This document shows, one piece after another, positions 1-64,000 of a stretch of DNA of 64,000 bases. The position numbers were made by a program, and so were the translations under genes. Source of the DNA: Methylocystis sp. MJC1 (GTDB lineage Bacteria > Pseudomonadota > Alphaproteobacteria > Rhizobiales > Beijerinckiaceae); assembly GCF_026427715.1 (NCBI RefSeq), contig NZ_CP107558.1:2579001-2643000 (forward strand), written 5' to 3'. Numbering within the stretch: the stretch's first letter is position 1; the number at the start of each line of letters is the position of its first letter. The notes under the pieces were generated by a model, which was given only the letters and a program-made list of their open reading frames with translations, ran no database searches and was not told the DNA's origin.

Positions 1-2230
1 AAGACAGTTCGCGCGTCGTTTCTTGTATTTTCACCAGCGCCGTGCGCTGCGCACGCAGGTCTTCGAGCAAAGCTGCGATTTTCTCTCCAGCCCCCGCTAT
101 TTCTTCCGGGGCGCCGCAATGTGAATTTGCCAAAACCAGCGCCGCATAAGCACGCGCGGCGGTTTCAACCGCCGCTTTCGCCACGCCAAGACGCCGCGTC
201 GCCTCGTCATGCAAGGCGCGCGTCGCCGCTTCATCGGCTGACGTTTGCGAAATGGCCTTATTGGTTCGCGCCAGCGCCTGACGCGCGGCGTCTCGCTTGG
301 CGCGCAGAGCGTCCACGAGTTCGCGAGCAGCGTCCTGCGAATGTGCGAATGGATGCTCCTTCGCCCCGCAGACGGGGCAAGGCGCGCCTTCGTCCAAGGA
401 GGTGCGCAGCCTCAGCGCATGCTGACCGGCGGCGGCGTCCGCCAATTCGCCGAGCCGTTCCGCCTCCGCGTTCTGCGCGGCCTCGATATCGCGCGCCGCC
501 TGCAAATTCTCCAACTGTTCGACAAGCACGCCGTGCGCCGCGCCAAGACGAGCAATGTCCCTCGTCGCGTTTTCGACTACCGCCATCGCCTCGGCGTGGT
601 CGCTGGCGCAACGCGCCATCGAAACCAACGCCTCTTGTGCGCCGGACAATGCGTCCGCGCGCCTTTGCGCCGCAGGGGCGTCGAGGGCCTGAAGCGCCGC
701 TTCTCTTTCGCGCGTCTGCTCCAGCAATGAGTCGAGCTGCTCGCGATCCGCTTTGTCGGCAGTGTCGCAGGCCGCTCGCATATCGTCGGCGCGTTTCAGC
801 TCTTTCGCGGCGTCTTGCAACGCCCGTTGCGTCTCGACCTTTTCTTTCGATAGAAGCGAGCGTTTGGCGAGCCAGTCCTCGACCTCCGCCCATCGTTCGC
901 TCAATGGCCGCGCCGGCGCGAGCGCTTTCAACCGCTCACGCGCCGTCTCGCTGTCAGCGGCTGCCGCTTGTTCGTCCGCCTGCGCCTTGACGAGGGCCTC
1001 TTGCTTATCGGCGAAACGGCGCGTTGCAGCCGTTTCCAGATCGCGCGCCTTCTCGGCTTCGCGTTGCTGCGCCGCGATTCTCGCGTCGAGGGCGCTTGCC
1101 TCCTGCCAGAGCGGTTCGAATTGCTCGATCTCGCGCCGCGCGGCGTCCAGCGCCTCCATCGCCGCGCGTTCCTGCGTCCTTGCGTCCGCCAATACGGCGT
1201 CCGCTTTTTGCGCCTGCTCCTGCGCGAGCAACGCAGACCCCTGCTTTTCCCCCAGCAATTCTTCCGCTTTGCGAAGCTCCTCTCGCGGCGCGCGCAAGGG
1301 TTCGGCGCGGGCGAGGCTCGCGAGCGTTTGTCGTTGATGCGAGAGCGCCGCGAGAGCCTCGTTTGCGGCGTCGCGCGCGCCTTCCGCCTCGGCGAGCTTC
1401 TGCAGCGCCTGCGTGCGCGCATCGATGCGGCGCAATGCGTCGAGCGTCTCCTTATGCTCAGCCGCGAGGACCGAACGCTGCGCGCCGATCTCTTCGCTCT
1501 GCGCGATGATCGCCGCGCGTTCTTCCTCCGGCATGACGCCGATGAGCGCGCGCTGCTGCTCCAGAGCTTTCACGGCGCGCGCGGCCTCGTCCCAACGCTC
1601 ATAAGCGCGTTTCGACAGCCGGCCGTAGATTTCGGCGCCCGTTATTTTCTCGAGAAGGTCGGCGCGCTCCTTGGCGTCGGCGCGCAGAAAGGCGTCGAAA
1701 TCGCCCTGCGCCAAAAGCGCCGTTCGCCGGAACTGCTCGAAGGTAAGATCGGTCAATTCGACAATGCGGCGATTGACAGGCTCGACGCCGGATTCCAGCG
1801 TCTCGATCTTTTCGCCATTCTCGTCGATGCGCCAGAGACTGCGGCCGCGATTTTGCAACTTCCCAGCGACCCTGCCGCGCGCGCGCATGAGATCGCAGCG
1901 CGCCCGGTAGCGCCTGCCGTCGCGCGCAACGAAGTCAGCTTCCGCGAAACCGCGCCCTGCCCCGCGCCGCAGGATCGCGCGCGGATCTCCGGAGCTGAGC
2001 GTCTCGCCGGAGGGGTCGGGCGCGCCCTCCGCGCCGCCCGACGCCGCGACGCGCGGAAATCTGTCGTAGAGCGCCAGACACAGCGCGTCGAGGATCGTCG
2101 ATTTTCCCGCGCCCGTTTCTCCGGTGATGGCGAAAAGCCCGGCCGAGCGCAAAGGCTCGCTCTCGAACTCGATTGCGAAGGCTTCCGCGAGACTTGCAAG
2201 ATTTTCACCGCGAATCGCGAGGATGCGCAT
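1..2230 (-). CDS. sbcC: SbcC, SMC-like exonuclease ATPase subunit (3' part beyond window)
   Basis: About 743 codons of the N-terminal part are present; the gene continues past the left edge. The start ATG (2228-2230) overlaps the sbcD stop by one base (TAATG), so the two are translationally coupled. The N-terminus carries a Walker A motif (FAITGETGAGKST, about residues 35-47). A long Glu/Ala/Arg-rich coiled coil follows, then a zinc-hook CPVC motif (bases about 360-380 on the plus strand) and the start of the returning coiled coil. With SbcD, SbcC forms the bacterial Mre11-Rad50-like nuclease that opens hairpins and protein-blocked DNA ends. The C-terminal Walker B/signature half lies outside the window. 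Identification is firm from the ATPase motif, hook and partner gene. Confidence 0.93.
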   Translation of the reverse strand, partial: MRILAIRGENLASLAEAFAIEFESEPLRSAGLFAITGETGAGKSTILDALCLALYDRFPRVAASGGAEGAPDPSGETLSSGDPRAILRRGAGRGFAEADFVARDGRRYRARCDLMRARGRVAGKLQNRGRSLWRIDENGEKIETLESGVEPVNRRIVELTDLTFEQFRRTALLAQGDFDAFLRADAKERADLLEKITGAEIYGRLSKRAYERWDEAARAVKALEQQRALIGVMPEEERAAIIAQSEEIGAQRSVLAAEHKETLDALRRIDARTQALQKLAEAEGARDAANEALAALSHQRQTLASLARAEPLRAPREELRKAEELLGEKQGSALLAQEQAQKADAVLADARTQERAAMEALDAARREIEQFEPLWQEASALDARIAAQQREAEKARDLETAATRRFADKQEALVKAQADEQAAAADSETARERLKALAPARPLSERWAEVEDWLAKRSLLSKEKVETQRALQDAAKELKRADDMRAACDTADKADREQLDSLLEQTREREAALQALDAPAAQRRADALSGAQEALVSMARCASDHAEAMAVVENATRDIARLGAAHGVLVEQLENLQAARDIEAAQNAEAERLGELADAAAGQHALRLRTSLDEGAPCPVCGAKEHPFAHSQDAARELVDALRAKRDAARQALARTNKAISQTSADEAATRALHDEATRRLGVAKAAVETAARAYAALVLANSHCGAPEEIAGAGEKIAALLEDLRAQRTALVKIQETTRELS

Positions 2231-3450
2231 TACGCTTCCTCGGCAAGCTGGTCGAAGCAGCGCAGATGTTCATCCGACGGCGCGACGCCATGCGTCGCTT
2301 CGAAGGCCTCGCGGAAGAGGTCGCGCGGCTGGCGTTCGGCCAACCGTAGCGGCGCAAGCTGAGGCGCCTCGATCCTTTGCGGCCGCTCGACGGCGAGCGA
2401 GACGAGCCGGACGGGGAATTTCTCGCAGACAGCGTCGATCTCGGCTTTGAGCCCGACCGAAGGGCCGTTGACCCTGACCGCAAGATGCACAAACGGCCGC
2501 GCCTCGTCTGGGGTTTGCGGATCGAGCGCGAGAGAAGCGAGCGCGCCTTCAATTTCGCTCACGGCCAGAGGGCCCTGCTGCGGCAGACGCAAATGCGCGA
2601 CGCTGCGCGTAAAGGCCAGCGGCTCGGCTGTCGCGGCGCCCGCCCCGCTGATTTCCACAAGCGTTACGCCATGCGCATAACCGATTTCGGATTTCGACAT
2701 CGGGATCAACGCGCCGGAATAGCGGATCGTCTCGCGGCCGACCTTCTGCGGCTTGTGCAAATGGCCGAGCGCGACATAAGCGGCGTCGGGGGGAAATATG
2801 TCGGGCGGCGCGGCGTGCTCGCCGCCGATCAGAATGCGCCGCTCGGCGCCCTCGGATTCGAGCCCGCCCGCGACATGGAGATGCCCCGTGAGAACCAGTG
2901 GCGCAGCGCCGATCTTTGCCCGCGCGGCGTCGACGGCCTCGCGGTAGAGCGCCCGCACGCCCCAAACGACGGGAGACCCCGTCACATCCGCCCCGGCAAT
3001 CGGCAGATCGGCGGCGCGGGGATAGGGTAGCGCCAAAAGATAAGCGCCGACCGCACCCGAGGCGTCCCGGATCGGCAGAAGATGCGCCGATAGGTCGAGC
3101 GCGCCCTCTCGCCGCGCGATAACGCCCACCGAATGCACCCCGGCGATCTCGAACAGTGCTCTCGGCGCCTCCAGCCTGCCGGCGGGATCATGATTGCCGG
3201 CAAGAAGCGCGATGGTCGCGTGCGGACAGGCGGCGCGCAGGTCGCGCAGCGTGTCATAGAGGAGCCGCTGCGCCTCGGCGGACGGGTTGAGACTGTCGAA
3301 AATATCGCCCGCGACGATCACCGCGTCGACGACGCGGACGCGCGCCGTCTCGACGAGCTGCGCAAGCGCGGCGCGATGCTCGGGCTCTCGCGACCAGCCT
3401 TGCAGGGCGGCGCCAAGGTGCCAATCGGCGGTATGCAGAAGTCGAATCAC
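2230..3450 (-). CDS. sbcD: SbcD, Mre11-like DNA exonuclease subunit
   Basis: This is a metallophosphoesterase of about 406 residues. All phosphoesterase motifs are visible: LHTADWHLG near the N-terminus, VAGDIFDS, GNHDPAG, then TGHLH and GHLHKP, which supply the metal-binding Asp/His/Asn residues. The open frame extends further upstream, but the family begins a few residues before LHTADWH, so the GTG at 3448-3450 is preferred. It is the manganese-dependent nuclease partner of SbcC, encoded immediately downstream with a one-base overlap. Size and motif order match the family. Confidence 0.93.
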   Translation of the reverse strand: MIRLLHTADWHLGAALQGWSREPEHRAALAQLVETARVRVVDAVIVAGDIFDSLNPSAEAQRLLYDTLRDLRAACPHATIALLAGNHDPAGRLEAPRALFEIAGVHSVGVIARREGALDLSAHLLPIRDASGAVGAYLLALPYPRAADLPIAGADVTGSPVVWGVRALYREAVDAARAKIGAAPLVLTGHLHVAGGLESEGAERRILIGGEHAAPPDIFPPDAAYVALGHLHKPQKVGRETIRYSGALIPMSKSEIGYAHGVTLVEISGAGAATAEPLAFTRSVAHLRLPQQGPLAVSEIEGALASLALDPQTPDEARPFVHLAVRVNGPSVGLKAEIDAVCEKFPVRLVSLAVERPQRIEAPQLAPLRLAERQPRDLFREAFEATHGVAPSDEHLRCFDQLAEEA

Positions 3451-3538
3451 AGCGACGATAGTAAGCAGCAAGCGGCGGACCCGAGGCAAGCGATACGCAA
3501 CTTGCCTGCCCGGGCCCGCCGCCCAGCCCCCCAACTCG

Positions 3539-5053
3539 TCAAACCGCGTTACGATACGCCTGACGCGAAAAGACGGTGAGGAACACGATCCAGAGATCGA
3601 AGGGCAGCGACCAATTATCGATGTAATAAAGGTCGTGCTCGATTCTCTGTCGGATCTTCTCCGGCGAGTCGATTTCGCCGCGCAGGCCGTTGACTTGCGC
3701 CCAGCCGGTCATGCCCGGTTTGACATTGTGACGACGCGCATAAAGCGCGATGCGCCGCTCGAAGAGTTGATCATGCGCCAAAGCATGGGGGCGCGGTCCG
3801 ACGAGCGACATCTCGCCGCGCAGGACGTTGAGGAGCTGCGGCAGCTCGTCGATATTGTAGCGGCGCAGAATGCGCCCGATGCGGGTCACGCGCGGATCGT
3901 TCGCCGTGGCCTGCTTCACGTCGCGCCCGTCCTCCATCGTCGTCATCGTGCGGAGTTTCACGATACGGAATGTCTCGCGATTGAAGCCGTACCGGCGCTG
4001 ATAGAAGAGCGCCGGCCCCTTGCTTTCGAGCCGGATTGCGAACGCGCAGAGAAGCAGCACAGGCAACAGCGCGGTGAGCGCGAGCGCCGAAACGACGATG
4101 TCGAAAGCCCGCTTGGCCGCCACCTCGAAGAGATTGAGCGGATCGCCCGAGAGGCTCAGGCTCGAAATCGCGCCGACCTTGTCGATATGCGCATTTGCGA
4201 AACGATCGAGCACGCGCTCGGGACCGAGATGGATGCGGGCGGGCACGCGTAGGAAGGCCGTCACGCATTTGTCGATCACATCCGTGCGCGACCAAGGCGA
4301 GAGGATGAAAACATCGTCGGGCCGAAGCATGCGCGCCGAGGCCGCCGCAAGCGTGAGGTCGTCGTCGAACGTATGCTCGGTCTCGCGCAGCACGACCGCA
4401 GCGACAACCGTCATTCCGCAGGTCCAGGGCTTGTAGCGATAGGTAAAGGCCTCGATGTCTTTCTCGAAACCGACGAGAAACAGACGCCGCGCGGATACGC
4501 CGCCCGAGGCCGCGCTCGCCCGCACAAACCGGCTAAGCGTCGCCCGCGTCGCGAAAAGCGCGACGAAACCCAGGCTTGACGTCAGCACAAAGCCGGCCCG
4601 CGACGTCTCTCCTGTGGCGTCAGACAGAAATCCGATGGCGAGCGCGAGGAGGCTGACGACGCTCCACAGGCTGAAGCAGCGCCACGCATGGCCGCGAAGC
4701 AGGAGGTAGTTCGCGAAAGAATATTCGTCGCGGACGACGTTCCCGAGCAGGAAAATCGTCGCGGCGACCAGACTCAGCTCGAGATTGACGGCGGTGAGAG
4801 CGCCATAGGCGAATTGGGCGGCGACCGAAATCAGTACGAGCGCCAGAAAATCCAGAGAGGCGGCAAGGAGCGAAAACGAGGCCCTCACAAAGGCCGTGCT
4901 TTGTCGGGGGGCCCAATAGGCCGCGCCGCGATTCGTCCCCGAGAGAAGCCGCGGCCGGGCCTTGTGGGCCCGCGTTTCAAACTGCGACGGCCTTTTCAGG
5001 AAATCAGCCTGGTGAGACAATGGATCGGCCCCCGATCGGCTCGCCTGCCCCAA
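3539..5053 (-). CDS. Polyprenyl-phosphate sugar-1-phosphate transferase (exopolysaccharide initiation)
   Basis: The protein has about 504 residues. The N-terminal half holds roughly four hydrophobic segments (about residues 60-190) followed by a degenerate nucleotide-binding-like region. The C-terminal 200 residues form the bacterial sugar transferase domain: KRAFDIVVSALAL membrane helix, LFYQRRYGFN, KLRTM, DELPQLLNVLRGEMSLVGPRP and KPGMTGWAQVNG. Such enzymes move glucose-1-P or galactose-1-P from a UDP-sugar to undecaprenyl phosphate as the first step of capsule or exopolysaccharide assembly. No other polysaccharide genes flank it, so the polymer is unknown. The start is uncertain: the frame opens with TTG at 5053, without a clear ribosome site. 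Confidence 0.87.
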   Translation of the reverse strand: MGQASRSGADPLSHQADFLKRPSQFETRAHKARPRLLSGTNRGAAYWAPRQSTAFVRASFSLLAASLDFLALVLISVAAQFAYGALTAVNLELSLVAATIFLLGNVVRDEYSFANYLLLRGHAWRCFSLWSVVSLLALAIGFLSDATGETSRAGFVLTSSLGFVALFATRATLSRFVRASAASGGVSARRLFLVGFEKDIEAFTYRYKPWTCGMTVVAAVVLRETEHTFDDDLTLAAASARMLRPDDVFILSPWSRTDVIDKCVTAFLRVPARIHLGPERVLDRFANAHIDKVGAISSLSLSGDPLNLFEVAAKRAFDIVVSALALTALLPVLLLCAFAIRLESKGPALFYQRRYGFNRETFRIVKLRTMTTMEDGRDVKQATANDPRVTRIGRILRRYNIDELPQLLNVLRGEMSLVGPRPHALAHDQLFERRIALYARRHNVKPGMTGWAQVNGLRGEIDSPEKIRQRIEHDLYYIDNWSLPFDLWIVFLTVFSRQAYRNAV

Positions 5054-5360
5054 AACGGAACAAATGCGAGGCTATTGCCGAATAGGAGCAAGTAACGCGC
5101 CCTGGCTTCCGCCGGGATCTGCCCGCCAATTATCGGGCGCGAAAAAACACTGCCTCGCGCAGAAATTAACTATTTGAAATGGGCATATTTCTGCTCGCCC
5201 TATACTTCCTGGCTGCCCCCAACGGGCGGCGCCATTCCGCTGCACAAGGCGCCTTCACAAGCCCGTCATCCTCCCTGTAACATATAGAGAGTCGCAAAAG
5301 GCCGGTGTGGACCTTGGCGCGGTCCATCGGGCCCTTCTCGAAAACGAGAGGCTTGGCAAG

Positions 5361-5933
5361 GTGACCGCTCACTTCAGACACCAATATGTCTCGCCGCAAG
5401 CTTGTCCGGCGCTGGTGCTCAATGCCGACTATCGGCCGCTGAGCTACTATCCCCTTTCGCTATGGGGCTGGCAGGACGCCATCAAGGCGGTCGTCCTGGA
5501 TCGGGTCAATATCGTCTCGGAATATGACAAGACCGTCAAAAGCCCGAGCTTCGAGATGCGCCTGCCTTCGGTGGTCTCGCTCAAGGAATATGTGCGGCCA
5601 GCGCGTCAGCCGGCCTTTACGCGATTCAACGTCTTCCTGCGCGACCGCTTCACCTGCCAATATTGCGGGGCGCATGACGAGCTGACCTTCGACCATGTGA
5701 TCCCGCGCTCCAAGGGCGGCGCGACCACCTGGGAAAATGTCGTCGCGGCCTGCTCGCCCTGCAATCTGCGCAAGGGCGACCGGCTGCCGCTCGAGGCGCA
5801 TATGACGCCGGCGCAGACGCCCTACCAACCGTCGGTCGTCGACCTGCATCGCAACGGCCGCCGCTTTCCGCCCAACTATCTGCATGAGAGCTGGATGGAT
5901 TATCTTTACTGGGATTCGGTGCTCGAGCCGTAA
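5361..5933 (+). CDS. HNH endonuclease family protein
   Basis: About 190 residues. A zinc-binding HNH fold is visible: CQYCG, then LTFDHVIPRSKGG, then ENVVAACSPCNLRKGD, giving two CxxC pairs and the catalytic DH. The N-terminal NADYRPLSYYPLSLW block is typical of a family found once per genome in many alphaproteobacteria, whose biological role is not established. The frame is open from GTG 5307; GTG 5361 is preferred because the family begins close to the ACPALVLNADYRPLS segment. There is no methylase or other restriction partner nearby. Confidence 0.85.
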   Translation: MTAHFRHQYVSPQACPALVLNADYRPLSYYPLSLWGWQDAIKAVVLDRVNIVSEYDKTVKSPSFEMRLPSVVSLKEYVRPARQPAFTRFNVFLRDRFTCQYCGAHDELTFDHVIPRSKGGATTWENVVAACSPCNLRKGDRLPLEAHMTPAQTPYQPSVVDLHRNGRRFPPNYLHESWMDYLYWDSVLEP

Positions 5934-5953
5934 GGCCGAGCGAAAGAGACGAT

Positions 5954-6460
5954 ATGCGCTTAGTGGTCATGGCTTTCGGCTTCGTCATCGCTGTTGGCGT
6001 TGGCGCTTTATTTCTCCTGATTTCCGCTTTCTTCGATCCCGTGACACGCGAGGCAGGCCTCGCCTCCGTCACTGCCGGGCTTTTTGCCGTGCTGGATGAA
6101 GCTTTCGGCGAGGGCGATCCCGGACAGGCCTTCGCCACGCTGGGTTTTGTCATATGGGCCGTCGTCGTCGCGGTCTGCTGCGCGCCGCTCGCGGTGGCGG
6201 CGCTTGTCGGTGAGGCTGCAGGCGCGCGATCCATCGTCTGGTATTCGGGCGTCAGCGGCGTCCTCGCGGGCGCCTCGCCCTGGATCGCGCGCGCGTCAAA
6301 AGGGCTGGAGCGCGCGCATAAGGTCAGCGAGGCGGAAGCGCGGCTCGCGCTTTTATTCTTCCTTACCGGCGCTCTGACCGGCGCGATTTATTGGCTGATC
6401 GCCGCGCCGGCGCGCAAGGAAGCGGCGCCCGCGCCGGCAAGCGACGGGCGCGGAGTTTAG
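5954..6460 (+). CDS. Hypothetical inner membrane protein, 168 aa
   Basis: I do not recognise the family. There are three to four hydrophobic segments: about residues 4-26 (may act as a signal anchor), 62-84, an Ala/Gly-rich stretch near 95-110, and about 132-150. The tail is short, Ala/Pro-rich and probably cytoplasmic. It lies 20 bases after the HNH gene and may be co-transcribed with it. The ATG follows a GAAAGAGACG stretch that can act as a ribosome site. No catalytic motif is seen. Confidence 0.7.
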   Translation: MRLVVMAFGFVIAVGVGALFLLISAFFDPVTREAGLASVTAGLFAVLDEAFGEGDPGQAFATLGFVIWAVVVAVCCAPLAVAALVGEAAGARSIVWYSGVSGVLAGASPWIARASKGLERAHKVSEAEARLALLFFLTGALTGAIYWLIAAPARKEAAPAPASDGRGV

Positions 6461-6543
6461 AGCGAATTCCACAAGAGCCGACACCTTAGGCGCCTGGAAT
6501 TTGCTCCAGCTTTATTGAATTCGATTTCTTATCGCTCGACCGC

Positions 6544-7155
6544 TCAGGTCGGGCGGAAAGCGCGCGAACTGCGATCGCGTTGCTTCTTTTCCTCTGTGTA
6601 GCGCCAATACAGAAAAGCTGCGCCGAAGATAAACACGCCCGAGAGCAGCGCCGTCGCGTAGAATTGCAACGGTCCGCCCACGTTGATCGCAAAACGCGTC
6701 GTGCGCTTCGTTCCGGAGTTTTCCGTCACGGTAATCAGCGCAGCATAGGCGCCGCTCTCTTCGAACACATGCTCCACCGGCACGGCGCCGCCCGGGTAAA
6801 GACGCGGCGCAACATAAGCCACGGTGAAAGGCGTCGGATCTTCCTCTAGGGAGATCGGCCCATTTTTCTCCCGTACGATCCGCACCTCGATCGGCAACTG
6901 GCGCAGGCGCTCGGCGATGAGATCGACCGTGAGGATGATTCGGCCTGTCGACGGAAAATCGCCGCAGAAGCGATCGCGGGAGCGGTCGGGCATATAGGAG
7001 ACAACGCCGATGAGATCGGGGCCGATTGAAATTTCGCATTGGTCGCGAATGGTTGAGGCCTTATCCATGCTGATGGCGTGTGCGGCGGCGGGCGCGAAAA
7101 GCGCGACGATGACGACGCCGCGAAGCAGACGCGCCAATGATCTGAGCGATGACAT
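6544..7155 (-). CDS. Hypothetical exported protein with C-terminal membrane anchor, 203 aa
   Basis: The N-terminus is a clear Sec signal peptide (LARLLRGVVIVALFAPAAAHA, cleavage near residue 27). A predicted beta-rich periplasmic region of about 130 residues follows, with two cysteines (in RDQCEIS and DRFCGDF). A transmembrane helix at about residues 165-187 (YATALLSGVFIFGAAFLYW) and a short basic cytoplasmic tail end the protein. This signal-beta domain-anchor topology suggests a membrane-tethered Ig-like or copper-chaperone-like fold, but no family motif is recognised. A GGAAG ribosome site precedes the ATG. It is divergent from the gene at 7287. Confidence 0.65.
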   Translation of the reverse strand: MSSLRSLARLLRGVVIVALFAPAAAHAISMDKASTIRDQCEISIGPDLIGVVSYMPDRSRDRFCGDFPSTGRIILTVDLIAERLRQLPIEVRIVREKNGPISLEEDPTPFTVAYVAPRLYPGGAVPVEHVFEESGAYAALITVTENSGTKRTTRFAINVGGPLQFYATALLSGVFIFGAAFLYWRYTEEKKQRDRSSRAFRPT

Positions 7156-7286
7156 GATCTTCCTCTCCGATTAGGCCCGGCCGGCGTCGTCGCGATCACG
7201 GACAAGCACGCTGGAATCCCTTGTTTTTCTCGCATTTGCAAGGGGTCAGGATTGACGCCCCCGGCAGGAAGTGCTCTTAACCGCCC

Positions 7287-8546
7287 ATGGCTGATTACTA
7301 TTCGTTGATCTCCCGCGCCATTGCCGCCCTTCCCCAGCAGACAGCCGATGCGAGACAGGCTGTCTATGAACGGGCGCGCAAGGCGCTGTTCAATCAATTG
7401 AGAAGCATTCAGCCGTCGGTTGCGGAGGCCGATATCTCAGCCGAAGGCCGCGCGCTCGAAGAAGCCATCGCGCGCCTCGAACAAGAGATCGCGGCCAAGA
7501 GCGCGGCGCAGCCGCCCGCGAAGCCATCTCCCGCAAAAACAACGCAGCCGAGCGCGGCGGCTCCCGCGAAGCCGGAGGCGCCGAAGCAGCAGCCTGCGGC
7601 GGAGCGCCAGCAGGCGCCCGAACCGACAAAGCCCCCGGCGCCGCCGGAACCGCCCCCGGCCGAACGCAGCGTCGAAGAGGCTTGGCGCGACACGCTCGCC
7701 GCCTCCGAGACGGAAACCCCGCCGCGCGAGGCGCAGCGCCCCGCCGCGCCGCTGCCATTGCCGCCGCGCGCGCAACGGCCGACTCAACGCATATGGGCGC
7801 TTGCGGGCGTGCTGGCGGCGCTGATCGCCGTCGTTGGCGGCCTCGCCTGGTATCTGCGCGAACGGCCAGAAGATCTCGCGAAGCTGCAGCCGGCCGAAAC
7901 ATCGACCTCCGAGGCGGCCGAGTCCGGTAAATTCGACGGACGCGTCGCTGGCGGCGCATCTGCGCCCGCGCCTGTTTCAGGAAAGCGCTCGGTCGTCGTG
8001 CCGGTGGCGCAAAAGGCGGAATTGTGGGTCGCCACCTTGCAGGCGCCCGACAAGGTCGACCGCATCTATAACGGCACGGTCGTTTGGCGCCTCGAGAATG
8101 TCGGCGGCGGCCCTGGAGAGCCGGTGAGCACGGCGATCCGAGGCGACCTGGACATCCCAGACGGCAAGATGAAGCTGACATTGCTGTTCCAGAAGAACAA
8201 CGACTCGGCGCTCTCGGCCTCCCACACGGTCAACGTCTCATTCAAGCCAGCGCCGGGGAGCCCGCTCGGCGGCGTGAAGGCGATCGGCCCGATCCAGATG
8301 CGCCGCGCTGACGCGCAGGCGGGGGAAAAGGTCTTCGGCATTCCTGTGCCGATCACCGAGAATAATTTCCTCATCGGCCTGATGCGCGGCGATCATGAAG
8401 CGCGCAACGTCCAGCTCTTGCGTTCGCTCGCCGTAATCGATCTGCCGTTGCAATTCGCCGATGGACGGCCCGCGACGATCAATATGGAAAAGGGCCCATC
8501 GGGAGACCGCGTCTTCGCGGACGCCATCGACTCCTGGACGAAGTAG
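7287..8546 (+). CDS. Hypothetical single-pass membrane protein with Pro/Ala-rich linker, 419 aa
   Basis: The N-terminal ~60 residues (MADYYSLISRAIAALPQQ onward) form a helical region of a type common in Hyphomicrobiales hypotheticals. A long Pro/Ala/Glu/Lys low-complexity linker follows (about residues 70-160). One transmembrane helix is at about 168-187 (IWALAGVLAALIAVVGGLAWYL). A probably periplasmic C-terminal domain of about 200 residues contains repeated VVVPVAQKAELW and SASHTVNVSFKP-type beta segments. The function is unknown. Base composition is typical of the window, and the dense codon use across 419 codons supports it as a real gene. Confidence 0.75.
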   Translation: MADYYSLISRAIAALPQQTADARQAVYERARKALFNQLRSIQPSVAEADISAEGRALEEAIARLEQEIAAKSAAQPPAKPSPAKTTQPSAAAPAKPEAPKQQPAAERQQAPEPTKPPAPPEPPPAERSVEEAWRDTLAASETETPPREAQRPAAPLPLPPRAQRPTQRIWALAGVLAALIAVVGGLAWYLRERPEDLAKLQPAETSTSEAAESGKFDGRVAGGASAPAPVSGKRSVVVPVAQKAELWVATLQAPDKVDRIYNGTVVWRLENVGGGPGEPVSTAIRGDLDIPDGKMKLTLLFQKNNDSALSASHTVNVSFKPAPGSPLGGVKAIGPIQMRRADAQAGEKVFGIPVPITENNFLIGLMRGDHEARNVQLLRSLAVIDLPLQFADGRPATINMEKGPSGDRVFADAIDSWTK

Positions 8547-8590
8547 ACTTACGCGTCCTAGCGTTTTCGCTTGAATAGCTCGCATTGGGG

Positions 8591-8723
8591 ATTGTCGTTC
8601 CCGGCGGGCTGAAAGCCCGACCAGGAATCGAGAGTCACAAATACGCTGGTTTTGCGCTGGATTCCCCATCCGTGCTACGCGCGTCGGGAATGACAGCGAA
8701 CCAATCGCGCGGGTTCCGTATCA
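8591..8723 (-). repeat. Dispersed palindromic repeat element, copy 1 (~130 bp)
   Basis: Read on the minus strand, the segment begins TGATACGGAACCCGCGCGAT. It contains a TGTCATTCCCGACGCGCG half and ends with a hairpin whose arms are CGGGCT / AGCCCG. A second copy in the opposite orientation lies at 27787-27917. The copies share the leading TGATACG block, the CGCGCGATTGG block, the GGGAATCCAG block and the terminal hairpin. Here the first three bases of the element supply the TGA stop of the 96-codon gene at 8721-9011. Confidence 0.8.
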
Positions 8724-9011
8724 GATGAAGACGAGGCGATAGACGAAGGAATTCGCGCCCTTCCGGCTCACCCAGTCGCATTCCGGCGGCGCCGCGCCTT
8801 GATGCTTCGCCGCGATGTCCCAGGGCCGTCCCATCAACGCCTGCTCTTCGCCATCCCAAACGATCCAACCGAAATCTGGGTCGCGCAAAATCCAGATATC
8901 TTTGTCGGCGCGTTTGAAGCGCGGAAGCCCGTCCTCGTCGGCTGGCGCGGGGAGGAAGCGATAGACAGCGCCGTCGGAAAGGCGGCGCATTTCAATCGCG
9001 CGCTCGGCCAT
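8721..9011 (-). CDS. Small hypothetical protein, 96 aa
   Basis: The ATG (9009-9011) has a strong AGGAG ribosome site four bases upstream, and the gene starts nine bases after the patatin-like gene stop, so the two probably form one transcript. The protein is soluble, acidic-to-neutral and aromatic-rich (several Trp and Tyr, including DKDIWILRDPDFGWIVWDG), with no signal peptide or membrane helix. I do not recognise the family. Its stop codon is contributed by a dispersed repeat, so the C-terminus could have been altered by that insertion. Confidence 0.65.
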   Translation of the reverse strand: MAERAIEMRRLSDGAVYRFLPAPADEDGLPRFKRADKDIWILRDPDFGWIVWDGEEQALMGRPWDIAAKHQGAAPPECDWVSRKGANSFVYRLVFI

Positions 9012-9020
9012 GGTTCTCCT

Positions 9021-10922
9021 CTATTCTTGGGCGGCGGCCTCCACTTGCGCAGGACCGTGGCTCGGCTCCAGTAATGCGTCGCCGTCCGACGGCGGCAATC
9101 GCCCGGCCTGAAGGAAGATCTTGTTGTAGATAGAAAGATTCAAGAACGCCACTGCCGCGCCGAAAAGTCCAGGCGCGTAAAACAGGGCGATGAGCAAGGG
9201 GTTGTCGGCGCGCCGGTATTTCCGAATGAAATCGAACACTTTCAGCATTTTTGGCGCATCGTCCAAAGCCTTGACGATGGCGTATCCCGCCGCGCCGACA
9301 AGCGCCGCCGGCAAGGTGTAGTACAATATGTTTTCAACGAGCAGTTTGTAGAGCTCGACAACGAGATCGAAGCGCTCCCACAAGAAGAAAAGCACTGGCG
9401 CAAGCAGAATGAGAGTGACGCCCCACGCCCGCGTGGGATCGGCATAGAAGGGTTTGAAGAACAAGTATTTCCCTATCAGGAGATGCGAAAGCAGCTTTTG
9501 CTTGTCGGTCTTAATCATCGACCGAATAGCGAGGAAACGCCACGGCCGCCGGGGCGCGCCACCGGGCGACGGCGCGCCGAGCCCCGCGTTGCTCTCATCG
9601 TGCTGAAGAAAATAGTCGATCAGACAGTAGCCGTCGTACATCAGCGTATAGGCTTCGACGTTCGAAAAAGCGTCGAGGTCAGTTCTGATATTGGAAAGGG
9701 CATAGATATGCCCGTCGTTCACGCCGTTGCACCGATCGACCGGTCCCGGCAGAAGCGGATATGTTGGATTTCCAGGGAAATCGTCACGCAGATGGAAAAA
9801 GACAAAGTTTCCGTCGCCTGGGCAATTACGAAGATTATCATAGCACTCAGCGCGAACGCGCGTCGCCAATATGTCGTTCGAGCGCGTAGCGACAGGCAGC
9901 AGCTGAATGTCCGGCGTGCGATTCCCATCCAATTGTCCGGATGCATCGCTGCAAATCATCAAGTCGCAATTTTCAGAAAGCAACGCCTCGACGCCCTGAT
10001 TGTCGTAAACGCCGCCATCAACCAGCTCGACCACAATCTCTTCGCCATTCGCGCCCCGCGGATAAAGATCGTGGATCGCGAGGGGCGTAAAGATCGCGGG
10101 GACGCAGGCTGACGCGGCGACCGCTTCAGAAAGGCCGATCTGCGCCAGTTTCTTTTGCTGCTCCGGCGTCAAAGTGGGGTCCGAGTAACTGATCCGCGGC
10201 AATGGCTTTATCGTGCCGATCGGATTTGCCGACGGGACCTCGCCCAGGTCCGTCGCGGTGAAAACCCACCGGCCGCCGGTGTTCAACGACGTCGCGTTGA
10301 TGTTCAGGATCGGAATCTTGAAATCTGAGGTTGCATTATACTGCCGCACATTAAAGCCGCGCGGCATCCAGGCTGGGGTGATCAGCAAATCCGTAAGCGG
10401 GATTTTTTCACCCGGATGCTTTGAGAATCTGCTGTAAAAGCACTCCTCATAAACTTCTGCGATGCGGTCGCTTCTCGAATAATCATCCGAGAAAATCATT
10501 CGGGCGTTGGCGACAGGATCCAACAGCGCCTTCATTCTGACATTCGTCTGGACCGCCGCCAGAAATTCGCTCTCGATCTCCGCGACGATGTCCACATAGT
10601 CCTGCGAAGTCGGCAAAACGGGTTCGCCATTCGCGTCGAGTGGCCTCTCCTCGAGCCGTTTCTTGAGCTTGAGATAATAAAAGGCGCCGATGACGGAGCC
10701 GCCGGAAACGGTAGAGAGCACATCGACGCGCCGCAGCAGGTCGAGCTCGGCCAATCGCGCCAGGACGCCGATATGGAAGAGCGAGGCGCGGAAACCGCCG
10801 CCGGACAAAGCGAGTCCCAACTTCTGGCCGGGCGCAAGGCTCCATACAGTGGGGATATAGGCGCCGACATTCGGCACAATGGCTTGAATCTGCACGATGG
10901 TTTGAATCTGCACAGTGGTCAC
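9021..10922 (-). CDS. Patatin-like phospholipase with C-terminal membrane helices, ~633 aa
   Basis: The catalytic domain shows the oxyanion glycine loop (LALSGGGFRASLFHIGVLARL), the nucleophile serine in STVSGGS (a TxSxG variant of GxSxG) and the Asp of the dyad in ELVDGGVYDNQG. Three to four hydrophobic segments lie in the last 170 residues (about 465-600), so the enzyme is probably anchored in the inner membrane and hydrolyses lipid acyl esters. GTG at 10920-10922 is chosen because CGGAGG lies five bases upstream; the frame is open five codons further, to GTG 10937. The N-terminus has a tandem duplication (VQIQTI-VQIQAI). A small 96-codon gene follows immediately. Confidence 0.85.
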   Translation of the reverse strand: MTTVQIQTIVQIQAIVPNVGAYIPTVWSLAPGQKLGLALSGGGFRASLFHIGVLARLAELDLLRRVDVLSTVSGGSVIGAFYYLKLKKRLEERPLDANGEPVLPTSQDYVDIVAEIESEFLAAVQTNVRMKALLDPVANARMIFSDDYSRSDRIAEVYEECFYSRFSKHPGEKIPLTDLLITPAWMPRGFNVRQYNATSDFKIPILNINATSLNTGGRWVFTATDLGEVPSANPIGTIKPLPRISYSDPTLTPEQQKKLAQIGLSEAVAASACVPAIFTPLAIHDLYPRGANGEEIVVELVDGGVYDNQGVEALLSENCDLMICSDASGQLDGNRTPDIQLLPVATRSNDILATRVRAECYDNLRNCPGDGNFVFFHLRDDFPGNPTYPLLPGPVDRCNGVNDGHIYALSNIRTDLDAFSNVEAYTLMYDGYCLIDYFLQHDESNAGLGAPSPGGAPRRPWRFLAIRSMIKTDKQKLLSHLLIGKYLFFKPFYADPTRAWGVTLILLAPVLFFLWERFDLVVELYKLLVENILYYTLPAALVGAAGYAIVKALDDAPKMLKVFDFIRKYRRADNPLLIALFYAPGLFGAAVAFLNLSIYNKIFLQAGRLPPSDGDALLEPSHGPAQVEAAAQE

Positions 10923-11044
10923 AAAAACCTCCGTCACTGAAATGAAATAGAAGATTAACGCTCGTATCCGCGTTTTGACAACGGGTCTATCTTTCTTCTC
11001 GAGCTGGAGGCGGAAGCGCGGGCGCTATATCCCGCCGCTCTTTT

Positions 11045-12142
11045 TCACATCACCAGCGTCAGCTTTCGCGCGGCGCGCGTGACCCCCGTATAGAGCCAGC
11101 GGGCGCGATGTTCGCGGAAGGCGAAAGATTCGTCGAAGAGAGTCACATTGTCCCATTGCGAGCCCTGCGACTTGTGCACGGTCAGCGCATAGCCGAAATC
11201 GAACTCGTCCGAATCCTTGCGCATCGCGTAAGGAATTTCGCCCTCGCCGCCCTCGAAGAATTGCGGAATGACGGCGACGCGCTGGAATTTGCCCGCCTCG
11301 CCCTCCTCCGGCATGACGAGCATCCGTATTTTCCCGCGCCGAAGCGCGCCGGCGCTTTTCACCGTGAACAGCGCGCCGTTGAGCAGACCCTTCTTGCGGT
11401 TGTTGCGCAGGCAGACGAGCTTTTCGCCCGATTGCGGAAACGGACCCGTAAAGCCGCGCAATTCGCGCAGCCGCCCGTTATAGGCGCGCCGCGTCTTGTT
11501 CATGCCCACCAGCACCTGATCGGCGCCGGTGACGAGCACTGGATCGAGTCCTTCGCGCGAGACGACGCGCGTCTCGCCATAGTCGCCGCGCGTCAGCGTC
11601 CCGCCCTCGCGAATCGTCATCGACAGGCGGATGATGGGATTGTCGGAGGCTTGGCGGTGCACCTGCGTCAGCATCACATCCGGCTCGGCCTCCGTGAAAA
11701 AGCCCCCGCCCTTCACCGGCGGCAATTGCGCCGGATCGCCGAGAACCAGAACCTTCTTGCCGAAGGAAAGCAAATCGCGCCCGAGCTCCTCGTCGACCAT
11801 GGAGCATTCGTCGATGACGATGAGCTTGGCGCGCGCGGCGTCGCTCTCGTCGTTCAAAACAAAGGACGGCTCCTCGGTTTCGGAATCGGTCGCGCGATAG
11901 ATCAGGCTGTGAATGGTGCGGGCGTCCTTGCAACCCTTCGAGCGCATCACCAGCGCGGCCTTGCCGGTGAAGGCGGCGAAGGCGACGTCGCCGTCGACAT
12001 GTTCGGCAAGGTGAAGCGCAAGCGTCGATTTACCCGTGCCGGCATAGCCGAACAGGCGGAACACCTGCGGGCCGCGCGGCGTCGCAAGCCATTTCGCGAC
12101 GCTGTTTAGCGCATTCTCCTGTTCGGGCGTCCAGACGGGCAT
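11045..12142 (-). CDS. RecD-like ATP-dependent DNA helicase, 365 aa
   Basis: Superfamily 1B helicase motifs are visible in order: Walker A FGYAGTGKSTLA (about residues 30-41), AAFTGKAA (Ia), LIVIDECSMVD (Walker B), VLVLGDPAQLPPV (III), and near the C-terminus ALTVHKSQGSQWDNV (V) and YTGVTRA (VI). This compact form resembles the Dda / RecD2-like helicases found as single genes in alphaproteobacteria. It likely unwinds DNA 5' to 3' in repair, but there is no RecBC or AddAB neighbour to define its partner. The ATG start at 12142 fits the family N-terminus (TPEQENAL). Confidence 0.87.
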   Translation of the reverse strand: MPVWTPEQENALNSVAKWLATPRGPQVFRLFGYAGTGKSTLALHLAEHVDGDVAFAAFTGKAALVMRSKGCKDARTIHSLIYRATDSETEEPSFVLNDESDAARAKLIVIDECSMVDEELGRDLLSFGKKVLVLGDPAQLPPVKGGGFFTEAEPDVMLTQVHRQASDNPIIRLSMTIREGGTLTRGDYGETRVVSREGLDPVLVTGADQVLVGMNKTRRAYNGRLRELRGFTGPFPQSGEKLVCLRNNRKKGLLNGALFTVKSAGALRRGKIRMLVMPEEGEAGKFQRVAVIPQFFEGGEGEIPYAMRKDSDEFDFGYALTVHKSQGSQWDNVTLFDESFAFREHRARWLYTGVTRAARKLTLVM

Positions 12143-12218
12143 GGGTTCATAGGGCTAGAATCGGGAAGGCGCACGATGCCGGAGACCGCTCCCGCTCACA
12201 AGCCGTCGCGCGCGGGCA

Positions 12219-12608
12219 TCACGCAGTCAGGCCGCCGAGCAGCAACACCGCGCCGAGAAAGGCCGAAACAAGCGCGTAAGCGGGCAGCTTCTCCTTGAAT
12301 TGCATCCAGTCGACCGATCTGCGCAAGAAGCCTGTCGGCAGGAACATCGTCGCGAGCCCGCTGAAAAGGCCGATCCAGCCGAGCGCCGAGACCAGCGCCT
12401 CCAGCCATCCGCCCCAGCGGTTATGAGCCGAGATGACAGCCAGGCCGAAGACGAGGCGGAGCACGCCGATCATCGATTCGAAGACGGGATCGTGGGAGAT
12501 GCGCTCGATCAGCCCCACCGCGGCTTCGCGGCGGAAGTAGAGCCATGCGGCGGCAAACAGCGCATAGGCGCCGATGAACTTGGCGAAAAAGGCCGTCAGC
12601 GGCGTCAT
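12219..12608 (-). CDS. Hypothetical small membrane protein, 129 aa
   Basis: Four hydrophobic helices are visible: about residues 5-23, 47-60, 65-85 and 108-125. No charged catalytic motif is present. The frame is open upstream, but the ATG at 12606-12608 starts exactly at the first hydrophobic segment (MTPLTAFFAKFIGAYALF). It lies 44 bases downstream of hemN in the same direction and may be co-transcribed with it. The family is unrecognised. Confidence 0.7.
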   Translation of the reverse strand: MTPLTAFFAKFIGAYALFAAAWLYFRREAAVGLIERISHDPVFESMIGVLRLVFGLAVISAHNRWGGWLEALVSALGWIGLFSGLATMFLPTGFLRRSVDWMQFKEKLPAYALVSAFLGAVLLLGGLTA

Positions 12609-12652
12609 GCGCCTCTCCAGACAGCCCCCTGCCCGGCTTAGCTTCTCGGAGA

Positions 12653-13999
12653 TTAAACGGCCGCGGAATGACGCGCCGCGCCGGCCTCCAGATAGGCGTC
12701 GAAAGCCGCAGCGGCAAGGCGCACAAACGGCCGCCCACGCTCGGTGACGCTCACGCGCCGGTCGCGCAGTTCCACCACGCCATCGCGCTCCAGCCCGCTC
12801 AGGGATAGGCGCGCCTGATCGAAGGCGTCGACCGCAAAGCCATGCTCCAGCGCGACGGCGCCGAAATCGACGGTAAAGTCGCACATCAGCCGCTCGATAA
12901 TCTCGCTGCGCGCCAGATCCTCGACGGAAAAGGCGAGGCCACGCGTGACAGGAAATCGATCCGCCTCCACGGCCCGCCGCCAGCCGGCGAGATCGGTGGC
13001 GTTGCCGACGAAGCCCTGCGGCAGGCGGCCGATCGAGGAAACGCCGAAGGGCAGCAGAGCGGTTGCGCTGTCGATCGTATAGCCCTGGAAGTTGCGGCGC
13101 ATGCGCCCCTGTCGCGCCGCGACGGCCAGCGGATCGCTCGGCCGCGCGAAGTGATCGAGGCCGATCGCCTCATAGCCCGCGCGCTCCAACGCCCGACGCA
13201 CCGCCGCGGCCTGGGCGAGGCGTTCGGCCGCGCCGGGCAGCGCGGCGGCGTCGATGAGCTTCTGGTTCGCCTTGAACCAGGGCACATGCGCATAGCCGAA
13301 AACCGCAAGCCGCTGCGGATCGAGCGAAGCCGCCATGGAAGCCGTACGCTCGACGTCGGCGACGCTCTGCAGCGGCAGGCCATACATCAGGTCGAGATTG
13401 ATCGCGCTGACGCCGACGCCGCGCATCAGGGCGACGGCGCGCTCCACGATCTCGAAGGGCTGCACGCGGCCGGCCGCCTCCTGAACATGAGCGTTCAGAT
13501 CCTGCACGCCGAAAGAGACGCGGTTGACGCCGGCCCGCGCCAGCGCCTCGGCCATATCCGGCTCGAGGAGGCGCGGGTCGAGCTCGATCGCATGCTCCGT
13601 CTCATGGGTGACGTCGAAGAGGTCGCGCAGGCGCTCGACGATCTCGCCGAAGCGCGCGGGCCCCAAAATCCCCGGCGTGCCGCCGCCCCAATGGATGCTC
13701 GCTACATTGCGCGCCCTTGTCGCGCGCGCGGTCATCTCCACCTCGCGCAGCAGCGTTTCCTTATAGGCGGTGAGCGGCGCCTCCTGCCGGACGGCCTTGG
13801 TGTGGCAACCGCAATAGGCGCAGATTTCCCGGCAAAAGGGCACGTGGAAATAAAGCGACAGCGTCGCGCACGGATCGAGGGCGGCAAGCCAGTCGCGCAT
13901 CTCGACATCGCCGATCTCTTTCGAGAAATGCGGCGCGGTCGGATAGCTCGTGTAGCGAGGCGCGGAGCGTTCGGCGAGCGCGAGTGCGGCCGGGTCCAT
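12653..13999 (-). CDS. hemN: Oxygen-independent coproporphyrinogen III oxidase (radical SAM)
   Basis: 448 residues, the usual HemN length. The radical-SAM cluster motif CREICAYCGC (CxxxCxxC plus the HemN-specific following Cys) lies near residue 60, after SLYFHVPF. The HWGGGTPG block and the PRYTSYPTAPHF N-terminal arm are diagnostic of HemN rather than the HemW paralogue. The enzyme decarboxylates coproporphyrinogen III to protoporphyrinogen IX without oxygen in haem and tetrapyrrole synthesis. No clear FNR/FixK box was seen in the 275 bases upstream. Confidence 0.93.
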   Translation of the reverse strand: MDPAALALAERSAPRYTSYPTAPHFSKEIGDVEMRDWLAALDPCATLSLYFHVPFCREICAYCGCHTKAVRQEAPLTAYKETLLREVEMTARATRARNVASIHWGGGTPGILGPARFGEIVERLRDLFDVTHETEHAIELDPRLLEPDMAEALARAGVNRVSFGVQDLNAHVQEAAGRVQPFEIVERAVALMRGVGVSAINLDLMYGLPLQSVADVERTASMAASLDPQRLAVFGYAHVPWFKANQKLIDAAALPGAAERLAQAAAVRRALERAGYEAIGLDHFARPSDPLAVAARQGRMRRNFQGYTIDSATALLPFGVSSIGRLPQGFVGNATDLAGWRRAVEADRFPVTRGLAFSVEDLARSEIIERLMCDFTVDFGAVALEHGFAVDAFDQARLSLSGLERDGVVELRDRRVSVTERGRPFVRLAAAAFDAYLEAGAARHSAAV

Positions 14000-14274
14000 G
14001 GCGCGGGGAACTCCTGGGGAACAATTCTTACGAATTTATCCTGTTCGATCGCGCTGCGCAAAAGCCTCCGCTGCTACAGATTATCGCGCCTCAGAGCAGC
14101 GCTCCGGGCGCATTGTTTTCGACGACATCGCCTAAGTTAGCGGAATCTGAGCAGGACGTGCGTTGGCGCATGTCCGCTGAGCGGAAATGCTGCGAAAGCC
14201 GCCGCAACCGCCTTGGCCCGGCCGCATGAAAAGGGCAGACTGCACGCGATTCACCCACTCTGGAGCATGCGTCG

Positions 14275-14643
14275 ATGTCGACCTCTTCCCCGCGCGCGGA
14301 CAAGCTGCGGCGCCTCGGCCTCGCCGCGGCCCTGTTCGCCGCTTTGCCGATCGCCAACGCCGTCGCCGCCGGCGATACGGCAGGCCGTTACGGCATTCTG
14401 CGTGACGATAAGGATACCGGCTGCATGCTGACCCTGATGGGCGGCGGCAGAGCGCAACTGGCGCCCGCCTGCCGCGACAACGGCATTGTGGTTTTCGATC
14501 CGGTGAGATGGTCGATCGACCATGGCCGCCTCGTGCTCGTCGCGCGCAAGGGCCACAAGGCCCATTTCGAACGCGACAGCGCCAGCATCTGGCGGCGCGA
14601 TCCCGCCGAGGGCAAATCCTCGCTCGCCTTCAAGCCGATCTGA
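14275..14643 (+). CDS. Secreted AprI/Inh-like metalloprotease inhibitor domain protein
   Basis: 122 residues with a signal peptide (residues about 10-31, RRLGLAAALFAALPIANAVAA). The mature part has the lipocalin-like Inh pattern: GRYGILRDDKDTGCMLTL with a Cys, a second Cys in LAPACRDNG, then W/R-rich strands ending in SIWRRDP. In known examples such proteins inhibit serralysin-type proteases in the periplasm. No serralysin gene is present in this window, so the target is unknown. A GGAG lies about 10 bases before the ATG. A strong hairpin follows at 14652. Confidence 0.7.
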   Translation: MSTSSPRADKLRRLGLAAALFAALPIANAVAAGDTAGRYGILRDDKDTGCMLTLMGGGRAQLAPACRDNGIVVFDPVRWSIDHGRLVLVARKGHKAHFERDSASIWRRDPAEGKSSLAFKPI

Positions 14644-14651
14644 AAAAAGGA

Positions 14652-14677
14652 AGCCTCCCGGATCGCTCCGGGAGGCT
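14652..14677 (+). terminator. Hairpin terminator after the inhibitor gene
   Basis: A perfect 11-bp stem (AGCCTCCCGGA / TCCGGGAGGCT) with a TCGC tetraloop starts nine bases after the stop codon. Only a weak T-rich stretch follows, so termination efficiency is uncertain. Confidence 0.7.
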
Positions 14678-14781
14678 CGTCTTCCGCCGCCGCGCGAGAG
14701 GGGCGGGGGAGGGGGCGGCGGAAACTCGTAGAGAACGCGGGACGCAACAAACCTGGGGAGGACGGAGAAGAATTGAAAACG

Positions 14782-15132
14782 CTAATCGCAGACCTGGGCC
14801 CTGCGATAGCCGACCACATTCCCCCAGCCGTCCATGACGGGGCGATCGACGGGGTAGCAGTCGCCGTAATAGCCGCCATAGGACCCGTAGCGGGGCTGGC
14901 TCATCGCCCCGGCGGCGACGCCCAGCGCCAGACCACCGATCGCCGCCGCGGCGACCGCGCCGCCATTGTTCCAGCCGCCGTGATGTCCCCAACCGCCGCG
15001 ATAACCCCAGCCGGGGCCGCCATAGCCGCCATGCCAGCCCCAGCCATCGGCGGCGGCGGGCGAGACGGCGCTGGCGCCGAGCAACCCGGCGAGAACCGTA
15101 AGAGCGATTGTCTTTCTGACATTCAGGCGCAT
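14782..15132 (-). CDS. Secreted Gly/Trp/His/Tyr-rich small protein, 116 aa
   Basis: The ATG at 15130-15132 follows a GGGAGCC ribosome site; the frame is open a further 15 codons, but those residues are charged and precede a good signal peptide (KTIALTVLAGLLGASAVSPAAA). The mature N-terminal part is a low-complexity Gly/Trp/His/Tyr region (GWGWHGGYGGPGWGY type). An Ala/Gly hydrophobic segment follows (AAIGGLALGVAAGA), then a C-terminal Cys-containing domain (GDCYPVDRPV to AQVCD). Similar glycine-rich exported proteins are common in Hyphomicrobiales, but the function is unknown. It converges with the inhibitor gene. Confidence 0.75.
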   Translation of the reverse strand: MRLNVRKTIALTVLAGLLGASAVSPAAADGWGWHGGYGGPGWGYRGGWGHHGGWNNGGAVAAAAIGGLALGVAAGAMSQPRYGSYGGYYGDCYPVDRPVMDGWGNVVGYRRAQVCD

Positions 15133-15306
15133 TGGAGGCTCCCTTTGCTCGAGGCGTTTCGTCAACCTCGGCCTCATGAAGCCACTATCGCGCCGCGCGC
15201 CTGAACCGGAGGTGTCCGCGCCATTCAGCTTCCAGTCATCTTTTTGCGAATAGCGCCGGTTGCGCTTATTGTATTGCCATACTCGTGGTTGGCGGGGAGA
15301 GGCCGA

Positions 15307-15972
15307 TTGACCGCCGAAAAGCAGATACGCCTAATGATCGCCGAGGATCAGAGCGTGATCCGCAAGGCGTTGGCGGCGCTCCTGGCGCTCGAGAAGGATA
15401 TTGCGGTTGTCGCCACGGCCGCCGACGGCGAGCAGGCGGTCAGCGCCGCCCTCGCCTATGCGCCCGACGTCGTCCTGATGGACCTCAAAATGCCGCGCAT
15501 GGACGGCATTGCCGCGACCCGCGCCATTTTGGCGAAATCCCCCCTGATCCGCATCATCATGCTCACGACCTTCGACGCCGACGAGTTTGTCTTCGAGGCG
15601 GTGTCCGCCGGCGCACAGGGCTATCTGCTGAAGGACGCCGAAGAGGCCGAAATCCTCTCCGCCATCCGCGCGGCGGCGCGAGGCGAGCCACGTCTGTCGC
15701 CGAGCGTCGCGGCAAAGATCCTTGCCGAGTTCCGCCGCGTCAAAATGCCTGGCAAGCCGCTCACGGCGGCGGCCAACGACGGCCAGGAGCCGCTCACCGA
15801 CCGCGAGAAGGACGTGCTCAACCATGTCGCCGCGGGGAAAGGCAACCGCGAAATCGCACGCGAAATGGGCCTGGCCGAAGGCACAGTGAAAAATCACGTG
15901 TCGACCATTCTCGCCAAGCTGCATTTGCGCAGCCGGACAGAACTGGCGATACGCGCGCTATCGGAACGGTAA
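15307..15972 (+). CDS. NarL/FixJ-family response regulator (orphan)
   Basis: A receiver domain (about residues 5-120) with acidic pocket AEDQ, phospho-acceptor Asp in VVLMDLKMPRMDG, switch Thr in MLTTFD and Lys in YLLKDAEE. A LuxR-type helix-turn-helix follows (LTDREKDVLNHVAAGKGNREIA, then GTVKNHVSTILAKL). A TTG at 15307 is chosen as start because GGGGAGAGG lies six bases upstream and the receiver fold begins at once; the frame opens at 15244. No histidine kinase gene is adjacent, so the signal is unknown. The large STAND gene begins 68 bases downstream in the same direction. Confidence 0.88.
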   Translation: MTAEKQIRLMIAEDQSVIRKALAALLALEKDIAVVATAADGEQAVSAALAYAPDVVLMDLKMPRMDGIAATRAILAKSPLIRIIMLTTFDADEFVFEAVSAGAQGYLLKDAEEAEILSAIRAAARGEPRLSPSVAAKILAEFRRVKMPGKPLTAAANDGQEPLTDREKDVLNHVAAGKGNREIAREMGLAEGTVKNHVSTILAKLHLRSRTELAIRALSER

Positions 15973-16040
15973 AGTCTGCCAGCTCGTTGCGGAACAAAGT
16001 GGAAATGAATATGCCTCCTTATTCGCTTAAGGAGGAAAGC

Positions 16041-19000
16041 TTGGCGCTGCCCGACATTAGCTTCGAGACGATTCGCCCTCACGACGACAGCCGCAACTCC
16101 GGGTTCGAAGAGCTATGCGCTCAACTGGCTTCGCTGGAGCCGGCGGAACCGAATTCGGCATTCTTTCGAAAAGGGCGCGGGGGTGATGCTGGCGTCGAAT
16201 GTTTCCTCCGCCAAGCGGACGGATCGGAACGTGGATGGCAGGCGAAATACCTCTTCACCTGGGACGCCTCTCTTTCGCAACAACTCAGCGAATCAATTGA
16301 AACGGCGCTGATCAAACACCCAAAGTTGACCGATTACATTGTCTGCCTGCCGTTTGACCTGCCGGACGTGAAGCCTGCGAAAGGATTGAGCGCGCTCGCC
16401 AAGTGGGAAACTTGGAAAGCGAAGTGGGAAAAAACCGCAAAGGAAGCTGAGCGGAAGCTGCAAATTTACCTCTGGGATAAGAGCGCCCTCAGCAGCCGAT
16501 TGTCGCGCGATGACGCGATGTACGCCGGCCGTCTGATCTATTGGTTCGGGGTTCAGTCTCTGACCAAAGGTTGGTTTGAAGACCAGTTCGAGAAAGCTCG
16601 GGCGGGCCTGGGTTCGCGATACACACCCGAGAGCAATGTCGAACTCCCGGTTCGGCAAAAGTTCCTGTCGCTGGTTCGCGACCCGAAGTTTGGGAAGGCG
16701 CTGGCCCGATGGGCCACCGGGCTGAGAGAAAAAGGGAGTTCCACCCTCCGAGCGATCAAAGAAGCGGTTCCGGTGGGCGAAGAAGACAATCATACCCGGC
16801 CGCTGGAGCAGGCGCTGGATGATCTCACCGATCGTCTGCGAGCCAGACCTGTCGAAGCAGATACCCCGCTGCCGCTACAGGAATGGTCCGATAGCGCTTC
16901 GCGTTGTCTGGCGTGCGCGCGTTCAGCGCTGAGCTGGACGTTTGGAATACCGCCCGGAAAGCCAAGATCGTCGGGGATCGACCCGCAACGCTGGGCTCAG
17001 CACAATTTGCATCGGCTGCTCGATCTACTCAGCGAAGTTCGCGACTCGTTGGACTCTGACGTTTGGCATCTCGCCAACTGCCAGGCTGTGCTGCTGGAGG
17101 GACCCGCCGGTATCGGTAAATCGCACCTCCTTGCTGATGTCGTCGAACACCAAATTCACCTAGGCCGGCCGGCGCTTCTGGTACTCGGAAGTTCGCTCAC
17201 TGACAGCGAGCCATGGCGACAGATCATGGCGGAGTTGGATCTTCCTTCTACTCAGCAGGTGAAGCATTTCCTCGGTAGCATGGATGCGGTTGCGCAGGCT
17301 GCTGGCGTGCGCGCCCTCATCTGCGTCGATGCTCTCAACGAGCGGCATGGTTTAGACATTTGGCCGACCCGTCTGGCCGCTTTTCTGAAGACCGTCGAAC
17401 CGTTCAAAAACGTCGGCGTCGCACTGTCATGCCGATCGACGTTTGTCGCGCATGTCGTGCCTGAGGATGTCGATGAAGCGCACCTCGCCCGCATTGAGCA
17501 CCCTGGATTTGGTGGGGAAAGCGGTGCCGCCGCGAAAATGTACTTGAGCAAACGCGGCGTCGTTCGACCCGGCGCACCCAACTTGGTGCCAGAGTTTGAG
17601 AACCCGCTTTTTCTAAAGACCTGTTGCGACTTCCTCGAGCGGGAAGGCCGGCGAGAATTGCCGCGCGGACTTCTTGGTGTCACGGCGATTTTCGGCTTCT
17701 ACAACGAGGCGGTCGCCAAGCAGCTAAGCCGACGCATGAAGCTCGATCCGGCTTTAGGGATCGTGAAGTCCGCTATCGATGGCTTTGCCAAGCTGCTGCT
17801 GGACGCGCGGCAAAACTATGTAACCCGGGAAGACGCCATCAAACTTTTCGAACAGATATTGCCATCGGGAGGCCGCATCGAGCGCTGCCTTCTGACTCAA
17901 CTCGAGAGCGAAGGCCTGCTGTCGGTCGAAATGGTGCGCCAGGACGACGACTCGCTTCGCGCGATGGTGCGCTTCACGTTCGAGCGCTTCAGCGATCACG
18001 CCATAGCCTCGCGCGTGCTCGATGAACATCTTGCACTCGGGGGTGTGGATAAGGCGTTTGCCGATGGCACGCGTCTACGCGAGATCGTTTTCGGCGAAGA
18101 GAGCTATCGTTACGCGGGGATCATCGAGGCCCTGGCCGTTCAGCTTCCTGAGCGTGCCGATGTCGAGCTACTCGACGTTGGGAAGCCTACCTGGGAAACG
18201 AGAAACGCGTTTGAAGAGAGCCTGCTTTGGCGTGACCAAGCTCATTTTTCGGATCGCACGTTTGAGCTGGTCCGCGAGTTTCTCGCACACCGCGAGAGCG
18301 ATGTGCTGCTGTCGGTAGCGACGGAGCCAGCCAACAAGTTCAACGCCCTTTACCTAGATAAGCGCCTGCGTGATTACTCCATGCCGGAGCGCGATGGCAA
18401 ATGGTCGCTTTACGTCGCTGATCATGGGGACAACGAGGGCGGTGCTATCGAGACACTCATCACCTGGGGACTGGAGAACGGCACCGAGGCGATCGAGGCT
18501 GATCGCGCGGAACTCGCTGCGATTGCGCTGGGATGGCTATTAAGCACCTCGAACCGTTGGGTGCGCGATCGCGCAACAAAGTCCCTGGCCGTCATATTCG
18601 CCAAACGTCTGGACCTTGCCGCGTCGATCCTTCGTCGCTTCAACAATGTGGACGACCTGTATGTTTTAGAGCGGCTATATGCGGGTGCGTACGGTGCAGT
18701 CCTGCAGGGCGTAGCGAGCAATTGCCGCGGCGAGCTTGCTGCCACCGTGTTTGATTTAGTGTTCGCCAAGGGAACGCCGCCAGCAAACATCCTGCTCCGA
18801 GACAACGCCTACGGTATCATCAAGTACGTAGAGATGCGGGGCGAGCTACCGGCCATAGTTGACCAAGCTCTCTTCGAACCGCCCTACAAAAGCCCTTGGC
18901 CGCCCGAGCGTGTGCCGGATCGGATCATCGAATCTTTCACGATGGACTATGGAAAAGGGCAGCGTTTCACTGACGCGATCGTCAGCTCTACGGTCCATGA

Positions 19001-20720
19001 TGGCGACTTCGCTCGTTACGTCATCGACAGTCGCTTGCACGATTGGAGCCCAGAACCAATCGGGTCGACCGCTTACCCGACTTACAGAGAAGTGTGCCTA
19101 TCCTGGGTGCGAGAGTTTGAGGAAAGCGCGACACCAGAACAGATCAGCGCGCTCAGCGCAATCCTCGATGCTGCAGCCACGATGGAGGGAACGCGTTTGT
19201 TACCTCGTGGCGAGAAGGACGCTCTCGACCTAGCGAACGACCACTTTCAATCCCTCCTCACTGAAGAACAGTGGGAGGACTACCGGGTCCGCGCAAAACA
19301 TTTCATCGCCTTCACCCTTTTTGCCCCCCACCGGAGCGAGCAGCAAGCTCGCTTCAACACCCAATGGACGCGCCGATGGATCTGCAAGCGCGCTCATGAT
19401 CTGGGCTGGACGGCTGAGCGTTTCGGACAAAGAGATCGTGGACGCGGTAGCGACCGCCATGACCATCGCGTCGAGCGAATCGGCAAGAAATACCAATGGC
19501 TGGCCCTGTACGAACTCGCAGCCCGGATGTCCGACAATCTAGCGTTCCTAGGCGGTTACGGCGACTATCAGGAGGGCGAGGATCGGGGCTATGGGAGCGC
19601 GCGTGAGTTACGCATGCGCGACATCGACCCCTCCCTCCTCGTCACACGAACAAATTACGATAGTTGGGCGCAATGGGAGCGAACTTGGTGGGTACCAATG
19701 GAGCCCAAGCTCCAGTCAGTGAGCCCCTCCGAACGGATTGCTTGGTTGAACAGTGACCAGGACGTCGTCAACGACGCTTCGCTGATCGACGTCTTGAATC
19801 CAAAAACCAAACAGCGATGGCTGTGTCTTCACGCCTTCGCCAGTTGGCGTCAGCAAGGAATGGTTGATGATCGCGAAGAGTTGGAGCGCGACACTTGGTT
19901 CCGTCTGCATTGCGTGGTCGTGAAAAAGGAAGACGAAAAGAAGCTCCTCCGCGACCTTTCAAAGAAGACGCTGACCGACCCTCACGGCCTGCCTCATATC
20001 GAGCTGCATGGTGACTACTTCCTGGGCGAGTACCCTTGGCATCCATCCGTCAATCGGTTCGGCGATTGGACTGTGCCTGGGGAATGGCGCGCGCGCGCAG
20101 TGCCTACGCGCGCGACGGTGGCCGACTACATGTGCGAGCGCGGTGGCTATGACTATTCGCTCGACGAGACGGTTCACGTCGAGTTGCCGGCGCCGTGGCT
20201 GGCCAGTGCACTACGCATTTGTCTTTCCGACGGGCGAAAGCTGAACTATGTCGACGTCAACGGAAACGTGGTTTTCTATGATCCCTCCGTTACCGAGATT
20301 GGGCCTCAAGCAGCCCTTGTCGATCGTAATGCATTCTTAGCGATGCTTGAACGAGAAGGGCTTGCAGCCGTTTGGGTCATCGCCGGCGAAAAGAGCGTAT
20401 ACGGAGGCCGCGATGCCTTCGGAGGACGGGCGCTTCACACCGCCGTCTACCATCTCGACAGTGAAGGATTTAAGCGCCAGATCCATCGGGAGCGGGAGGA
20501 TCCATCACCAAGCCAACTTCAGGCGCTGTTCTGGCCAGAAAAGGTGCCGCTTGGCCTGACGGTTCGGTCATCGCCGAAGTCTCAAGCTCCCGCAAAGACG
20601 GGGGCCGCAAAGCCTAAGTCCGCAAAGCCGAAGGCTCGGCGGCAATCAAAAAAAAGCCCGGCGAGCGGCCCGGCTTCCTCCGGCCTCGCCATCCTGTGCA
20701 GCAAGACGCCCAAAAGATAA
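16041..20720 (+). CDS. avs2: Avs2-like anti-phage STAND NTPase with N-terminal Mrr-like nuclease, ~1559 aa
   Basis: Start TTG 16041 is preferred: an ideal AAGGAGG sits five bases upstream, although in-frame ATGs exist at 16005 and 16011. Residues about 20-110 form a restriction-endonuclease-like domain (GFEELCAQL, GRGGDAGVECF with the metal Asp, GWQAKY giving the QxK of Mrr-type nucleases). A STAND/NACHT-like P-loop follows: Walker A GPAGIGKS at about 354-361, Walker B ICVDALNE near 430. The long C-terminal half is helical and probably the sensor, and includes ERIGKKYQW near 1145. In characterised AVAST proteins the C-terminal part binds a conserved phage protein such as the terminase, and oligomerisation activates the nuclease. 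Family assignment is from memory of this architecture. GC looks lower than the neighbours, which suggests horizontal acquisition. The last ~20 codons run antisense into a truncated gene. Confidence 0.8.
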   Translation: MALPDISFETIRPHDDSRNSGFEELCAQLASLEPAEPNSAFFRKGRGGDAGVECFLRQADGSERGWQAKYLFTWDASLSQQLSESIETALIKHPKLTDYIVCLPFDLPDVKPAKGLSALAKWETWKAKWEKTAKEAERKLQIYLWDKSALSSRLSRDDAMYAGRLIYWFGVQSLTKGWFEDQFEKARAGLGSRYTPESNVELPVRQKFLSLVRDPKFGKALARWATGLREKGSSTLRAIKEAVPVGEEDNHTRPLEQALDDLTDRLRARPVEADTPLPLQEWSDSASRCLACARSALSWTFGIPPGKPRSSGIDPQRWAQHNLHRLLDLLSEVRDSLDSDVWHLANCQAVLLEGPAGIGKSHLLADVVEHQIHLGRPALLVLGSSLTDSEPWRQIMAELDLPSTQQVKHFLGSMDAVAQAAGVRALICVDALNERHGLDIWPTRLAAFLKTVEPFKNVGVALSCRSTFVAHVVPEDVDEAHLARIEHPGFGGESGAAAKMYLSKRGVVRPGAPNLVPEFENPLFLKTCCDFLEREGRRELPRGLLGVTAIFGFYNEAVAKQLSRRMKLDPALGIVKSAIDGFAKLLLDARQNYVTREDAIKLFEQILPSGGRIERCLLTQLESEGLLSVEMVRQDDDSLRAMVRFTFERFSDHAIASRVLDEHLALGGVDKAFADGTRLREIVFGEESYRYAGIIEALAVQLPERADVELLDVGKPTWETRNAFEESLLWRDQAHFSDRTFELVREFLAHRESDVLLSVATEPANKFNALYLDKRLRDYSMPERDGKWSLYVADHGDNEGGAIETLITWGLENGTEAIEADRAELAAIALGWLLSTSNRWVRDRATKSLAVIFAKRLDLAASILRRFNNVDDLYVLERLYAGAYGAVLQGVASNCRGELAATVFDLVFAKGTPPANILLRDNAYGIIKYVEMRGELPAIVDQALFEPPYKSPWPPERVPDRIIESFTMDYGKGQRFTDAIVSSTVHDGDFARYVIDSRLHDWSPEPIGSTAYPTYREVCLSWVREFEESATPEQISALSAILDAAATMEGTRLLPRGEKDALDLANDHFQSLLTEEQWEDYRVRAKHFIAFTLFAPHRSEQQARFNTQWTRRWICKRAHDLGWTAERFGQRDRGRGSDRHDHRVERIGKKYQWLALYELAARMSDNLAFLGGYGDYQEGEDRGYGSARELRMRDIDPSLLVTRTNYDSWAQWERTWWVPMEPKLQSVSPSERIAWLNSDQDVVNDASLIDVLNPKTKQRWLCLHAFASWRQQGMVDDREELERDTWFRLHCVVVKKEDEKKLLRDLSKKTLTDPHGLPHIELHGDYFLGEYPWHPSVNRFGDWTVPGEWRARAVPTRATVADYMCERGGYDYSLDETVHVELPAPWLASALRICLSDGRKLNYVDVNGNVVFYDPSVTEIGPQAALVDRNAFLAMLEREGLAAVWVIAGEKSVYGGRDAFGGRALHTAVYHLDSEGFKRQIHREREDPSPSQLQALFWPEKVPLGLTVRSSPKSQAPAKTGAAKPKSAKPKARRQSKKSPASGPASSGLAILCSKTPKR

Positions 20721-20842
20721 AGCGCCTCGAAATGCGTCGGGATCTTGTCGACGACTTTCCTCAGAAGGCGTTCGGCCGCTGCCGGGTTCCCCTCGCGGAA
20801 GAGGCGCTTGGCCTTCTCGATCTTCTCACTTTCGCGGTCCAA
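20582..20842 (-). pseudogene. Truncated TPR protein gene, fourth gene of the GTPase operon
   Basis: A TTG with GGAG five bases upstream starts 31 bases after the GTPase stop. The first ~57 codons (20672-20842) read as a good TPR unit (KAKRLFREGNPAAAERLLRK, then THFEALYLLGVLLHRMARPEEA). After PEEA the frame leaves any TPR pattern and enters a terminator-like hairpin and the antisense of the avs2 tail. TPR proteins normally contain several repeats, so this is most simply a gene cut by acquisition of the avs2 segment. An alternative is a genuine 86-residue protein. Confidence 0.6.
20648..20676 (-). terminator. Minus-strand hairpin with T-tract at the avs2 / GTPase-operon junction
   Basis: Read on the minus strand: a GC-rich nine-position stem with one mismatch (20668-20676 pairing with 20654-20662) followed by an uninterrupted run of eight or more T. 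It would terminate transcription coming from the GTPase operon and lies inside the final codons of the plus-strand avs2 frame. Confidence 0.55.
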
Positions 20843-20872
20843 GGCTGCTCCGAAGGGTTTGCGCTCCGCGCA

Positions 20873-21370
20873 CTACCTCGCCCGTCGCCAGATCGCATGG
20901 CCGAGCGACAGAAACATTTCCGCCACCCCCTGCCCCGTCTTGGCGCTCGTATAAACCGCGTCGAATTGCGATAAGGACGCGTCGGCTGCGAACTGGGGCG
21001 CGAGGTCGATCTTATTGACGATCGCCGCCACAGGACGGCCCGGAAATTTTTCTTCGAAACCGGTCGCGAGGCTCGCCATCTTTACGAGCGTCGCAGGACG
21101 CGTCACATCGGCGACGATAATTGCGGCCGAGGCGCCTGCGAGATAGACCGTCTCGAAAATCCGCAGGCCGAAATCCCCGTCCGTATCCCACAGGACGAAA
21201 CGCAATGTTGCATTATCGGCTTCGGCGCCGAGGTCGACGTCATGGGTGAGCACGTCGACGCCAATCGTCGTCTTGTACTCGCTCTCGAACCGATCGAAGA
21301 CGAAACGGCGCGCAAGCGATGATTTTCCGACGCCGATATCCCCGAGCAGCATGACTTTCGCCGACGTCAC
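20873..21370 (-). CDS. Ras-like small GTPase, 165 aa
   Basis: All small-GTPase boxes are visible: G1 GDIGVGKSS, a switch I-type Thr in YKTTIGVD, G3 WDTDGDFG, G4 NKID and G5 TSAK. The length is that of a bare Ras/Rab G domain without a lipidation tail. It overlaps the upstream OmpA-domain gene by four bases (ATGA), so the two are translationally coupled. Prokaryotic Ras-like GTPases are usually encoded with roadblock/longin-type regulators. The physiological role of this one is unknown. Confidence 0.88.
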   Translation of the reverse strand: MTSAKVMLLGDIGVGKSSLARRFVFDRFESEYKTTIGVDVLTHDVDLGAEADNATLRFVLWDTDGDFGLRIFETVYLAGASAAIIVADVTRPATLVKMASLATGFEEKFPGRPVAAIVNKIDLAPQFAADASLSQFDAVYTSAKTGQGVAEMFLSLGHAIWRRAR

Positions 21371-22965
21371 CTGGCAAACTCTCCCGCGAAGGGCAATTCG
21401 AAGGACACGCGACGGCTGTGCAGTTCCGCATTGGGGTCGCCGATCGGATTGTAGGTCGAGCGCGAAACGAGCGCCAGCCGGTTGCGCGCGACGCCGCGCT
21501 CGACGAGCATCGCTATGACCCTCTCCGCGCGCTTGCGCGAGACAAACCGATTTCGGCCCGTCGTGCCCACTTCGTCGGCATAGCCGACGACGCGGACGCC
21601 CTCGCCGCTCGTTTTGAGAAGCGACGCCAGCTCGTCGAGGCCGGCGGCGACGGCGGCGGGGTCGAGAAATGTATCGAGCTCTGCGAAGAAGATGGCGAAA
21701 GTGTCCGCGAAACGCCGGAGCTTGGCGCGCGGCTCTTCCTGTTCCGCCTTGAGGCGCTGCAGGGCCGCGCGCGCCTCGCCGAGCTCGCCGCGGAGCGTCT
21801 CCATCTGTGCGACAGGCGCTACCGCGGTGACGTCGCTGGCGACGCGATAGGGTTCGGCCGCTGCGACGAGCGCCGCGACGAGCGCCCGAGGCTCTGTCTC
21901 ATCGGCGGCGAGCCCGCGCACAACGACGATTCCCACTTGATGGTCGATCTCGAGATGGAGCGGATACTTTCCTAAAGCAGGATGGCCGACCATCGCCACG
22001 CCGTAAGCCTCGCGGATGCGCCTTTCGCGCCATCCGTGCAGCATCGAATCCCAGGCGAGCCAAACGCCGAGAAACGCCAGCGCGGCGCTGAAAATGACCA
22101 ACGGAGCCTTGCTCGTCCTCGATTTCTCAGCGGCGAGCGCTTCATTCAACATATCTCCCAGAGCGGTAGACGTGGACGAAGACGCGTCCGCCTCGTGCCG
22201 CTCGACGATCGAGAGAAAGGTTTCGTCGAGACGGCGCTCCATTCGGCGCGACAATTGGCCGCCGAATTCGCCCGCGACGATCACGCGCGGAGAGGCGCGC
22301 AAGAATACGATGCCCGAGCCGATGTCGAGCATGCGCAATTCACCGCCTTGATAGGCGTAAACATTCGCTGCGAATTCGGTGATCGCGGCAATCAGGCCGC
22401 TTTGAAGATCGGCGTTGCCGCCCTCCCCGCCTTCCTCCGCCGACCATATCGCGAGCAGGCGGCCGCTACCTCGCTCGAGCAGCAGCGCGCGCTTCAAACG
22501 ACCGGCCTCGGCTTCGGCAAGCGCGACTTCCGCCATCGAGCGGCCGGTCAGCAGAGCGCGCAGCCGCAAACGCCACGAGTTTGCCGAAATGAGCGCTTCG
22601 ATGCGCGCATTGAGGCTTTCGACGAGGTCACGGAAAGCGCTCGCGACCGTCACCGTCACGAGGCGGCCCATGATCGGGTACAGCGCCTCGATCATCATAT
22701 CTTTGGAGCTGCGAATCTCGGCGCGGACGATTGATACGACCGAAGGCGCCAGCGCGGCGGTAAGGTCACGCGGACGTTTATGTTCCGCGCGCTTGAACGC
22801 CTCGACCATAACGTCGCCTGACGAAATGGCGAATTTCTTCTCGTCCCCGACGCGCGCGTCGATCCTGTCGAGGCGTGCGGTTGTCTCGTCGAGACGCTGG
22901 GCGGTCTCTCCAAGTAAAAGCGACTTTACTTTCTCGAAGGCCTCGACCCCACTAGGCGCCGGCAT
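21367..22965 (-). CDS. Membrane OmpA-domain protein with possible longin/roadblock-like and BON-like regions, 532 aa
   Basis: Residues about 1-160 are helical and coiled-coil-rich (ETAQRLDETTARLDRIDARV). Residues about 165-270 (KRALLLERGSGRLLAIW, later GSGIVFLRASPRVIVAGEF) look like a longin/roadblock alpha-beta layer, although this is pattern judgement only. A transmembrane helix follows (PLVIFSAALAFLGVWLAW, about 310), then a BON-like segment, a short coiled coil, and a C-terminal OmpA/MotB peptidoglycan-binding-type domain (VVGYADEVG, NRFVSRKRAERVIAMLVERG, SRRVSFELPF). It is coupled to the GTPase gene and four bases downstream of a coiled-coil gene. It probably links cytoplasmic GTPase signalling to the periplasm or cell wall. 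Confidence 0.78.
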   Translation of the reverse strand: MPAPSGVEAFEKVKSLLLGETAQRLDETTARLDRIDARVGDEKKFAISSGDVMVEAFKRAEHKRPRDLTAALAPSVVSIVRAEIRSSKDMMIEALYPIMGRLVTVTVASAFRDLVESLNARIEALISANSWRLRLRALLTGRSMAEVALAEAEAGRLKRALLLERGSGRLLAIWSAEEGGEGGNADLQSGLIAAITEFAANVYAYQGGELRMLDIGSGIVFLRASPRVIVAGEFGGQLSRRMERRLDETFLSIVERHEADASSSTSTALGDMLNEALAAEKSRTSKAPLVIFSAALAFLGVWLAWDSMLHGWRERRIREAYGVAMVGHPALGKYPLHLEIDHQVGIVVVRGLAADETEPRALVAALVAAAEPYRVASDVTAVAPVAQMETLRGELGEARAALQRLKAEQEEPRAKLRRFADTFAIFFAELDTFLDPAAVAAGLDELASLLKTSGEGVRVVGYADEVGTTGRNRFVSRKRAERVIAMLVERGVARNRLALVSRSTYNPIGDPNAELHSRRVSFELPFAGEFAR

Positions 22966-22969
22966 CGCC

Positions 22970-23296
22970 TCAAGCCTTCCGCTTCTCGCTCATAGCCTTG
23001 ATTATATAGCCCAATTCAACAATCGCGCCGCCGATGGCCTCAAACGACTCCAACCGGTTTTTCTCGGTTTCCTGAGAAAGTTCGAGGATGGCCGCGTCGA
23101 GCGCGTCGAAGCGCGCCAGGAATTCCTTGCGCGTCTCTTCTAACCTGGCTTCCAGAACGTTGAATTGGCGCTCGGTCTCCCGCTTCGTGGCGCCGAAAAG
23201 CAGCTCGCGCATCTGCTCCATCGGATCGAACATCAGACCGATGGAGGCCATATCAGGCAGCTGCTGCGGTTTTTCTTCGTAACTGCCGTTGTTCAT
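22970..23296 (-). CDS. Small coiled-coil protein, first gene of the GTPase operon, 108 aa
   Basis: The ATG at 23294-23296 is preferred; the frame is open upstream, but those residues are basic and lack a ribosome site. The predicted protein is mostly one amphipathic helix (REBETE-like heptads in KRETERQFNVLEARLEETRKE, about residues 50-95) with a short N-terminal segment (FDPMEQMRELLFG). There is no signal peptide. It sits four bases upstream of the OmpA-domain gene and resembles coiled-coil partners encoded beside other prokaryotic small GTPases. The function is unknown. Confidence 0.7.
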   Translation of the reverse strand: MNNGSYEEKPQQLPDMASIGLMFDPMEQMRELLFGATKRETERQFNVLEARLEETRKEFLARFDALDAAILELSQETEKNRLESFEAIGGAIVELGYIIKAMSEKRKA

Positions 23297-23530
23297 TTTG
23301 TTTCTAAGACTCCCTGCACGCAACGAATGACAAGCAAGACGCCAATCTAGAGCCGTCCACAGACGCGGTTGTAACACGCGACGCGTAAAATGCGACACAT
23401 CGTGACGAAAGTCATGGAGTTATAGTGACCAACAGCACTGTCGTGACGCGGGCAAAGCGCTCTAATTCGCAGCAAGTCAATGACGCTGCTTGTTTATGGA
23501 CCTGCGGCGCAAGATGCTGGGGAAGGCTCC

Positions 23531-23998
23531 ATGCTCATGTCGACCGCAGACGCATCCACCAAAAACCGGCCGACAACGGCGGCGAGCCCTTTGGAGGAGC
23601 AAGAACAAAGCATACGCGGCACGCTCACGCGACAAGACATCGCATTGGCGATCTTCGAACGCGTCAATGGGATTTCGAGACGCGAAGCCAAGCGCCTGAC
23701 GGATTGCGTCATCGACGAGATAGTTTCGACGCTCATATCCGGCGAAACCCTTAAACTGCACGACTTTGGCTCATTCGTCGTGCGCGATAAGCACAAGCGC
23801 GCCGGCCGCAATCCGCGCACGGGCGCGCCTGTGCCGATCGAGGCGCGCCGGGTCGTCGTCTTCAAGGCCTCACCGACCATTAAAGCGGCCATCAACGACG
23901 CTCAGACGCGCCAAGGCGGCGCGAAGCCGTCGCGACAGCAATCGCGCGGCAGCGCCGGCGACATGCCGGTTTGCGCGCCGGCAATGGAAAAAGACTGA
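23531..23998 (+). CDS. ihfA: Integration host factor alpha-like HU/IHF protein with extended termini, 155 aa
   Basis: The ATG at 23531 follows GGGGAAGG by a suitable distance. Residues about 32-125 match the HU/IHF fold: LTRQDIALAIFERVNG, ETLKLHDFGSFVVRDK, GRNPRTGAPVPIEARRVVVFKAS, which includes the DNA-intercalating Pro region. IHF alpha bends DNA at specific sites with IHF beta. Typical IHF alpha has about 100 residues. Here an N-terminal extension of ~30 polar residues and a C-terminal tail of ~25 residues are added. It could be a divergent HU/IHF paralogue rather than the housekeeping copy. Confidence 0.8.
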   Translation: MLMSTADASTKNRPTTAASPLEEQEQSIRGTLTRQDIALAIFERVNGISRREAKRLTDCVIDEIVSTLISGETLKLHDFGSFVVRDKHKRAGRNPRTGAPVPIEARRVVVFKASPTIKAAINDAQTRQGGAKPSRQQSRGSAGDMPVCAPAMEKD

Positions 23999-24034
23999 TC
24001 CATCCGATCGCATTGCCCCGCGACGGATGATGGA

Positions 24035-24071
24035 GCCCGGCCGCGCCGACTTGCCCGAGGCGCGGTCGGGC
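24035..24071. terminator. Hairpin between ihfA and acyl-CoA synthetase gene
   Basis: A 13-bp stem (GCCCGGCCGCGCC pairing with GGCGCGGTCGGGC, one G-T pair) with an 11-base loop lies between two converging genes, so it could serve either strand. No strong T-run is present. Confidence 0.5.
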
Positions 24072-24138
24072 CAATTCGCTTAAGCCGACAGTAATTGTCG
24101 CCATTCGGGGCGGCTTGGCCGCTTAGAGTAACGACGCC

Positions 24139-25665
24139 TCAAATGGGCAGCGCTTTCCGATTCAGCTTGCCGTTCGCGTTACGCGGCAAGGCTTCCAGAA
24201 AGACGACGGCGCGCGGCCGCTTGTAAGCGGCAAGATGCTCGTGGCAATGCGAAAGGATCGCCGCTTCGTCGCAGGACGCATTGTCGCGCATGACGACATA
24301 GGCCTTGATGATTGTCGCATCCGCATCGCGGCCGGGACGCTCCGCCGCGGCGGCTTCGGCGACGTGGGGAAAGGCGAGAAGGCATTTCTCCACTTCCGCC
24401 GGCGAAACGCGATAGCCGCCGGCGTTCATGACCTCATCGGCGCGGCCGTGATGATGCATGTAGCCCTCGGCGTCGAATTCGACGAGATCGCCCGATACGA
24501 ACCAGTCGCCGCGAAACGCCTCGCGCTCTTCGTCCGGGCGGTTCCAGTAACCGAGCATCAGGCCCGGTTCGTCGCGGCGCACCGCGAGCACGCCGGTCTC
24601 GCCTGCCGGCAGCGGCGTTTCGCCGCCCTCAGGCGGCAGAGCCGCCACCATCCGGCTCGGCTGCGGACGGCCGGGAGAGCCAGGATGCACCGGGGTCGTC
24701 GGCCCGCTCGAAATGAAGGTCGAGCACTCGCTCATGCCGAAAGCTTCGTAAATGTCCTTGCCGGTGCGCGCGCGCCATTCCGCCAGGAGGCTCGGCGGCA
24801 GCGCGGCGCCGGCCGAGAGACAATGCCGCAGGTTCGTGAGATCGGCAGTCTCTGGCGCTGCGTATTTCAACATCTGCCGATAGACACCCGGCACGGCGGC
24901 GAAGACCGTGGCGCGGTGCTCGGCGATGAGACGCGGCCACACGGCCGGGTCGGGATGGCCGTTATAGAGGACGGCCGAGCCCCCCGCCGACAAGGGATCG
25001 ACAATCCCGACGCCAAGCGTATAGGTCCAGTTGATCGCGCCGGCATGCAGCATGACATCGCCAGGGCCGAGCCCCGTCCAATGCGCCCGCATCGGGCGGC
25101 GGCCCCAGGCGGCGCGATGGGCGTGAAGCACGCCTTTCGGCCGGCTCGTCGTGCCGGAGGTATAGACGAGATAGGCGGGGTCGTCCGCGCCGGTATCGGC
25201 GTAATCGTCGAGCGGCGCGCTTTCGGCAAGCTGCGCGAGATCGGCGCCGCGCAGCACGATGGCGCTCCCCTCATGCGCCTCCCCCTCGAAAGCGGCGCCG
25301 AGCGCCAGCGCGGCGGCGGCGCAATCCTTCAGCAGGAAATCCGCTTCTTCGAAAGTGAGCTGCGAGGAGGCGAGCAGCGGCACATAGCCCGCCGCGATCG
25401 CGGCGAAATAGGCCAACGCCGCATTGGCTTCATTGCCCATGCGGATCATGACGCGGGCGCCCGGCGCCAGCCCCAGCGCACGCAACCCGGCCGCAAGCCG
25501 GCGCACTTTCAGATCGAGTTCCGCATGGGTCCAGCGTAGCGCGCCTGCGTCGCCGACGACGGTGATGGCCGTCGCGTCCGGCCGCAGGCGGGCGTTTTCC
25601 GCCAGGCAGTAGCGGGCCAGATTGAAACGGGCGGGAACGGGTTCTCGAACGAAGGTCTGCGTCAT
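24139..25665 (-). CDS. AMP-forming acyl-CoA synthetase
   Basis: 508 residues from the ATG at 25663-25665; the extra upstream frame is Arg/Pro-rich and unlikely to be coding. ANL-superfamily motifs are present: YLVYTSGTTSRPKGVLHAH (AMP-binding loop), YEAFGMSECS (A5), SGDLVEFDAEGY (A7), GRADEVMNAGGYRVSPAEVEK (A8 hinge), and the catalytic Lys in NANGKLNRKAL near the C-terminus. It activates a carboxylic acid to its CoA thioester. The pattern is closest to short-chain or aryl (benzoate-CoA ligase-like) members, but the substrate cannot be read from sequence. There is no pathway gene beside it. Confidence 0.88.
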   Translation of the reverse strand: MTQTFVREPVPARFNLARYCLAENARLRPDATAITVVGDAGALRWTHAELDLKVRRLAAGLRALGLAPGARVMIRMGNEANAALAYFAAIAAGYVPLLASSQLTFEEADFLLKDCAAAALALGAAFEGEAHEGSAIVLRGADLAQLAESAPLDDYADTGADDPAYLVYTSGTTSRPKGVLHAHRAAWGRRPMRAHWTGLGPGDVMLHAGAINWTYTLGVGIVDPLSAGGSAVLYNGHPDPAVWPRLIAEHRATVFAAVPGVYRQMLKYAAPETADLTNLRHCLSAGAALPPSLLAEWRARTGKDIYEAFGMSECSTFISSGPTTPVHPGSPGRPQPSRMVAALPPEGGETPLPAGETGVLAVRRDEPGLMLGYWNRPDEEREAFRGDWFVSGDLVEFDAEGYMHHHGRADEVMNAGGYRVSPAEVEKCLLAFPHVAEAAAAERPGRDADATIIKAYVVMRDNASCDEAAILSHCHEHLAAYKRPRAVVFLEALPRNANGKLNRKALPI

Positions 25666-25843
25666 CGGCGCCTTTTCGCACCAGCTGAGCCGCCTTCGCA
25701 AGCCTCGCGCATTGCCCTTCGGTCCGCGGCGGCGCGGCGGCGGCGCATGGGTCAATAATTCTTTGTTAGCGACCCCAATTCAAACTGGATCGACGGCAGC
25801 CTTTCGCTCGCCTTCAGGCATTTTTCCAGGACATCTCTTAACC

Positions 25844-26881
25844 ATGACCGGGTCTTTTCGCTTTTTTCTCGCGGTCAGCGTGGTCCTTTCCCACCTCGCT
25901 GGCTCAAGTTATTGTCAACACATCGGATATTATTCTGTCAGCTGCTTTTTTATACTGTCGAGCTACGCCATGACCGCGGCGCTTCACGAGTGCTATCGTT
26001 TCGACGCCAAAAGCTTCTGGCTGAACCGCTTTTTGAGGCTGGGGCCGACATATCTGGCGGCCTGCCTGTTGACCTTCGTCGCCGTTGCGATTTTTCCCCT
26101 CCAGTCGGCGAGCTTCATGCCGCGGTGGGGCTTTCCCGCGACCTTCGCCGACATCGTTGAAAACCTTCTCGTCGTTCCGATCGTGTTTTTCAGGGCCAAT
26201 CAGTTCATCTTCATCGAGCCAGCCTGGTCGCTCTCCGTCGAGATCATCATGTACGGGGTATTGTTTCTCCTTGTCGCGCGAAGCCCCGCTTTTGCGTTCT
26301 ATGGTTTCGCGCTCGGCTTTTACTTGCATCTCGTCGCGACGCTGCGCGCCCTCTCCTTCGACCAAATCTACTTTTCCGTCGATGGCGCGGTGATGGGTTT
26401 CTCGATCGGCGCGCTCGCCTACTTCTGGCGCCGCCAAAGCGCATTGTGCATCCCGCCTCTCGCCGCCGTCCTTGCGCTCGGCCTATGGATGATCAATTTC
26501 TTCGCCGAAGGCGTTCTCGCGCCGGCGAATTACGCGATCGGCGCGGGCTTCTATTTCAATATCCTTCTCACCACGCCGGTCGTCGTAGCGCTCGCGGAAA
26601 TGAAAACCGGGCCGATCCTCACCCGCGTCGACCGCCTGCACGGCGATTTGAGCTACCCGATCTATCTCGTGCAATGGCTGGGGGGCTTTGCCGGCTACAT
26701 GCTGCTCGCCAGCCCGGCCATCCGCGGCTGGGAGCTGTTCTTCGCCTCGGTCGCGCCGATTCTCCTGATCGCCGGCGCGCTGTCCTGGCTGCAAGGCGTC
26801 TTCGTCGAGCCGCTCCGATCGACAATTCGCCAGGGGGCGACAGAGGCGCGGGCGGGCGCCGCCATGCAGCCGGCCGAATAA
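25844..26881 (+). CDS. Acyltransferase-3 family membrane protein (OafA/YrhL-like)
   Basis: 345 residues with about ten hydrophobic helices. Family marks: FRFFLAVSVVLSHL near residue 5 with the conserved His, the CFFILSSYAMT block, FWLNRFLRLGPTYL (R-rich loop after helix 2) and PAWSLSVEIIMYG. Such enzymes O-acylate sugars of surface polysaccharide, LPS or peptidoglycan using acyl-CoA or acetyl-CoA. The ATG at 25844 begins directly at the first helix. It is divergent from the acyl-CoA synthetase gene; a shared role is possible but unproven. Confidence 0.85.
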   Translation: MTGSFRFFLAVSVVLSHLAGSSYCQHIGYYSVSCFFILSSYAMTAALHECYRFDAKSFWLNRFLRLGPTYLAACLLTFVAVAIFPLQSASFMPRWGFPATFADIVENLLVVPIVFFRANQFIFIEPAWSLSVEIIMYGVLFLLVARSPAFAFYGFALGFYLHLVATLRALSFDQIYFSVDGAVMGFSIGALAYFWRRQSALCIPPLAAVLALGLWMINFFAEGVLAPANYAIGAGFYFNILLTTPVVVALAEMKTGPILTRVDRLHGDLSYPIYLVQWLGGFAGYMLLASPAIRGWELFFASVAPILLIAGALSWLQGVFVEPLRSTIRQGATEARAGAAMQPAE

Positions 26882-26998
26882 CAAACCCGAGGGATCGCGT
26901 TCGTTAACCAATCAGCAAGCATGCCGAGAGGCGGTTCTTTCGCAACCGTGGGTTTGGCGCGCATTTTCATCAAAAGCGATTCATGCAGGAGCCGCGGC

Positions 26999-27775
26999 GT
27001 GGCGAAGAAGAAACCGCAAGCCTCGAAAACATCCTCCGCCGGATTGGCCGTGGCGGTCGGGCTCGCCTGCGGAACCGCGGGCTACTTCCTCGGGAAACAT
27101 AGCGCCTCGGTCGAACAAAGCGTCTCGGCTTTGGTGAACGCCGAAAAGCCGGCCGCGCCGGCGGCAAAAACCGCGCCTGAGCAAAAACGCGCCGATGCGC
27201 CCGGCGCCATCAAAACGGCGGACAAGTCGGAGCTAGCGCGCCTGCTGAAGGGCGCGGCGACGAAGCCCGCCGAGCCCAAAGGCGCAGCGGAAGAAATCCC
27301 GACGCCGCCTGCGAAGCCCGACCTTGCCCTCAGAGCGGAGCCGCCGAAGCCCGACGACGCCGAGCCGGACTCCGCCAAGCCCGATCCCGTGAGGCCGGAC
27401 TTCCCCCATCCGCCGGCCCCGATCGCTTTCACCTTTTTGAATAGGGAAATATCGCAAAGCGGCGACGCCGGCGCGCGGGTGACGCTTTCCCTCAACTTCG
27501 AGAATCTCGCCGGCAAAGCGATCCGCGCCTTCGAGGGCGTGATGAAGCTCACCGACCAGCAGGACAGGAACATCTACAGCACGAAGATCGCCGTGAGCGC
27601 GCTGATCTCGGAAGGAGGCGCCATCCGCTGGGACGAGCAAATCGACGCGGGCAAGCTCGACGAAAAGAGCCGGCGCCTCGTGAGCGAGGACCGGGACAAT
27701 CTGAAGGCGGTCTTTCTGGTGAAGAAAGTGTTCTTCGTCGACGGCAGCGTGCGCAAATTCGACGCGCGGGGCTAA
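26999..27775 (+). CDS. Hypothetical membrane-anchored Pro/Lys/Ala-rich protein, 258 aa
   Basis: GTG 26999 is chosen for its AGGAG about seven bases upstream and because the sequence opens with a basic stretch (AKKKPQAS) before a transmembrane helix (AGLAVAVGLACGTAGYFLG). The frame is open to 26921. A disordered Pro/Lys/Ala/Glu region (about 45-140) leads to a C-terminal beta-rich domain of about 115 residues (AFTFLNREIS to FFVDGSVRKF) with no recognised family. The layout suggests a periplasmic domain on a flexible stalk. Confidence 0.68.
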   Translation: MAKKKPQASKTSSAGLAVAVGLACGTAGYFLGKHSASVEQSVSALVNAEKPAAPAAKTAPEQKRADAPGAIKTADKSELARLLKGAATKPAEPKGAAEEIPTPPAKPDLALRAEPPKPDDAEPDSAKPDPVRPDFPHPPAPIAFTFLNREISQSGDAGARVTLSLNFENLAGKAIRAFEGVMKLTDQQDRNIYSTKIAVSALISEGGAIRWDEQIDAGKLDEKSRRLVSEDRDNLKAVFLVKKVFFVDGSVRKFDARG

Positions 27776-27786
27776 CCTGGGAAGCG

Positions 27787-27917
27787 TGATACGAAGTCCG
27801 CGCGATTGGAGCGGTGTCATTCCCGACGCTCGCAAAGCGAGCGATCGGGAATCCAGAGCAAAAGCGCTATTTTGGCTCTGGATTCCCGGTCGGGCTTTCA
27901 GCCCGCCGGGAATGACA
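27787..27917 (+). repeat. Dispersed palindromic repeat element, copy 2 (~130 bp)
   Basis: Begins TGATACGAAGTCCGCGCGAT, twelve bases after the preceding stop codon, and ends at the GGGAATGAC after a GTCGGGCT / AGCCCGCC hairpin. Two internal palindromes are visible (CGCTCGCAAAGCGAGCG, and the terminal hairpin). It is homologous to the minus-orientation copy at 8591-8723 and lies between converging genes. Confidence 0.8.
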
Positions 27918-27941
27918 AAAGCCCACCGCGGGCGGTGCCGC

Positions 27942-28883
27942 TCAATCGAACAGGCTCGACACGCTCTCCTCGCGCGCCGTGCGGGCGATCGCCTCGCCGA
28001 TCAGCGGGCCGATGGGGATCACGCGGATATTATGCGCCGCCTTCACGGCGTCGGTCTCGCGGATCGTATCGGTGATGACGAGCTCCTTGAGCTTCGAGGC
28101 GGTGATGCGATCGACCGCCGCGCCCGACAGCACGCCATGGGTGATGTAGGCGTGGACCGACTCCGCTCCCGCCGCGAGCAGCGCGTCGGCGGCGTTGCAA
28201 AGCGTGCCGCCCGAGTCGACGATGTCGTCGACCAGGATGCAGTTATGGCCGGCGACGTCGCCGATGATGTTCATCACTTCCGACTCGCCCGCCCGCTCGC
28301 GGCGCTTGTCGACGATCGCCAGCGGGGCGTCGATGCGCTTGGCGAGCGCCCGGGCGCGCACCACGCCGCCGACGTCCGGCGAAACGACCATGACGTTCTT
28401 CAAATGCCGATGCGCCTTGATGTCGGCCACCATCACCGGCGCGGCGAAGAGGTTGTCGGTCGGAATATCGAAGAAGCCCTGCACCTGGCCGGCGTGGAGG
28501 TCGACGGTGAGAACGCGGTCGGCGCCGGCGCGGGTGATGAGATTGCTGACAAGCTTGGCCGAGATCGGCGTGCGCCCGCCCTGCTTGCGATCCTGGCGGG
28601 CGTAACCAAAATAAGGGATCACCGCCGTGATGCGCCGGGCCGACGCGCGGCGGAGCGCGTCGATCATGATCAAGAGCTCCATCAGATGGTCATTCGCCGG
28701 AAAGGACGAGGACTGGATCACGAAAGTGTCCTGGCCGCGGACATTTTCCAAAACCTCGACCCAGATCTCCTGATCAGCGAAACGCCGCACATGGGCGCGG
28801 CAGAGCGGCATTGAGAGATGCGCCGCAATAGCCTCGGCGAGGGCCCGGTTCGAATTGCCCGCCAGAAGTTTCATCGCCGCCAT
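27942..28883 (-). CDS. prs: Ribose-phosphate pyrophosphokinase
   Basis: 313 residues, standard length. Motifs: [15 protein letters not shown] start, FADQEIWVE (substrate loop), [11 protein letters not shown] (ATP loop), the divalent-cation/PRPP loop [13 protein letters not shown], and [11 protein letters not shown]. It makes PRPP from ribose-5-phosphate and ATP for purine, pyrimidine, His, Trp and NAD synthesis. It is monocistronic here, converging with the gene at 26999. Confidence 0.96.
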
Positions 28884-29089
28884 GGACCTGTCCTTACACC
28901 CGCTACAGTTTGCGGCGTCTTAGCAGCCATGCGGCCAAGGAACAATATGACGCTGATATGGCGCACACCTTTCCCGGATGCGATTGCCTCGCGGCCGGGT
29001 AATGCTCTAAATGGCAGCATGCCGGACTTTTTGCCGCGGCGCGGCATGGGCGCCGGCCTTCGACAACTCCAAGGCATAGCCTCCAGAAG

Positions 29090-30331
29090 ATGACGATTTG
29101 CACCAGCGCTGCGGATGAAATCTCGACCCTGCCCGCGTCGCCGGGTGGGGCGCGCGCCGTCGTCGCAATGTCCGGGGGCGTGGATTCCAGCGTCGTGGCG
29201 GCCCTTCTCAAGGAGCAGGGCTATGACGTCGTTGGCGTAACGCTCCAGCTTTATGACCACGGCGAGGCCACCCACCGCAAGGGCGCCTGCTGCGCCGGCC
29301 AGGACATTCAGGACGCCCGCGCCGTGGCGGCGCGCCTCGGCATCCCGCATTTCGTGCTCGATTACGAGCGGCGCTTCCACGAGAGGGTGATCGAGGAGTT
29401 CGCCGCCTCCTACGCCAGCGGCGAGACGCCGGTCCCCTGCATCGCCTGCAATCAATTCATCAAATTCGCGGACCTCTTCGAGACCGCGAAGGACCTCGGC
29501 GCGGATATTCTGGCGACCGGCCATTATATTTCCTCGCGCGACGATGGCGAGGGCGGGAGGGCGCTTTACCGCGCCAAGGACGCCTCCCGTGACCAGAGCT
29601 ATTTCCTCTTCGCGACGACGCGCGAGCAGCTGAAGATGCTGCGCTTCCCGCTGGGCGACTACACCAAGACGGAGGTGCGCGACATGGCGCGCCGCTTCTC
29701 GCTCGATGTGGCCGATAAGCCGGATAGCCAGGACATCTGCTTCGTTCCGAGCGGGCGCTACACGGATATCGTGCAGAGGCTCGCCCCGCAGTCCGTGGTT
29801 CCGGGCGAGATCGTGCATATCGACGGGCGGGTGCTCGGCCGTCATGCCGGTGTCGTCCATTATACGATAGGTCAAAGACGGGGTCTCGGCCTCGGCGCCG
29901 CCGTCGCGGGGCGCGACGCCCAGCCGCTTTTCGTGGTGCGCATCGACGCGGCGAAAGCCCAAGTCGTCGTCGGCCCGCGCGAGGCGCTGGAAACGCGCGC
30001 GGTCGCCTTGCGCGATGTGAACTGGATCGGCCCTGGCGCGTTGTCTCAATTGCCGCCGCAGGGGATCGACATCATGGCCCGCGTTCGCTCCACCCGACCG
30101 CCCGTCCCTGCGCGGCTCGTCGCGCGTGAGGGCAAGGAGGCGACGGTCGTCTTCGCGACGGGCGAGTTCGGGGTGTCGCCGGGCCAGGCCTGCGTGTTCT
30201 ACGACCCCGCCGATGACGGCGCGCGCGTGCTGGGAGGCGGCTTCATCGCTGCGGTCGAGCCGGCGAGACAGAGCGTTCCCGTCATGGCGCAGACGCCGCG
30301 CGCCGCAACCGCGCAAAGGGCGCCGAGATGA
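29090..30331 (+). CDS. mnmA: tRNA-specific 2-thiouridylase
   Basis: 413 residues. The PP-loop [15 protein letters not shown] is at about residue 24. The catalytic Cys pair is visible in [12 protein letters not shown] and DSQDICFVP, together with GHYISSRDD and [10 protein letters not shown]. It thiolates U34 at C2 in tRNA Lys, Glu and Gln, receiving sulfur from the cysteine desulfurase relay. The last bases overlap the next gene (ATGA), so mnmA and the methyltransferase are translationally coupled. Confidence 0.95.
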
Positions 30332-31050
30332 CCGAAGCGAGAGAATCCAGCCGCGAGATCGAGTCGCTGGACACTGGCGACGTCGAGGCCGCTTACGCGC
30401 GCTGGGCGCCGATCTACGACCTCGCATTCACCGCCGTGTTTCGCCCCGGGCGCCGCGCCCTCGCGGCGGCGGCCTCCAAGGCGGACGGCCCGATCCTCGA
30501 CGTCGGCGTCGGCACCGGGCTCGAGCTCCCGATGTTCGAGCCTCATAATCAGGTCTACGGCGTCGATCTCTGCGAGCCGATGCTGCGCCGCGCCAGCGAG
30601 CGCGTGCGCCGGCAGGGGCTGAGCCATGTGGTGGCCCTCTGCAAGATGGACGCGACGCGCATGGGCTTCGCGGATTCGACCTTCGCCTGCGTCTGCGCCC
30701 CCTTCGTGCTGACCGTGGCGCCTGAGCCCGAAGCCATGCTCGACGAATTGGGACGCGTCGTGCGGCCGGGCGGCGAGATCATCCTCGTCAACCATGTCAG
30801 CCGCAAGGACGATCCCTTCGCGATATTCGAGCATTGGCTCGACCGCCATGTCGCGCCCAAGCTCGGCTGGCGCCCGCAATTCCCCTGGGCGATCATCGGC
30901 GACTGGATCGACCGTCGCCCCGAGATGCGGCTGGTCGAGCGCCGGCGACTGGCGCCCTTCGGCCTCTTCACTTTCGTGCGCATCAAGCGCCTGCCGGTCG
31001 GCCAGATCGCCGAAACTCCTGAGACACAAGCCGAACTCGAATACGCCTGA
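30328..31050 (+). CDS. pmtA: SAM-dependent methyltransferase, PmtA-like phosphatidylethanolamine N-methyltransferase
   Basis: 240 residues. The class I methyltransferase SAM site is [13 protein letters not shown] (about residues 57-69), followed by [13 protein letters not shown] and [12 protein letters not shown]. The N-terminal [23 protein letters not shown] block is typical of the Rhodobacter-type PmtA, which methylates phosphatidylethanolamine toward phosphatidylcholine. The four-base overlap with mnmA fixes the start. A general SAM methyltransferase of other specificity cannot be excluded. Confidence 0.83.
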
Positions 31051-31083
31051 GCACTGGCGCCAAGGCGCGAGGCGCGCTAAGTT

Positions 31084-31251
31084 GTGAAAGCGGCGCTGCG
31101 GGGTGCGTGCAGGACTATTATTCCCCGGGGCCTTATCGATCCTTAAGGGAGCTGTCCCTGGCCTTGCCCGTGGGCTTGGCCACACGGCGCCCACCTACGT
31201 TGTAGGTTCCCGGGATCGATGTCCCACGGCTCACGTGGCCCGCGCTTTCAC
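31084..31251 (+). ncRNA. ssrS: 6S RNA
   Basis: The terminal stem is formed by GTGAAAGCG (31084-31092) and CGCTTTCAC (31243-31251). Inside are the conserved asymmetric arms around TTCCCCGGGGCC and GGTTCCCGGGATCG that form the open-promoter-like bubble bound by sigma70 RNA polymerase. It lies directly upstream of the 5-formyltetrahydrofolate cyclo-ligase gene, the conserved context of 6S RNA in many proteobacteria. In alphaproteobacteria it tunes transcription in stationary phase. Confidence 0.88.
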
Positions 31252-31275
31252 TCTCGCTTTCCCGGCCCCTTCTCA

Positions 31276-31863
31276 ATGACCGACGTGAAGACAGAATTGC
31301 GCCGGCGCTCGCTGGCGCGCCGCGACCTCGTGACTCACGAGGAAGCCCATGACGCCGCCCTGTCGGTCGCCCGCCGCGGCGTCTCGCTCGTCGAAGAGCT
31401 GTCAGCGAAATCCGGGCTCCAAACGCCCGTCGTCTCGGTCTATTGGCCGATTCGCAGCGAGCTCAACACCTGGCCGCTGATCGAAGCCCTCTCTCAAAAG
31501 GGCTATCGGGTCGTGCTGCCGGTGATGCACAAGGTGCGGCATCCGCTTGTATTTCGGGATTTCTCGCCCGGCGACGATCTCGTGAAAGGACCCTTCGGCC
31601 TCTCCGAGCCTGCCGAAGACAAGCCGGCGCGCGATCCAGACGTCATTTTCTCGCCGCTCGCAGCCTTCGACCGCAAGGGCTTCCGCCTCGGCTATGGCGG
31701 CGGAATTTACGACGCGACGCTCGCGCAGCTGCGCCCGAGGAAGGCTGTGAGCGTCGTTGGCCTCGCCTATTCCTGCCAGGAGGCCGACCATGTGCCGACC
31801 GAACCGCACGACGAGCGTCTCGATTATCTGATGACCGAGCGGGAATTGGTCATTCCAGCCTAA
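31276..31863 (+). CDS. 5-formyltetrahydrofolate cyclo-ligase
   Basis: 195 residues from the ATG at 31276; an earlier in-frame start at 31219 would overlap the 6S RNA and is rejected. Family motifs: the basic N-terminal helix (LRRRSLARRDLV), VSVYWPIRSELNT, PDVIFSPLAAFDRKGFRLGYGGGIYDATLAQLR, and VPTEPHDERLDYLMTERE. It converts 5-formyl-THF to 5,10-methenyl-THF with ATP. It is the usual downstream partner of 6S RNA (ygfA in E. coli). Confidence 0.93.
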   Translation: MTDVKTELRRRSLARRDLVTHEEAHDAALSVARRGVSLVEELSAKSGLQTPVVSVYWPIRSELNTWPLIEALSQKGYRVVLPVMHKVRHPLVFRDFSPGDDLVKGPFGLSEPAEDKPARDPDVIFSPLAAFDRKGFRLGYGGGIYDATLAQLRPRKAVSVVGLAYSCQEADHVPTEPHDERLDYLMTERELVIPA

Positions 31864-31872
31864 AGCCCTCGC

Positions 31873-31956
31873 CCGTCATTGCGAGCGAAGCGAAGCAATC
31901 CAGGGCCGCCACACGGCTCTGGATTGCTTCGTCGCTTTCGCTCCTCGCAATGACGG
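31873..31956. repeat. REP-like palindrome between converging genes
   Basis: Arms CCGTCATTGCGAGCGAAGCG... and ...CGCTCCTCGCAATGACGG form a long imperfect inverted repeat of about 84 bases that also contains CAATCCAG / CTGGATTG. The same core (CGTCATTGCGAGC..GAAGCAATCCAG) is found inside cobN at 60681. It can also act as a bidirectional terminator. Confidence 0.8.
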
Positions 31957-31965
31957 ATAGTGGCC

Positions 31966-32901
31966 TCACCGCTTCGCTGGCGGCTCAGGCAGTTTGATCA
32001 CCTGCCCTGCCTTGAGCTTTGCGCTCGGCTTGATTCCCGGGTTTGCGTCGGTGAGCGCGTGCAGCTTGTCCGTCTTTCCATAGAGCTTCTTGGCGATCGT
32101 CTTCAGTGTCTCGCCCGCCTTGGCGGTGTAGGTCGGCTCTGGCGCGGCCGGCGTTTCGGCCGGAGCGGCGTCGGGCGGAGTCGTCGCCTCGGGCGCCTGA
32201 GCCATCTCGCCGGGCTTGGACTCCTCGGAGGTCGCCGGCGCCTCCGCGGTCCGCTCGGGGGGCGCCGCCGTCTCGGAACTCTCGGACGGCTCAATGGCCG
32301 GCTGCTCGACAGCCGCCTGCTCTTCCGGCGCCGGGGCGACCGGCGCTTTGCCCGTGCCCATGGCGAAGACATAGGCCAGCGCCGCCGCAGCGCCCGCGAG
32401 AGCCAATTCCCGCGCGCCACGCACGCGCTTCGGGGGGAATAGCGGCGGGCGGCTATCCTTGGGGCCTCCGCCCGCCGTCGCGGCCGTCTCCTCGCGGCCC
32501 TTGAGCCAGCTGAAGACCTCGAGCAGGAAGTAGAGCAGCAACAGCGCGGCGAGCGGCGGCTTCCAATAGCTTCCCGGAGCGAAAATATAGGTCATCGCCG
32601 CCTGCTCGATCAGCAGGCCGATCCAGGGGATCTCCTCGCCCTTGCCGCGGCGCAGAAGCGCCACGCCGGCGACGGCGACGAAAAGCGCCGCAAAGACCGC
32701 CAGCAGGGCCTCGCGCGGGATGAAGTTCCAGCCTAGGGCCTTTGTACCGAAGAGATAAAGCAGACCCGCCGCGGTCGCGGCATAGACGCCGTGCAACAGC
32801 CGGCGTCGCGTCGCAAGCTGGGTCAGATGCGCGAGAAGCGCAGCCGCGACAATCGCCATAAAGGCGAGGGAGACATTTGCGGACAGAAGGTCCGGATTCA
32901 T
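31966..32901 (-). CDS. Multi-pass membrane protein with C-terminal LysM domain, 311 aa
   Basis: The ATG at 32899-32901 has AGGAG about 11 bases upstream. Four to five hydrophobic segments occupy the first ~145 residues, then a soluble linker, another hydrophobic segment (ELALAGAAAALAYVFAMG, about 185), a Pro/Ala/Glu-rich stalk (about 200-260) and a LysM module (YTAKAGETLKTIAKKLYGKTDK to AGQVIKLPEPP). LysM binds peptidoglycan, so this is probably an inner-membrane protein reaching the cell wall. The membrane part is not a family I recognise. Confidence 0.78.
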   Translation of the reverse strand: MNPDLLSANVSLAFMAIVAAALLAHLTQLATRRRLLHGVYAATAAGLLYLFGTKALGWNFIPREALLAVFAALFVAVAGVALLRRGKGEEIPWIGLLIEQAAMTYIFAPGSYWKPPLAALLLLYFLLEVFSWLKGREETAATAGGGPKDSRPPLFPPKRVRGARELALAGAAAALAYVFAMGTGKAPVAPAPEEQAAVEQPAIEPSESSETAAPPERTAEAPATSEESKPGEMAQAPEATTPPDAAPAETPAAPEPTYTAKAGETLKTIAKKLYGKTDKLHALTDANPGIKPSAKLKAGQVIKLPEPPAKR

Positions 32902-32967
32902 TGGGCGACGGGCTCCTATTTCACTGCCAAGCTGCGCACGTGTATGTGACAACAGTTTGTAAGCAGC

Positions 32968-33990
32968 CTATCCGTCCTTGCCGCTTACCCCGGCGCTTTC
33001 GAAGGTGGCCATGTCGCGATGGCAGGCAAGCGCCGTCTTGATGATGGCGATCGCAAGTCCGGCCCCAGATCCCTCGCCGAGCCGCATCGCCAGATCGAGC
33101 AACGGTTTTTTGCCCATCCGCGCCAAAACCTCGCGATGTCCGCCCTCGGGCGAAACATGGCCGGCGACGCAATGGGCGACGGCGTCCGGCGTCATGGCGT
33201 GAAGCAAGGCGGCGGCGGCGCAAACGACATAACCGTCGAGCACCACAGGCACATTATTGAGCCGCGCCGCGGTGATTGCGCCCATCATCGCCGCGATCTC
33301 GCGTCCGCCGAGGCGGCGCAAGATTTCCAACGGATCGGAGAGATGTGGCCCGTGCAGGGTCAGCGCCGCGTCGATCGCCGCATTCTTGCGCGCGAGGCCC
33401 TCTTCGTCGACCCCCGTGCCGCGCCCGGTCCAGCGCGAGGCAGGCCCGCCGTAGAGCGCCGCATAAATGGCGGCCGCGCTCGTCGTATTGCCGATGCCCA
33501 TCTCGCCGGGCGCGAGCAGGTCGATCCCGCCCTCTATGGCTTCGAAACCATAGGCGAAAGTCGCCGCCGCCTCGCGCTCGTCCATGGCGGGCGCCTCAGT
33601 GAAATCCTGCGTCGGCCGCTCCAACGCCAGCTCATAGACCTTCAGGCCGATGTCATGCGCCTTGCAGATTTGATTGATCGCGGCGCCGCCGCTCATGAAA
33701 TTCTGCACCATCTGCGCGGTGACGCTCGCTGGAAAGGCCGAGACCCCCTGCGCCACGACGCCATGATTGCCCGCATAGACGGCGACGAGCGGTCGCGCGA
33801 TTGCGGGCTCGGCGACGCCCTGCCAGGCCGCGAGCCATTCGACGATTTCCTCGAGCCGGCCAAGCGCGCCTGGCGGCTTGGTGAGCTGCGCGTCGTGCGC
33901 CCGCACGGCGGCGACGGCCGCTTCGCTCGGCGCCGGAAGATTGGCGAAGAGCATGCGGATTTCTTCAAAGGGACGGATGTCGTGAGCCAT
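32968..33990 (-). CDS. cobT: Nicotinate-nucleotide:dimethylbenzimidazole phosphoribosyltransferase
   Basis: 340 residues from ATG 33988-33990 (the frame is open to 34056, with residues atypical for the family). Motifs: LTKPPGALGRLEEI at the N-terminus, YAGNHGVVAQGVSAFP, GEMGIGNTTSAAA (phosphate binding), and GEGSGAGLA near the C-terminus with the catalytic Glu. It makes alpha-ribazole phosphate for the lower ligand of cobalamin. It sits 23 kb from the main cobalamin cluster, and no riboswitch precedes it. Confidence 0.94.
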   Translation of the reverse strand: MAHDIRPFEEIRMLFANLPAPSEAAVAAVRAHDAQLTKPPGALGRLEEIVEWLAAWQGVAEPAIARPLVAVYAGNHGVVAQGVSAFPASVTAQMVQNFMSGGAAINQICKAHDIGLKVYELALERPTQDFTEAPAMDEREAAATFAYGFEAIEGGIDLLAPGEMGIGNTTSAAAIYAALYGGPASRWTGRGTGVDEEGLARKNAAIDAALTLHGPHLSDPLEILRRLGGREIAAMMGAITAARLNNVPVVLDGYVVCAAAALLHAMTPDAVAHCVAGHVSPEGGHREVLARMGKKPLLDLAMRLGEGSGAGLAIAIIKTALACHRDMATFESAGVSGKDG

Positions 33991-34112
33991 GCGCGGGGTG
34001 TAGCGCCTCGAGAGGGAAATGGCGAGTTGAGAAAGCGCCTTCTCCAGATGACGCATTGACGCCGCGCCATCGCACTCCCTAATGGCGCGCGAACCATCGC
34101 AGAGGCTACGCC

Positions 34113-35443
34113 GTGCACGACATCGCTGCGCCCCACGACAAGACGTCCTTCCTCACGCATTTCAACAATGATCCCCGTCGCATCGGCGCGGCGATCATGC
34201 TCGGCTTCTCGACTGGCCTGCCCTTTCTTCTGGTCTATAGCACGCAATCCGCCTGGCTCTACGACGCCAAAGTGCCGATCGAGACCATCGGGCTCCTGAG
34301 CGAAATGACGCTCGCCTATAAGTTCAAATGGCTCTGGGCGCCTTTTCTCGACGAATATGACGCCCCGATCTTTTCCAGGCTGCTCGGGCGCCGGCGCGGC
34401 TGGGTCCTCGTCTCGCAAATTGCCGTCATCATCGCGCTGATCGGCGTCGCCTATGGCGATCCGGGAAGCTAGCTTGCCTGGACGGTTTTCTTTTCCTTCG
34501 CACTGGGCGTCGCCGGCGCGACGCAGGATATTACCGTCGACGGCTGGCGCATCACCGTTGCGCCGAAGGAAAAGCTGGCCTTCATGACTTCGGTCGCAGA
34601 AATGGGCTATCGCGTCGGCACGCTCGTCGCCGGCGCCGGCGCGCTTTATCTCGCCAATTTCTACGGCTGGCGGGCGGCCTATCTCGGCATGGCCGGGGTG
34701 ATGACGCTCGGACTCGTCGCGACCTTCCTCGCGCCCGAGCCGCCTTCGGATATCGAGCCGCATCGCGCGCGGCCCAGCTTTGCTTTCACCGTCACCGAGC
34801 CGATCAAGGAGCTGTGGCGCCGGCTCGGGCCGATGGCGCTGGCGATCCTTCTGCTGGTCGCGGGCTTCCGCATGCCGGGCTATGTCTCCACCGCCATGGC
34901 CATGCCGCTGTTCAAGAGCCTGCATTTTTCGGAGGCCGACATCGCCACGGTCACCAAGGTTTTCGGCTTCTGGATCGCGCTCGGCGGGACGATTCTCGCC
35001 GGCCTCGTCGTGCGCAGGTTCGGCATGTTGAAGAGCCTCGTGATCGGCACGATCGCCGGCTCGGCCTCACATCTGTCCCTGGCGTGGCTCGCGGCGCATG
35101 GCCACGATTTCACCGATTTCGCGCTCGCCGTGGGCGTCGAGGGCTTCGCCTACGCCTTCGCGCAGGTGGTACTCATTATCTACATGTCGTCGCTCGTCTC
35201 GACGGAATTTGCGACGAGCCAATTGCGCTGCTCACCTCGCTTTGCGCCCTGCCCGGCAGCCTGCTGGCGGGAACGTCCGGCTTCATCATCAAGCACACCG
35301 GCTTCGAGACGTTCTTCGTTGGAACGTCGCTGATGGGGCTTCCGGTCGCCATCCTCGCCTGGTGGGTATGGCGCAAGCAGGAGCAGCTCGGAGAAGGCGC
35401 TCTGACGGAGACATCGGCGGAAAGAACCGCCGAGACGGACTGA
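34113..35443 (+). pseudogene. AmpG-like MFS permease gene broken by an amber stop and a frameshift
   Basis: The frame starts at GTG 34113 (AGAGG upstream) and reads as an AmpG/MFS muropeptide permease (GFSTGLPFLLVYSTQSAWL, KFKWLWAPFLDEYD, RRRGWVLVSQ). A TAG at 34470-34472 interrupts it (GDPGS stop LAWTVFFSFALG). The same frame then continues (GATQDITVDGWRI) until about base 35224, where the TSQ..LLTSLCALPGSLLAGTSGF stretch requires a one-base shift: CAA TT GCG is read where a CAA TNT GCG-like sequence is expected. The rest ends normally at 35443. Two independent lesions suggest a decayed gene. Sequencing error is the alternative. Confidence 0.82.
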
Positions 35444-35459
35444 TAATTATGGCCTGCCC

Positions 35460-36887
35460 TTATGCACTATCGGCACTGCTAGCCCGCATCTCTTCAAAGG
35501 CGGCGAGCGCGCGCGCTGCGGCGTGATCCACGATGGGACGCGGGTAGGTCTCTCCCAATGTCACGCCCGCGGCCGCGAGCACATGCGCCGGCGCCTCCCA
35601 CGGCCGGTGAATCCACCGCGATTCGAGCCCCGCCAGCTCGGGGACAAAGCGGCGCACATAAACGCCTTCGGGATCGAATTTCGCGCCCTGCAAAACCGGA
35701 TTGAACACGCGGAAATAAGGCGCGGCGTCGGCGCCGCATCCAGCGATCCATTGCCAGTTTCCACTATTGTTGGCGAGGTCGGCGTCGACAAGCGTGTCCC
35801 AGAACCAGCGCGCGCCTTCCTGCCAGGGAAGCAGAAGATGCTTCACGAGAAAGCTCGCGGCCACCATGCGCGCGCGATTGTACATGAAGCCGGTGAGCCA
35901 CAACTCGCGCATGGCGGCGTCGACGAGTGGGTAACCTGTGCGGCCCCTGCGCCAGGCTTCGAGCGCGGATGGATCGTCGCGCCAGGGAAAATCGTCGAAA
36001 CGCCGATCGAGCGCGCGCTCAGGCATCTCCGGGTAAGAGACGAGCAGATGATGAAAGAACTCGCGCCAACCGAGCTCGCGTAAATAAGGCAGGCCCGCTT
36101 CGCCCGCCGACTGCATGATCTCCGCCCAGACGCGGCGCGGCGAGATTTCGCCAAAATGCAGATGCGGCGAGAGGCGCGACGCGCCCTGCCCCGCGATGTC
36201 GTCGCGCGCGAGCTTGTAATCCAGAGCGTGATTCTTCGCGAAAGCTGAGAGACATGCGCGAGCGCTCGCTTCACCGGGCCTCCAAGCGTCGCGCAGGCCC
36301 CGCGCCCAGTCAGGCTTTTTGGGCAAAAGGCCCCATTCGTCCAATGTATCGCTCGCCGGCGCCGGAGCCGCGTCGAGCTTTGCCGGTGCCGGCGAGGGAG
36401 CTTGCGGCCCTCCCGCAGCGAGACAAGCGCGCCAGAAGGGCGAGAAAACCTTGAAGGTCTCGCCCTGCCTATTGCGCATATGAGCGGGCTCGAAGAGCAG
36501 CGAGCCGTTGAAGCTCTCGACCGTAAGGCCGCGCCCACGCAGACTCGTCTTTATCTCATTGTCGCGTCGCATGGCCCAGGGTTCGTAAAGCCTGTTCCAA
36601 TAGGCGGCGCATGTGCCCGTCTCAGCGATCACCTCTTCCAGCGCGAATTCCGCGCGGCCGCGCCGCAGGACCAACGGAACGCCGTGCTGCGCGAGATCAT
36701 CAGCGAGCGAGGAGAGCGAATGGTGAAGCCACCAACGGCTCGCGTCGCCCATGCGCCACTGGCCGGCGCTGTCGTCGTCGAGCACATAAAGCGCAATGAG
36801 CGGCGCGCCAGAGCGCGCGGCCGTCATCAAGGCAGGATTGTCGTCGAGGCGAAGATCGTTGCGAAACCAGACGATCGCCGGCGCCAT
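35460..36887 (-). CDS. phrB: Deoxyribodipyrimidine photolyase (cryptochrome/photolyase family)
   Basis: 475 residues. The N-terminal antenna domain begins IVWFRNDLRLDDNPAL. The FAD-binding C-terminal domain contains LREFFHH-type WREFFHHLLVSYPEMPE, GRTGYPLVDAAMRELWLTGFMYNRARMVAASFLVKHL, and ANNSGNWQWIAGCGADAAPYFRVFNP (Asn/Trp pocket). These match class I CPD photolyases, which repair UV pyrimidine dimers with light. It lies ten bases downstream of the amino acid permease gene, on the same strand. Confidence 0.93.
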   Translation of the reverse strand: MAPAIVWFRNDLRLDDNPALMTAARSGAPLIALYVLDDDSAGQWRMGDASRWWLHHSLSSLADDLAQHGVPLVLRRGRAEFALEEVIAETGTCAAYWNRLYEPWAMRRDNEIKTSLRGRGLTVESFNGSLLFEPAHMRNRQGETFKVFSPFWRACLAAGGPQAPSPAPAKLDAAPAPASDTLDEWGLLPKKPDWARGLRDAWRPGEASARACLSAFAKNHALDYKLARDDIAGQGASRLSPHLHFGEISPRRVWAEIMQSAGEAGLPYLRELGWREFFHHLLVSYPEMPERALDRRFDDFPWRDDPSALEAWRRGRTGYPLVDAAMRELWLTGFMYNRARMVAASFLVKHLLLPWQEGARWFWDTLVDADLANNSGNWQWIAGCGADAAPYFRVFNPVLQGAKFDPEGVYVRRFVPELAGLESRWIHRPWEAPAHVLAAAGVTLGETYPRPIVDHAAARALAAFEEMRASSADSA

Positions 36888-36897
36888 TGCGCCTCCT

Positions 36898-38343
36898 TTA
36901 TCGCCGCGCGTGCGTGATCCCGTAGAAGGCGTAGATGGCGAGGCCGATGCCGGTCCAGACCAAGAGCCGCAGCCAGGTATCGAGCGGCAGAGCCACCATG
37001 AGCGCGATGCAGGACAAGATGCCCAGTATCGGCATCACCGGAATGCCGGGCGCCCGGAAGGGTCGGCGCAAATCCGGATGGGTCTTTCGCAGTTCGAGGA
37101 CGGCGAAACAGACCAGCGCGAATGCGGCCAGCGTGCCGATGCTCACCATCTCTCCCAATATATCGATCGGAAACAGGCCGGCTGCGAGCGCGACAGTGAC
37201 GCCGACAAGGATCTGGCTCGCCGCCGGCGTGCGATAGCGGCGATGGAGCTTTGCGAAGAACGCCGGCAGCAGGCCGTCGTGAGCCATGGTGAAGAATACG
37301 CGCGTCTGGCCATAGAGCAGCGCAAGAATGGCGGTGGTCAGCCCGGCGAGCGCGCCGAATTTCACGACCCAGGCAAGCCAGGCGACGCCCGTGCGATCCA
37401 TCACAAGCGCCATCGGATCCGGCACGCCGAGATCCTTGTAGTTCACGACGCCCGTCGCCACAGCCGCGACCGCCACATAAAGCACCGAGCAGATGATAAG
37501 AGAGCCGATGATGCCGATCGGAATGTCGCGTTGCGGCGTATGCGCTTCCTGAGCCGCCGTCGAGACGGAGTCGAAACCGACATAGGCAAAGAAAACGACC
37601 GAGGCGCCGCGCGCCACGCCGCTCCATCCATAGACGCCGAACTCGCCGCTGTTCTGAGGAATGAGGGGCGACCAATTGGAGACATCGACATGCGCCGCGC
37701 CAACGGCGATCACCATCAGCACGACGGTGACCTTGATAGCGACGATCACATTGTTGAATTGCGACGACTCGCTCGTGCCGCGCACGAGTAGCATGGTCAA
37801 AAGAAGGACAATTCCTGCCGCGGGAAGATTGAAAAGCCCATGCACGGCGGGATCGCTCGGGGCAGCAAAATAGGCCGTGGTATATTGTGGCGGAACGCTG
37901 ATCCCCAACCCATGCAGCACGCGGTTGAAATAGCCCGCCCAGCCGACAGCGACGGTCGCGGCGCCGGCGGCATATTCCAGCACGAGATTCCAGCCGATGA
38001 TCCAGGCGAAAATCTCGCCCAACGTCACATAAGTATAGGTGTAGGCGCTGCCGCAGACCGGCAGAAGCGCAGCAAGCTCGGCGTAGCAGAAGGCGACGAA
38101 GGCGCAAGCAATCCCTGAGAGCGCGAAGGAGACCATGACGCCCGGCCCGGCGTAATTAGCCGCCGCCGTGCCAGTCAGCACGAAAATGCCCGCGCCGATG
38201 ATGCCGCCGATGCCGAGCGCCATTAGCGACGCCCAGCCGAGCGCCCGCTTCAGCCCGTCGCCTTCCTTCTCGGCGTCATGCGCCGCGAGGATCGCAACCA
38301 CGGATTTGCGCGTGAGATAGACCTTCCGCTCGACCTCGGACAA
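36898..38343 (-). CDS. APC-family amino acid permease (cationic amino acid transporter type)
   Basis: About 481 residues with 12 or more predicted helices. Family marks: LGWASLMALGIGGIIGAGIFVLTG (helix 1 with the GxG substrate loop), YAELAALLPVCGSAYTY, GWNLVLEYAAGAATVAVGW, and VFFAYVGFDSVSTAAQEAHTPQRDIPIGI. These match the CAT-like branch (YfnA/YhdG). TTG 38341-38343 is preferred because AAAGGG lies seven bases upstream; the frame opens with GTG at 38376. The substrate is not determinable. Confidence 0.87.
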   Translation of the reverse strand: MSEVERKVYLTRKSVVAILAAHDAEKEGDGLKRALGWASLMALGIGGIIGAGIFVLTGTAAANYAGPGVMVSFALSGIACAFVAFCYAELAALLPVCGSAYTYTYVTLGEIFAWIIGWNLVLEYAAGAATVAVGWAGYFNRVLHGLGISVPPQYTTAYFAAPSDPAVHGLFNLPAAGIVLLLTMLLVRGTSESSQFNNVIVAIKVTVVLMVIAVGAAHVDVSNWSPLIPQNSGEFGVYGWSGVARGASVVFFAYVGFDSVSTAAQEAHTPQRDIPIGIIGSLIICSVLYVAVAAVATGVVNYKDLGVPDPMALVMDRTGVAWLAWVVKFGALAGLTTAILALLYGQTRVFFTMAHDGLLPAFFAKLHRRYRTPAASQILVGVTVALAAGLFPIDILGEMVSIGTLAAFALVCFAVLELRKTHPDLRRPFRAPGIPVMPILGILSCIALMVALPLDTWLRLLVWTGIGLAIYAFYGITHARR

Positions 38344-38469
38344 TGCGCAGCCCTTTCGCAAATGCGCGGCATCCACTTGGCCGCTCGGGAGTTTGCGCCG
38401 ATTATGGTTGCGGCGCCGTAAGATACAAGCGAAAATGCCCCGTTTCGCCTATGCGCCGCCGCACAGCGC

Positions 38470-39615
38470 TCAAGGGCGCCTTGCGCCGGCATATTCGAGG
38501 ACAATCTCAGCTGCCCGCGCGCTCGGGCGCACGCCTGCTTCGGTAAGATGCGCGCGCACGCGCTCAAAAGCTGCCAATTGCGACGCGCGCGGCGCGCTTT
38601 CAGCAAGGAGCGGCGCAAGCGCCTCGGCCAGAGCGCGCGGCGTCGCGGCCTCCTGCAAAAATTCGGGAACCGCGTTCTCCCCGATCACAAGATTTGGCAG
38701 CACGATGGAATGCGCCTTCACGAGAAAGCGCAGATAGGATTCGAGCTGCGAAACGCGATAGGCGACAACCATGGGCGTTTGCGCCAGCGCGAGCTCCAGC
38801 GTGGCGACGCCGGAGGTCACGAGCGCGGCTCGCGCCTTTCTGAATGCAGCGAATTTCTCGGCCTGCGAAATAAGGCGCGGCACGATCGGCCAGCCGCGTA
38901 GCGCCTCCCGCAACGGCGCCTCCATATGCGGCGCGACGGGGATCGCAACATCAAGATGGGGGTGGTCGCACATGAGCAGTTCCAACGTCCGCCCATAAAG
39001 CGGCGTCATGCGCGCAATTTCAGCAAGCCGCGAGCCTGGTAAAACGAGGAGAAGCGGCGCGCGAGACGGCCCGCTCTCGCCCTCGGGCGTGAGCTCGCCG
39101 AGCGCTTCGACGAGCGGATGGCCGACATAGACGCAGCGCGGACCGCCGAGCTTCGCATGCGCCTGGGGCTCGAAGGGCAGCAGGGCGAGCACGCAATCGA
39201 CATAGTCGCGCATTTTCCGGGCGCGGCCGGGGCGCCAGGCCCAGACCGTAGGGCTCACATAATCGACGATGGGCAGATCAGGCCGCGCCTGTCGCACCCG
39301 GCGCGCGACGCGGTGGGTGAAGTCGGGCGCATCGATGATCACCAGACAAGCCGGTTCGGCGGCGAGAACGGCGCGCGCCGTCTCGTCGATGCGCGCGAGT
39401 ATTTTGGGGAGGCGCGCCAAGGGGGACAGAAGCCCCATGACGGCAATGTCGGTGATGGGGAAAAGCGAAGCGAGCCCTTCGCTGGACATCGCCTTACCGC
39501 CGACGCCGATGAATTCGACGTCCGGCCATCTTTCGCGCAAGGCGCGCATCAAGGCTGCGCCCAGCGCGTCGCCGGACGTTTCGCCGGCGATCAGGAAAAT
39601 GCGCGGGGCCCTCAC
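38470..39615 (-). CDS. lpxB: Lipid-A-disaccharide synthase
   Basis: 381 residues from a GTG (39613-39615) that overlaps the lpxA stop by four bases (GTGA). Motifs: IFLIAGETSGDALGA, VVG-type FIGVGGKAM, IDAPDFTHRVA, YVSPTVWAWRPGR, CVLALLPFEP, VGHPLVE, LLVLPGSR, SGVATLELAL. It condenses UDP-2,3-diacyl-GlcN with lipid X. It is the last gene of the superoperon; the lpxI gene often found between lpxA and lpxB in alphaproteobacteria is absent here. Confidence 0.95.
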   Translation of the reverse strand: MRAPRIFLIAGETSGDALGAALMRALRERWPDVEFIGVGGKAMSSEGLASLFPITDIAVMGLLSPLARLPKILARIDETARAVLAAEPACLVIIDAPDFTHRVARRVRQARPDLPIVDYVSPTVWAWRPGRARKMRDYVDCVLALLPFEPQAHAKLGGPRCVYVGHPLVEALGELTPEGESGPSRAPLLLVLPGSRLAEIARMTPLYGRTLELLMCDHPHLDVAIPVAPHMEAPLREALRGWPIVPRLISQAEKFAAFRKARAALVTSGVATLELALAQTPMVVAYRVSQLESYLRFLVKAHSIVLPNLVIGENAVPEFLQEAATPRALAEALAPLLAESAPRASQLAAFERVRAHLTEAGVRPSARAAEIVLEYAGARRP

Positions 39616-40418
39616 GCGCGCTCGACGCGCTGACGCGGCGCGCAGAGGGGACGTTGCGAGCTCGCGCGCAGGAAGGCGACGATTTCCCCGACGTCGTCGC
39701 TGACCGCATAGGCTGTGGCCACCTCGTCCACGCGTTCGCTCAAAGTTCCGAGCGTGTCGTCGCCTGCAAAAAGCCGTCGATAGACTTGCCGTAGCTGGGC
39801 GATGCGCTCCGCCGAAAAGCCGCGCCGGCGCAATCCGACGACATTCACGCCGAAGAGATGCGCGCGGTTGCCGCTCGCAAGCCCAAAGGGGATAACGTCG
39901 CCCTCGACGCCCGCAAGGCCGCCCACAAATGCATGCGCGCCGATGCGCACATTTTGGTGCACCGCCGTTCCGCCGCCGATGGACGCGTGATCGCCGACAG
40001 TGACATGGCCGCCAAGCAGCGCCTGATTGGCGAGGATGACGCCGTCGCCGAGGCGGCAATCATGCGCGACATGCGAATAGGCAAGAAATGCGCAGCCCGC
40101 TCCAATCCGCGTGCCGGCTCCGACGCCGGAGTTGATAGTGACGCCCTCGCGAATGATGCAATCATCGCCGATCGAAAGATCGCCTTCGGCAAGCGCCGCC
40201 TTGAGATCCTGAGACGGCGCGCCGAGCGAGACGAATGGAAAGACCCGCGCGCGGGCGCCGATCTTCGTGCGCCCTGCCACAGCGACGTGTGATTGCAGCA
40301 CCGCGCCGGCGCCGATCTCGACTCCGGCCGCGATGTGACAAAAAGGACCGATGACAACGTCATCGTGCAAGCGCGCGCCCGATTCCAGGATGGCCGTCGG
40401 ATGGATGATCGCCGTCAT
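39612..40418 (-). CDS. lpxA: UDP-N-acetylglucosamine acyltransferase
   Basis: 268 residues. Left-handed beta-helix hexapeptide repeats run through the first ~190 residues (IHPTAILESGARL, VVIGPFCHI). The catalytic His is in AYSHVAHDCRLGDG, followed by the family block GLASGNRAHLFGVNVVGLRRRGF. It performs the first acylation of lipid A synthesis. It is coupled to lpxB by overlap and 22 bases downstream of fabZ. Confidence 0.96.
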   Translation of the reverse strand: MTAIIHPTAILESGARLHDDVVIGPFCHIAAGVEIGAGAVLQSHVAVAGRTKIGARARVFPFVSLGAPSQDLKAALAEGDLSIGDDCIIREGVTINSGVGAGTRIGAGCAFLAYSHVAHDCRLGDGVILANQALLGGHVTVGDHASIGGGTAVHQNVRIGAHAFVGGLAGVEGDVIPFGLASGNRAHLFGVNVVGLRRRGFSAERIAQLRQVYRRLFAGDDTLGTLSERVDEVATAYAVSDDVGEIVAFLRASSQRPLCAPRQRVERA

Positions 40419-40440
40419 GGCGGTGCGCGCAAGCCTTATG

Positions 40441-40905
40441 TCAGACGCCCATCATGGCGCTGATCTGGGCCTCGCAGACGAGCACGCCATCGACCAGCGC
40501 TCTGCCCTGATACCACCAGATGTTGCGCTTTTGCGCGGTCTTGGTCATGTGGAATTCGACGCGGTCGCCGGGTGTCACCGGCTTGCGGAATTTGGCTGCG
40601 TCGATCGTCATGAAATAGACGAGCTTGGGTCGCTCGCCCTGCGCATTCGCGCGCATGACGATGACGCCTGCCGTTTGCGCCATGGCTTCGATGAGAAGAA
40701 CGCCAGGCATGACGGGCCGTTCGGGGAAGTGCCCCGTGAATTGCGGCTCGTTGATCGTGACATTCTTGATGCCGACGCAAGACTCGTCGCCGCGAATATC
40801 CACGATGCGGTCAACGAGCAAAAACGGATAGCGATGGGGCAGGCTGCGCATGATTTCGAGAATGTCTGCGCTCTCGAGCGTCGCGCCGGCTTCCGTCCCT
40901 GACAT
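40441..40905 (-). CDS. fabZ: 3-hydroxyacyl-ACP dehydratase FabZ
   Basis: 154 residues with the hot-dog fold active site [20 protein letters not shown] (catalytic His and Glu) after [13 protein letters not shown]. It dehydrates 3-hydroxyacyl-ACP in fatty acid elongation and competes with LpxA/LpxD for the same substrate. Its place between lpxD and lpxA is the conserved arrangement. Confidence 0.97.
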
Positions 40906-40955
40906 AGTTTCCTTCCCCCTGATGACCGAGCGTCTGTCGCGCTCCTCGGGGTCTT

Positions 40956-42017
40956 TTATAACGGCTTCTCGGGCTTGTCGCGTCGCGCCTGCTTATCGAG
41001 CAGCGCTTCCGCTCGAAGGAAACGCCGAAGCGGCCGCGCGGGGGCGCCGCCGAAGCGCGCTCCCGGCGGCACGTCGCGCGCCACGCCGGATTTTGCCGCA
41101 ATGGCGGCGCCCTCCCCGATGGTGATGTGGCCGGCGAGCGCGGATTGGCCGCCAAGCACCACATAATCGCCGATCTCGCAGGAGCCGGCGATCCCCGTCT
41201 GCGCGGCAATGGCGCAGAATCGACCGATGACGACATTGTGGGCGATCTGGACGAGATTATCGATCTTGGCGCCCTCGCCCACGATCGTGTCGCGCGTCGC
41301 GCCGCGGTCGATCGTCGTATTGGCGCCGATCTCGACGTCATCCTGGATGATGACGCGGCCGAGCTGCGGAGTCTTGAGCCAGCCCTTTTCTCCCCGCGCA
41401 AAGCCAAAACCGTCCTGCCCGAGACGGGCCCCCGGATGGATGATGACGCGGTCGCCGATAAGCGAGCAAATGATGCTGACTTGCGCGCCAATGGCGCAAT
41501 CACGGCCAATGCGCACGTCGGGGCCGATCACGACCTGCGGACCGATGATGGACCCCGCGCCAATCTCGGCGCCCGGCCCGATGATCGCGCCGGGATCGAC
41601 GGTCACGCCAGCCTCCAACCGCGCCTCGGGATGAATGATCGAGCTCGGGGAAACGCCGCTTGCGCGGAAAAGCGACTCCGGCCGCAAGGCCTGCGGAAAG
41701 AGCTTAGACGCTGCGAGAGTCATGGCGCGCTGGGGATCTTGGACGACAAGCCCGCTGATACGCTTCGGCAGGAGATGCGCGTCCCGTGCGCGAATAAAAC
41801 AAGCCGTCGCGCGGCAAGCGGCAAGCGCATCGGCGTAGCGAGGCGAAGCGAAGAAGCAAAGATCGCCAAAATGACCCGCGGCGAGCGGCGCGACCCCGGT
41901 GATGAGCGCCGGCGGCGCTTCCAAGCCTTCCGCTTCCGCGATGGTCGCGCCGGTCAGCTCGGCAATTTCGGGGATCGTATAAGGACGCGAGAGATGGAAA
42001 AAGGCCGCAACGCTCAT
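40956..42017 (-). CDS. lpxD: UDP-3-O-(3-hydroxyacyl)glucosamine N-acyltransferase
   Basis: 353 residues from ATG 42015-42017. An N-terminal uridine-binding domain (about 1-100) is followed by many hexapeptide repeats ([20 protein letters not shown]). The catalytic-site block is [24 protein letters not shown], and the tail is helical ([15 protein letters not shown]). It performs the second N-acylation of lipid A synthesis. The frame extends upstream through the bamA terminator, but that part is not coding. Confidence 0.96.
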
Positions 42018-42052
42018 GTGCGCAGCCTGCCAGACTTCGGCGGCGCAAGATA

Positions 42053-42089
42053 CAAAAAAGCGCGCCGGGCGGATGCCGCCCGGCGCGCT
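42053..42089 (-). terminator. Strong intrinsic terminator after bamA
   Basis: A perfect 14-bp GC-rich stem (42059-42072 with 42076-42089) and ATG/CAT loop is followed on the minus strand by a six-base T-run. It lies between the bamA stop and the lpxD start, so lpxD-fabZ-lpxA-lpxB may depend on read-through or on a promoter of their own. Confidence 0.88.
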
Positions 42090-42100
42090 CTTGGGACGAT

Positions 42101-44596
42101 TTAGAAGTTCGTGCCGCCGGAGAAGCGGAAGTTCTGCGTGATGTCGCTGTTCGCCTTCGAGGTAATGACCGCATAGTCGAAGCGGATCGGTCCCATCGGC
42201 GAATTCCACAGCACCGAGGCGCCGACCGACGAGCGAAGGCGGAACGCATTCGAGTTCGGCACCACGCAAGTTCCCTGGCCGAAACCCGCCGCCGGCGTAT
42301 AGGCCGCCAGACAGGTCACGCCCGGAATGGTCGGAAGATTGTTGCTGTAGTTGGTGCGGCCGTCGAAGCTCCAAAGGCTGCCAGCGTCGGCGAAGAGCGC
42401 GCCCCTGAGGCCCAGATCCTTCGGAAGACCCCAAAGCGGGAACTGCACTTCGAGCGAGCCACCCACATATTCTGAGCCGCCGAGCGAGTTGCCGTAACGC
42501 GCATTGTACGTCGTGAAGATATTCGAGTCGCGGGGGCCTATGCCGCCCGGCGCGAAGCCGCGGACGAGGCTCGGACCAAGGTTGAAGTTGTCCTGAATGC
42601 GGGGCCGATAGCCGCCGAAGGGCAACAGATTACCGCCTTGCAGGCGCGCGATGCCGACCACGTCGTCGAGATAGGGAATCTCGTGGAAGTAGCGGACGTC
42701 GCCGGTCGTGCGGAGGTAGCGCGAGTAGCCTCCCAGCCCAGCCGCGTCCTGGCTCAAAGTCGCGAGCCAGCCGTTGTGCGGGTTCCGGAAGTCGTCGATC
42801 GTATTGTAGTTCAGCGAATAGCCGATCGACGACGTCACGATGGTGCCCTGCGATTCCTTGATCGCCAGCGACGCCTCGCCGTTCGATTGGCAGTTGTAGA
42901 AGAGGTTGGGATACCCCTGCCAGGACGGGAAGAAAGCCGAATAGCCGGGCGTGATCGCCGTGGGAACCGAGCAGTCGTTATAAGGCCGGGCGATCGTGTT
43001 CGGGATCGAGATCGTGGTCTGATAGATCGAATAGCGCGGCGAGAAGCTGAGCTCATCGGTGATCGGCACGCCGAGGCGTAGCGTGCCGCCGATCGAGGTC
43101 GAGGCGTAGATCGAGTAGTTATAGGCGTCCTGCCGGCGAGCGAAGACGTCGAAGCCCGCCGAGATACGCTGATCGAGGAAATAGGGTTCCGTGAAGCTGA
43201 AGTTCACGCCGCGCGCAATCTGGCCCGCCTGCACCGACAGACGAACGGCCTGACCGCGACCCATGAAGTTGCTCTCGGAAACCGAAACCTCGGCCAGGAA
43301 ACCCTGGTTCGTCGAGTAGCCGCCGGAGACGCCGAAGTTGCCTGTCGGTTGATCCTCGACGTCGACGTTCAGGACCACGCGGTCAGGCGACGAGCCCGGC
43401 TCATTGGTGATCTTGACCTTCTTGAAGTAGCCAAGGCCGTTCAGGCGGCGTTCCGCACGATCGATCAGGACGCGGTTATAGGCGTCGCCCTCGCCGATAT
43501 CGAACTCCCGGCGGATGACATAGTCGCGGGTGCGGGTGTTGCCGTGAATGTTGATTCGCTCGATGTAGACGCGCGGGCCTTCATCGAGAACGAAGCGGAT
43601 CGCCACCGTCTGGGCGGCAGGATTACGCTCGCCGCGCGGACGCGCCTGCGTGAAGGCGTAGCCCTTCTTGGCGACTTCGCGGGTCAGCGCCTCGACCGTC
43701 TTCTCGACGGCGTCGCCGTTGTAAACATCGCCGGGCGAGAGCCGCAGCACGCCGTTCAGCGCATTGCCGTCAATATCGGGAAGATGCGATTCGACGCCGA
43801 CGGAAGAGACCCGATACTGGGGACCTTCTTCGACCACGACGGTGATGACGTAACCCTGCTGCGCAGGATCATATTGCGCATCCGAGCTGACGACGCGGAA
43901 GTCGGCGTAGCCGTTCTTCAGGTAGAAGCGACGAACGAGTTCGAGGTCGGAAGCGATGCGATCGGGATCATAGACGTCGCTGGTCTTCAGGAAGGAGAGG
44001 AAATTCATCTCCGTCGTTTCCATCAGACCGACGAGGCGGCGCGTCGAATAGACATTATTGCCGACGAAGCGGATTTCCTTGACGCCGGTCTTGTCGCCCT
44101 CGACGATCGTGAACACGACGTCGATACGCCCATTCGGCAGCTCGACCGTGCGATAGGAAACCTTGGCGGCGGCGCGGCCGGCGCGGCGATAGATTTCGGT
44201 CAGGCGGGCGACATCGGCCTCCGCGATCTGCGGGCTGAAGGCTCCGCGGCCCTTGGTGCGCAATTCGGGCAGCAGGTTCTCGGTCTTGACCTTGCTATTG
44301 CCTTCGATGACCACGCGATTGACCTGATTGCCTTCGGTCACGCGGATGATAACAGTGCCGCCCTTGCGGCTCGCAGAAACAGTCGCAAAGCGCCCACTCT
44401 CACGAAGCGCCTCGAGTCCCTTCTCGACCTCTGCGGGGCTCGAGCCGGTGAAATAAGAGCGAATCGTCTCGGCGTCGGTGCGAGCGTTGCCCTGCACGAC
44501 GATGTCCGCCGAAGCCGGCGCGGAAAACAGGAGAAGCACCGCAAGCGCGGCCATAAGCAGTGACGAAGATTTCCAAATGCCGCCAGTGGATTGCAT
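42101..44596 (-). CDS. bamA: Outer membrane protein assembly factor BamA
   Basis: 831 residues from ATG 44594-44596, which is followed by a signal peptide ([21 protein letters not shown]). Five POTRA domains ([18 protein letters not shown] onward, about residues 30-400) precede a 16-strand beta-barrel. Its VRGF motif appears as [15 protein letters not shown], and the C-terminus ends in an aromatic Phe ([12 protein letters not shown]), as needed for insertion. It is the central component of the beta-barrel assembly machine. It follows rseP in the standard order, but a terminator intervenes. Confidence 0.97.
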
Positions 44597-44825
44597 GTAA
44601 TGCTGGTCCTCGTCCGCAACTTCCGCCGCCCGGAGCGCGGCGAATGATAACCATTTGAGCAAGGCGAAACACGCCTTTCCGGGGTCCCGCCAAATCTTCT
44701 ACAGGGTTTAACCACCCCTGCAAATCCAGAATGAAATCTGTTCGGGCATTTTGTCGAAGGCGTGACGTCAAAGCCACTATTCATGGCTAGCGGTAGGTTA
44801 ACGGACCGCGAACGCGGTCAGTAAA

Positions 44826-44857
44826 AATGAAGAAACCGCGACTTGCGTCGCGGTTTC
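44826..44857 (-). terminator. Intrinsic terminator after rseP
   Basis: Perfect 10-bp stem GAAACCGCGA / TCGCGGTTTC with a six-base loop, followed on the minus strand by TTCATTTTTAC. The 293-base rseP-bamA gap therefore probably also holds a bamA promoter. Confidence 0.82.
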
Positions 44858-44889
44858 GCCACAGTCTCCCAGCCTCGCTCCGAGTCGCG

Positions 44890-46044
44890 TCAGGACGCCC
44901 CGCCGGCAAGCCGTTGGATAAGCCGCGCGATGTCATTGTAAGTCGAGAAGATCATCAACACCCCGACCATCGCGAGCCCGACTCGGAAGGCGAACTCCTG
45001 CGCGCGTTCGTTCAGCGCCTGGCCGCGGATGGCCTCGATCGAGAAGAACAGCAGATGGCCGCCGTCGAGCAAAGGAACCGGCGCCAGGTTCAGGAGGCCG
45101 ATCGACACGGACAGGATAGCGATTAGATGGAGGAAGGGCGCCAGGCCGACCTTGGTCGCCGCCTGGGCCATTTGGCCGGAAATCTGCGCAATGCCGATCG
45201 GGCCCGAGAGCTGATCCGCGCTTTCTCGCCCGCTGACGAGGCCCCCGAGATAAGCGCCGGTGCGATAGACGATCTGCCAGGTCTCGGTGAGCGCCAGCTT
45301 GACCGAGTCGACCGGCCCATAGCGCTCTTCCCGGACGTCGCCCGGCGCGGTCGAAGCCTTGAGCCCGAGCATACCGATTCGCATCTTTCCAGCGGGGCTC
45401 TCGACCTGACGCCAGGCCGGCGTCGCCTCGACGGTCACGTCCTTGCCGGCGCGGCGCACCACGAAGACAAGCTTGGCGTCGGCGGAGACGGAAACGATTT
45501 CCTGCATTTTCGAGAAAGCGTCGATCGGCGTCCCGTCGATCGAGAGCACGAGGTCACCCGGCACGAAGCCGGCCGCGGCGCCCGCGCCGCCCTCGACGAC
45601 CGAGCCGACGCGCGGCACCAGGATGGTGCGGCCGTAAAAGGCGAAAATGCCAGAGAAAATCGCGATGGCCAGGACGAAATTGGCAAAAGGCCCGGCGAAG
45701 ACGATGGCCGACCGCTTCCAAACCGGCTGCGCCGTGAAGGTGACGGCGCGCTCAGCCGCCGGCATGGCCGCGACGGCGTCAGGGTCCGGAACGCTCGCCC
45801 CATTGGCGTCGCCATGGAATTTCACATAGCCACCCAAGGGGATCGCGGCGATACGCCAGCGCGTGCCATAGCGGTCCATTCTGGCCCAAAGCTCCGGACC
45901 GAAGCCAATCGAAAAGGCGTCGACCTGAACCCCGCACCAGCGGCCGATGATGAAGTGGCCAAACTCATGGAAGAAGACAACGATGCTCAGGATGAGCACG
46001 AAAGGGATGACGTAGGTTGCAAATGTCATCAACAGGTCCAGCAC
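44890..46044 (-). CDS. rseP: Site-2 protease RseP (RIP zinc metalloprotease)
   Basis: 384 residues with the zinc-binding HEFGH in VVFFHEFGHFIIGR near residue 27. A membrane segment around 105-125, a PDZ domain (about 130-200; GFVPGDLVLSIDGTPIDAF) and the second active-site block LAPVPLLDGGHLLFF near residue 325 follow. It cleaves membrane-embedded anti-sigma factors or signal peptides in regulated intramembrane proteolysis. It is co-directional with dxr, 62 bases downstream. Confidence 0.96.
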   Translation of the reverse strand: MLDLLMTFATYVIPFVLILSIVVFFHEFGHFIIGRWCGVQVDAFSIGFGPELWARMDRYGTRWRIAAIPLGGYVKFHGDANGASVPDPDAVAAMPAAERAVTFTAQPVWKRSAIVFAGPFANFVLAIAIFSGIFAFYGRTILVPRVGSVVEGGAGAAAGFVPGDLVLSIDGTPIDAFSKMQEIVSVSADAKLVFVVRRAGKDVTVEATPAWRQVESPAGKMRIGMLGLKASTAPGDVREERYGPVDSVKLALTETWQIVYRTGAYLGGLVSGRESADQLSGPIGIAQISGQMAQAATKVGLAPFLHLIAILSVSIGLLNLAPVPLLDGGHLLFFSIEAIRGQALNERAQEFAFRVGLAMVGVLMIFSTYNDIARLIQRLAGGAS

Positions 46045-46106
46045 GGTCTTGCCTCCAACGCGTCACGCAGGCCAGAACCCGCGCCGCGTTGGGCTCGGGC
46101 TCTTGG

Positions 46107-47339
46107 TTACTGAAGCGTTAACATGCCTGAAGGCGCATCGACGGCCAAGACCGCCCGCGACCTTTCTCTGACAATATGGTCAACGGCGAGAGCTTCCTCC
46201 ACATTCTCAGGCTCCCGAGCGTAGCCCTCGCGCAGCGCCGCGTCACAGGCCTCCGCGACGTGGCGGGAGATCCCCGAGAAAGGAATGCGGCTTTTCAGGA
46301 ACGCCTCGACCGCGATCTCATTCGCCGCGTTGAGGACATTGGTTAAGCCGCCGCCATGCGCCAGGGCGTCGAGCGCGAGCCGGAGCGCCGGGAACCGCTC
46401 GAAGTCGGGCGCTTCGAACGTAAGGGTGGCGATTTTGGCGAAGTCGAGCCGATGCGCCGGCGTGGTCAGACGCTCCGGATAGGCCAGACAATGGGCGATC
46501 GGCACGCGCATATCCGGCGGCGCCATGCCGGCCGTGACCGAGCCGTCCGAGAAAGCGACGAGCCCGTGCACGATCGATTGCGGGTGAACGACGACCTCGA
46601 GCTTTTCCGCCGGCACGCCAAAAAGATGATGCGCCTCGATCAGTTCGAGGCCCTTGTTCATCAACCCCGCCGAGTCGACGGTGATCTTGGGGCCCATCGC
46701 CCAATTGGGATGGTTGAGCGCCTCCTCCACCGTCGCGCTGGCGATGCGCTCCCTGCTCCAGGTGCGGAACGGGCCGCCCGAGGCGGTGACGATCATGCGC
46801 TCGATGCGCGAGGGGTCCTCGCCGCCCAGCGCCTGGAAGATGGCGTTGTGCTCGCTGTCGACCGGGAGCAGCATCGCCTTCATCTTTTTGGCGGTGCGTA
46901 TGAAAGGCGCGCCGGCGCAGACGAGACATTCCTTATTGGCGAGCGCGACGTCCCGGCCCAGAGACAGCGCGGCGTGCGTCGGCTCGACCCCCGCGGCGCC
47001 GACGATGGCCGACACGACGAGATCGGCGTCGCGCACGGCCGCCTCGATCACGGCGTCACGGCCCGCCGCGACCTGCGTGTTTGTGCCCGCGAGCGCGTCC
47101 TTCAGCTCCGCATAGGCGTTTTCGTCTCGAATCGCCGCGAATTCCGCCTTGGTTCGGCGGGCGATGTCGGCAAGCGCCTTGGCGTCGCGCCCCCCGGCGA
47201 CGGCGGAAACCGAAAAACCCTCCGGTTCGCGTTCCAGGAGATCCACCGTCGAGCGGCCGACCGAGCCCGTCGCGCCAAGCAGGACGATCCGGCGCGGCGC
47301 CCGGGCGCCCCCGTTTGCATGTCCGTTCTTCAAACCCAT
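46107..47339 (-). CDS. dxr: 1-deoxy-D-xylulose 5-phosphate reductoisomerase
   Basis: 410 residues. NADPH-binding LLGATGSVGRSTVDLL at the N-terminus; active-site blocks LPVDSEHNAIFQ (metal Asp and Glu), ASGGPF, NHPNWAMGPKITVDSAGLMNKGLELIEA and HPQSIVHGLV. It makes MEP, the committed step of non-mevalonate isoprenoid synthesis, which feeds uppS upstream in the operon. The gap to cdsA is seven bases. Confidence 0.97.
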   Translation of the reverse strand: MGLKNGHANGGARAPRRIVLLGATGSVGRSTVDLLEREPEGFSVSAVAGGRDAKALADIARRTKAEFAAIRDENAYAELKDALAGTNTQVAAGRDAVIEAAVRDADLVVSAIVGAAGVEPTHAALSLGRDVALANKECLVCAGAPFIRTAKKMKAMLLPVDSEHNAIFQALGGEDPSRIERMIVTASGGPFRTWSRERIASATVEEALNHPNWAMGPKITVDSAGLMNKGLELIEAHHLFGVPAEKLEVVVHPQSIVHGLVAFSDGSVTAGMAPPDMRVPIAHCLAYPERLTTPAHRLDFAKIATLTFEAPDFERFPALRLALDALAHGGGLTNVLNAANEIAVEAFLKSRIPFSGISRHVAEACDAALREGYAREPENVEEALAVDHIVRERSRAVLAVDAPSGMLTLQ

Positions 47340-47346
47340 GAGCGTT

Positions 47347-48195
47347 TCACCAGAAAAAGAGGTTGGCCGCCGCCGAGGGATCTCCCCGGACCAAGCCGAT
47401 CGCCGCCGCGAAAACGCAGACGAAAATGAAACCGTCCAGACGATCCATCACGCCGCCATGACCGGGAATGAGCTGGCTCGAATCCTTGACGCCGAAGCGA
47501 CGCTTCACGGAGGATTCGAACAGATCCCCCATTTGTGAAATGGCGGCCGCCGCCAATCCGACCAGAAAGACCTGAACGCTAGCAAGCGCCGGGCCGCCGC
47601 CGAGATAGGCTGTCACAAGGCCGAGCAAGGCGCCGCTGACGACGCCAGTAATCGTGCCCGACCAGGTTTTCCCCGCCGACACGCGTGGCCAAAGCTTGGG
47701 ACCGCCGATCAGCCGCCCGCCGAAATAGGCGAAAACGTCGGTTCCCCAAACGATTGCGAAGAGGAAGGCGATCGCTAGAACGCCAAAGTCGAGCGAATCC
47801 CGCAGCCAGCAGACCGAAAAGGCCAGCGCCCCGGCGTAGACGACGCCTCCGGCCGCCCAGGCCCGCCGCGTCGGCCCGGCCAAAACGGCGGCGGTCGCCG
47901 CAAAAAAGAGGATGTCCAGAGCCGCCGCGCCCGCAAGCCCGTTCCGGCCGAGCGCCGCCGCCGCCGCCGCCGCCACGCCGCCGGCCACGACCCGCTCAAC
48001 GCGGCGCTCGCCGCCAATCAGGCCCTGCCACTCCCAGTTCACGGCAAAAGCCGCTGCGAGCCAGAAGGCCGCAAAAACATTGCCCCCGAAATAGAGCGTG
48101 GCCACCGCGGCCGCGACAAGCACGACCGCGGAAGCGACGCGCGGCCCGAGATCGGCGAAGCCGCCGCTTTTTCCCGTCGTCTGTGGGCTGGTCAT
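47347..48195 (-). CDS. cdsA: Phosphatidate cytidylyltransferase
   Basis: 282 residues from ATG 48193-48195, overlapping the uppS stop by four bases (ATGA). About seven to eight hydrophobic helices are present. The family signature lies near the C-terminus ([20 protein letters not shown] then GVMDRLDG) after [12 protein letters not shown]. It makes CDP-diacylglycerol for phospholipid synthesis. The open frame upstream of the ATG overlaps uppS and is rejected. Confidence 0.95.
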
Positions 48196-48968
48196 GACGC
48201 CGTCTTGGCGCTGCGCGGCGACTCGACCCGGCCAAACCGGCGCTCCCGATGGGCATATTCCTCCAGGGCGGCGACCATCGCCGCCTGGTCGAAATCGGGC
48301 CACAGGATCGGCAAGAACACGAATTCGGCGTAGGCCGCCTGCCACAAAAGGAAATTCGAGAGCCGCTGTTCGCCGGACGTGCGGATGATCAGGTCGGGAT
48401 CCGGTATGTCGGCGGTGTCGAGGCGCGCGGAAATGGCGTCGGCGTCGATTTCATGCGGCGCAAGACGCCCCTCCGCCACCATCTCGGCGAGCGCGCGCGC
48501 CGCCGCCGCGATCTCCTGCCGCGCGCCGTAATTGAAAGCCACGACGAGCGTCAGCCCGGTATTGGCCGCGGTCACCTGCTCCGCCTCCTTGAGCAGGGCC
48601 AGGATTTCCGGCGCGAGATCCTCGCGCGCGCCGATGACGCGCACCCGCACGTTGTTTTCATGCAATTCGGAGAGGTCGTTGCGAATAAACCGATGCAGCA
48701 GGCCCAGCAGGCTCTGCACCTCTTCGCGCGGGCGCGACCAATTCTCGGCCGAAAAGGAATAGACCGTCAGATATGAGATGCGGAGCTCGATCGCGGCGCG
48801 CACGGCCCGACGAAGCGCCTCGACGCCACGGCGATGCCCCTCGAAGCGCGGCAGGCCGCGGGCCGCCGCCCAGCGACCATTGCCATCCATGATGAGCGCG
48901 ACGTGGCGCGGGACAATTCTTATGTCGAGCGTGGTCGTCGCCATCTCCAAAAAATCGCCTTCCGCCAT
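48192..48968 (-). CDS. uppS: Undecaprenyl diphosphate synthase (cis-prenyltransferase)
   Basis: 258 residues. The catalytic Asp lies in [11 protein letters not shown]. Other marks are [40 protein letters not shown] and [26 protein letters not shown]. It makes the C55 carrier for peptidoglycan and surface glycans. ATG 48968 is used; a second ATG (48944) is nine residues... downstream by eight codons and also possible. It overlaps cdsA. Confidence 0.96.
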
Positions 48969-49047
48969 AATGTCGTTCCGAATCGCCGGCCGATCTTCGC
49001 AATGGAGGCAGGGATGCGCCGCCGCGCTCGCGTCTCCAATCTGACCC

Positions 49048-49608
49048 TCAGACCTGCATGATTTCCTTTTCCTTGGCGGCCAGGGCGGCGTCGATTTCCT
49101 TCACGGACTCGTCAGTCGCCTTCTGCACCTCGGTCTCGTGCCGTTTCCCATCGTCCTCTGGAATAGCGTGATCTTTCAATAACTTCTTCAGCATGTCGAT
49201 GCCATCGCGCCGAACATGCCTCACCGAGACGCGGGCCTCTTCCGCATATTTGTGGGCGACCTTCACGAGCTCCTTGCGGCGCTGCTCATTGAGCTCCGGC
49301 ATGCGGATGCGCAGGATCTGGCCCTCGACGGTCGGCTGCAGACCGAGATTTGCTTCGCGGATCGCCTTGTCGACAGCGATGACCAGCGCCTTGTCCCAGA
49401 CCTGGACGGCGAGCATGCGCGGCTCCGGCACGCTGACAGTCGCCACCTGATTGAGCGGCGAAACCTGCCCATAGGCGTCGACATGCACCGGGTCGAGCAG
49501 GCTCGCGGCGGCGCGGCCCGTTCGCAGGCCGCCGAACTCATGTTTCAGAGTCGCAATCGCGCCCTGCATCCGGCGCTTCAAATCCGCGAGATCGAATTTA
49601 TCCGTCAT
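49048..49608 (-). CDS. frr: Ribosome recycling factor
   Basis: 186 residues from ATG 49606-49608; an in-frame GTG lies three codons upstream. Typical three-helix tail-tRNA-mimic pattern: [65 protein letters not shown]. It splits post-termination ribosomes with EF-G. It follows pyrH in the universal order. Confidence 0.97.
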
Positions 49609-49762
49609 GATCTCCACAACCTGTCTTTCATCGCCAGCGGGCGCGAGGGCGCGTATCGGGCCGGCGCGGTATCTTAACTGGCCCGCGGGCGCCCGAGGTC
49701 CGCCATCGGAGCCCCTTATGGCATGTTTTTAGGCTTCACGCGCAAGTTAAAGACACGTGAGA

Positions 49763-50488
49763 TTAGGGCGCGACGAGGGTCGAACGCCCGCCGCCGGCCA
49801 GCACCGAGGCGATAGCGCCGGGTTCGCCGATCGAAAAGACGATGATCGGAATTCGGTTTTCCCGCGCGAGCGCGAAGGCGGCCGTGTCCATCACCGCAAG
49901 ATTTTGGGCGATCGCCTCGTCGTGGGTCAAGCGCTCATAACGCTTGGCGGCGGGATCGCGCTTGGGGTCGGCGGTATAGACGCCATCGACCTGGGTCGCC
50001 TTCAGCACCGCGTCGGCCGAGAGCTCGGCCGCGCGCAGCACGGCGCCCGTGTCGGTCGTGAAGAAGGGATTGCCGGTGCCGCCGGCCGCGATCATCACCC
50101 TCCCCTTGGCGAGATGATGCAGCGCCGCGCGGCGGGAGAAGGATTCGCAGAGCGAGGGCATCGGCACGGCGGAGAGGCAGCGGGCCGGACGCCCCTGCAT
50201 CTCGATCGCCTGCTCGAGCGCCAGCCCATTCATGACGGTTGCGAGCATGCCGATCGAATCGGCGCGGGCGCGCTCGATGCCCGTATCGGCTCCCTTGATG
50301 CCACGGAAGAAATTGCCGCCGCCGACGACGACCGCGACCTCATGGCCATTCTCGGAGGCCGTGGCCAGGTCCTTGGCGATACGCTCCAGCGTCGTCGCAT
50401 CTAGCCCGTAGGGCTGCGACCCCTGCAGCGCCTCGCCCGAAAGCTTCACGACCACGCGTTTATATCGCTTCGAGGCGTGATCGGACAT
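49763..50488 (-). CDS. pyrH: UMP kinase
   Basis: 241 residues. Motifs: [51 protein letters not shown] [23 protein letters not shown], and [13 protein letters not shown]. Hexameric enzyme phosphorylating UMP to UDP. In the superoperon it normally follows tsf directly; here an SDR gene lies between them. Confidence 0.97.
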
Positions 50489-50574
50489 GACGGGTCTCTC
50501 TGATTGGCTTGGGCGGGGGCGCGACTTAAATACGAATGGCGCGCTCTCGCCGCAAGTGACCCTTTAGAGAAACC

Positions 50575-51558
50575 TTACGGGCCAACCTCGCCGCCTGTCG
50601 CCCCGAACACCTGCCCCGTCGCGTAGCTCGATTCGGCCGAGGCGAGCAGAACGTAAAGCGGCGCAATCTCCACGGGCTGGCCGGGGCGCCCGAGCGGCGT
50701 GTCGCCGCCGAACTGGGTGAGATGCTCCTGCGTCTGTCCGCCCGTGGGCTGCAACGGCGTCCAGAAGGGGCCCGGCGCGACGGCGTTGACGCGGATGCCT
50801 TGCGCAGCGAGCTGCTTGGCCAGCGCCCAGGTGAAATTCAAAATGCCAGCCTTCGTCACTGCATAGTCGATGAGGTGCTGTGACGGCTGATAGGCGTTGA
50901 TCGAGGTCGTGTTGATGATGGTCGAACCCGGCCGCATATGAGGAATGGCCGCTTTGGTGATCCAGAAAAGCGCATAGAGATTGGTGCGGAAGGTCCAGTC
51001 GAGATCGTCCGTGGTGATCTCCATGATCGATTCGTGCACATGCTGGCGGGCGGCGTTGTTGACCAGAATGTCGAGCCCGCCAAGTTCGTTCACGGCGTCG
51101 TCGACCAGGCGCTTGCAGAACATTTCGTCGCGAATATCACCGGGGATGGCCGCGGCCTTACAACCGGCGTCCTCGATCAACGCCATGACCTCCCGGGCGT
51201 CCTCCTCCTCTTCCGGAAGATAATTGATGGCGACATCAGCGCCCTCGCGCGCGAAGGCGATCGCCGCTGCGCGGCCAATGCCGGAATCGCCGCCCGTGAG
51301 CAGCGCCTTACGGCCCTTGAGCCTTCCCGACCCGCGATAGCTCTTCTCGCCGTGATCTGGCCGCGGATTCATCTTGCAAGCGAGGCCCGGCCAGGGCTGC
51401 GGCTGCTTCTCGAAAGGCGGCTTGGGGTAAAGCTCGCGGGGATTTTTGAGCCCGTCGGACTGCGTCTGCATCTCCGGCAGGGGGGCGGAGCTCTCTATGC
51501 CGGTTACCGAGATATTCTCCCGGATCGATTCCGTGATCGATTGTTCCTGCGCAGGCAT
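50575..51558 (-). CDS. Short-chain dehydrogenase/reductase with N-terminal extension (YhdF/YhxC type)
   Basis: 327 residues from ATG 51556-51558 with GGGAGGG upstream. A ~75-residue polar N-terminal extension (ending QPWPGLACKMNPRPDHGEKSY) precedes the Rossmann fold: cofactor loop LLTGGDSGIGRAAA, LVNNAARQ, the catalytic Ser in INTTSINAY, and YAVTKAGILNF with Tyr-x3-Lys. This extended subfamily is often stress-induced in bacteria, with an unknown substrate. It interrupts the usual tsf-pyrH adjacency. Confidence 0.88.
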   Translation of the reverse strand: MPAQEQSITESIRENISVTGIESSAPLPEMQTQSDGLKNPRELYPKPPFEKQPQPWPGLACKMNPRPDHGEKSYRGSGRLKGRKALLTGGDSGIGRAAAIAFAREGADVAINYLPEEEEDAREVMALIEDAGCKAAAIPGDIRDEMFCKRLVDDAVNELGGLDILVNNAARQHVHESIMEITTDDLDWTFRTNLYALFWITKAAIPHMRPGSTIINTTSINAYQPSQHLIDYAVTKAGILNFTWALAKQLAAQGIRVNAVAPGPFWTPLQPTGGQTQEHLTQFGGDTPLGRPGQPVEIAPLYVLLASAESSYATGQVFGATGGEVGP

Positions 51559-51698
51559 TGAACCCTCCCGGCGCCCCGCCAGTGGGGCGAAACGCGGGGG
51601 GCGAGGGAATGTTTCAGATGTGGTTCGCTCGTGGCCGTCGAGCGCCTTCAGCCTCGAGGCGCCCAACAAAAAAGGCAGACGCAGTCTCCCGCGTCCAC

Positions 51699-51755
51699 CC
51701 TCATCCGACCTTCGCTGACGCGAAGGCCACCTTCTCCCGCAGGCGGGAGAAGGAG
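51699..51755 (+). repeat. Dispersed repeat, CCTCATCC...CTTCTCCCGC family, intergenic copy
   Basis: The core CCTCATCCGACCTTCGCTGA followed by a GCGAAGGCCACC block and a TTCTCCCGCAGGCGGGAGAA palindrome is repeated with only a few differences inside cobN at about 60800-60856. Here it sits between the tsf stop and the SDR start. Confidence 0.8.
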
Positions 51756-51772
51756 AAATCCATTGCTTTGGC

Positions 51773-52699
51773 TCAGCCCTTCGCGGCAGCCGCGACTTCC
51801 GCGGCGAAATCGCTGGTCTGCTTCTCGATGCCTTCGCCGAGCGCATAGCGGACGAAGCCCTTGATGGCGATCGGCGCGCCGGCCTTGCCTTCGAGCTCCT
51901 TCACCGCCTGGGCGACAGTCTTGCCATTGTGCTCGGGGTGGTTCGAGGGCTGATCGAGCAGGCAGACTTCCTTGGCGTAAGTCTTGATGCCGGATTCGAC
52001 GATCTTCGCCAGCACATTGTCGGGCTTGCCGGCGTTCTTCTCGCGCAGCAGATTGGCCTCGCGCTCGACAATCGCCGGGTCGAGGCCGGCTGCGTCCATC
52101 GCCTGCGGATTGGCCGAAGCGACATGCATGGCGATCTCGCGGGCGAGCTTGGCCAGCACTTCCTTGTCGCCGGTCGATTCCAGCGCGACGATCACCGCGA
52201 TCTTGCCCTGGCCGTCGACAACCTGGCCGTGGACATAACGACCGACGACGCCGTCCGACACCGTCAGCGCGGCCGCACGGCGCAGCGTGAGGTTCTCGCC
52301 GATCGTGGCGATCGAGGACGTGATGTTCTCAGCAACCGTGCCGCCGCCCGGATAAGCCTCTCCGCCGAGCTCCGCGGCGTCGGTCTTGCCGGTGGCCAGC
52401 GCCACTTCGGCGATGTTCTTGACGAGCGTCTGGAAGTCGGCGTTGCGGGAAACGAAGTCGGTCTCGGAGTTCACCTCGACGACGACGCCCGTCTTGTCGC
52501 CGGTGAGCGCGGCGACAAGGCCCTCGGCCGCCACGCGGTCGGCCTTCTTAGCGGCCTTGGAGAGGCCCTTCTTGCGCAGCCAGTCGACAGCAGCCTCGAA
52601 CTCGCCCTCGGTCGCGGTGAGCGCGGCCTTGCAATCCATCATGCCGGCGCCGGTGCTCTCACGCAGTTCCTTGACGAGGGCGGCGGTAATCGTGGCCAT
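51773..52699 (-). CDS. tsf: Elongation factor Ts
   Basis: 308 residues. Signatures: [20 protein letters not shown] with the nearby TGEGDFEAA-like block, and [19 protein letters not shown]. The TDFV motif appears as [11 protein letters not shown], the contact with EF-Tu. It is the nucleotide-exchange factor for EF-Tu. It follows rpsB after 135 bases containing a hairpin. Confidence 0.97.
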
Positions 52700-52775
52700 G
52701 GTCGAAATCCTTCTGTTGGGGCCGGCTGGAAGCCCGCGGCGACGGCTTCCCGGCTCTCGGGGGCTTTATGGCGAC

Positions 52776-52804
52776 GGGCGCCGGCTCTGGATGAGCCGGC
52801 GCCC
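52776..52804 (-). terminator. Hairpin in the rpsB-tsf intergenic region (possible attenuator)
   Basis: Perfect 11-bp stem GGGCGCCGGCT / AGCCGGCGCCC with a seven-base loop, 30 bases after the rpsB stop. No T-run follows on the minus strand, so it may attenuate or stabilise the rpsB message rather than fully terminate. Confidence 0.55.
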
Positions 52805-52834
52805 GAGGTAAAGACGAAAGATGACAGTCAGTCG

Positions 52835-53851
52835 TTAGGCGGCGAGAAGCGCGCGCGCCTGATCCACCCAGCCGTCGCGGGCGATGCGGCCGCTGAGCTT
52901 GAGATCGGCGTCGACCTTTTCGACGTCGGCCGGCGTCATCGCGGCGATCTGCCAGTAATGATAGATGCCGGCGTCGTTGAGCTTTTTGACAACCTGAGGG
53001 CCGACGCCATTCAGCTTGGCAAGATCGTCGGGCGCGCCGCGCGGCGCTGCGAGCAGCTCGAAGACCTCAGCCGACTCGTAAGCCTCGCCGCCTTCGGCGG
53101 CCGCCACGGCCGGCTCGACGGCCGGAGCCTCGGCTTCGCCGAGATCAACGCCCAGCGCGCCCTGGCTGCGGGAGATGCCGTCGATCGCGGCGCGGGCGAT
53201 AAGGTCGCAGTAGAGCTGGATGGCGCGCCCGGCGTCGTCATTGGCCGGGATCGGATAGGTCACGCCGTCCGGATCGCAGTTGGTGTCGAGGATCGCCACC
53301 ACCGGGATCTTCAGGCGGTTGGCCTCCTTGATCGCGAGCTGCTCCTTATTGGTGTCGATGACGAAGATCAGGTCGGGCGTGCCGCCCATATCCTTGATGC
53401 CGCCGAGCGCCTTTTCGAGCTTGTCGCGCTCGCGGGTGAGGAGCAGGCGCTCCTTCTTCGTCACGCCCTGGGCGCCGGCCGAGAGCATCTCGTCGAGCTT
53501 GCGCAGGCGGTTGATCGAACCCGAAATGGTCTTCCAGTTGGTCAGCGTGCCGCCGAGCCAGCGGGAGTTGATGTAGTATTGCGCGCTACGGCGGGCGGAG
53601 TCGGCGATCTGATCCTGCGCCTGGCGCTTGGTGCCGACGAAAAGCACGCGGCCGCCCTTGGCCACCGTGTCGGAGACAGTCTTCAGCGCCTGATGCAGCA
53701 GCGGAACGGTCTGGGCGAGATCGATGATGTGGATGTTATTGCGCACGCCGAAAATAAAGGGGGCCATCTTCGGGTTCCAGCGATGCGACTGGTGGCCGAA
53801 GTGAGCGCCCGCCTCGAGAAGGCCGCGCATGGTGAAATCAGGAAGCGCCAT
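52835..53851 (-). CDS. rpsB: 30S ribosomal protein S2 with C-terminal helix-hairpin-helix-like extension
   Basis: 338 residues from ATG 53849-53851. The S2 core (about 1-235) is plain: [77 protein letters not shown]. An Ala/Glu-rich linker follows, then a ~60-residue extension ([20 protein letters not shown], later [17 protein letters not shown]) that looks like a helix-hairpin-helix module. E. coli S2 has 241 residues. Confidence 0.97.
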
Positions 53852-54277
53852 TTTACTTTTCTCCGGTTGAGCCTCGGCGAAAGCAAGGTGAAGAGGCCGG
53901 AAACCGGCCACCGGAAACGACGTCTTGGATCAGACGCCGCATAACCTTCGCCTGTGGGATGCGCGCGCTTATAGGGGAAGCGCCCGCAGGGAGCAATAGG
54001 AAACGCCGCAGAGTTTGCAAGGCGGTGCGGGCGCGCGAGTGAGAATAAGCTGCGGCGGCGTTCAAATGAGGCGTCTCGGAGAAGGTTCCACGCGCCGAAA
54101 ATATTTTTTGTCCGCGACCAGTTGTCGCACATTAATACATTGATTTCATAGCGAAAATTCGTATTTTTTGCTCGGAAAATTACGCTCTTCGCGCAGATTG
54201 CCAAGCGGTTTGAATCGGGCTAGGGTTACCTCGATGCGGCAAGCATTCTGGTAAAAAAACAAACAGGGGGAAAACGC
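53852..54277. promoter_or_regulatory. 426-base divergent intergenic region with an AT-rich core
   Basis: No gene is seen. Bases about 54100-54180 are strikingly AT-rich for this genome (for example AAAATATTTTTTGTC and ACATTAATACATTGATTTC) and lie about 250 bases before rpsB. This is the likely promoter region of the rpsB-tsf operon. The small gene at 54278 probably has its promoter in 54195-54255. Confidence 0.5.
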
Positions 54278-54472
54278 ATGGCTGTCAACGTTCACAGCTC
54301 CGGCGACATCGGCAAGATGCTCATCTGGGTCGCCGCCTTCGTCGGCTTCGTCGTCGTCGCTCTCACGTGGGTTCCGGATTGGATCTCCCCCGAGGGCAGC
54401 AACGGCACGGGCAACAACCGCGAAGCTCTCGGCACCGCCGGCACCGGCGCTACCGCGCGCATGATTCAGTAA
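54278..54472 (+). CDS. Small single-pass membrane protein, 64 aa
   Basis: The ATG follows AGGGGGAAAACGC, a strong ribosome site. One transmembrane helix (MLIWVAAFVGFVVVALTWV, about residues 14-32) is followed by a Gly/Asn/Thr/Ala-rich tail. It has its own terminator at 54561. It is not recognised, but the good translation signals, isolated promoter region and terminator argue for a real, possibly abundant, small protein. Confidence 0.7.
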   Translation: MAVNVHSSGDIGKMLIWVAAFVGFVVVALTWVPDWISPEGSNGTGNNREALGTAGTGATARMIQ

Positions 54473-54560
54473 TACCCCTGCTGAACGACTTGCCGGGGGT
54501 TGATCTCCCGGTCTTGTCGTTAGGGAGCGATCAGCCCGGCAACGGCGCAGATCGATTTGG

Positions 54561-54603
54561 AGCCGACGCTCTCGATTTATTCGGGCGTCGGCTTCCGCGT
54601 TTT
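54561..54603 (+). terminator. Intrinsic terminator after the 64-aa gene
   Basis: 9-bp stem AGCCGACGC / GCGTCGGCT with a 15-base loop, followed after TCCGCG by a T-run (54600-54604). It lies 90 bases after the stop and just before the exporter gene. Confidence 0.7.
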
Positions 54604-54623
54604 TGGCTCCCGAAAGGAACTTT

Positions 54624-55535
54624 ATGACCCGGATGCGCGCCGATTTATTGCTTATGGCGGTTTCGATCATCTGGGGAACGGCTTTTATCGCGCAGAAACA
54701 CGCCAATGAGGCCATGGGGCCGATCAGTTTCGTCGGCGCGCGTTTTTTGGTGTCCTGGGTGGCGCTGGCGCCGCTGGCTTTCTACGAGCACAGTAAAAAG
54801 GCTCAACCGCCGTTGAGAAAAGAGGATCTGGGCCTCGCGGGCCTGATCGGCCTCTGCCTGTTCGTGGCCTCTGCTTTGCAACAATCCGGCCTCGTCACGA
54901 CCACGGCGACCAATGGCGGGTTTTTGACCGCTCTCTATGTGATCTTCGTCCCCTTCATCGTCTGGATTATCACCGGAGCCAAGCCGAGACTCGTGGTCCT
55001 GACCGCAATCGTTGTCTGCGTCGCGGGCGCCTGGCTCCTGACGGAACAGGGACATTTTCAGGGGCTGACGGCTGGCGACGCCTTGGTTCTGATCGCCGAT
55101 ATCGCATGGGCGGCGGGGATCAGCCTGGTTCCGGTCTTCCTCGCGCGCGCCGACCGGCCTTTCTTTTTGGCTTTCGCGCAATATGGCCTCGCCGCTGTCT
55201 GCGGTGTCGTGGCCGGGCTCAGTTTCGAGCCCCTCTCGCAGGAAGGATTGGCCATGGCGTTCCCGGCCATTCTCTATGCCGGCGTCTGCTCCGGAGGAAT
55301 CGCCTTCACGCTTCAGATCTTCGCGCAAAAATACACGCCCCCGGCGGAAGCCGCTCTCATCATGTCGCTCGAGAGCGTCTTCGCCGCCCTGTCGGGCGCG
55401 GCGCTGCTCGCCGAACGCCTGACGGGCCCGGCTATCCTGGGCTGCGTTCTCATCCTGCTTGGCGTCGTTTTGGTCGAAGCCGGGCCAGCCATGCGGAAAG
55501 TCCAGCTGCGCAGCTATCTGCGAAAGCTAGCCTGA
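54624..55535 (+). CDS. DMT-superfamily (EamA) exporter
   Basis: 303 residues from ATG 54624 (AAAGGAA upstream). Ten hydrophobic helices form two EamA repeats: ADLLLMAVSIIWGTAFIAQK ... LVTTTATNGGFLTALYVIFVP in the first half and GDALVLIADIAWAAGISLVPVF ... ALIMSLESVFAALSGAALLAERL in the second. Such carriers export amino acids or other metabolites. The substrate is unknown. Confidence 0.88.
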   Translation: MTRMRADLLLMAVSIIWGTAFIAQKHANEAMGPISFVGARFLVSWVALAPLAFYEHSKKAQPPLRKEDLGLAGLIGLCLFVASALQQSGLVTTTATNGGFLTALYVIFVPFIVWIITGAKPRLVVLTAIVVCVAGAWLLTEQGHFQGLTAGDALVLIADIAWAAGISLVPVFLARADRPFFLAFAQYGLAAVCGVVAGLSFEPLSQEGLAMAFPAILYAGVCSGGIAFTLQIFAQKYTPPAEAALIMSLESVFAALSGAALLAERLTGPAILGCVLILLGVVLVEAGPAMRKVQLRSYLRKLA

Positions 55536-55620
55536 TGACTCCGTTGGGAAAACGCCTTGGCAACATAGCGCCTTGCGAATACGCTTCGCGCAAAAGAACT
55601 CTACCGACCAGACAGCTGCA

Positions 55621-56661
55621 ATGGACCTGAACAGCGCGATCCGCTTCTCCATAAGGCAAGTTTCGTCGGAACTGTTTTCGGCAGGCTCGATTTTTTCGGT
55701 CTATTCGCTGGCGTCGTCCTTCGCTCTGGGGTTCGCCGCATTGGCCTATCGGCGCTTGAGGCGCCGGGGGCGCGCCAATCTGCGGGCAACCGCGCGCGCT
55801 GTTTTTTCCAAGAATTTTGCGGCGCGCGACTCTGTTCATGCGGACATCAAACTCTTCGTCCTGAGCGTCATCTTCATGCCGGCGGTCATCGGCGGCCTCG
55901 TCGTTTCCTCGAATACTATTGCGATGGGCGTCCATTCCCTTCTCGGCAAGGCGTTCGGCCCAGCGGGAGACACAGGACTTAGCGATTTGCAGATCAAGGC
56001 GATCACAACCGTCGTCTTGTTCCTGGCCTATGAGATTGGCTATTTCGTCGACCACTATCTCAAGCATCGGGTCGCTTTTTTGTGGGAGCTTCATAAGCTC
56101 CATCACACGGCCGACGTTCTGACGCCTCTGACGAACTTCAGAAATCATCCGATCGATAACGTCATCTTCGGATATATGCTCGCGACCTTCATCGGCGGCG
56201 CGTCGGGCGCGTTGCATTGGCTGTTCAACCGGCAGACGGAGATGTTTTCCGTCGACGGGAAAAACATCCTCTTCCTCTGCTTTCTTTGGACGATCGGACA
56301 TCTCCAGCACTCGCAGTTCTGGATTCCGTTTCCGGGTGTTTGGGGACGCCTCATCTTGAGTCCCGCCCATCACCAAATCCATCACTCGACCGACCCGAGG
56401 CATTTCAACCGTAACCTTGGCAGTGTTCTGGCCGTATGGGACTGGATGTTCGGAACGCTGGAGATCCCCACGGAGAAAAACCCGCGCCTGACCTATGGCG
56501 TAGACGAAAAAGGCGTCAACCAACATTCGTCGGCGAGCATATTGCTGACGCCCGTGGCTAAATCAGCTTCCGCGCTCTGGCGCGCCCTCGTCTCAGCGCC
56601 GCAATTCCTTTTCAATGCGCGAGGCGTGGCGGTAGGCCGAATGCTGCGCCGCCACGGCTGA
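55621..56661 (+). CDS. Sterol desaturase / fatty acid hydroxylase superfamily membrane protein
   Basis: 346 residues with three to five membrane helices. The di-iron His clusters are visible: DHYLKHRVAFLWELHKLHH (HxxxH and HxxHH, about residues 145-165), HLQHSQFW, and HHQIHHSTDPRH (about 255-266). These integral di-iron enzymes hydroxylate or desaturate lipids (fatty acyl, sterol or hopanoid-like) with O2. The substrate cannot be told. ATG 55621 is used; the ribosome site is weak, and the frame opens at 55573. Confidence 0.86.
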   Translation: MDLNSAIRFSIRQVSSELFSAGSIFSVYSLASSFALGFAALAYRRLRRRGRANLRATARAVFSKNFAARDSVHADIKLFVLSVIFMPAVIGGLVVSSNTIAMGVHSLLGKAFGPAGDTGLSDLQIKAITTVVLFLAYEIGYFVDHYLKHRVAFLWELHKLHHTADVLTPLTNFRNHPIDNVIFGYMLATFIGGASGALHWLFNRQTEMFSVDGKNILFLCFLWTIGHLQHSQFWIPFPGVWGRLILSPAHHQIHHSTDPRHFNRNLGSVLAVWDWMFGTLEIPTEKNPRLTYGVDEKGVNQHSSASILLTPVAKSASALWRALVSAPQFLFNARGVAVGRMLRRHG

Positions 56662-56666
56662 GCTTT

Positions 56667-57284
56667 TCAAAACTCGATGCCTTCCTGCGCCTTCACGCCC
56701 GCCGCGAAATGGTGCTTCACCAGGGTCATCTCCGTCACGAGATCGGCGGCGGCGATCATCTCCGGCTTGGCGTTGCGACCTGTCACGACGATATGGAGAC
56801 CCTCCCGCCGCGCCGCCAATCTCTCGATCACCTCTTCTAACGGCAGGTGATCGTAACGCAGCGAAATATTCAGCTCGTCGAGCACCAGCAGGCGAATCTC
56901 GGGATCGTCCATCAGCGCGCAGGCCGTCTCCCAGGCGCGCCGCGCCGCCGCCTCGTCACGGGCGCGGTCCTGCGTCTCCCAGGTGAAGCCCTCGCCCAAC
57001 GTATGCCACGAGACCTCCCCTAGCTTCTCCAGCATCTCACGCTCGCCCGTCCGCCAGGCGCCTTTGCCGAATTGCACGACGCCAACCTTCCAGCCATGGC
57101 CGAGCGCGCGCAGCGCCAGACCGAAGGCCGCCGTGGACTTGCCCTTGCCCGGCCCGGTGTGGACCATCAGCAGGCCCTTTTGCGCGATCGTCTTGCCGAC
57201 GACCTCGGCGTCCTGCACGGCCTTGCGCTTTTCCATCTTCTCGCGATGGCGGCGCGCCGCGTCCTTTTCCTGCTCTTCTTTCAA
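56667..57284 (-). CDS. cobO: Cob(I)yrinic acid a,c-diamide adenosyltransferase
   Basis: 205 residues from a TTG (57282-57284) with AAGGAG six bases upstream; no upstream ATG is plausible. The basic N-terminal helix (RRHREKMEKRKAVQD) is typical. The P-loop is MVHTGPGKGKSTAAFG, followed by VVQFGKGAW, LLVLDELN and TGRNAKPEMI. It adenosylates the corrin cobalt. It is transcribed away from the cbtBA-cobW-cobN-cobG operon, so the riboswitch at 57336 is on the other strand and cannot control it. Confidence 0.94.
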   Translation of the reverse strand: MKEEQEKDAARRHREKMEKRKAVQDAEVVGKTIAQKGLLMVHTGPGKGKSTAAFGLALRALGHGWKVGVVQFGKGAWRTGEREMLEKLGEVSWHTLGEGFTWETQDRARDEAAARRAWETACALMDDPEIRLLVLDELNISLRYDHLPLEEVIERLAARREGLHIVVTGRNAKPEMIAAADLVTEMTLVKHHFAAGVKAQEGIEF

Positions 57285-57335
57285 AACGCGCTCCTTGGCG
57301 TTTGACGTAAACGTGACGCGCGCATATGACTGAGT

Positions 57336-57501
57336 GCGACGGTCCTTCGCAAGAAGGCGAAAAGGGAACGCGGTGCGGGAGTCCCCAAAACCGCGGCTGC
57401 CCCCGCAACTGTAACCGGGAAGGCCGCGCCTTCGGCCACTGAGCCAAAAGCTTGGGAAGGCGGCGCGGATGGAACCCGGAAGCCAGGAGACCTGCCGTCG
57501 C
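57336..57501 (+). promoter_or_regulatory. Adenosylcobalamin riboswitch
   Basis: The closing stem is GCGACGG (57337-57343) with CCGTCGC (57494-57500). Core signatures are present in order: GCGGGAGTCCCC, CCGCAACTGTAACCGG, GCCACTG and the B12 box GCCAGGAGACCTGCC (57482-57496). It lies 45 bases before cbtB and is expected to repress cbtB-cbtA-cobW-cobN-cobG when coenzyme B12 is bound. Confidence 0.95.
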
Positions 57502-57516
57502 TTGTCTGAATAATGC

Positions 57517-57539
57517 GCCGCCGGTGGGGCGGCAGGGAG
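57517..57539 (+). promoter_or_regulatory. Hairpin abutting the cbtB ribosome-binding site
   Basis: Stem GCCGCC / GGCGGC with a five-base loop ends one base before the Shine-Dalgarno GGGAG (57535-57539). It lies between the riboswitch aptamer and cbtB and may be the expression platform that limits translation. Confidence 0.55.
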
Positions 57540-57545
57540 ACCCTG

Positions 57546-57728
57546 ATGACGACCAACACCGCCGCCATTCGTTCGATTTCCGTCTCCCGCGCGGAGACGC
57601 TGAAGGCTGCTTTCGTCGCTTTCATCATCGGCCTCGGCCTCGTCTATGGCGCGGGCTTCGCCAACTCCGAGACCGTGCACGACGCGGCGCATGATTCGCG
57701 CCACGCGCTCTCCTTCCCCTGCCACTGA
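57546..57728 (+). CDS. cbtB: Cobalt transporter subunit CbtB
   Basis: 60 residues: one transmembrane helix (AAFVAFIIGLGLVYGAGFAN) and a His-rich C-terminus (VHDAAHDSRHALSFPCH) with the metal-binding pattern of CbtB. It has GGGAG before the ATG, lies directly behind the B12 riboswitch and precedes cbtA by 18 bases. CbtAB is a predicted cobalt importer linked to cobalamin synthesis. Confidence 0.93.
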   Translation: MTTNTAAIRSISVSRAETLKAAFVAFIIGLGLVYGAGFANSETVHDAAHDSRHALSFPCH

Positions 57729-57746
57729 CCGCCCTTCACGCGACCC

Positions 57747-58415
57747 GTGATCGCGCGCCTGTTGGCGGCCGGCCTCGTCGCTGGCCTTGTTGCGGGCCTT
57801 GCGGTCGCGGGTCTGCAACACGTCACGACTACCCCGCTCATCCTCGCCGCCGAGGTTTATGAGGCAGCTCAGCACGCCCATGACGCGGCCGAAGCCGCGG
57901 GCCCGGCCTTCGAGGGCCTACGCCGCACGGTGGCGACAAGTCTCGCGACCATCGCCGTCTCCGCCGGCTATGCGCTGATCCTACTCGCCGGCATGCTGTT
58001 TTCGGGAGAGTCCATCGGCCCACGCCGCGCCGCGCTCTGGGGCGCCTGCGCCTTCGCCGCCACCGGATTGGCGACGAGCCTCGGCCTCGCGCCGCAATTG
58101 CCGGGCGCCGCCGAAACCGCCCTCGCAGGCCGCCAGATCTGGTGGCTCGCCACCGCCGCCTCGACGGGTGCCGGGCTTTTCGCTCTGCTGCGCCTCGACG
58201 CGCCCGCCGCCAAGGTCTTCGGCGCCGCGCTGATCGTCGCGCCGCATTTCTTCTGGCCGACGGCCGCCACGCCTGAAAGCACCGTCCCCGCGGAGCTTGC
58301 CGCGCGCTTCGCGGCGGCGTCGCTTACCGTGCAGGCGGCGAGCTGGGTGCTCGCCGGCGCGCTGGGGGGGCTAGCCTGGCGTCTCATCTCGCGCGACGAA
58401 ACGGAGGCCGCATGA
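57747..58415 (+). CDS. cbtA: Cobalt transporter subunit CbtA
   Basis: 222 residues starting with GTG. About five to six Ala/Leu-rich helices; family marks are LLAAGLVAGLVAGLAVAGLQ at the N-terminus, the CbtA loop SGESIGPRRAALWGACAFAA, and LGLAPQLPGA. It overlaps cobW by four bases (ATGA). It is the membrane partner of CbtB in cobalt uptake. Confidence 0.92.
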   Translation: MIARLLAAGLVAGLVAGLAVAGLQHVTTTPLILAAEVYEAAQHAHDAAEAAGPAFEGLRRTVATSLATIAVSAGYALILLAGMLFSGESIGPRRAALWGACAFAATGLATSLGLAPQLPGAAETALAGRQIWWLATAASTGAGLFALLRLDAPAAKVFGAALIVAPHFFWPTAATPESTVPAELAARFAAASLTVQAASWVLAGALGGLAWRLISRDETEAA

Positions 58416-59446
58416 GCGCCGCCAAAATCCCCGCGACCATCGTCACCGGCTTTCTGGGCGCCGGCAAAACGACGCTCATCCGCCATGTGCTGGAGAACGC
58501 CCGCGACCGCCGGCTGGCGCTTGTCATCAACGAATTCGGCGACGTCGGCGTCGACGGCGACATTTTGCGCGCCTGCGGCGTCGAGAACTGCCCGGAGGAG
58601 AATATCGTCGAACTCGCGAACGGGTGCCTGTGCTGCACCGTCGCCGACGATTTCGTGCCGGCGATCGAAGCGCTGCTCGCGCATGAAAAGCGGCCTGATC
58701 ATATCATCATCGAGACCTCCGGCCTCGCGCTGCCGAAGCCTTTGGTGAAAGCTTTCGACTGGCCCGCGATCCGCTCGAAGCTCACGGTCGACGGCGTGAT
58801 CGCCGTCATCGACGGCAAGGCGGTTGCGGAAGGCCGTTTCGCCGACGATCTCGACGCCATCGCGCAAGAGCGCGCCGAGACCAAGACGATCGACCACGAC
58901 AATCCGCTCGAAGAAGTCTTCGAGGATCAGCTCGCCTGCGCCGACCTCGTCATTCTGAACAAGACCGACCTGCTCGACGACGCTGAAGAGGCGGCTGTCG
59001 TCGCGCAACTCACGCAAGGCGCGCGCGAAAGCGTGAAAGTCGTGCGGGCGCGCGAAGGCCGCGTCGATCCGCTCGTGCTGCTCGGCCTCGCCGCGGCGGC
59101 GGAGGACGATCTCGCGAACCGCCCCTCGCATCACGACGCCGAGACCGAACACGATCACGACGATTTCGACAGTTTTGTCGTCAGCATTCCCGCGATCTCC
59201 GATCCCGCCACTCTTGTTACGAAACTCGTTGAAGCCGCCCGCATGCATGACGTGCTGCGCGTGAAGGGCTTCGTCGAGGTCGCGGGCAAGCCGATGCGTC
59301 TTCTCGTGCAAGGCGTCGGCGCCCGCGTTCAGCATCATTTCGACCGCCCTTGGAAAGCCGGCGAAGAACGCGCGAGCCGTCTCGTCGTCATCGGCGAAAA
59401 GGGACTCGATCGCGAGTCGATCGCCGCGATGCTCGCGCAGCCGTGA
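58412..59446 (+). CDS. cobW: CobW, GTP-dependent cobalt metallochaperone
   Basis: 344 residues. Walker A GFLGAGKTTLI; ALVINEFGDVGVDG; the metal-binding CxCC in NGCLCCTV; the G4 motif ILNKTDLLDDAEE; a His/Asp-rich stretch (HHDAETEHDHDD, about residue 245); and the C-terminal CobW domain (VLRVKGFVEVAGKPMRLLVQ). It supplies Co(II) for cobaltochelatase. It lies six bases upstream of cobN. Confidence 0.95.
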   Translation: MSAAKIPATIVTGFLGAGKTTLIRHVLENARDRRLALVINEFGDVGVDGDILRACGVENCPEENIVELANGCLCCTVADDFVPAIEALLAHEKRPDHIIIETSGLALPKPLVKAFDWPAIRSKLTVDGVIAVIDGKAVAEGRFADDLDAIAQERAETKTIDHDNPLEEVFEDQLACADLVILNKTDLLDDAEEAAVVAQLTQGARESVKVVRAREGRVDPLVLLGLAAAAEDDLANRPSHHDAETEHDHDDFDSFVVSIPAISDPATLVTKLVEAARMHDVLRVKGFVEVAGKPMRLLVQGVGARVQHHFDRPWKAGEERASRLVVIGEKGLDRESIAAMLAQP

Positions 59447-59452
59447 GGCGCC

Positions 59453-62400
59453 ATGCATCTCCTGCCGCGCGATCTCCATAGTCTCGACGACGCCGGGGCG
59501 GCGACGGATCTCGGCCAGACTCCGGCCGACATAGTCTTCCTGTCTTTTTCCGACTCGGAGCTGCGCCTGCTGGCGCGGCTGCACGCGCGCGACGAGCACC
59601 TTGCAAGCCTGCGCTGTGCGTCGCTCGCACAATTGAAACACCCCTACTCCGTCGACCTCTATCTCGACACGGTCGCGCGCCACGCCAAGCTCATCGTCGT
59701 GCGGCTTCTGGGCGGCAAGGATTATTGGGCTTACGGCGTCGAGCAGCTCGAGGCTCTGGCCCGCACGCACAATATTGCGCTCGCGATCGTGCCGGGCGAC
59801 ACGGTCGAGGATTTGCGGCTCTCGCAAGCATCGACGCTCGACGCTGAGGCACTGAACCGAATCTGGCGTTACTTCCAGAACGGCGGCCCCGACAATTTCC
59901 GCTCGTTTCTGGCCTATGCGTCGACACTCGCCGGACGCCCCGCCGATTGGCGCGACAGCATGTCGGTCGCCAATGCCGGCCGTTTCGCCCAAGCCTGTCG
60001 CGCTGCCGAAGTCAGCGCCCCGCGCGCGACGATCGTCTTCTATCGCTCGCTCTATCTCGCCGACGACGTTGCGCCCATTGTCGCGCTCGCCGACGCGCTC
60101 AATGAACACGGCTTCGCGGTCGACGCCATCTATGTCGCGAGTCTGAAGGAGCATGAAAGCGAAGCCTTCGTGGCGCAAGCGCTCGACTCATTCGCGCCCG
60201 ACGTCATTCTCAACGCAACCGCCTTCTCCGCGCGCCGCGACGCCGGCTGCGTGCTCGACGGCGCCGACGCGCCCGTCCTGCAAGTCGCGCTTGCCACCTG
60301 CACGCGCGACGCATGGGAAGCCTCCGCGCGCGGCGCCAACGCCGCCGACCTCGCGATGAATGTCGTGCTGCCGGAAGTCGACGGCCGCATCTTCACACGG
60401 GCCATCTCCTTCAAGGAAACCGCGCCGCGCGGCGCCGCAGAGTTGGACGAGCCCCGCCATGCGCCGGAGCCGTCGCGCATCGCTTTCGTCGCAGAACTCG
60501 CAGCGAATTGGGCGCGCCTGCGCCGCAAATCGAACGCCGAAAAAAGCTTAGCGCTCATTCTCTCCGATTACCCGGCAAGGCGCGGGCGCAGCGGCTATGC
60601 AATTGGCCTGGACGCCGAAGCGAGCGTCGTGGAGATTATTGCAACACTGCATGACGCCGGCTACGCGCTAAACGATCCTTCGTCATTGCGAGCCGAAGGC
60701 GAAGCAATCCAGAGCAACGCCACGAACGCCGCGGAAATCCCCTCTCCCGCCTGCGGGAGAGGGTGGCCCCTGCGTAAGCAGGGGTCGGGTGAGGGCCGCC
60801 CTCATCCGACCTTTGCTGACGCAAAGGCCACCTTCTCCCGCGAGCGGGAGAAGGAGGGATCGCGGTCGATCATTCGCGCGCTCGAAGAAGGCGCACCGAC
60901 GATCACTGTTTCGCTCTCCGACTATTCGCGTTTGCTCGAAACGCTTCCTGCAAGCTTCATTGCGACTCTCAACGACGCGTGGGGCGCGCCACAAGACGAC
61001 CCCGCCGTTACAGGCAACGCCTTCCGCTTCTCCTGCCTCATCAGCGGCAATCTCGTCATCGCCCTGCAGCCCGATCGCGGCGCGCGCGCCGAGCGCTACG
61101 AAACCTATCACGACATGCAGCGGCCGCCGCGCCACGCCTATGTCGCCTTCTATCTCTGGCTGCGCCACATTCGAAAAATCGATGCGCTGATGCATCTCGG
61201 CGCCCATGGCACGCTCGAATGGCTGCCGGGCAAATCGGTGATGCTCTCGCAGGAGTGCACGCCCGAAGCCGTGCTGGGCCCTACCCCACTCATCTATCCT
61301 TTCATCGTCAACGATCCCGGCGAAGCCGCGCAGGCCAAGCGCCGCACGAGCGCCGTGACCATCGGCCATCTCACGCCGCCGCTCGTCGAGGCCGAGCTCT
61401 TCGACGCCGCTGCGACGATCGAGACGCTGCTCGACGAATATGCGGCCGCAGCGTCGCTCGATCCACGTCGCGCGCGCCTCATCGCCGGCGCCATACTCGA
61501 TGAAGCCGAACGCAGCGGGCTCGCGCAGGAATGCGGCGTGACGCGCGAGACCGACATCACCGAAACGCTGGCGCGACTCGACGCCTGGATGTGCGATTTG
61601 AAGGAAATGCGCATCGGCGACGGGCTGCATGTCTTCGGCCGCGCCGACGAAGACGCAACGCGCAACGCTTGTGGGCTAAGCGAACGCAAAGCGCTCCTCG
61701 ACGCGCTTTCGGGCCGCTTCGTCGAGCCCGGCCCCGCCGGCGCGCCGTCGCGCGGCCGCGCCGACGTCATCCCCACAGGCCGCAACCTTTTCTGCATCGA
61801 TCCGCGCCACGCGCCGACGCAAACGGCTTTCGACATCGGCCGGCGCGCAGCGCATGAAGTGATGACGCGCCATGCGCAAACGCATGGCGACTTCCCGCGC
61901 CGCATCATGCTCGATCTCTGGGGCAGTGCGACGATCCGCACCGGCGGCGAGGATTTCGCCCAGGCGCTCGCGCTTCTCGGCGTCCGACCGACATGGGATC
62001 AGCAAAGCGCGCGCGTCATCGGCTTCGAGATCTTGCCGCAAGCGAAGCTCGATTTTTCGCGCGTCGACGTCACGCTGCATGTCTCGGGCCTGTTTCGCGA
62101 CATGTTCCCCGGCCTCATCGCCCTCTTCGACGACGCCGTGCGCGCCGTGGCGGTGCTCGACGAAGACGCCGGTTTCAATCCGCTCACAGAAGCGCGAGAC
62201 CTCACGCGCATCTTCGGCGCAGCGCATGGCAACTACGGGCTCGGCGTCAGCGAGAAGATTTTGCGCGGCGATTGGACGTCGCAGGACGATCTCGCCCGCG
62301 CTTATCTTGCAGCGGGCGGCCATGCGCTCGACCGCACAGGCGACAGCGCGCCGGCATATGACGCGTTCAGCGCGCAAGTCGCCGGCGCCGACGCCCATGT

Positions 62401-62911
62401 TCATGCGCAGGACATGGCGGAGGTGGACGTGCTGACGGGCCCCGCCTTCGCCGATTTCGAAGGCGGCTTCGCGGCGGCCAATAAAATGCTCGGAGGCGAC
62501 GCCGCTCTCGTGCATCTCGACGCAACGCGGCCGGAGCGCCTGACCGCGCGGCCGTTGCAAGACGAGATCGCCCGCGTGCTACGTATGCGCCTCGCCAATC
62601 CGCGCTGGCTCGAAGGCCAGATGCGCCATGGCCATCGTGGCGGCGCCGAGATCGCGGAAGGCGTCGATAATCTCTACGCCTTCGCGGCGACGAGCGGGCT
62701 CGTCAGCGACGCGCAATTCGACCTGGCCTTTTCAGCGACGCTCGGCGACGACAAAGTGCGCGACTTTCTCGCGCGCGAGAATCCGCGCGCCCTGGAGGCG
62801 ATCGCGCATGTCTTCAACGACGCGCTCTCGCGCCAACTGTGGCGCACCGGCCGGAACAGCGTGCGCGACATCCTAACGAATGTCGGAGGGGCCCATGCAG
62901 CCGACGCCTGA
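59453..62911 (+). CDS. cobN: Cobaltochelatase subunit CobN, carrying an in-frame repeat insertion
   Basis: 1152 residues. Family blocks: FLSFSDSELRLLARLHARD at the start, GGKDYWAYGVEQLEALARTHN, MHLGAHGTLEWLPGKSVMLS (about 580-600), PLIYPFIVNDPGEAAQAKRRT, and in the C-terminal third RIMLDLWGSATIRTGGEDFAQAL and DVTLHVSGLFRDMFP. With CobS and CobT-chelatase (not in this window) it inserts cobalt into hydrogenobyrinate a,c-diamide. Residues about 410-469 are encoded by dispersed repeats (see 60681-60858) and are not conserved CobN sequence. It overlaps cobG by 17 bases. Confidence 0.95.
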   Translation: MHLLPRDLHSLDDAGAATDLGQTPADIVFLSFSDSELRLLARLHARDEHLASLRCASLAQLKHPYSVDLYLDTVARHAKLIVVRLLGGKDYWAYGVEQLEALARTHNIALAIVPGDTVEDLRLSQASTLDAEALNRIWRYFQNGGPDNFRSFLAYASTLAGRPADWRDSMSVANAGRFAQACRAAEVSAPRATIVFYRSLYLADDVAPIVALADALNEHGFAVDAIYVASLKEHESEAFVAQALDSFAPDVILNATAFSARRDAGCVLDGADAPVLQVALATCTRDAWEASARGANAADLAMNVVLPEVDGRIFTRAISFKETAPRGAAELDEPRHAPEPSRIAFVAELAANWARLRRKSNAEKSLALILSDYPARRGRSGYAIGLDAEASVVEIIATLHDAGYALNDPSSLRAEGEAIQSNATNAAEIPSPACGRGWPLRKQGSGEGRPHPTFADAKATFSREREKEGSRSIIRALEEGAPTITVSLSDYSRLLETLPASFIATLNDAWGAPQDDPAVTGNAFRFSCLISGNLVIALQPDRGARAERYETYHDMQRPPRHAYVAFYLWLRHIRKIDALMHLGAHGTLEWLPGKSVMLSQECTPEAVLGPTPLIYPFIVNDPGEAAQAKRRTSAVTIGHLTPPLVEAELFDAAATIETLLDEYAAAASLDPRRARLIAGAILDEAERSGLAQECGVTRETDITETLARLDAWMCDLKEMRIGDGLHVFGRADEDATRNACGLSERKALLDALSGRFVEPGPAGAPSRGRADVIPTGRNLFCIDPRHAPTQTAFDIGRRAAHEVMTRHAQTHGDFPRRIMLDLWGSATIRTGGEDFAQALALLGVRPTWDQQSARVIGFEILPQAKLDFSRVDVTLHVSGLFRDMFPGLIALFDDAVRAVAVLDEDAGFNPLTEARDLTRIFGAAHGNYGLGVSEKILRGDWTSQDDLARAYLAAGGHALDRTGDSAPAYDAFSAQVAGADAHVHAQDMAEVDVLTGPAFADFEGGFAAANKMLGGDAALVHLDATRPERLTARPLQDEIARVLRMRLANPRWLEGQMRHGHRGGAEIAEGVDNLYAFAATSGLVSDAQFDLAFSATLGDDKVRDFLARENPRALEAIAHVFNDALSRQLWRTGRNSVRDILTNVGGAHAADA
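60681..60858 (+). repeat. Composite palindromic repeats inside the cobN coding region
   Basis: Two dispersed repeat types are joined. First is CGTCATTGCGAGC..GAAGCAATCCAG (60681-60712), as in the palindrome at 31873. Second is a unit with CCTCTCCCGC/GCGGGAGAGG and TTCTCCCGC/GCGGGAGAA palindromes (60740-60858), whose latter half also occurs at 51699-51755. The reading frame stays open, giving a polar, Arg/Glu/Gly-rich peptide (for example EIPSPACGRGWPLRKQG) of about 60 residues. Confidence 0.85.
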
Positions 62912-64000
62912 AATCAAGGGCTGGTGCCCAGGGGCTTACGCCCCCATGGCGAGCAATGATGGCCTGCTCATCCGCGCGAAGATCGTCGGCGCGCGGATAG
63001 ATGCTACACAGCTCGCAGCCATTGCAGTGATTTCCGCCGATTGCGGCAATGGCCTTGTGGATCTCTCGCAGCGCGCGCAACTGCAAATCAGAGGCGTCAG
63101 CGCGGCGACCTTGCCCGAGGCGCTGCGCAGACTCGACGCCGCTCGCCTACTTCCGCGCGACGCCGCGGCCGAGCGCGTCACCAATATTATCGCTGCGCCG
63201 CTCTCTGACGACGCCAATGCAATGGCGCACGAACTCGCCGACGCCATCCAGCCAGATGAGGCGCTGCGCGCCCTCCCCGCCAAATTTCTTTTCGCGATAG
63301 ACGGCGGGACGCTGCCGTTGTCGAACGTCGAAGCGGATATTCGTCTCTCCGCGGCGCAACTGAACAGCGTTGCGATAAGCGTAGCGGGAGCCGACGACCT
63401 CGCAGTTATCGTAGGTCAAACAGAAGCCGTCGTCACTGCGCTCAAGCTCGCGCGCGCCTTTGTGGCGCTCCGCAACGGCGCCTTCGAGCTCCGCCGTATG
63501 GGGCGGCTCGTCAAAGCGCTTGGGGCTGCTCGCCTGTTCAGCGAAGCGGGGCTTGTCGCTGCGCTTTTGCCGCGCCGTGACGCTGCGCCACGTCCCTTCC
63601 TCGGCGCGCAAGAAGCGGGCGGCGCCTGTTTCGCCGGCGTCGCCGCGCCGTCGGGCCGTTGGCGCGCAAGCGAGCTTGAAGAGCTTGCGGCGCTCGCCGC
63701 GTCGCAAGCGGATGGCGAATTGCGCCTCACGCCCTGGCGCGCCATTCTCATTCTCGCCGTTTCGGGCGATGCGGCGCGAAGCATCGTCGCCGCCGCCCGC
63801 GCGCTCGATCTTATCGTCTCCCATGAAGACCCGCGCCTCGCCGTCGTCGCCTGCCCCGGCGCGCCGGAATGCCCGCAGGCGCGCGGCGATACGCGCGGCG
63901 CTCTTGCGCGGCTCGCGCCGCTGGCGCAAAAGCTAGCAGGCAAGGACGGCGTCGGCCTTCATATCTCCGGCTGCGCCAAAGGCTGCGCGCGGCCGGGCGG
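62895..64000 (+). CDS. cobG: Precorrin-3B synthase CobG (3' end beyond window)
   Basis: About 368 codons before the right edge. It starts MQPTPEIKGWCPGAY, the family N-terminus, then VDLSQRAQLQIRGVS, a siroheme/ferredoxin-reductase-like half domain. The Fe-S cluster ligands are complete: CPGAPEC (CX5C) and GCAKGC (CX3C). The enzyme uses O2 to hydroxylate precorrin-3A at C20 in the aerobic cobalamin pathway. It is translationally coupled to cobN by a 17-base overlap. Confidence 0.93.
   Translation, partial: MQPTPEIKGWCPGAYAPMASNDGLLIRAKIVGARIDATQLAAIAVISADCGNGLVDLSQRAQLQIRGVSAATLPEALRRLDAARLLPRDAAAERVTNIIAAPLSDDANAMAHELADAIQPDEALRALPAKFLFAIDGGTLPLSNVEADIRLSAAQLNSVAISVAGADDLAVIVGQTEAVVTALKLARAFVALRNGAFELRRMGRLVKALGAARLFSEAGLVAALLPRRDAAPRPFLGAQEAGGACFAGVAAPSGRWRASELEELAALAASQADGELRLTPWRAILILAVSGDAARSIVAAARALDLIVSHEDPRLAVVACPGAPECPQARGDTRGALARLAPLAQKLAGKDGVGLHISGCAKGCARPG

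Follow-up and report, generated by a model that had tools for sequence, protein, structure and literature searches.

An intact Avs2-family gene with a predicted nuclease effector at a variable site of a Methylocystis genome

We have analyzed a stretch of 64,000 nucleotides from Methylocystis sp. MJC1, referred to here as the window, in which one long open reading frame of low GC content raises two questions: whether a single gene could encode a complete antiviral immune sensor, and how it came to lie between its present neighbours. The ORF occupies positions 16041 to 20720 of the plus strand, starts with TTG and runs for 1559 codons without an internal stop; its predicted avs2-type product of 1559 amino acids consists of a nuclease, a STAND NTPase and a sensor, in that order. 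Our main reading, to which we assign a probability of about 0.88, is that this single gene encodes an Avs2-family (antiviral STAND) immune sensor with a trigger-induced nuclease, acting by abortive infection. Its basis is sequence and structural modelling: the intact gene, the domain order, the catalytic and Walker residues, the nuclease fold, the Avs2-type sensor and the variable site. Binding, oligomerisation, cutting and cell death would be as in studied relatives; no published experiment on this particular protein was found.

The TTG start lies 5 nt downstream of a Shine-Dalgarno sequence, AAGGAGG, at 16029 to 16035 (plus strand). The start column coincides with this TTG in 16 of 22 aligned proteins, which were hand-picked from 120 matches listed, of at least 520. 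The database prediction (P0002) is 1569 amino acids long and begins ten residues further upstream; the TTG start is favoured because of the homologue starts and the Shine-Dalgarno sequence. The gene is single-copy within its own genome.

Membership of the Avs2 family is well supported. The PADLOC Avs2 model PDLC02164 (AVAST type 2) matches with 1763 bits, residues 4–1491 aligning to positions 2–1502 of the 1504 in the model; the match is thus full-length and includes the nuclease in the same domain order. Five further PADLOC Avs2 models give weaker matches; the sole PADLOC match outside Avs2 is GajB (E 0.018). The NCBIfam Avs2 model NF041813 scores 925.1 bits over residues 189–1476 and misses its cut-off of 1000; the protein is therefore of the Avs2 family, and not an equivalog of NF041813. 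A PDB sequence search matched the Avs2 structure 9o4e to residues 174–1474. The likeness to NF041813 and 9o4e thus concerns the NTPase and sensor (residues 174–1476), whereas the N-terminal ~170 residues have no sequence match in 9o4e. The five Pfam matches are all sub-threshold, and four concern P-loop families; no better match to another STAND family was found in Pfam, PADLOC or NCBIfam. The Avs3 profiles of PADLOC and NCBIfam did not match, and the Avs4 model NF041815 aligned not at full length but with residues 15–101 only (E 0.092; 9.9 bits, against a cut-off of 1500). We found no structural difference from PDLC02164 and regard the gene as an intact Avs2-family member in the PADLOC sense, another sequence of the PDLC02164 subfamily in a family that is already known and widespread, and not as a new system. 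An earlier note, made from the sequence alone, had proposed a single-gene Avs2-like STAND nuclease, and the whole-length match, the lack of a better STAND family and the confident nuclease N-terminus described below all agree with it; the search of Avs models that it suggested was positive in PADLOC and fell short at the NCBIfam equivalog level.

The effector, a Mrr-like PD-(D/E)xK nuclease domain, is encoded at 16041 to 16604 (plus strand; residues 1–188) and contains E23/E24, D49, E53 and Q67-x-K69. Structure prediction of the N-terminus (pLDDT 94.5) gave a helix, three strands, a helix and a strand, and a fold search with this model placed it closest to the Avs4 nuclease, with matches to EcAvs4 and to restriction enzymes. 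D49, E53 and Q67 are present in all 59 aligned loci and K69 in 58 of them, although D49 was partly selected for, since one of the two search patterns included it. These 59 loci come from 80 that were fetched; the other 21 were dropped for a stop within the matched range, for partial or masked sequence, or for lack of a matching N-terminus. In 22 proteins from a separate search E23, E24, D49, E53, Q67 and K69 are invariant. The model thus confidently predicts a PD-(D/E)xK nuclease fold with its catalytic residues, as had been proposed from D49 and Q67-x-K69. EcAvs4 itself (PDB 8dgf) differs in its sensor, that of the window protein being Avs2-type, with the Avs4 model matching weakly and within the nuclease alone. 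The reverse holds for the PNP_UDP_1 fusions P0114, P0117, P0120 and P0121, which have Avs2-type sensors ~53% identical over the matched part but a phosphorylase-type effector where the window protein has its nuclease; in P0114, PDLC02164, also the model of the window protein, matches from residue 255 on. Three other relatives (L011, L049 and L059) have an open frame without the nuclease domain, which suggests other or separate effectors.

The NTPase core carries the Walker A motif GPAGIGKS at 17100 to 17123 (plus strand; residues 354–361) and a Walker-B-like strand, RALICVDALNE, at 17310 to 17342 (plus strand; residues 424–434). Matches to AAA_16, AAA_22, NB-ARC and NACHT begin at residues 346–349 and are weak, all under the Pfam cut-offs. 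G354, G359 and K360 are conserved in 59 of 59 aligned loci, as are D430 and N433, and E434 is found in 58; the Walker A/B pair that had been noticed earlier, GPAGIGKS with VDALNE, is intact.

The sensor half is encoded at 17958 to 20510 (plus strand; residues 640–1490) and consists of helical repeats followed, from residue ~1250, by a beta-rich C-terminal part. Structure prediction of residues 640–1490 is mainly helical to ~1240, with strands predominating thereafter. The earlier description of a ~1100-residue helical sensor half therefore applies to the larger part of the region modelled and not to its end. A sensor profile built from 58 sequences, one from the window protein and 57 from the 59 usable loci, matches 9o4e over profile positions 1–857 of 863 (E 1.2e-226), and by sequence the sensor is Avs2-type. 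Apart from the nearest relative found (L003), the other 56 aligned sensors are 25–53% identical to that of the window protein. The best fold match of the sensor model is terminase-bound Avs3 (PDB 8dgc), although the superposition is loose (TM 0.18, 7.3 A) and no Avs3 profile matches the protein. The Avs2 structure 9o4e lies outside the best 50 matches of each fold search, which is not taken as evidence.

Relatives are numerous and widely distributed. At least 520 proteins match at E <= 1e-3 (7999 candidates scored). With one genome per species there were at least 590 pattern matches, at least 367 of which encode relatives, and the nearest 80 loci were kept. Besides one archaeal record, Methanoculleus, these come from many bacterial phyla. 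Alphaproteobacterial members are not rare (~30 of the 80 kept loci, by record titles), a share that is biased because the loci are the 80 nearest. Of 72,556 plasmid records, 63 match, all at less than 60% identity, and in 42 of these the match extends over 80% or more of the query. Carriage on phages was considered and rejected, as only 2 of 50,697 phage records match, both partially and neither over 80% of the query.

The gene differs in composition from its surroundings, as the earlier note had remarked. Its GC content is 0.585, against 0.644 in the remainder of the window and close to the lowest value, 0.583, that a stretch of this length reaches there; 0.8% of 4680-bp stretches are equally low (100-base steps, counting those that overlap the ORF). 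Among 15 window genes compared it also has the lowest GC3 (0.655). On the left it is flanked by a LuxR-type response regulator (15331 to 15972, plus strand; Pfam Response_reg and GerE), which 8 of 38 other congeners also possess, and on the right by a Ras-like GTPase (20873 to 21370, minus strand; Pfam Ras), present in those same eight; these counts use E <= 1e-60 for the regulator and E <= 0.001 for the GTPase, and not all of the 38 genomes are complete. None of the eight congeners with both flanks has the Avs2 gene between them. In five (G008, G009, G022, G033 and G034) the flanking-gene matches are 6–36 bases apart, and in G024 they are separated by 1.6 kb of other DNA. In G030 and G061, whose flanks are ~89% identical to those of the window, the two genes are separated by 4.7 and 4.3 kb of other cargo, in which Pfam identifies, for G030, a methyltransferase, an esterase and a LysE-type transporter. 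A relative was found in 1 of 60 other genomes searched (36 congeners and 24 others of the order, G061 and G062 being outside this genome-wide search): a congener whose protein is 33% identical and has another Avs2 model, PDLC02161, as its best PADLOC match.

L003, the nearest relative found (84%), has the gene in common with the window and different flanks. The only blastn hit between the two at E <= 1e-5 covers 15984 to 20659 (plus strand; 78.7% nucleotide identity), about one gene. A quick tree (70 rows) pairs the window protein with L003 at full support (SH-aLRT 100); their clade includes an Acidobacteriota sequence, which by itself is no proof of transfer. The near-empty congener sites, the limits of the similarity to L003 close to the gene ends and the low GC together point to the gain of roughly a single gene at a variable site. 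Horizontal acquisition, as first suggested on the note's reading, is thus probable from sequence comparison; loss in the relatives would be a less likely alternative. A comparison of 15961–16040 with 20691–20900 for terminal repeats (words of 8–12) gave a single 8-base inverted match. A 58-amino acid TPR fragment (20669 to 20842, minus strand; Pfam TPR_19) overlaps the last codons of the Avs2 gene on the opposite strand, and G008, G033 and G024 have similar stretches within long open frames at other places in their genomes. A terminator-like stem lies at 20654–20671, by the TPR fragment and the end of the Avs2 gene. In the alternative cargo of two congeners, a short stretch (L083:4919-5053 and L084:2929-3063) matches two separate pieces of the window, 15113–15203 and 15920–15972, the first ahead of the response-regulator gene and the second at it; the stretch looks like what remains of a duplication.

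A companion gene or multi-gene system is unsupported, both neighbours occurring without the Avs2 gene between them in all eight of those congeners. A surrounding defence island is likewise unsupported as far as PADLOC was applied, to five window neighbours and four proteins of the G030 alternative cargo. The helicase at 11045–12142 matches RecD-type models as well as PDC-M16A (best E 5.2e-43, over part of the models), weak matches to CARF, SduA and CasR models were obtained for the response regulator, and the G030 methyltransferase matches mad2 (E 3e-16); we read these as shared domains. A patatin-like phospholipase gene at 9021–10937 (minus strand) has a low GC of 0.568 and no PADLOC match at E <= 0.001.

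By analogy with studied relatives, the protein would stay inactive until its C-terminal half is bound by a phage protein produced in the course of infection. The large terminase would be the most likely trigger, with the portal or another phage protein possible. The ATP-bound STAND domains would then assemble into an oligomer that unites the N-terminal Mrr-like PD-(D/E)xK nucleases, and these would cut phage and host DNA and so abort the infection. The reported triggers of studied Avs2 proteins are terminase, Ksap1 or portal. In the host genome a PF03237 search gave no terminase, and a PF04860 portal search revealed a prophage-like cluster (G000:C1, about 544–570 kb; L093, L094 and L095) with a terminase of other Pfam families. 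This cluster encodes small and large terminase, portal, protease, capsid, tape measure and tail proteins, a primase and a CI-like repressor. A broad terminase or portal sensor would therefore have to tolerate its own prophage, and if the sensor is such a detector, the prophage would be silent or its proteins unrecognised.

How the sensor is triggered, and whether the gene functions at all, can be read in other ways. We give somewhat under even odds to an Avs2-family sensor that answers not to terminase but to another phage protein, be it portal, a Ksap1-like protein or one as yet undescribed. The Alcaligenes Avs2 is reported to respond to the lambda portal, and that from Klebsiella, according to a citing paper, to terminase and Ksap1; the divergence of the sensors and the resident terminase and portal genes are in keeping with such a trigger. 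Against this, terminase is the trigger reported for Avs1-3, the best fold match of the sensor is the terminase-bound Avs3, and the prophage could just be silent or defective. A more speculative version, which we consider unlikely, is that the sensor clade has switched to a phage trigger other than the prophage-type terminase and portal of its host, allowing coexistence with the resident prophage, with a hairpin over the Shine-Dalgarno sequence as a second, translational safety catch on the toxic protein.

That hairpin, a perfect 8-bp stem CCTCCTTA-TTCGCT-TAAGGAGG at 16014–16035, buries the Shine-Dalgarno sequence and is missing from L003. It also bears on the improbable reading that the gene is decaying or silent, its frame intact but yielding little useful protein, with the stop codon lying in flanking sequence. 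The final ~19 residues are indeed encoded in sequence not common to L003, and a consensus scan found no sigma-70-like site directly upstream. However, such scans are blind to other promoter types, perfect 8-bp stems number 33 across the 64-kb window (overlapping ones counted), the hairpin region folds no better than its shuffles (z -0.43), and in all 1559 stop-free codons every motif is intact. Least probable of all, to a degree that we hardly credit, is a STAND protein with a role outside defence, for example in regulation jointly with the response regulator, whose gene lies 68 bp upstream on the same strand. The eight congeners that keep both flanks do so without the Avs2 gene, L003 sits between different genes, and GajB is the one PADLOC match beyond Avs2. 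We retain the Avs2-family immune sensor as our reading of this locus.

The gene is otherwise a routine addition to an Avs2 family of hundreds of members. It does offer a clean case of apparent single-gene acquisition, in that the congener site is near-empty or otherwise filled and L003 shares the gene and not its surroundings. Beyond routine annotation the locus raises a single question, that of prophage tolerance: given the prophage-like terminase and portal of the host, what do Avs2 sensors ignore, and why?
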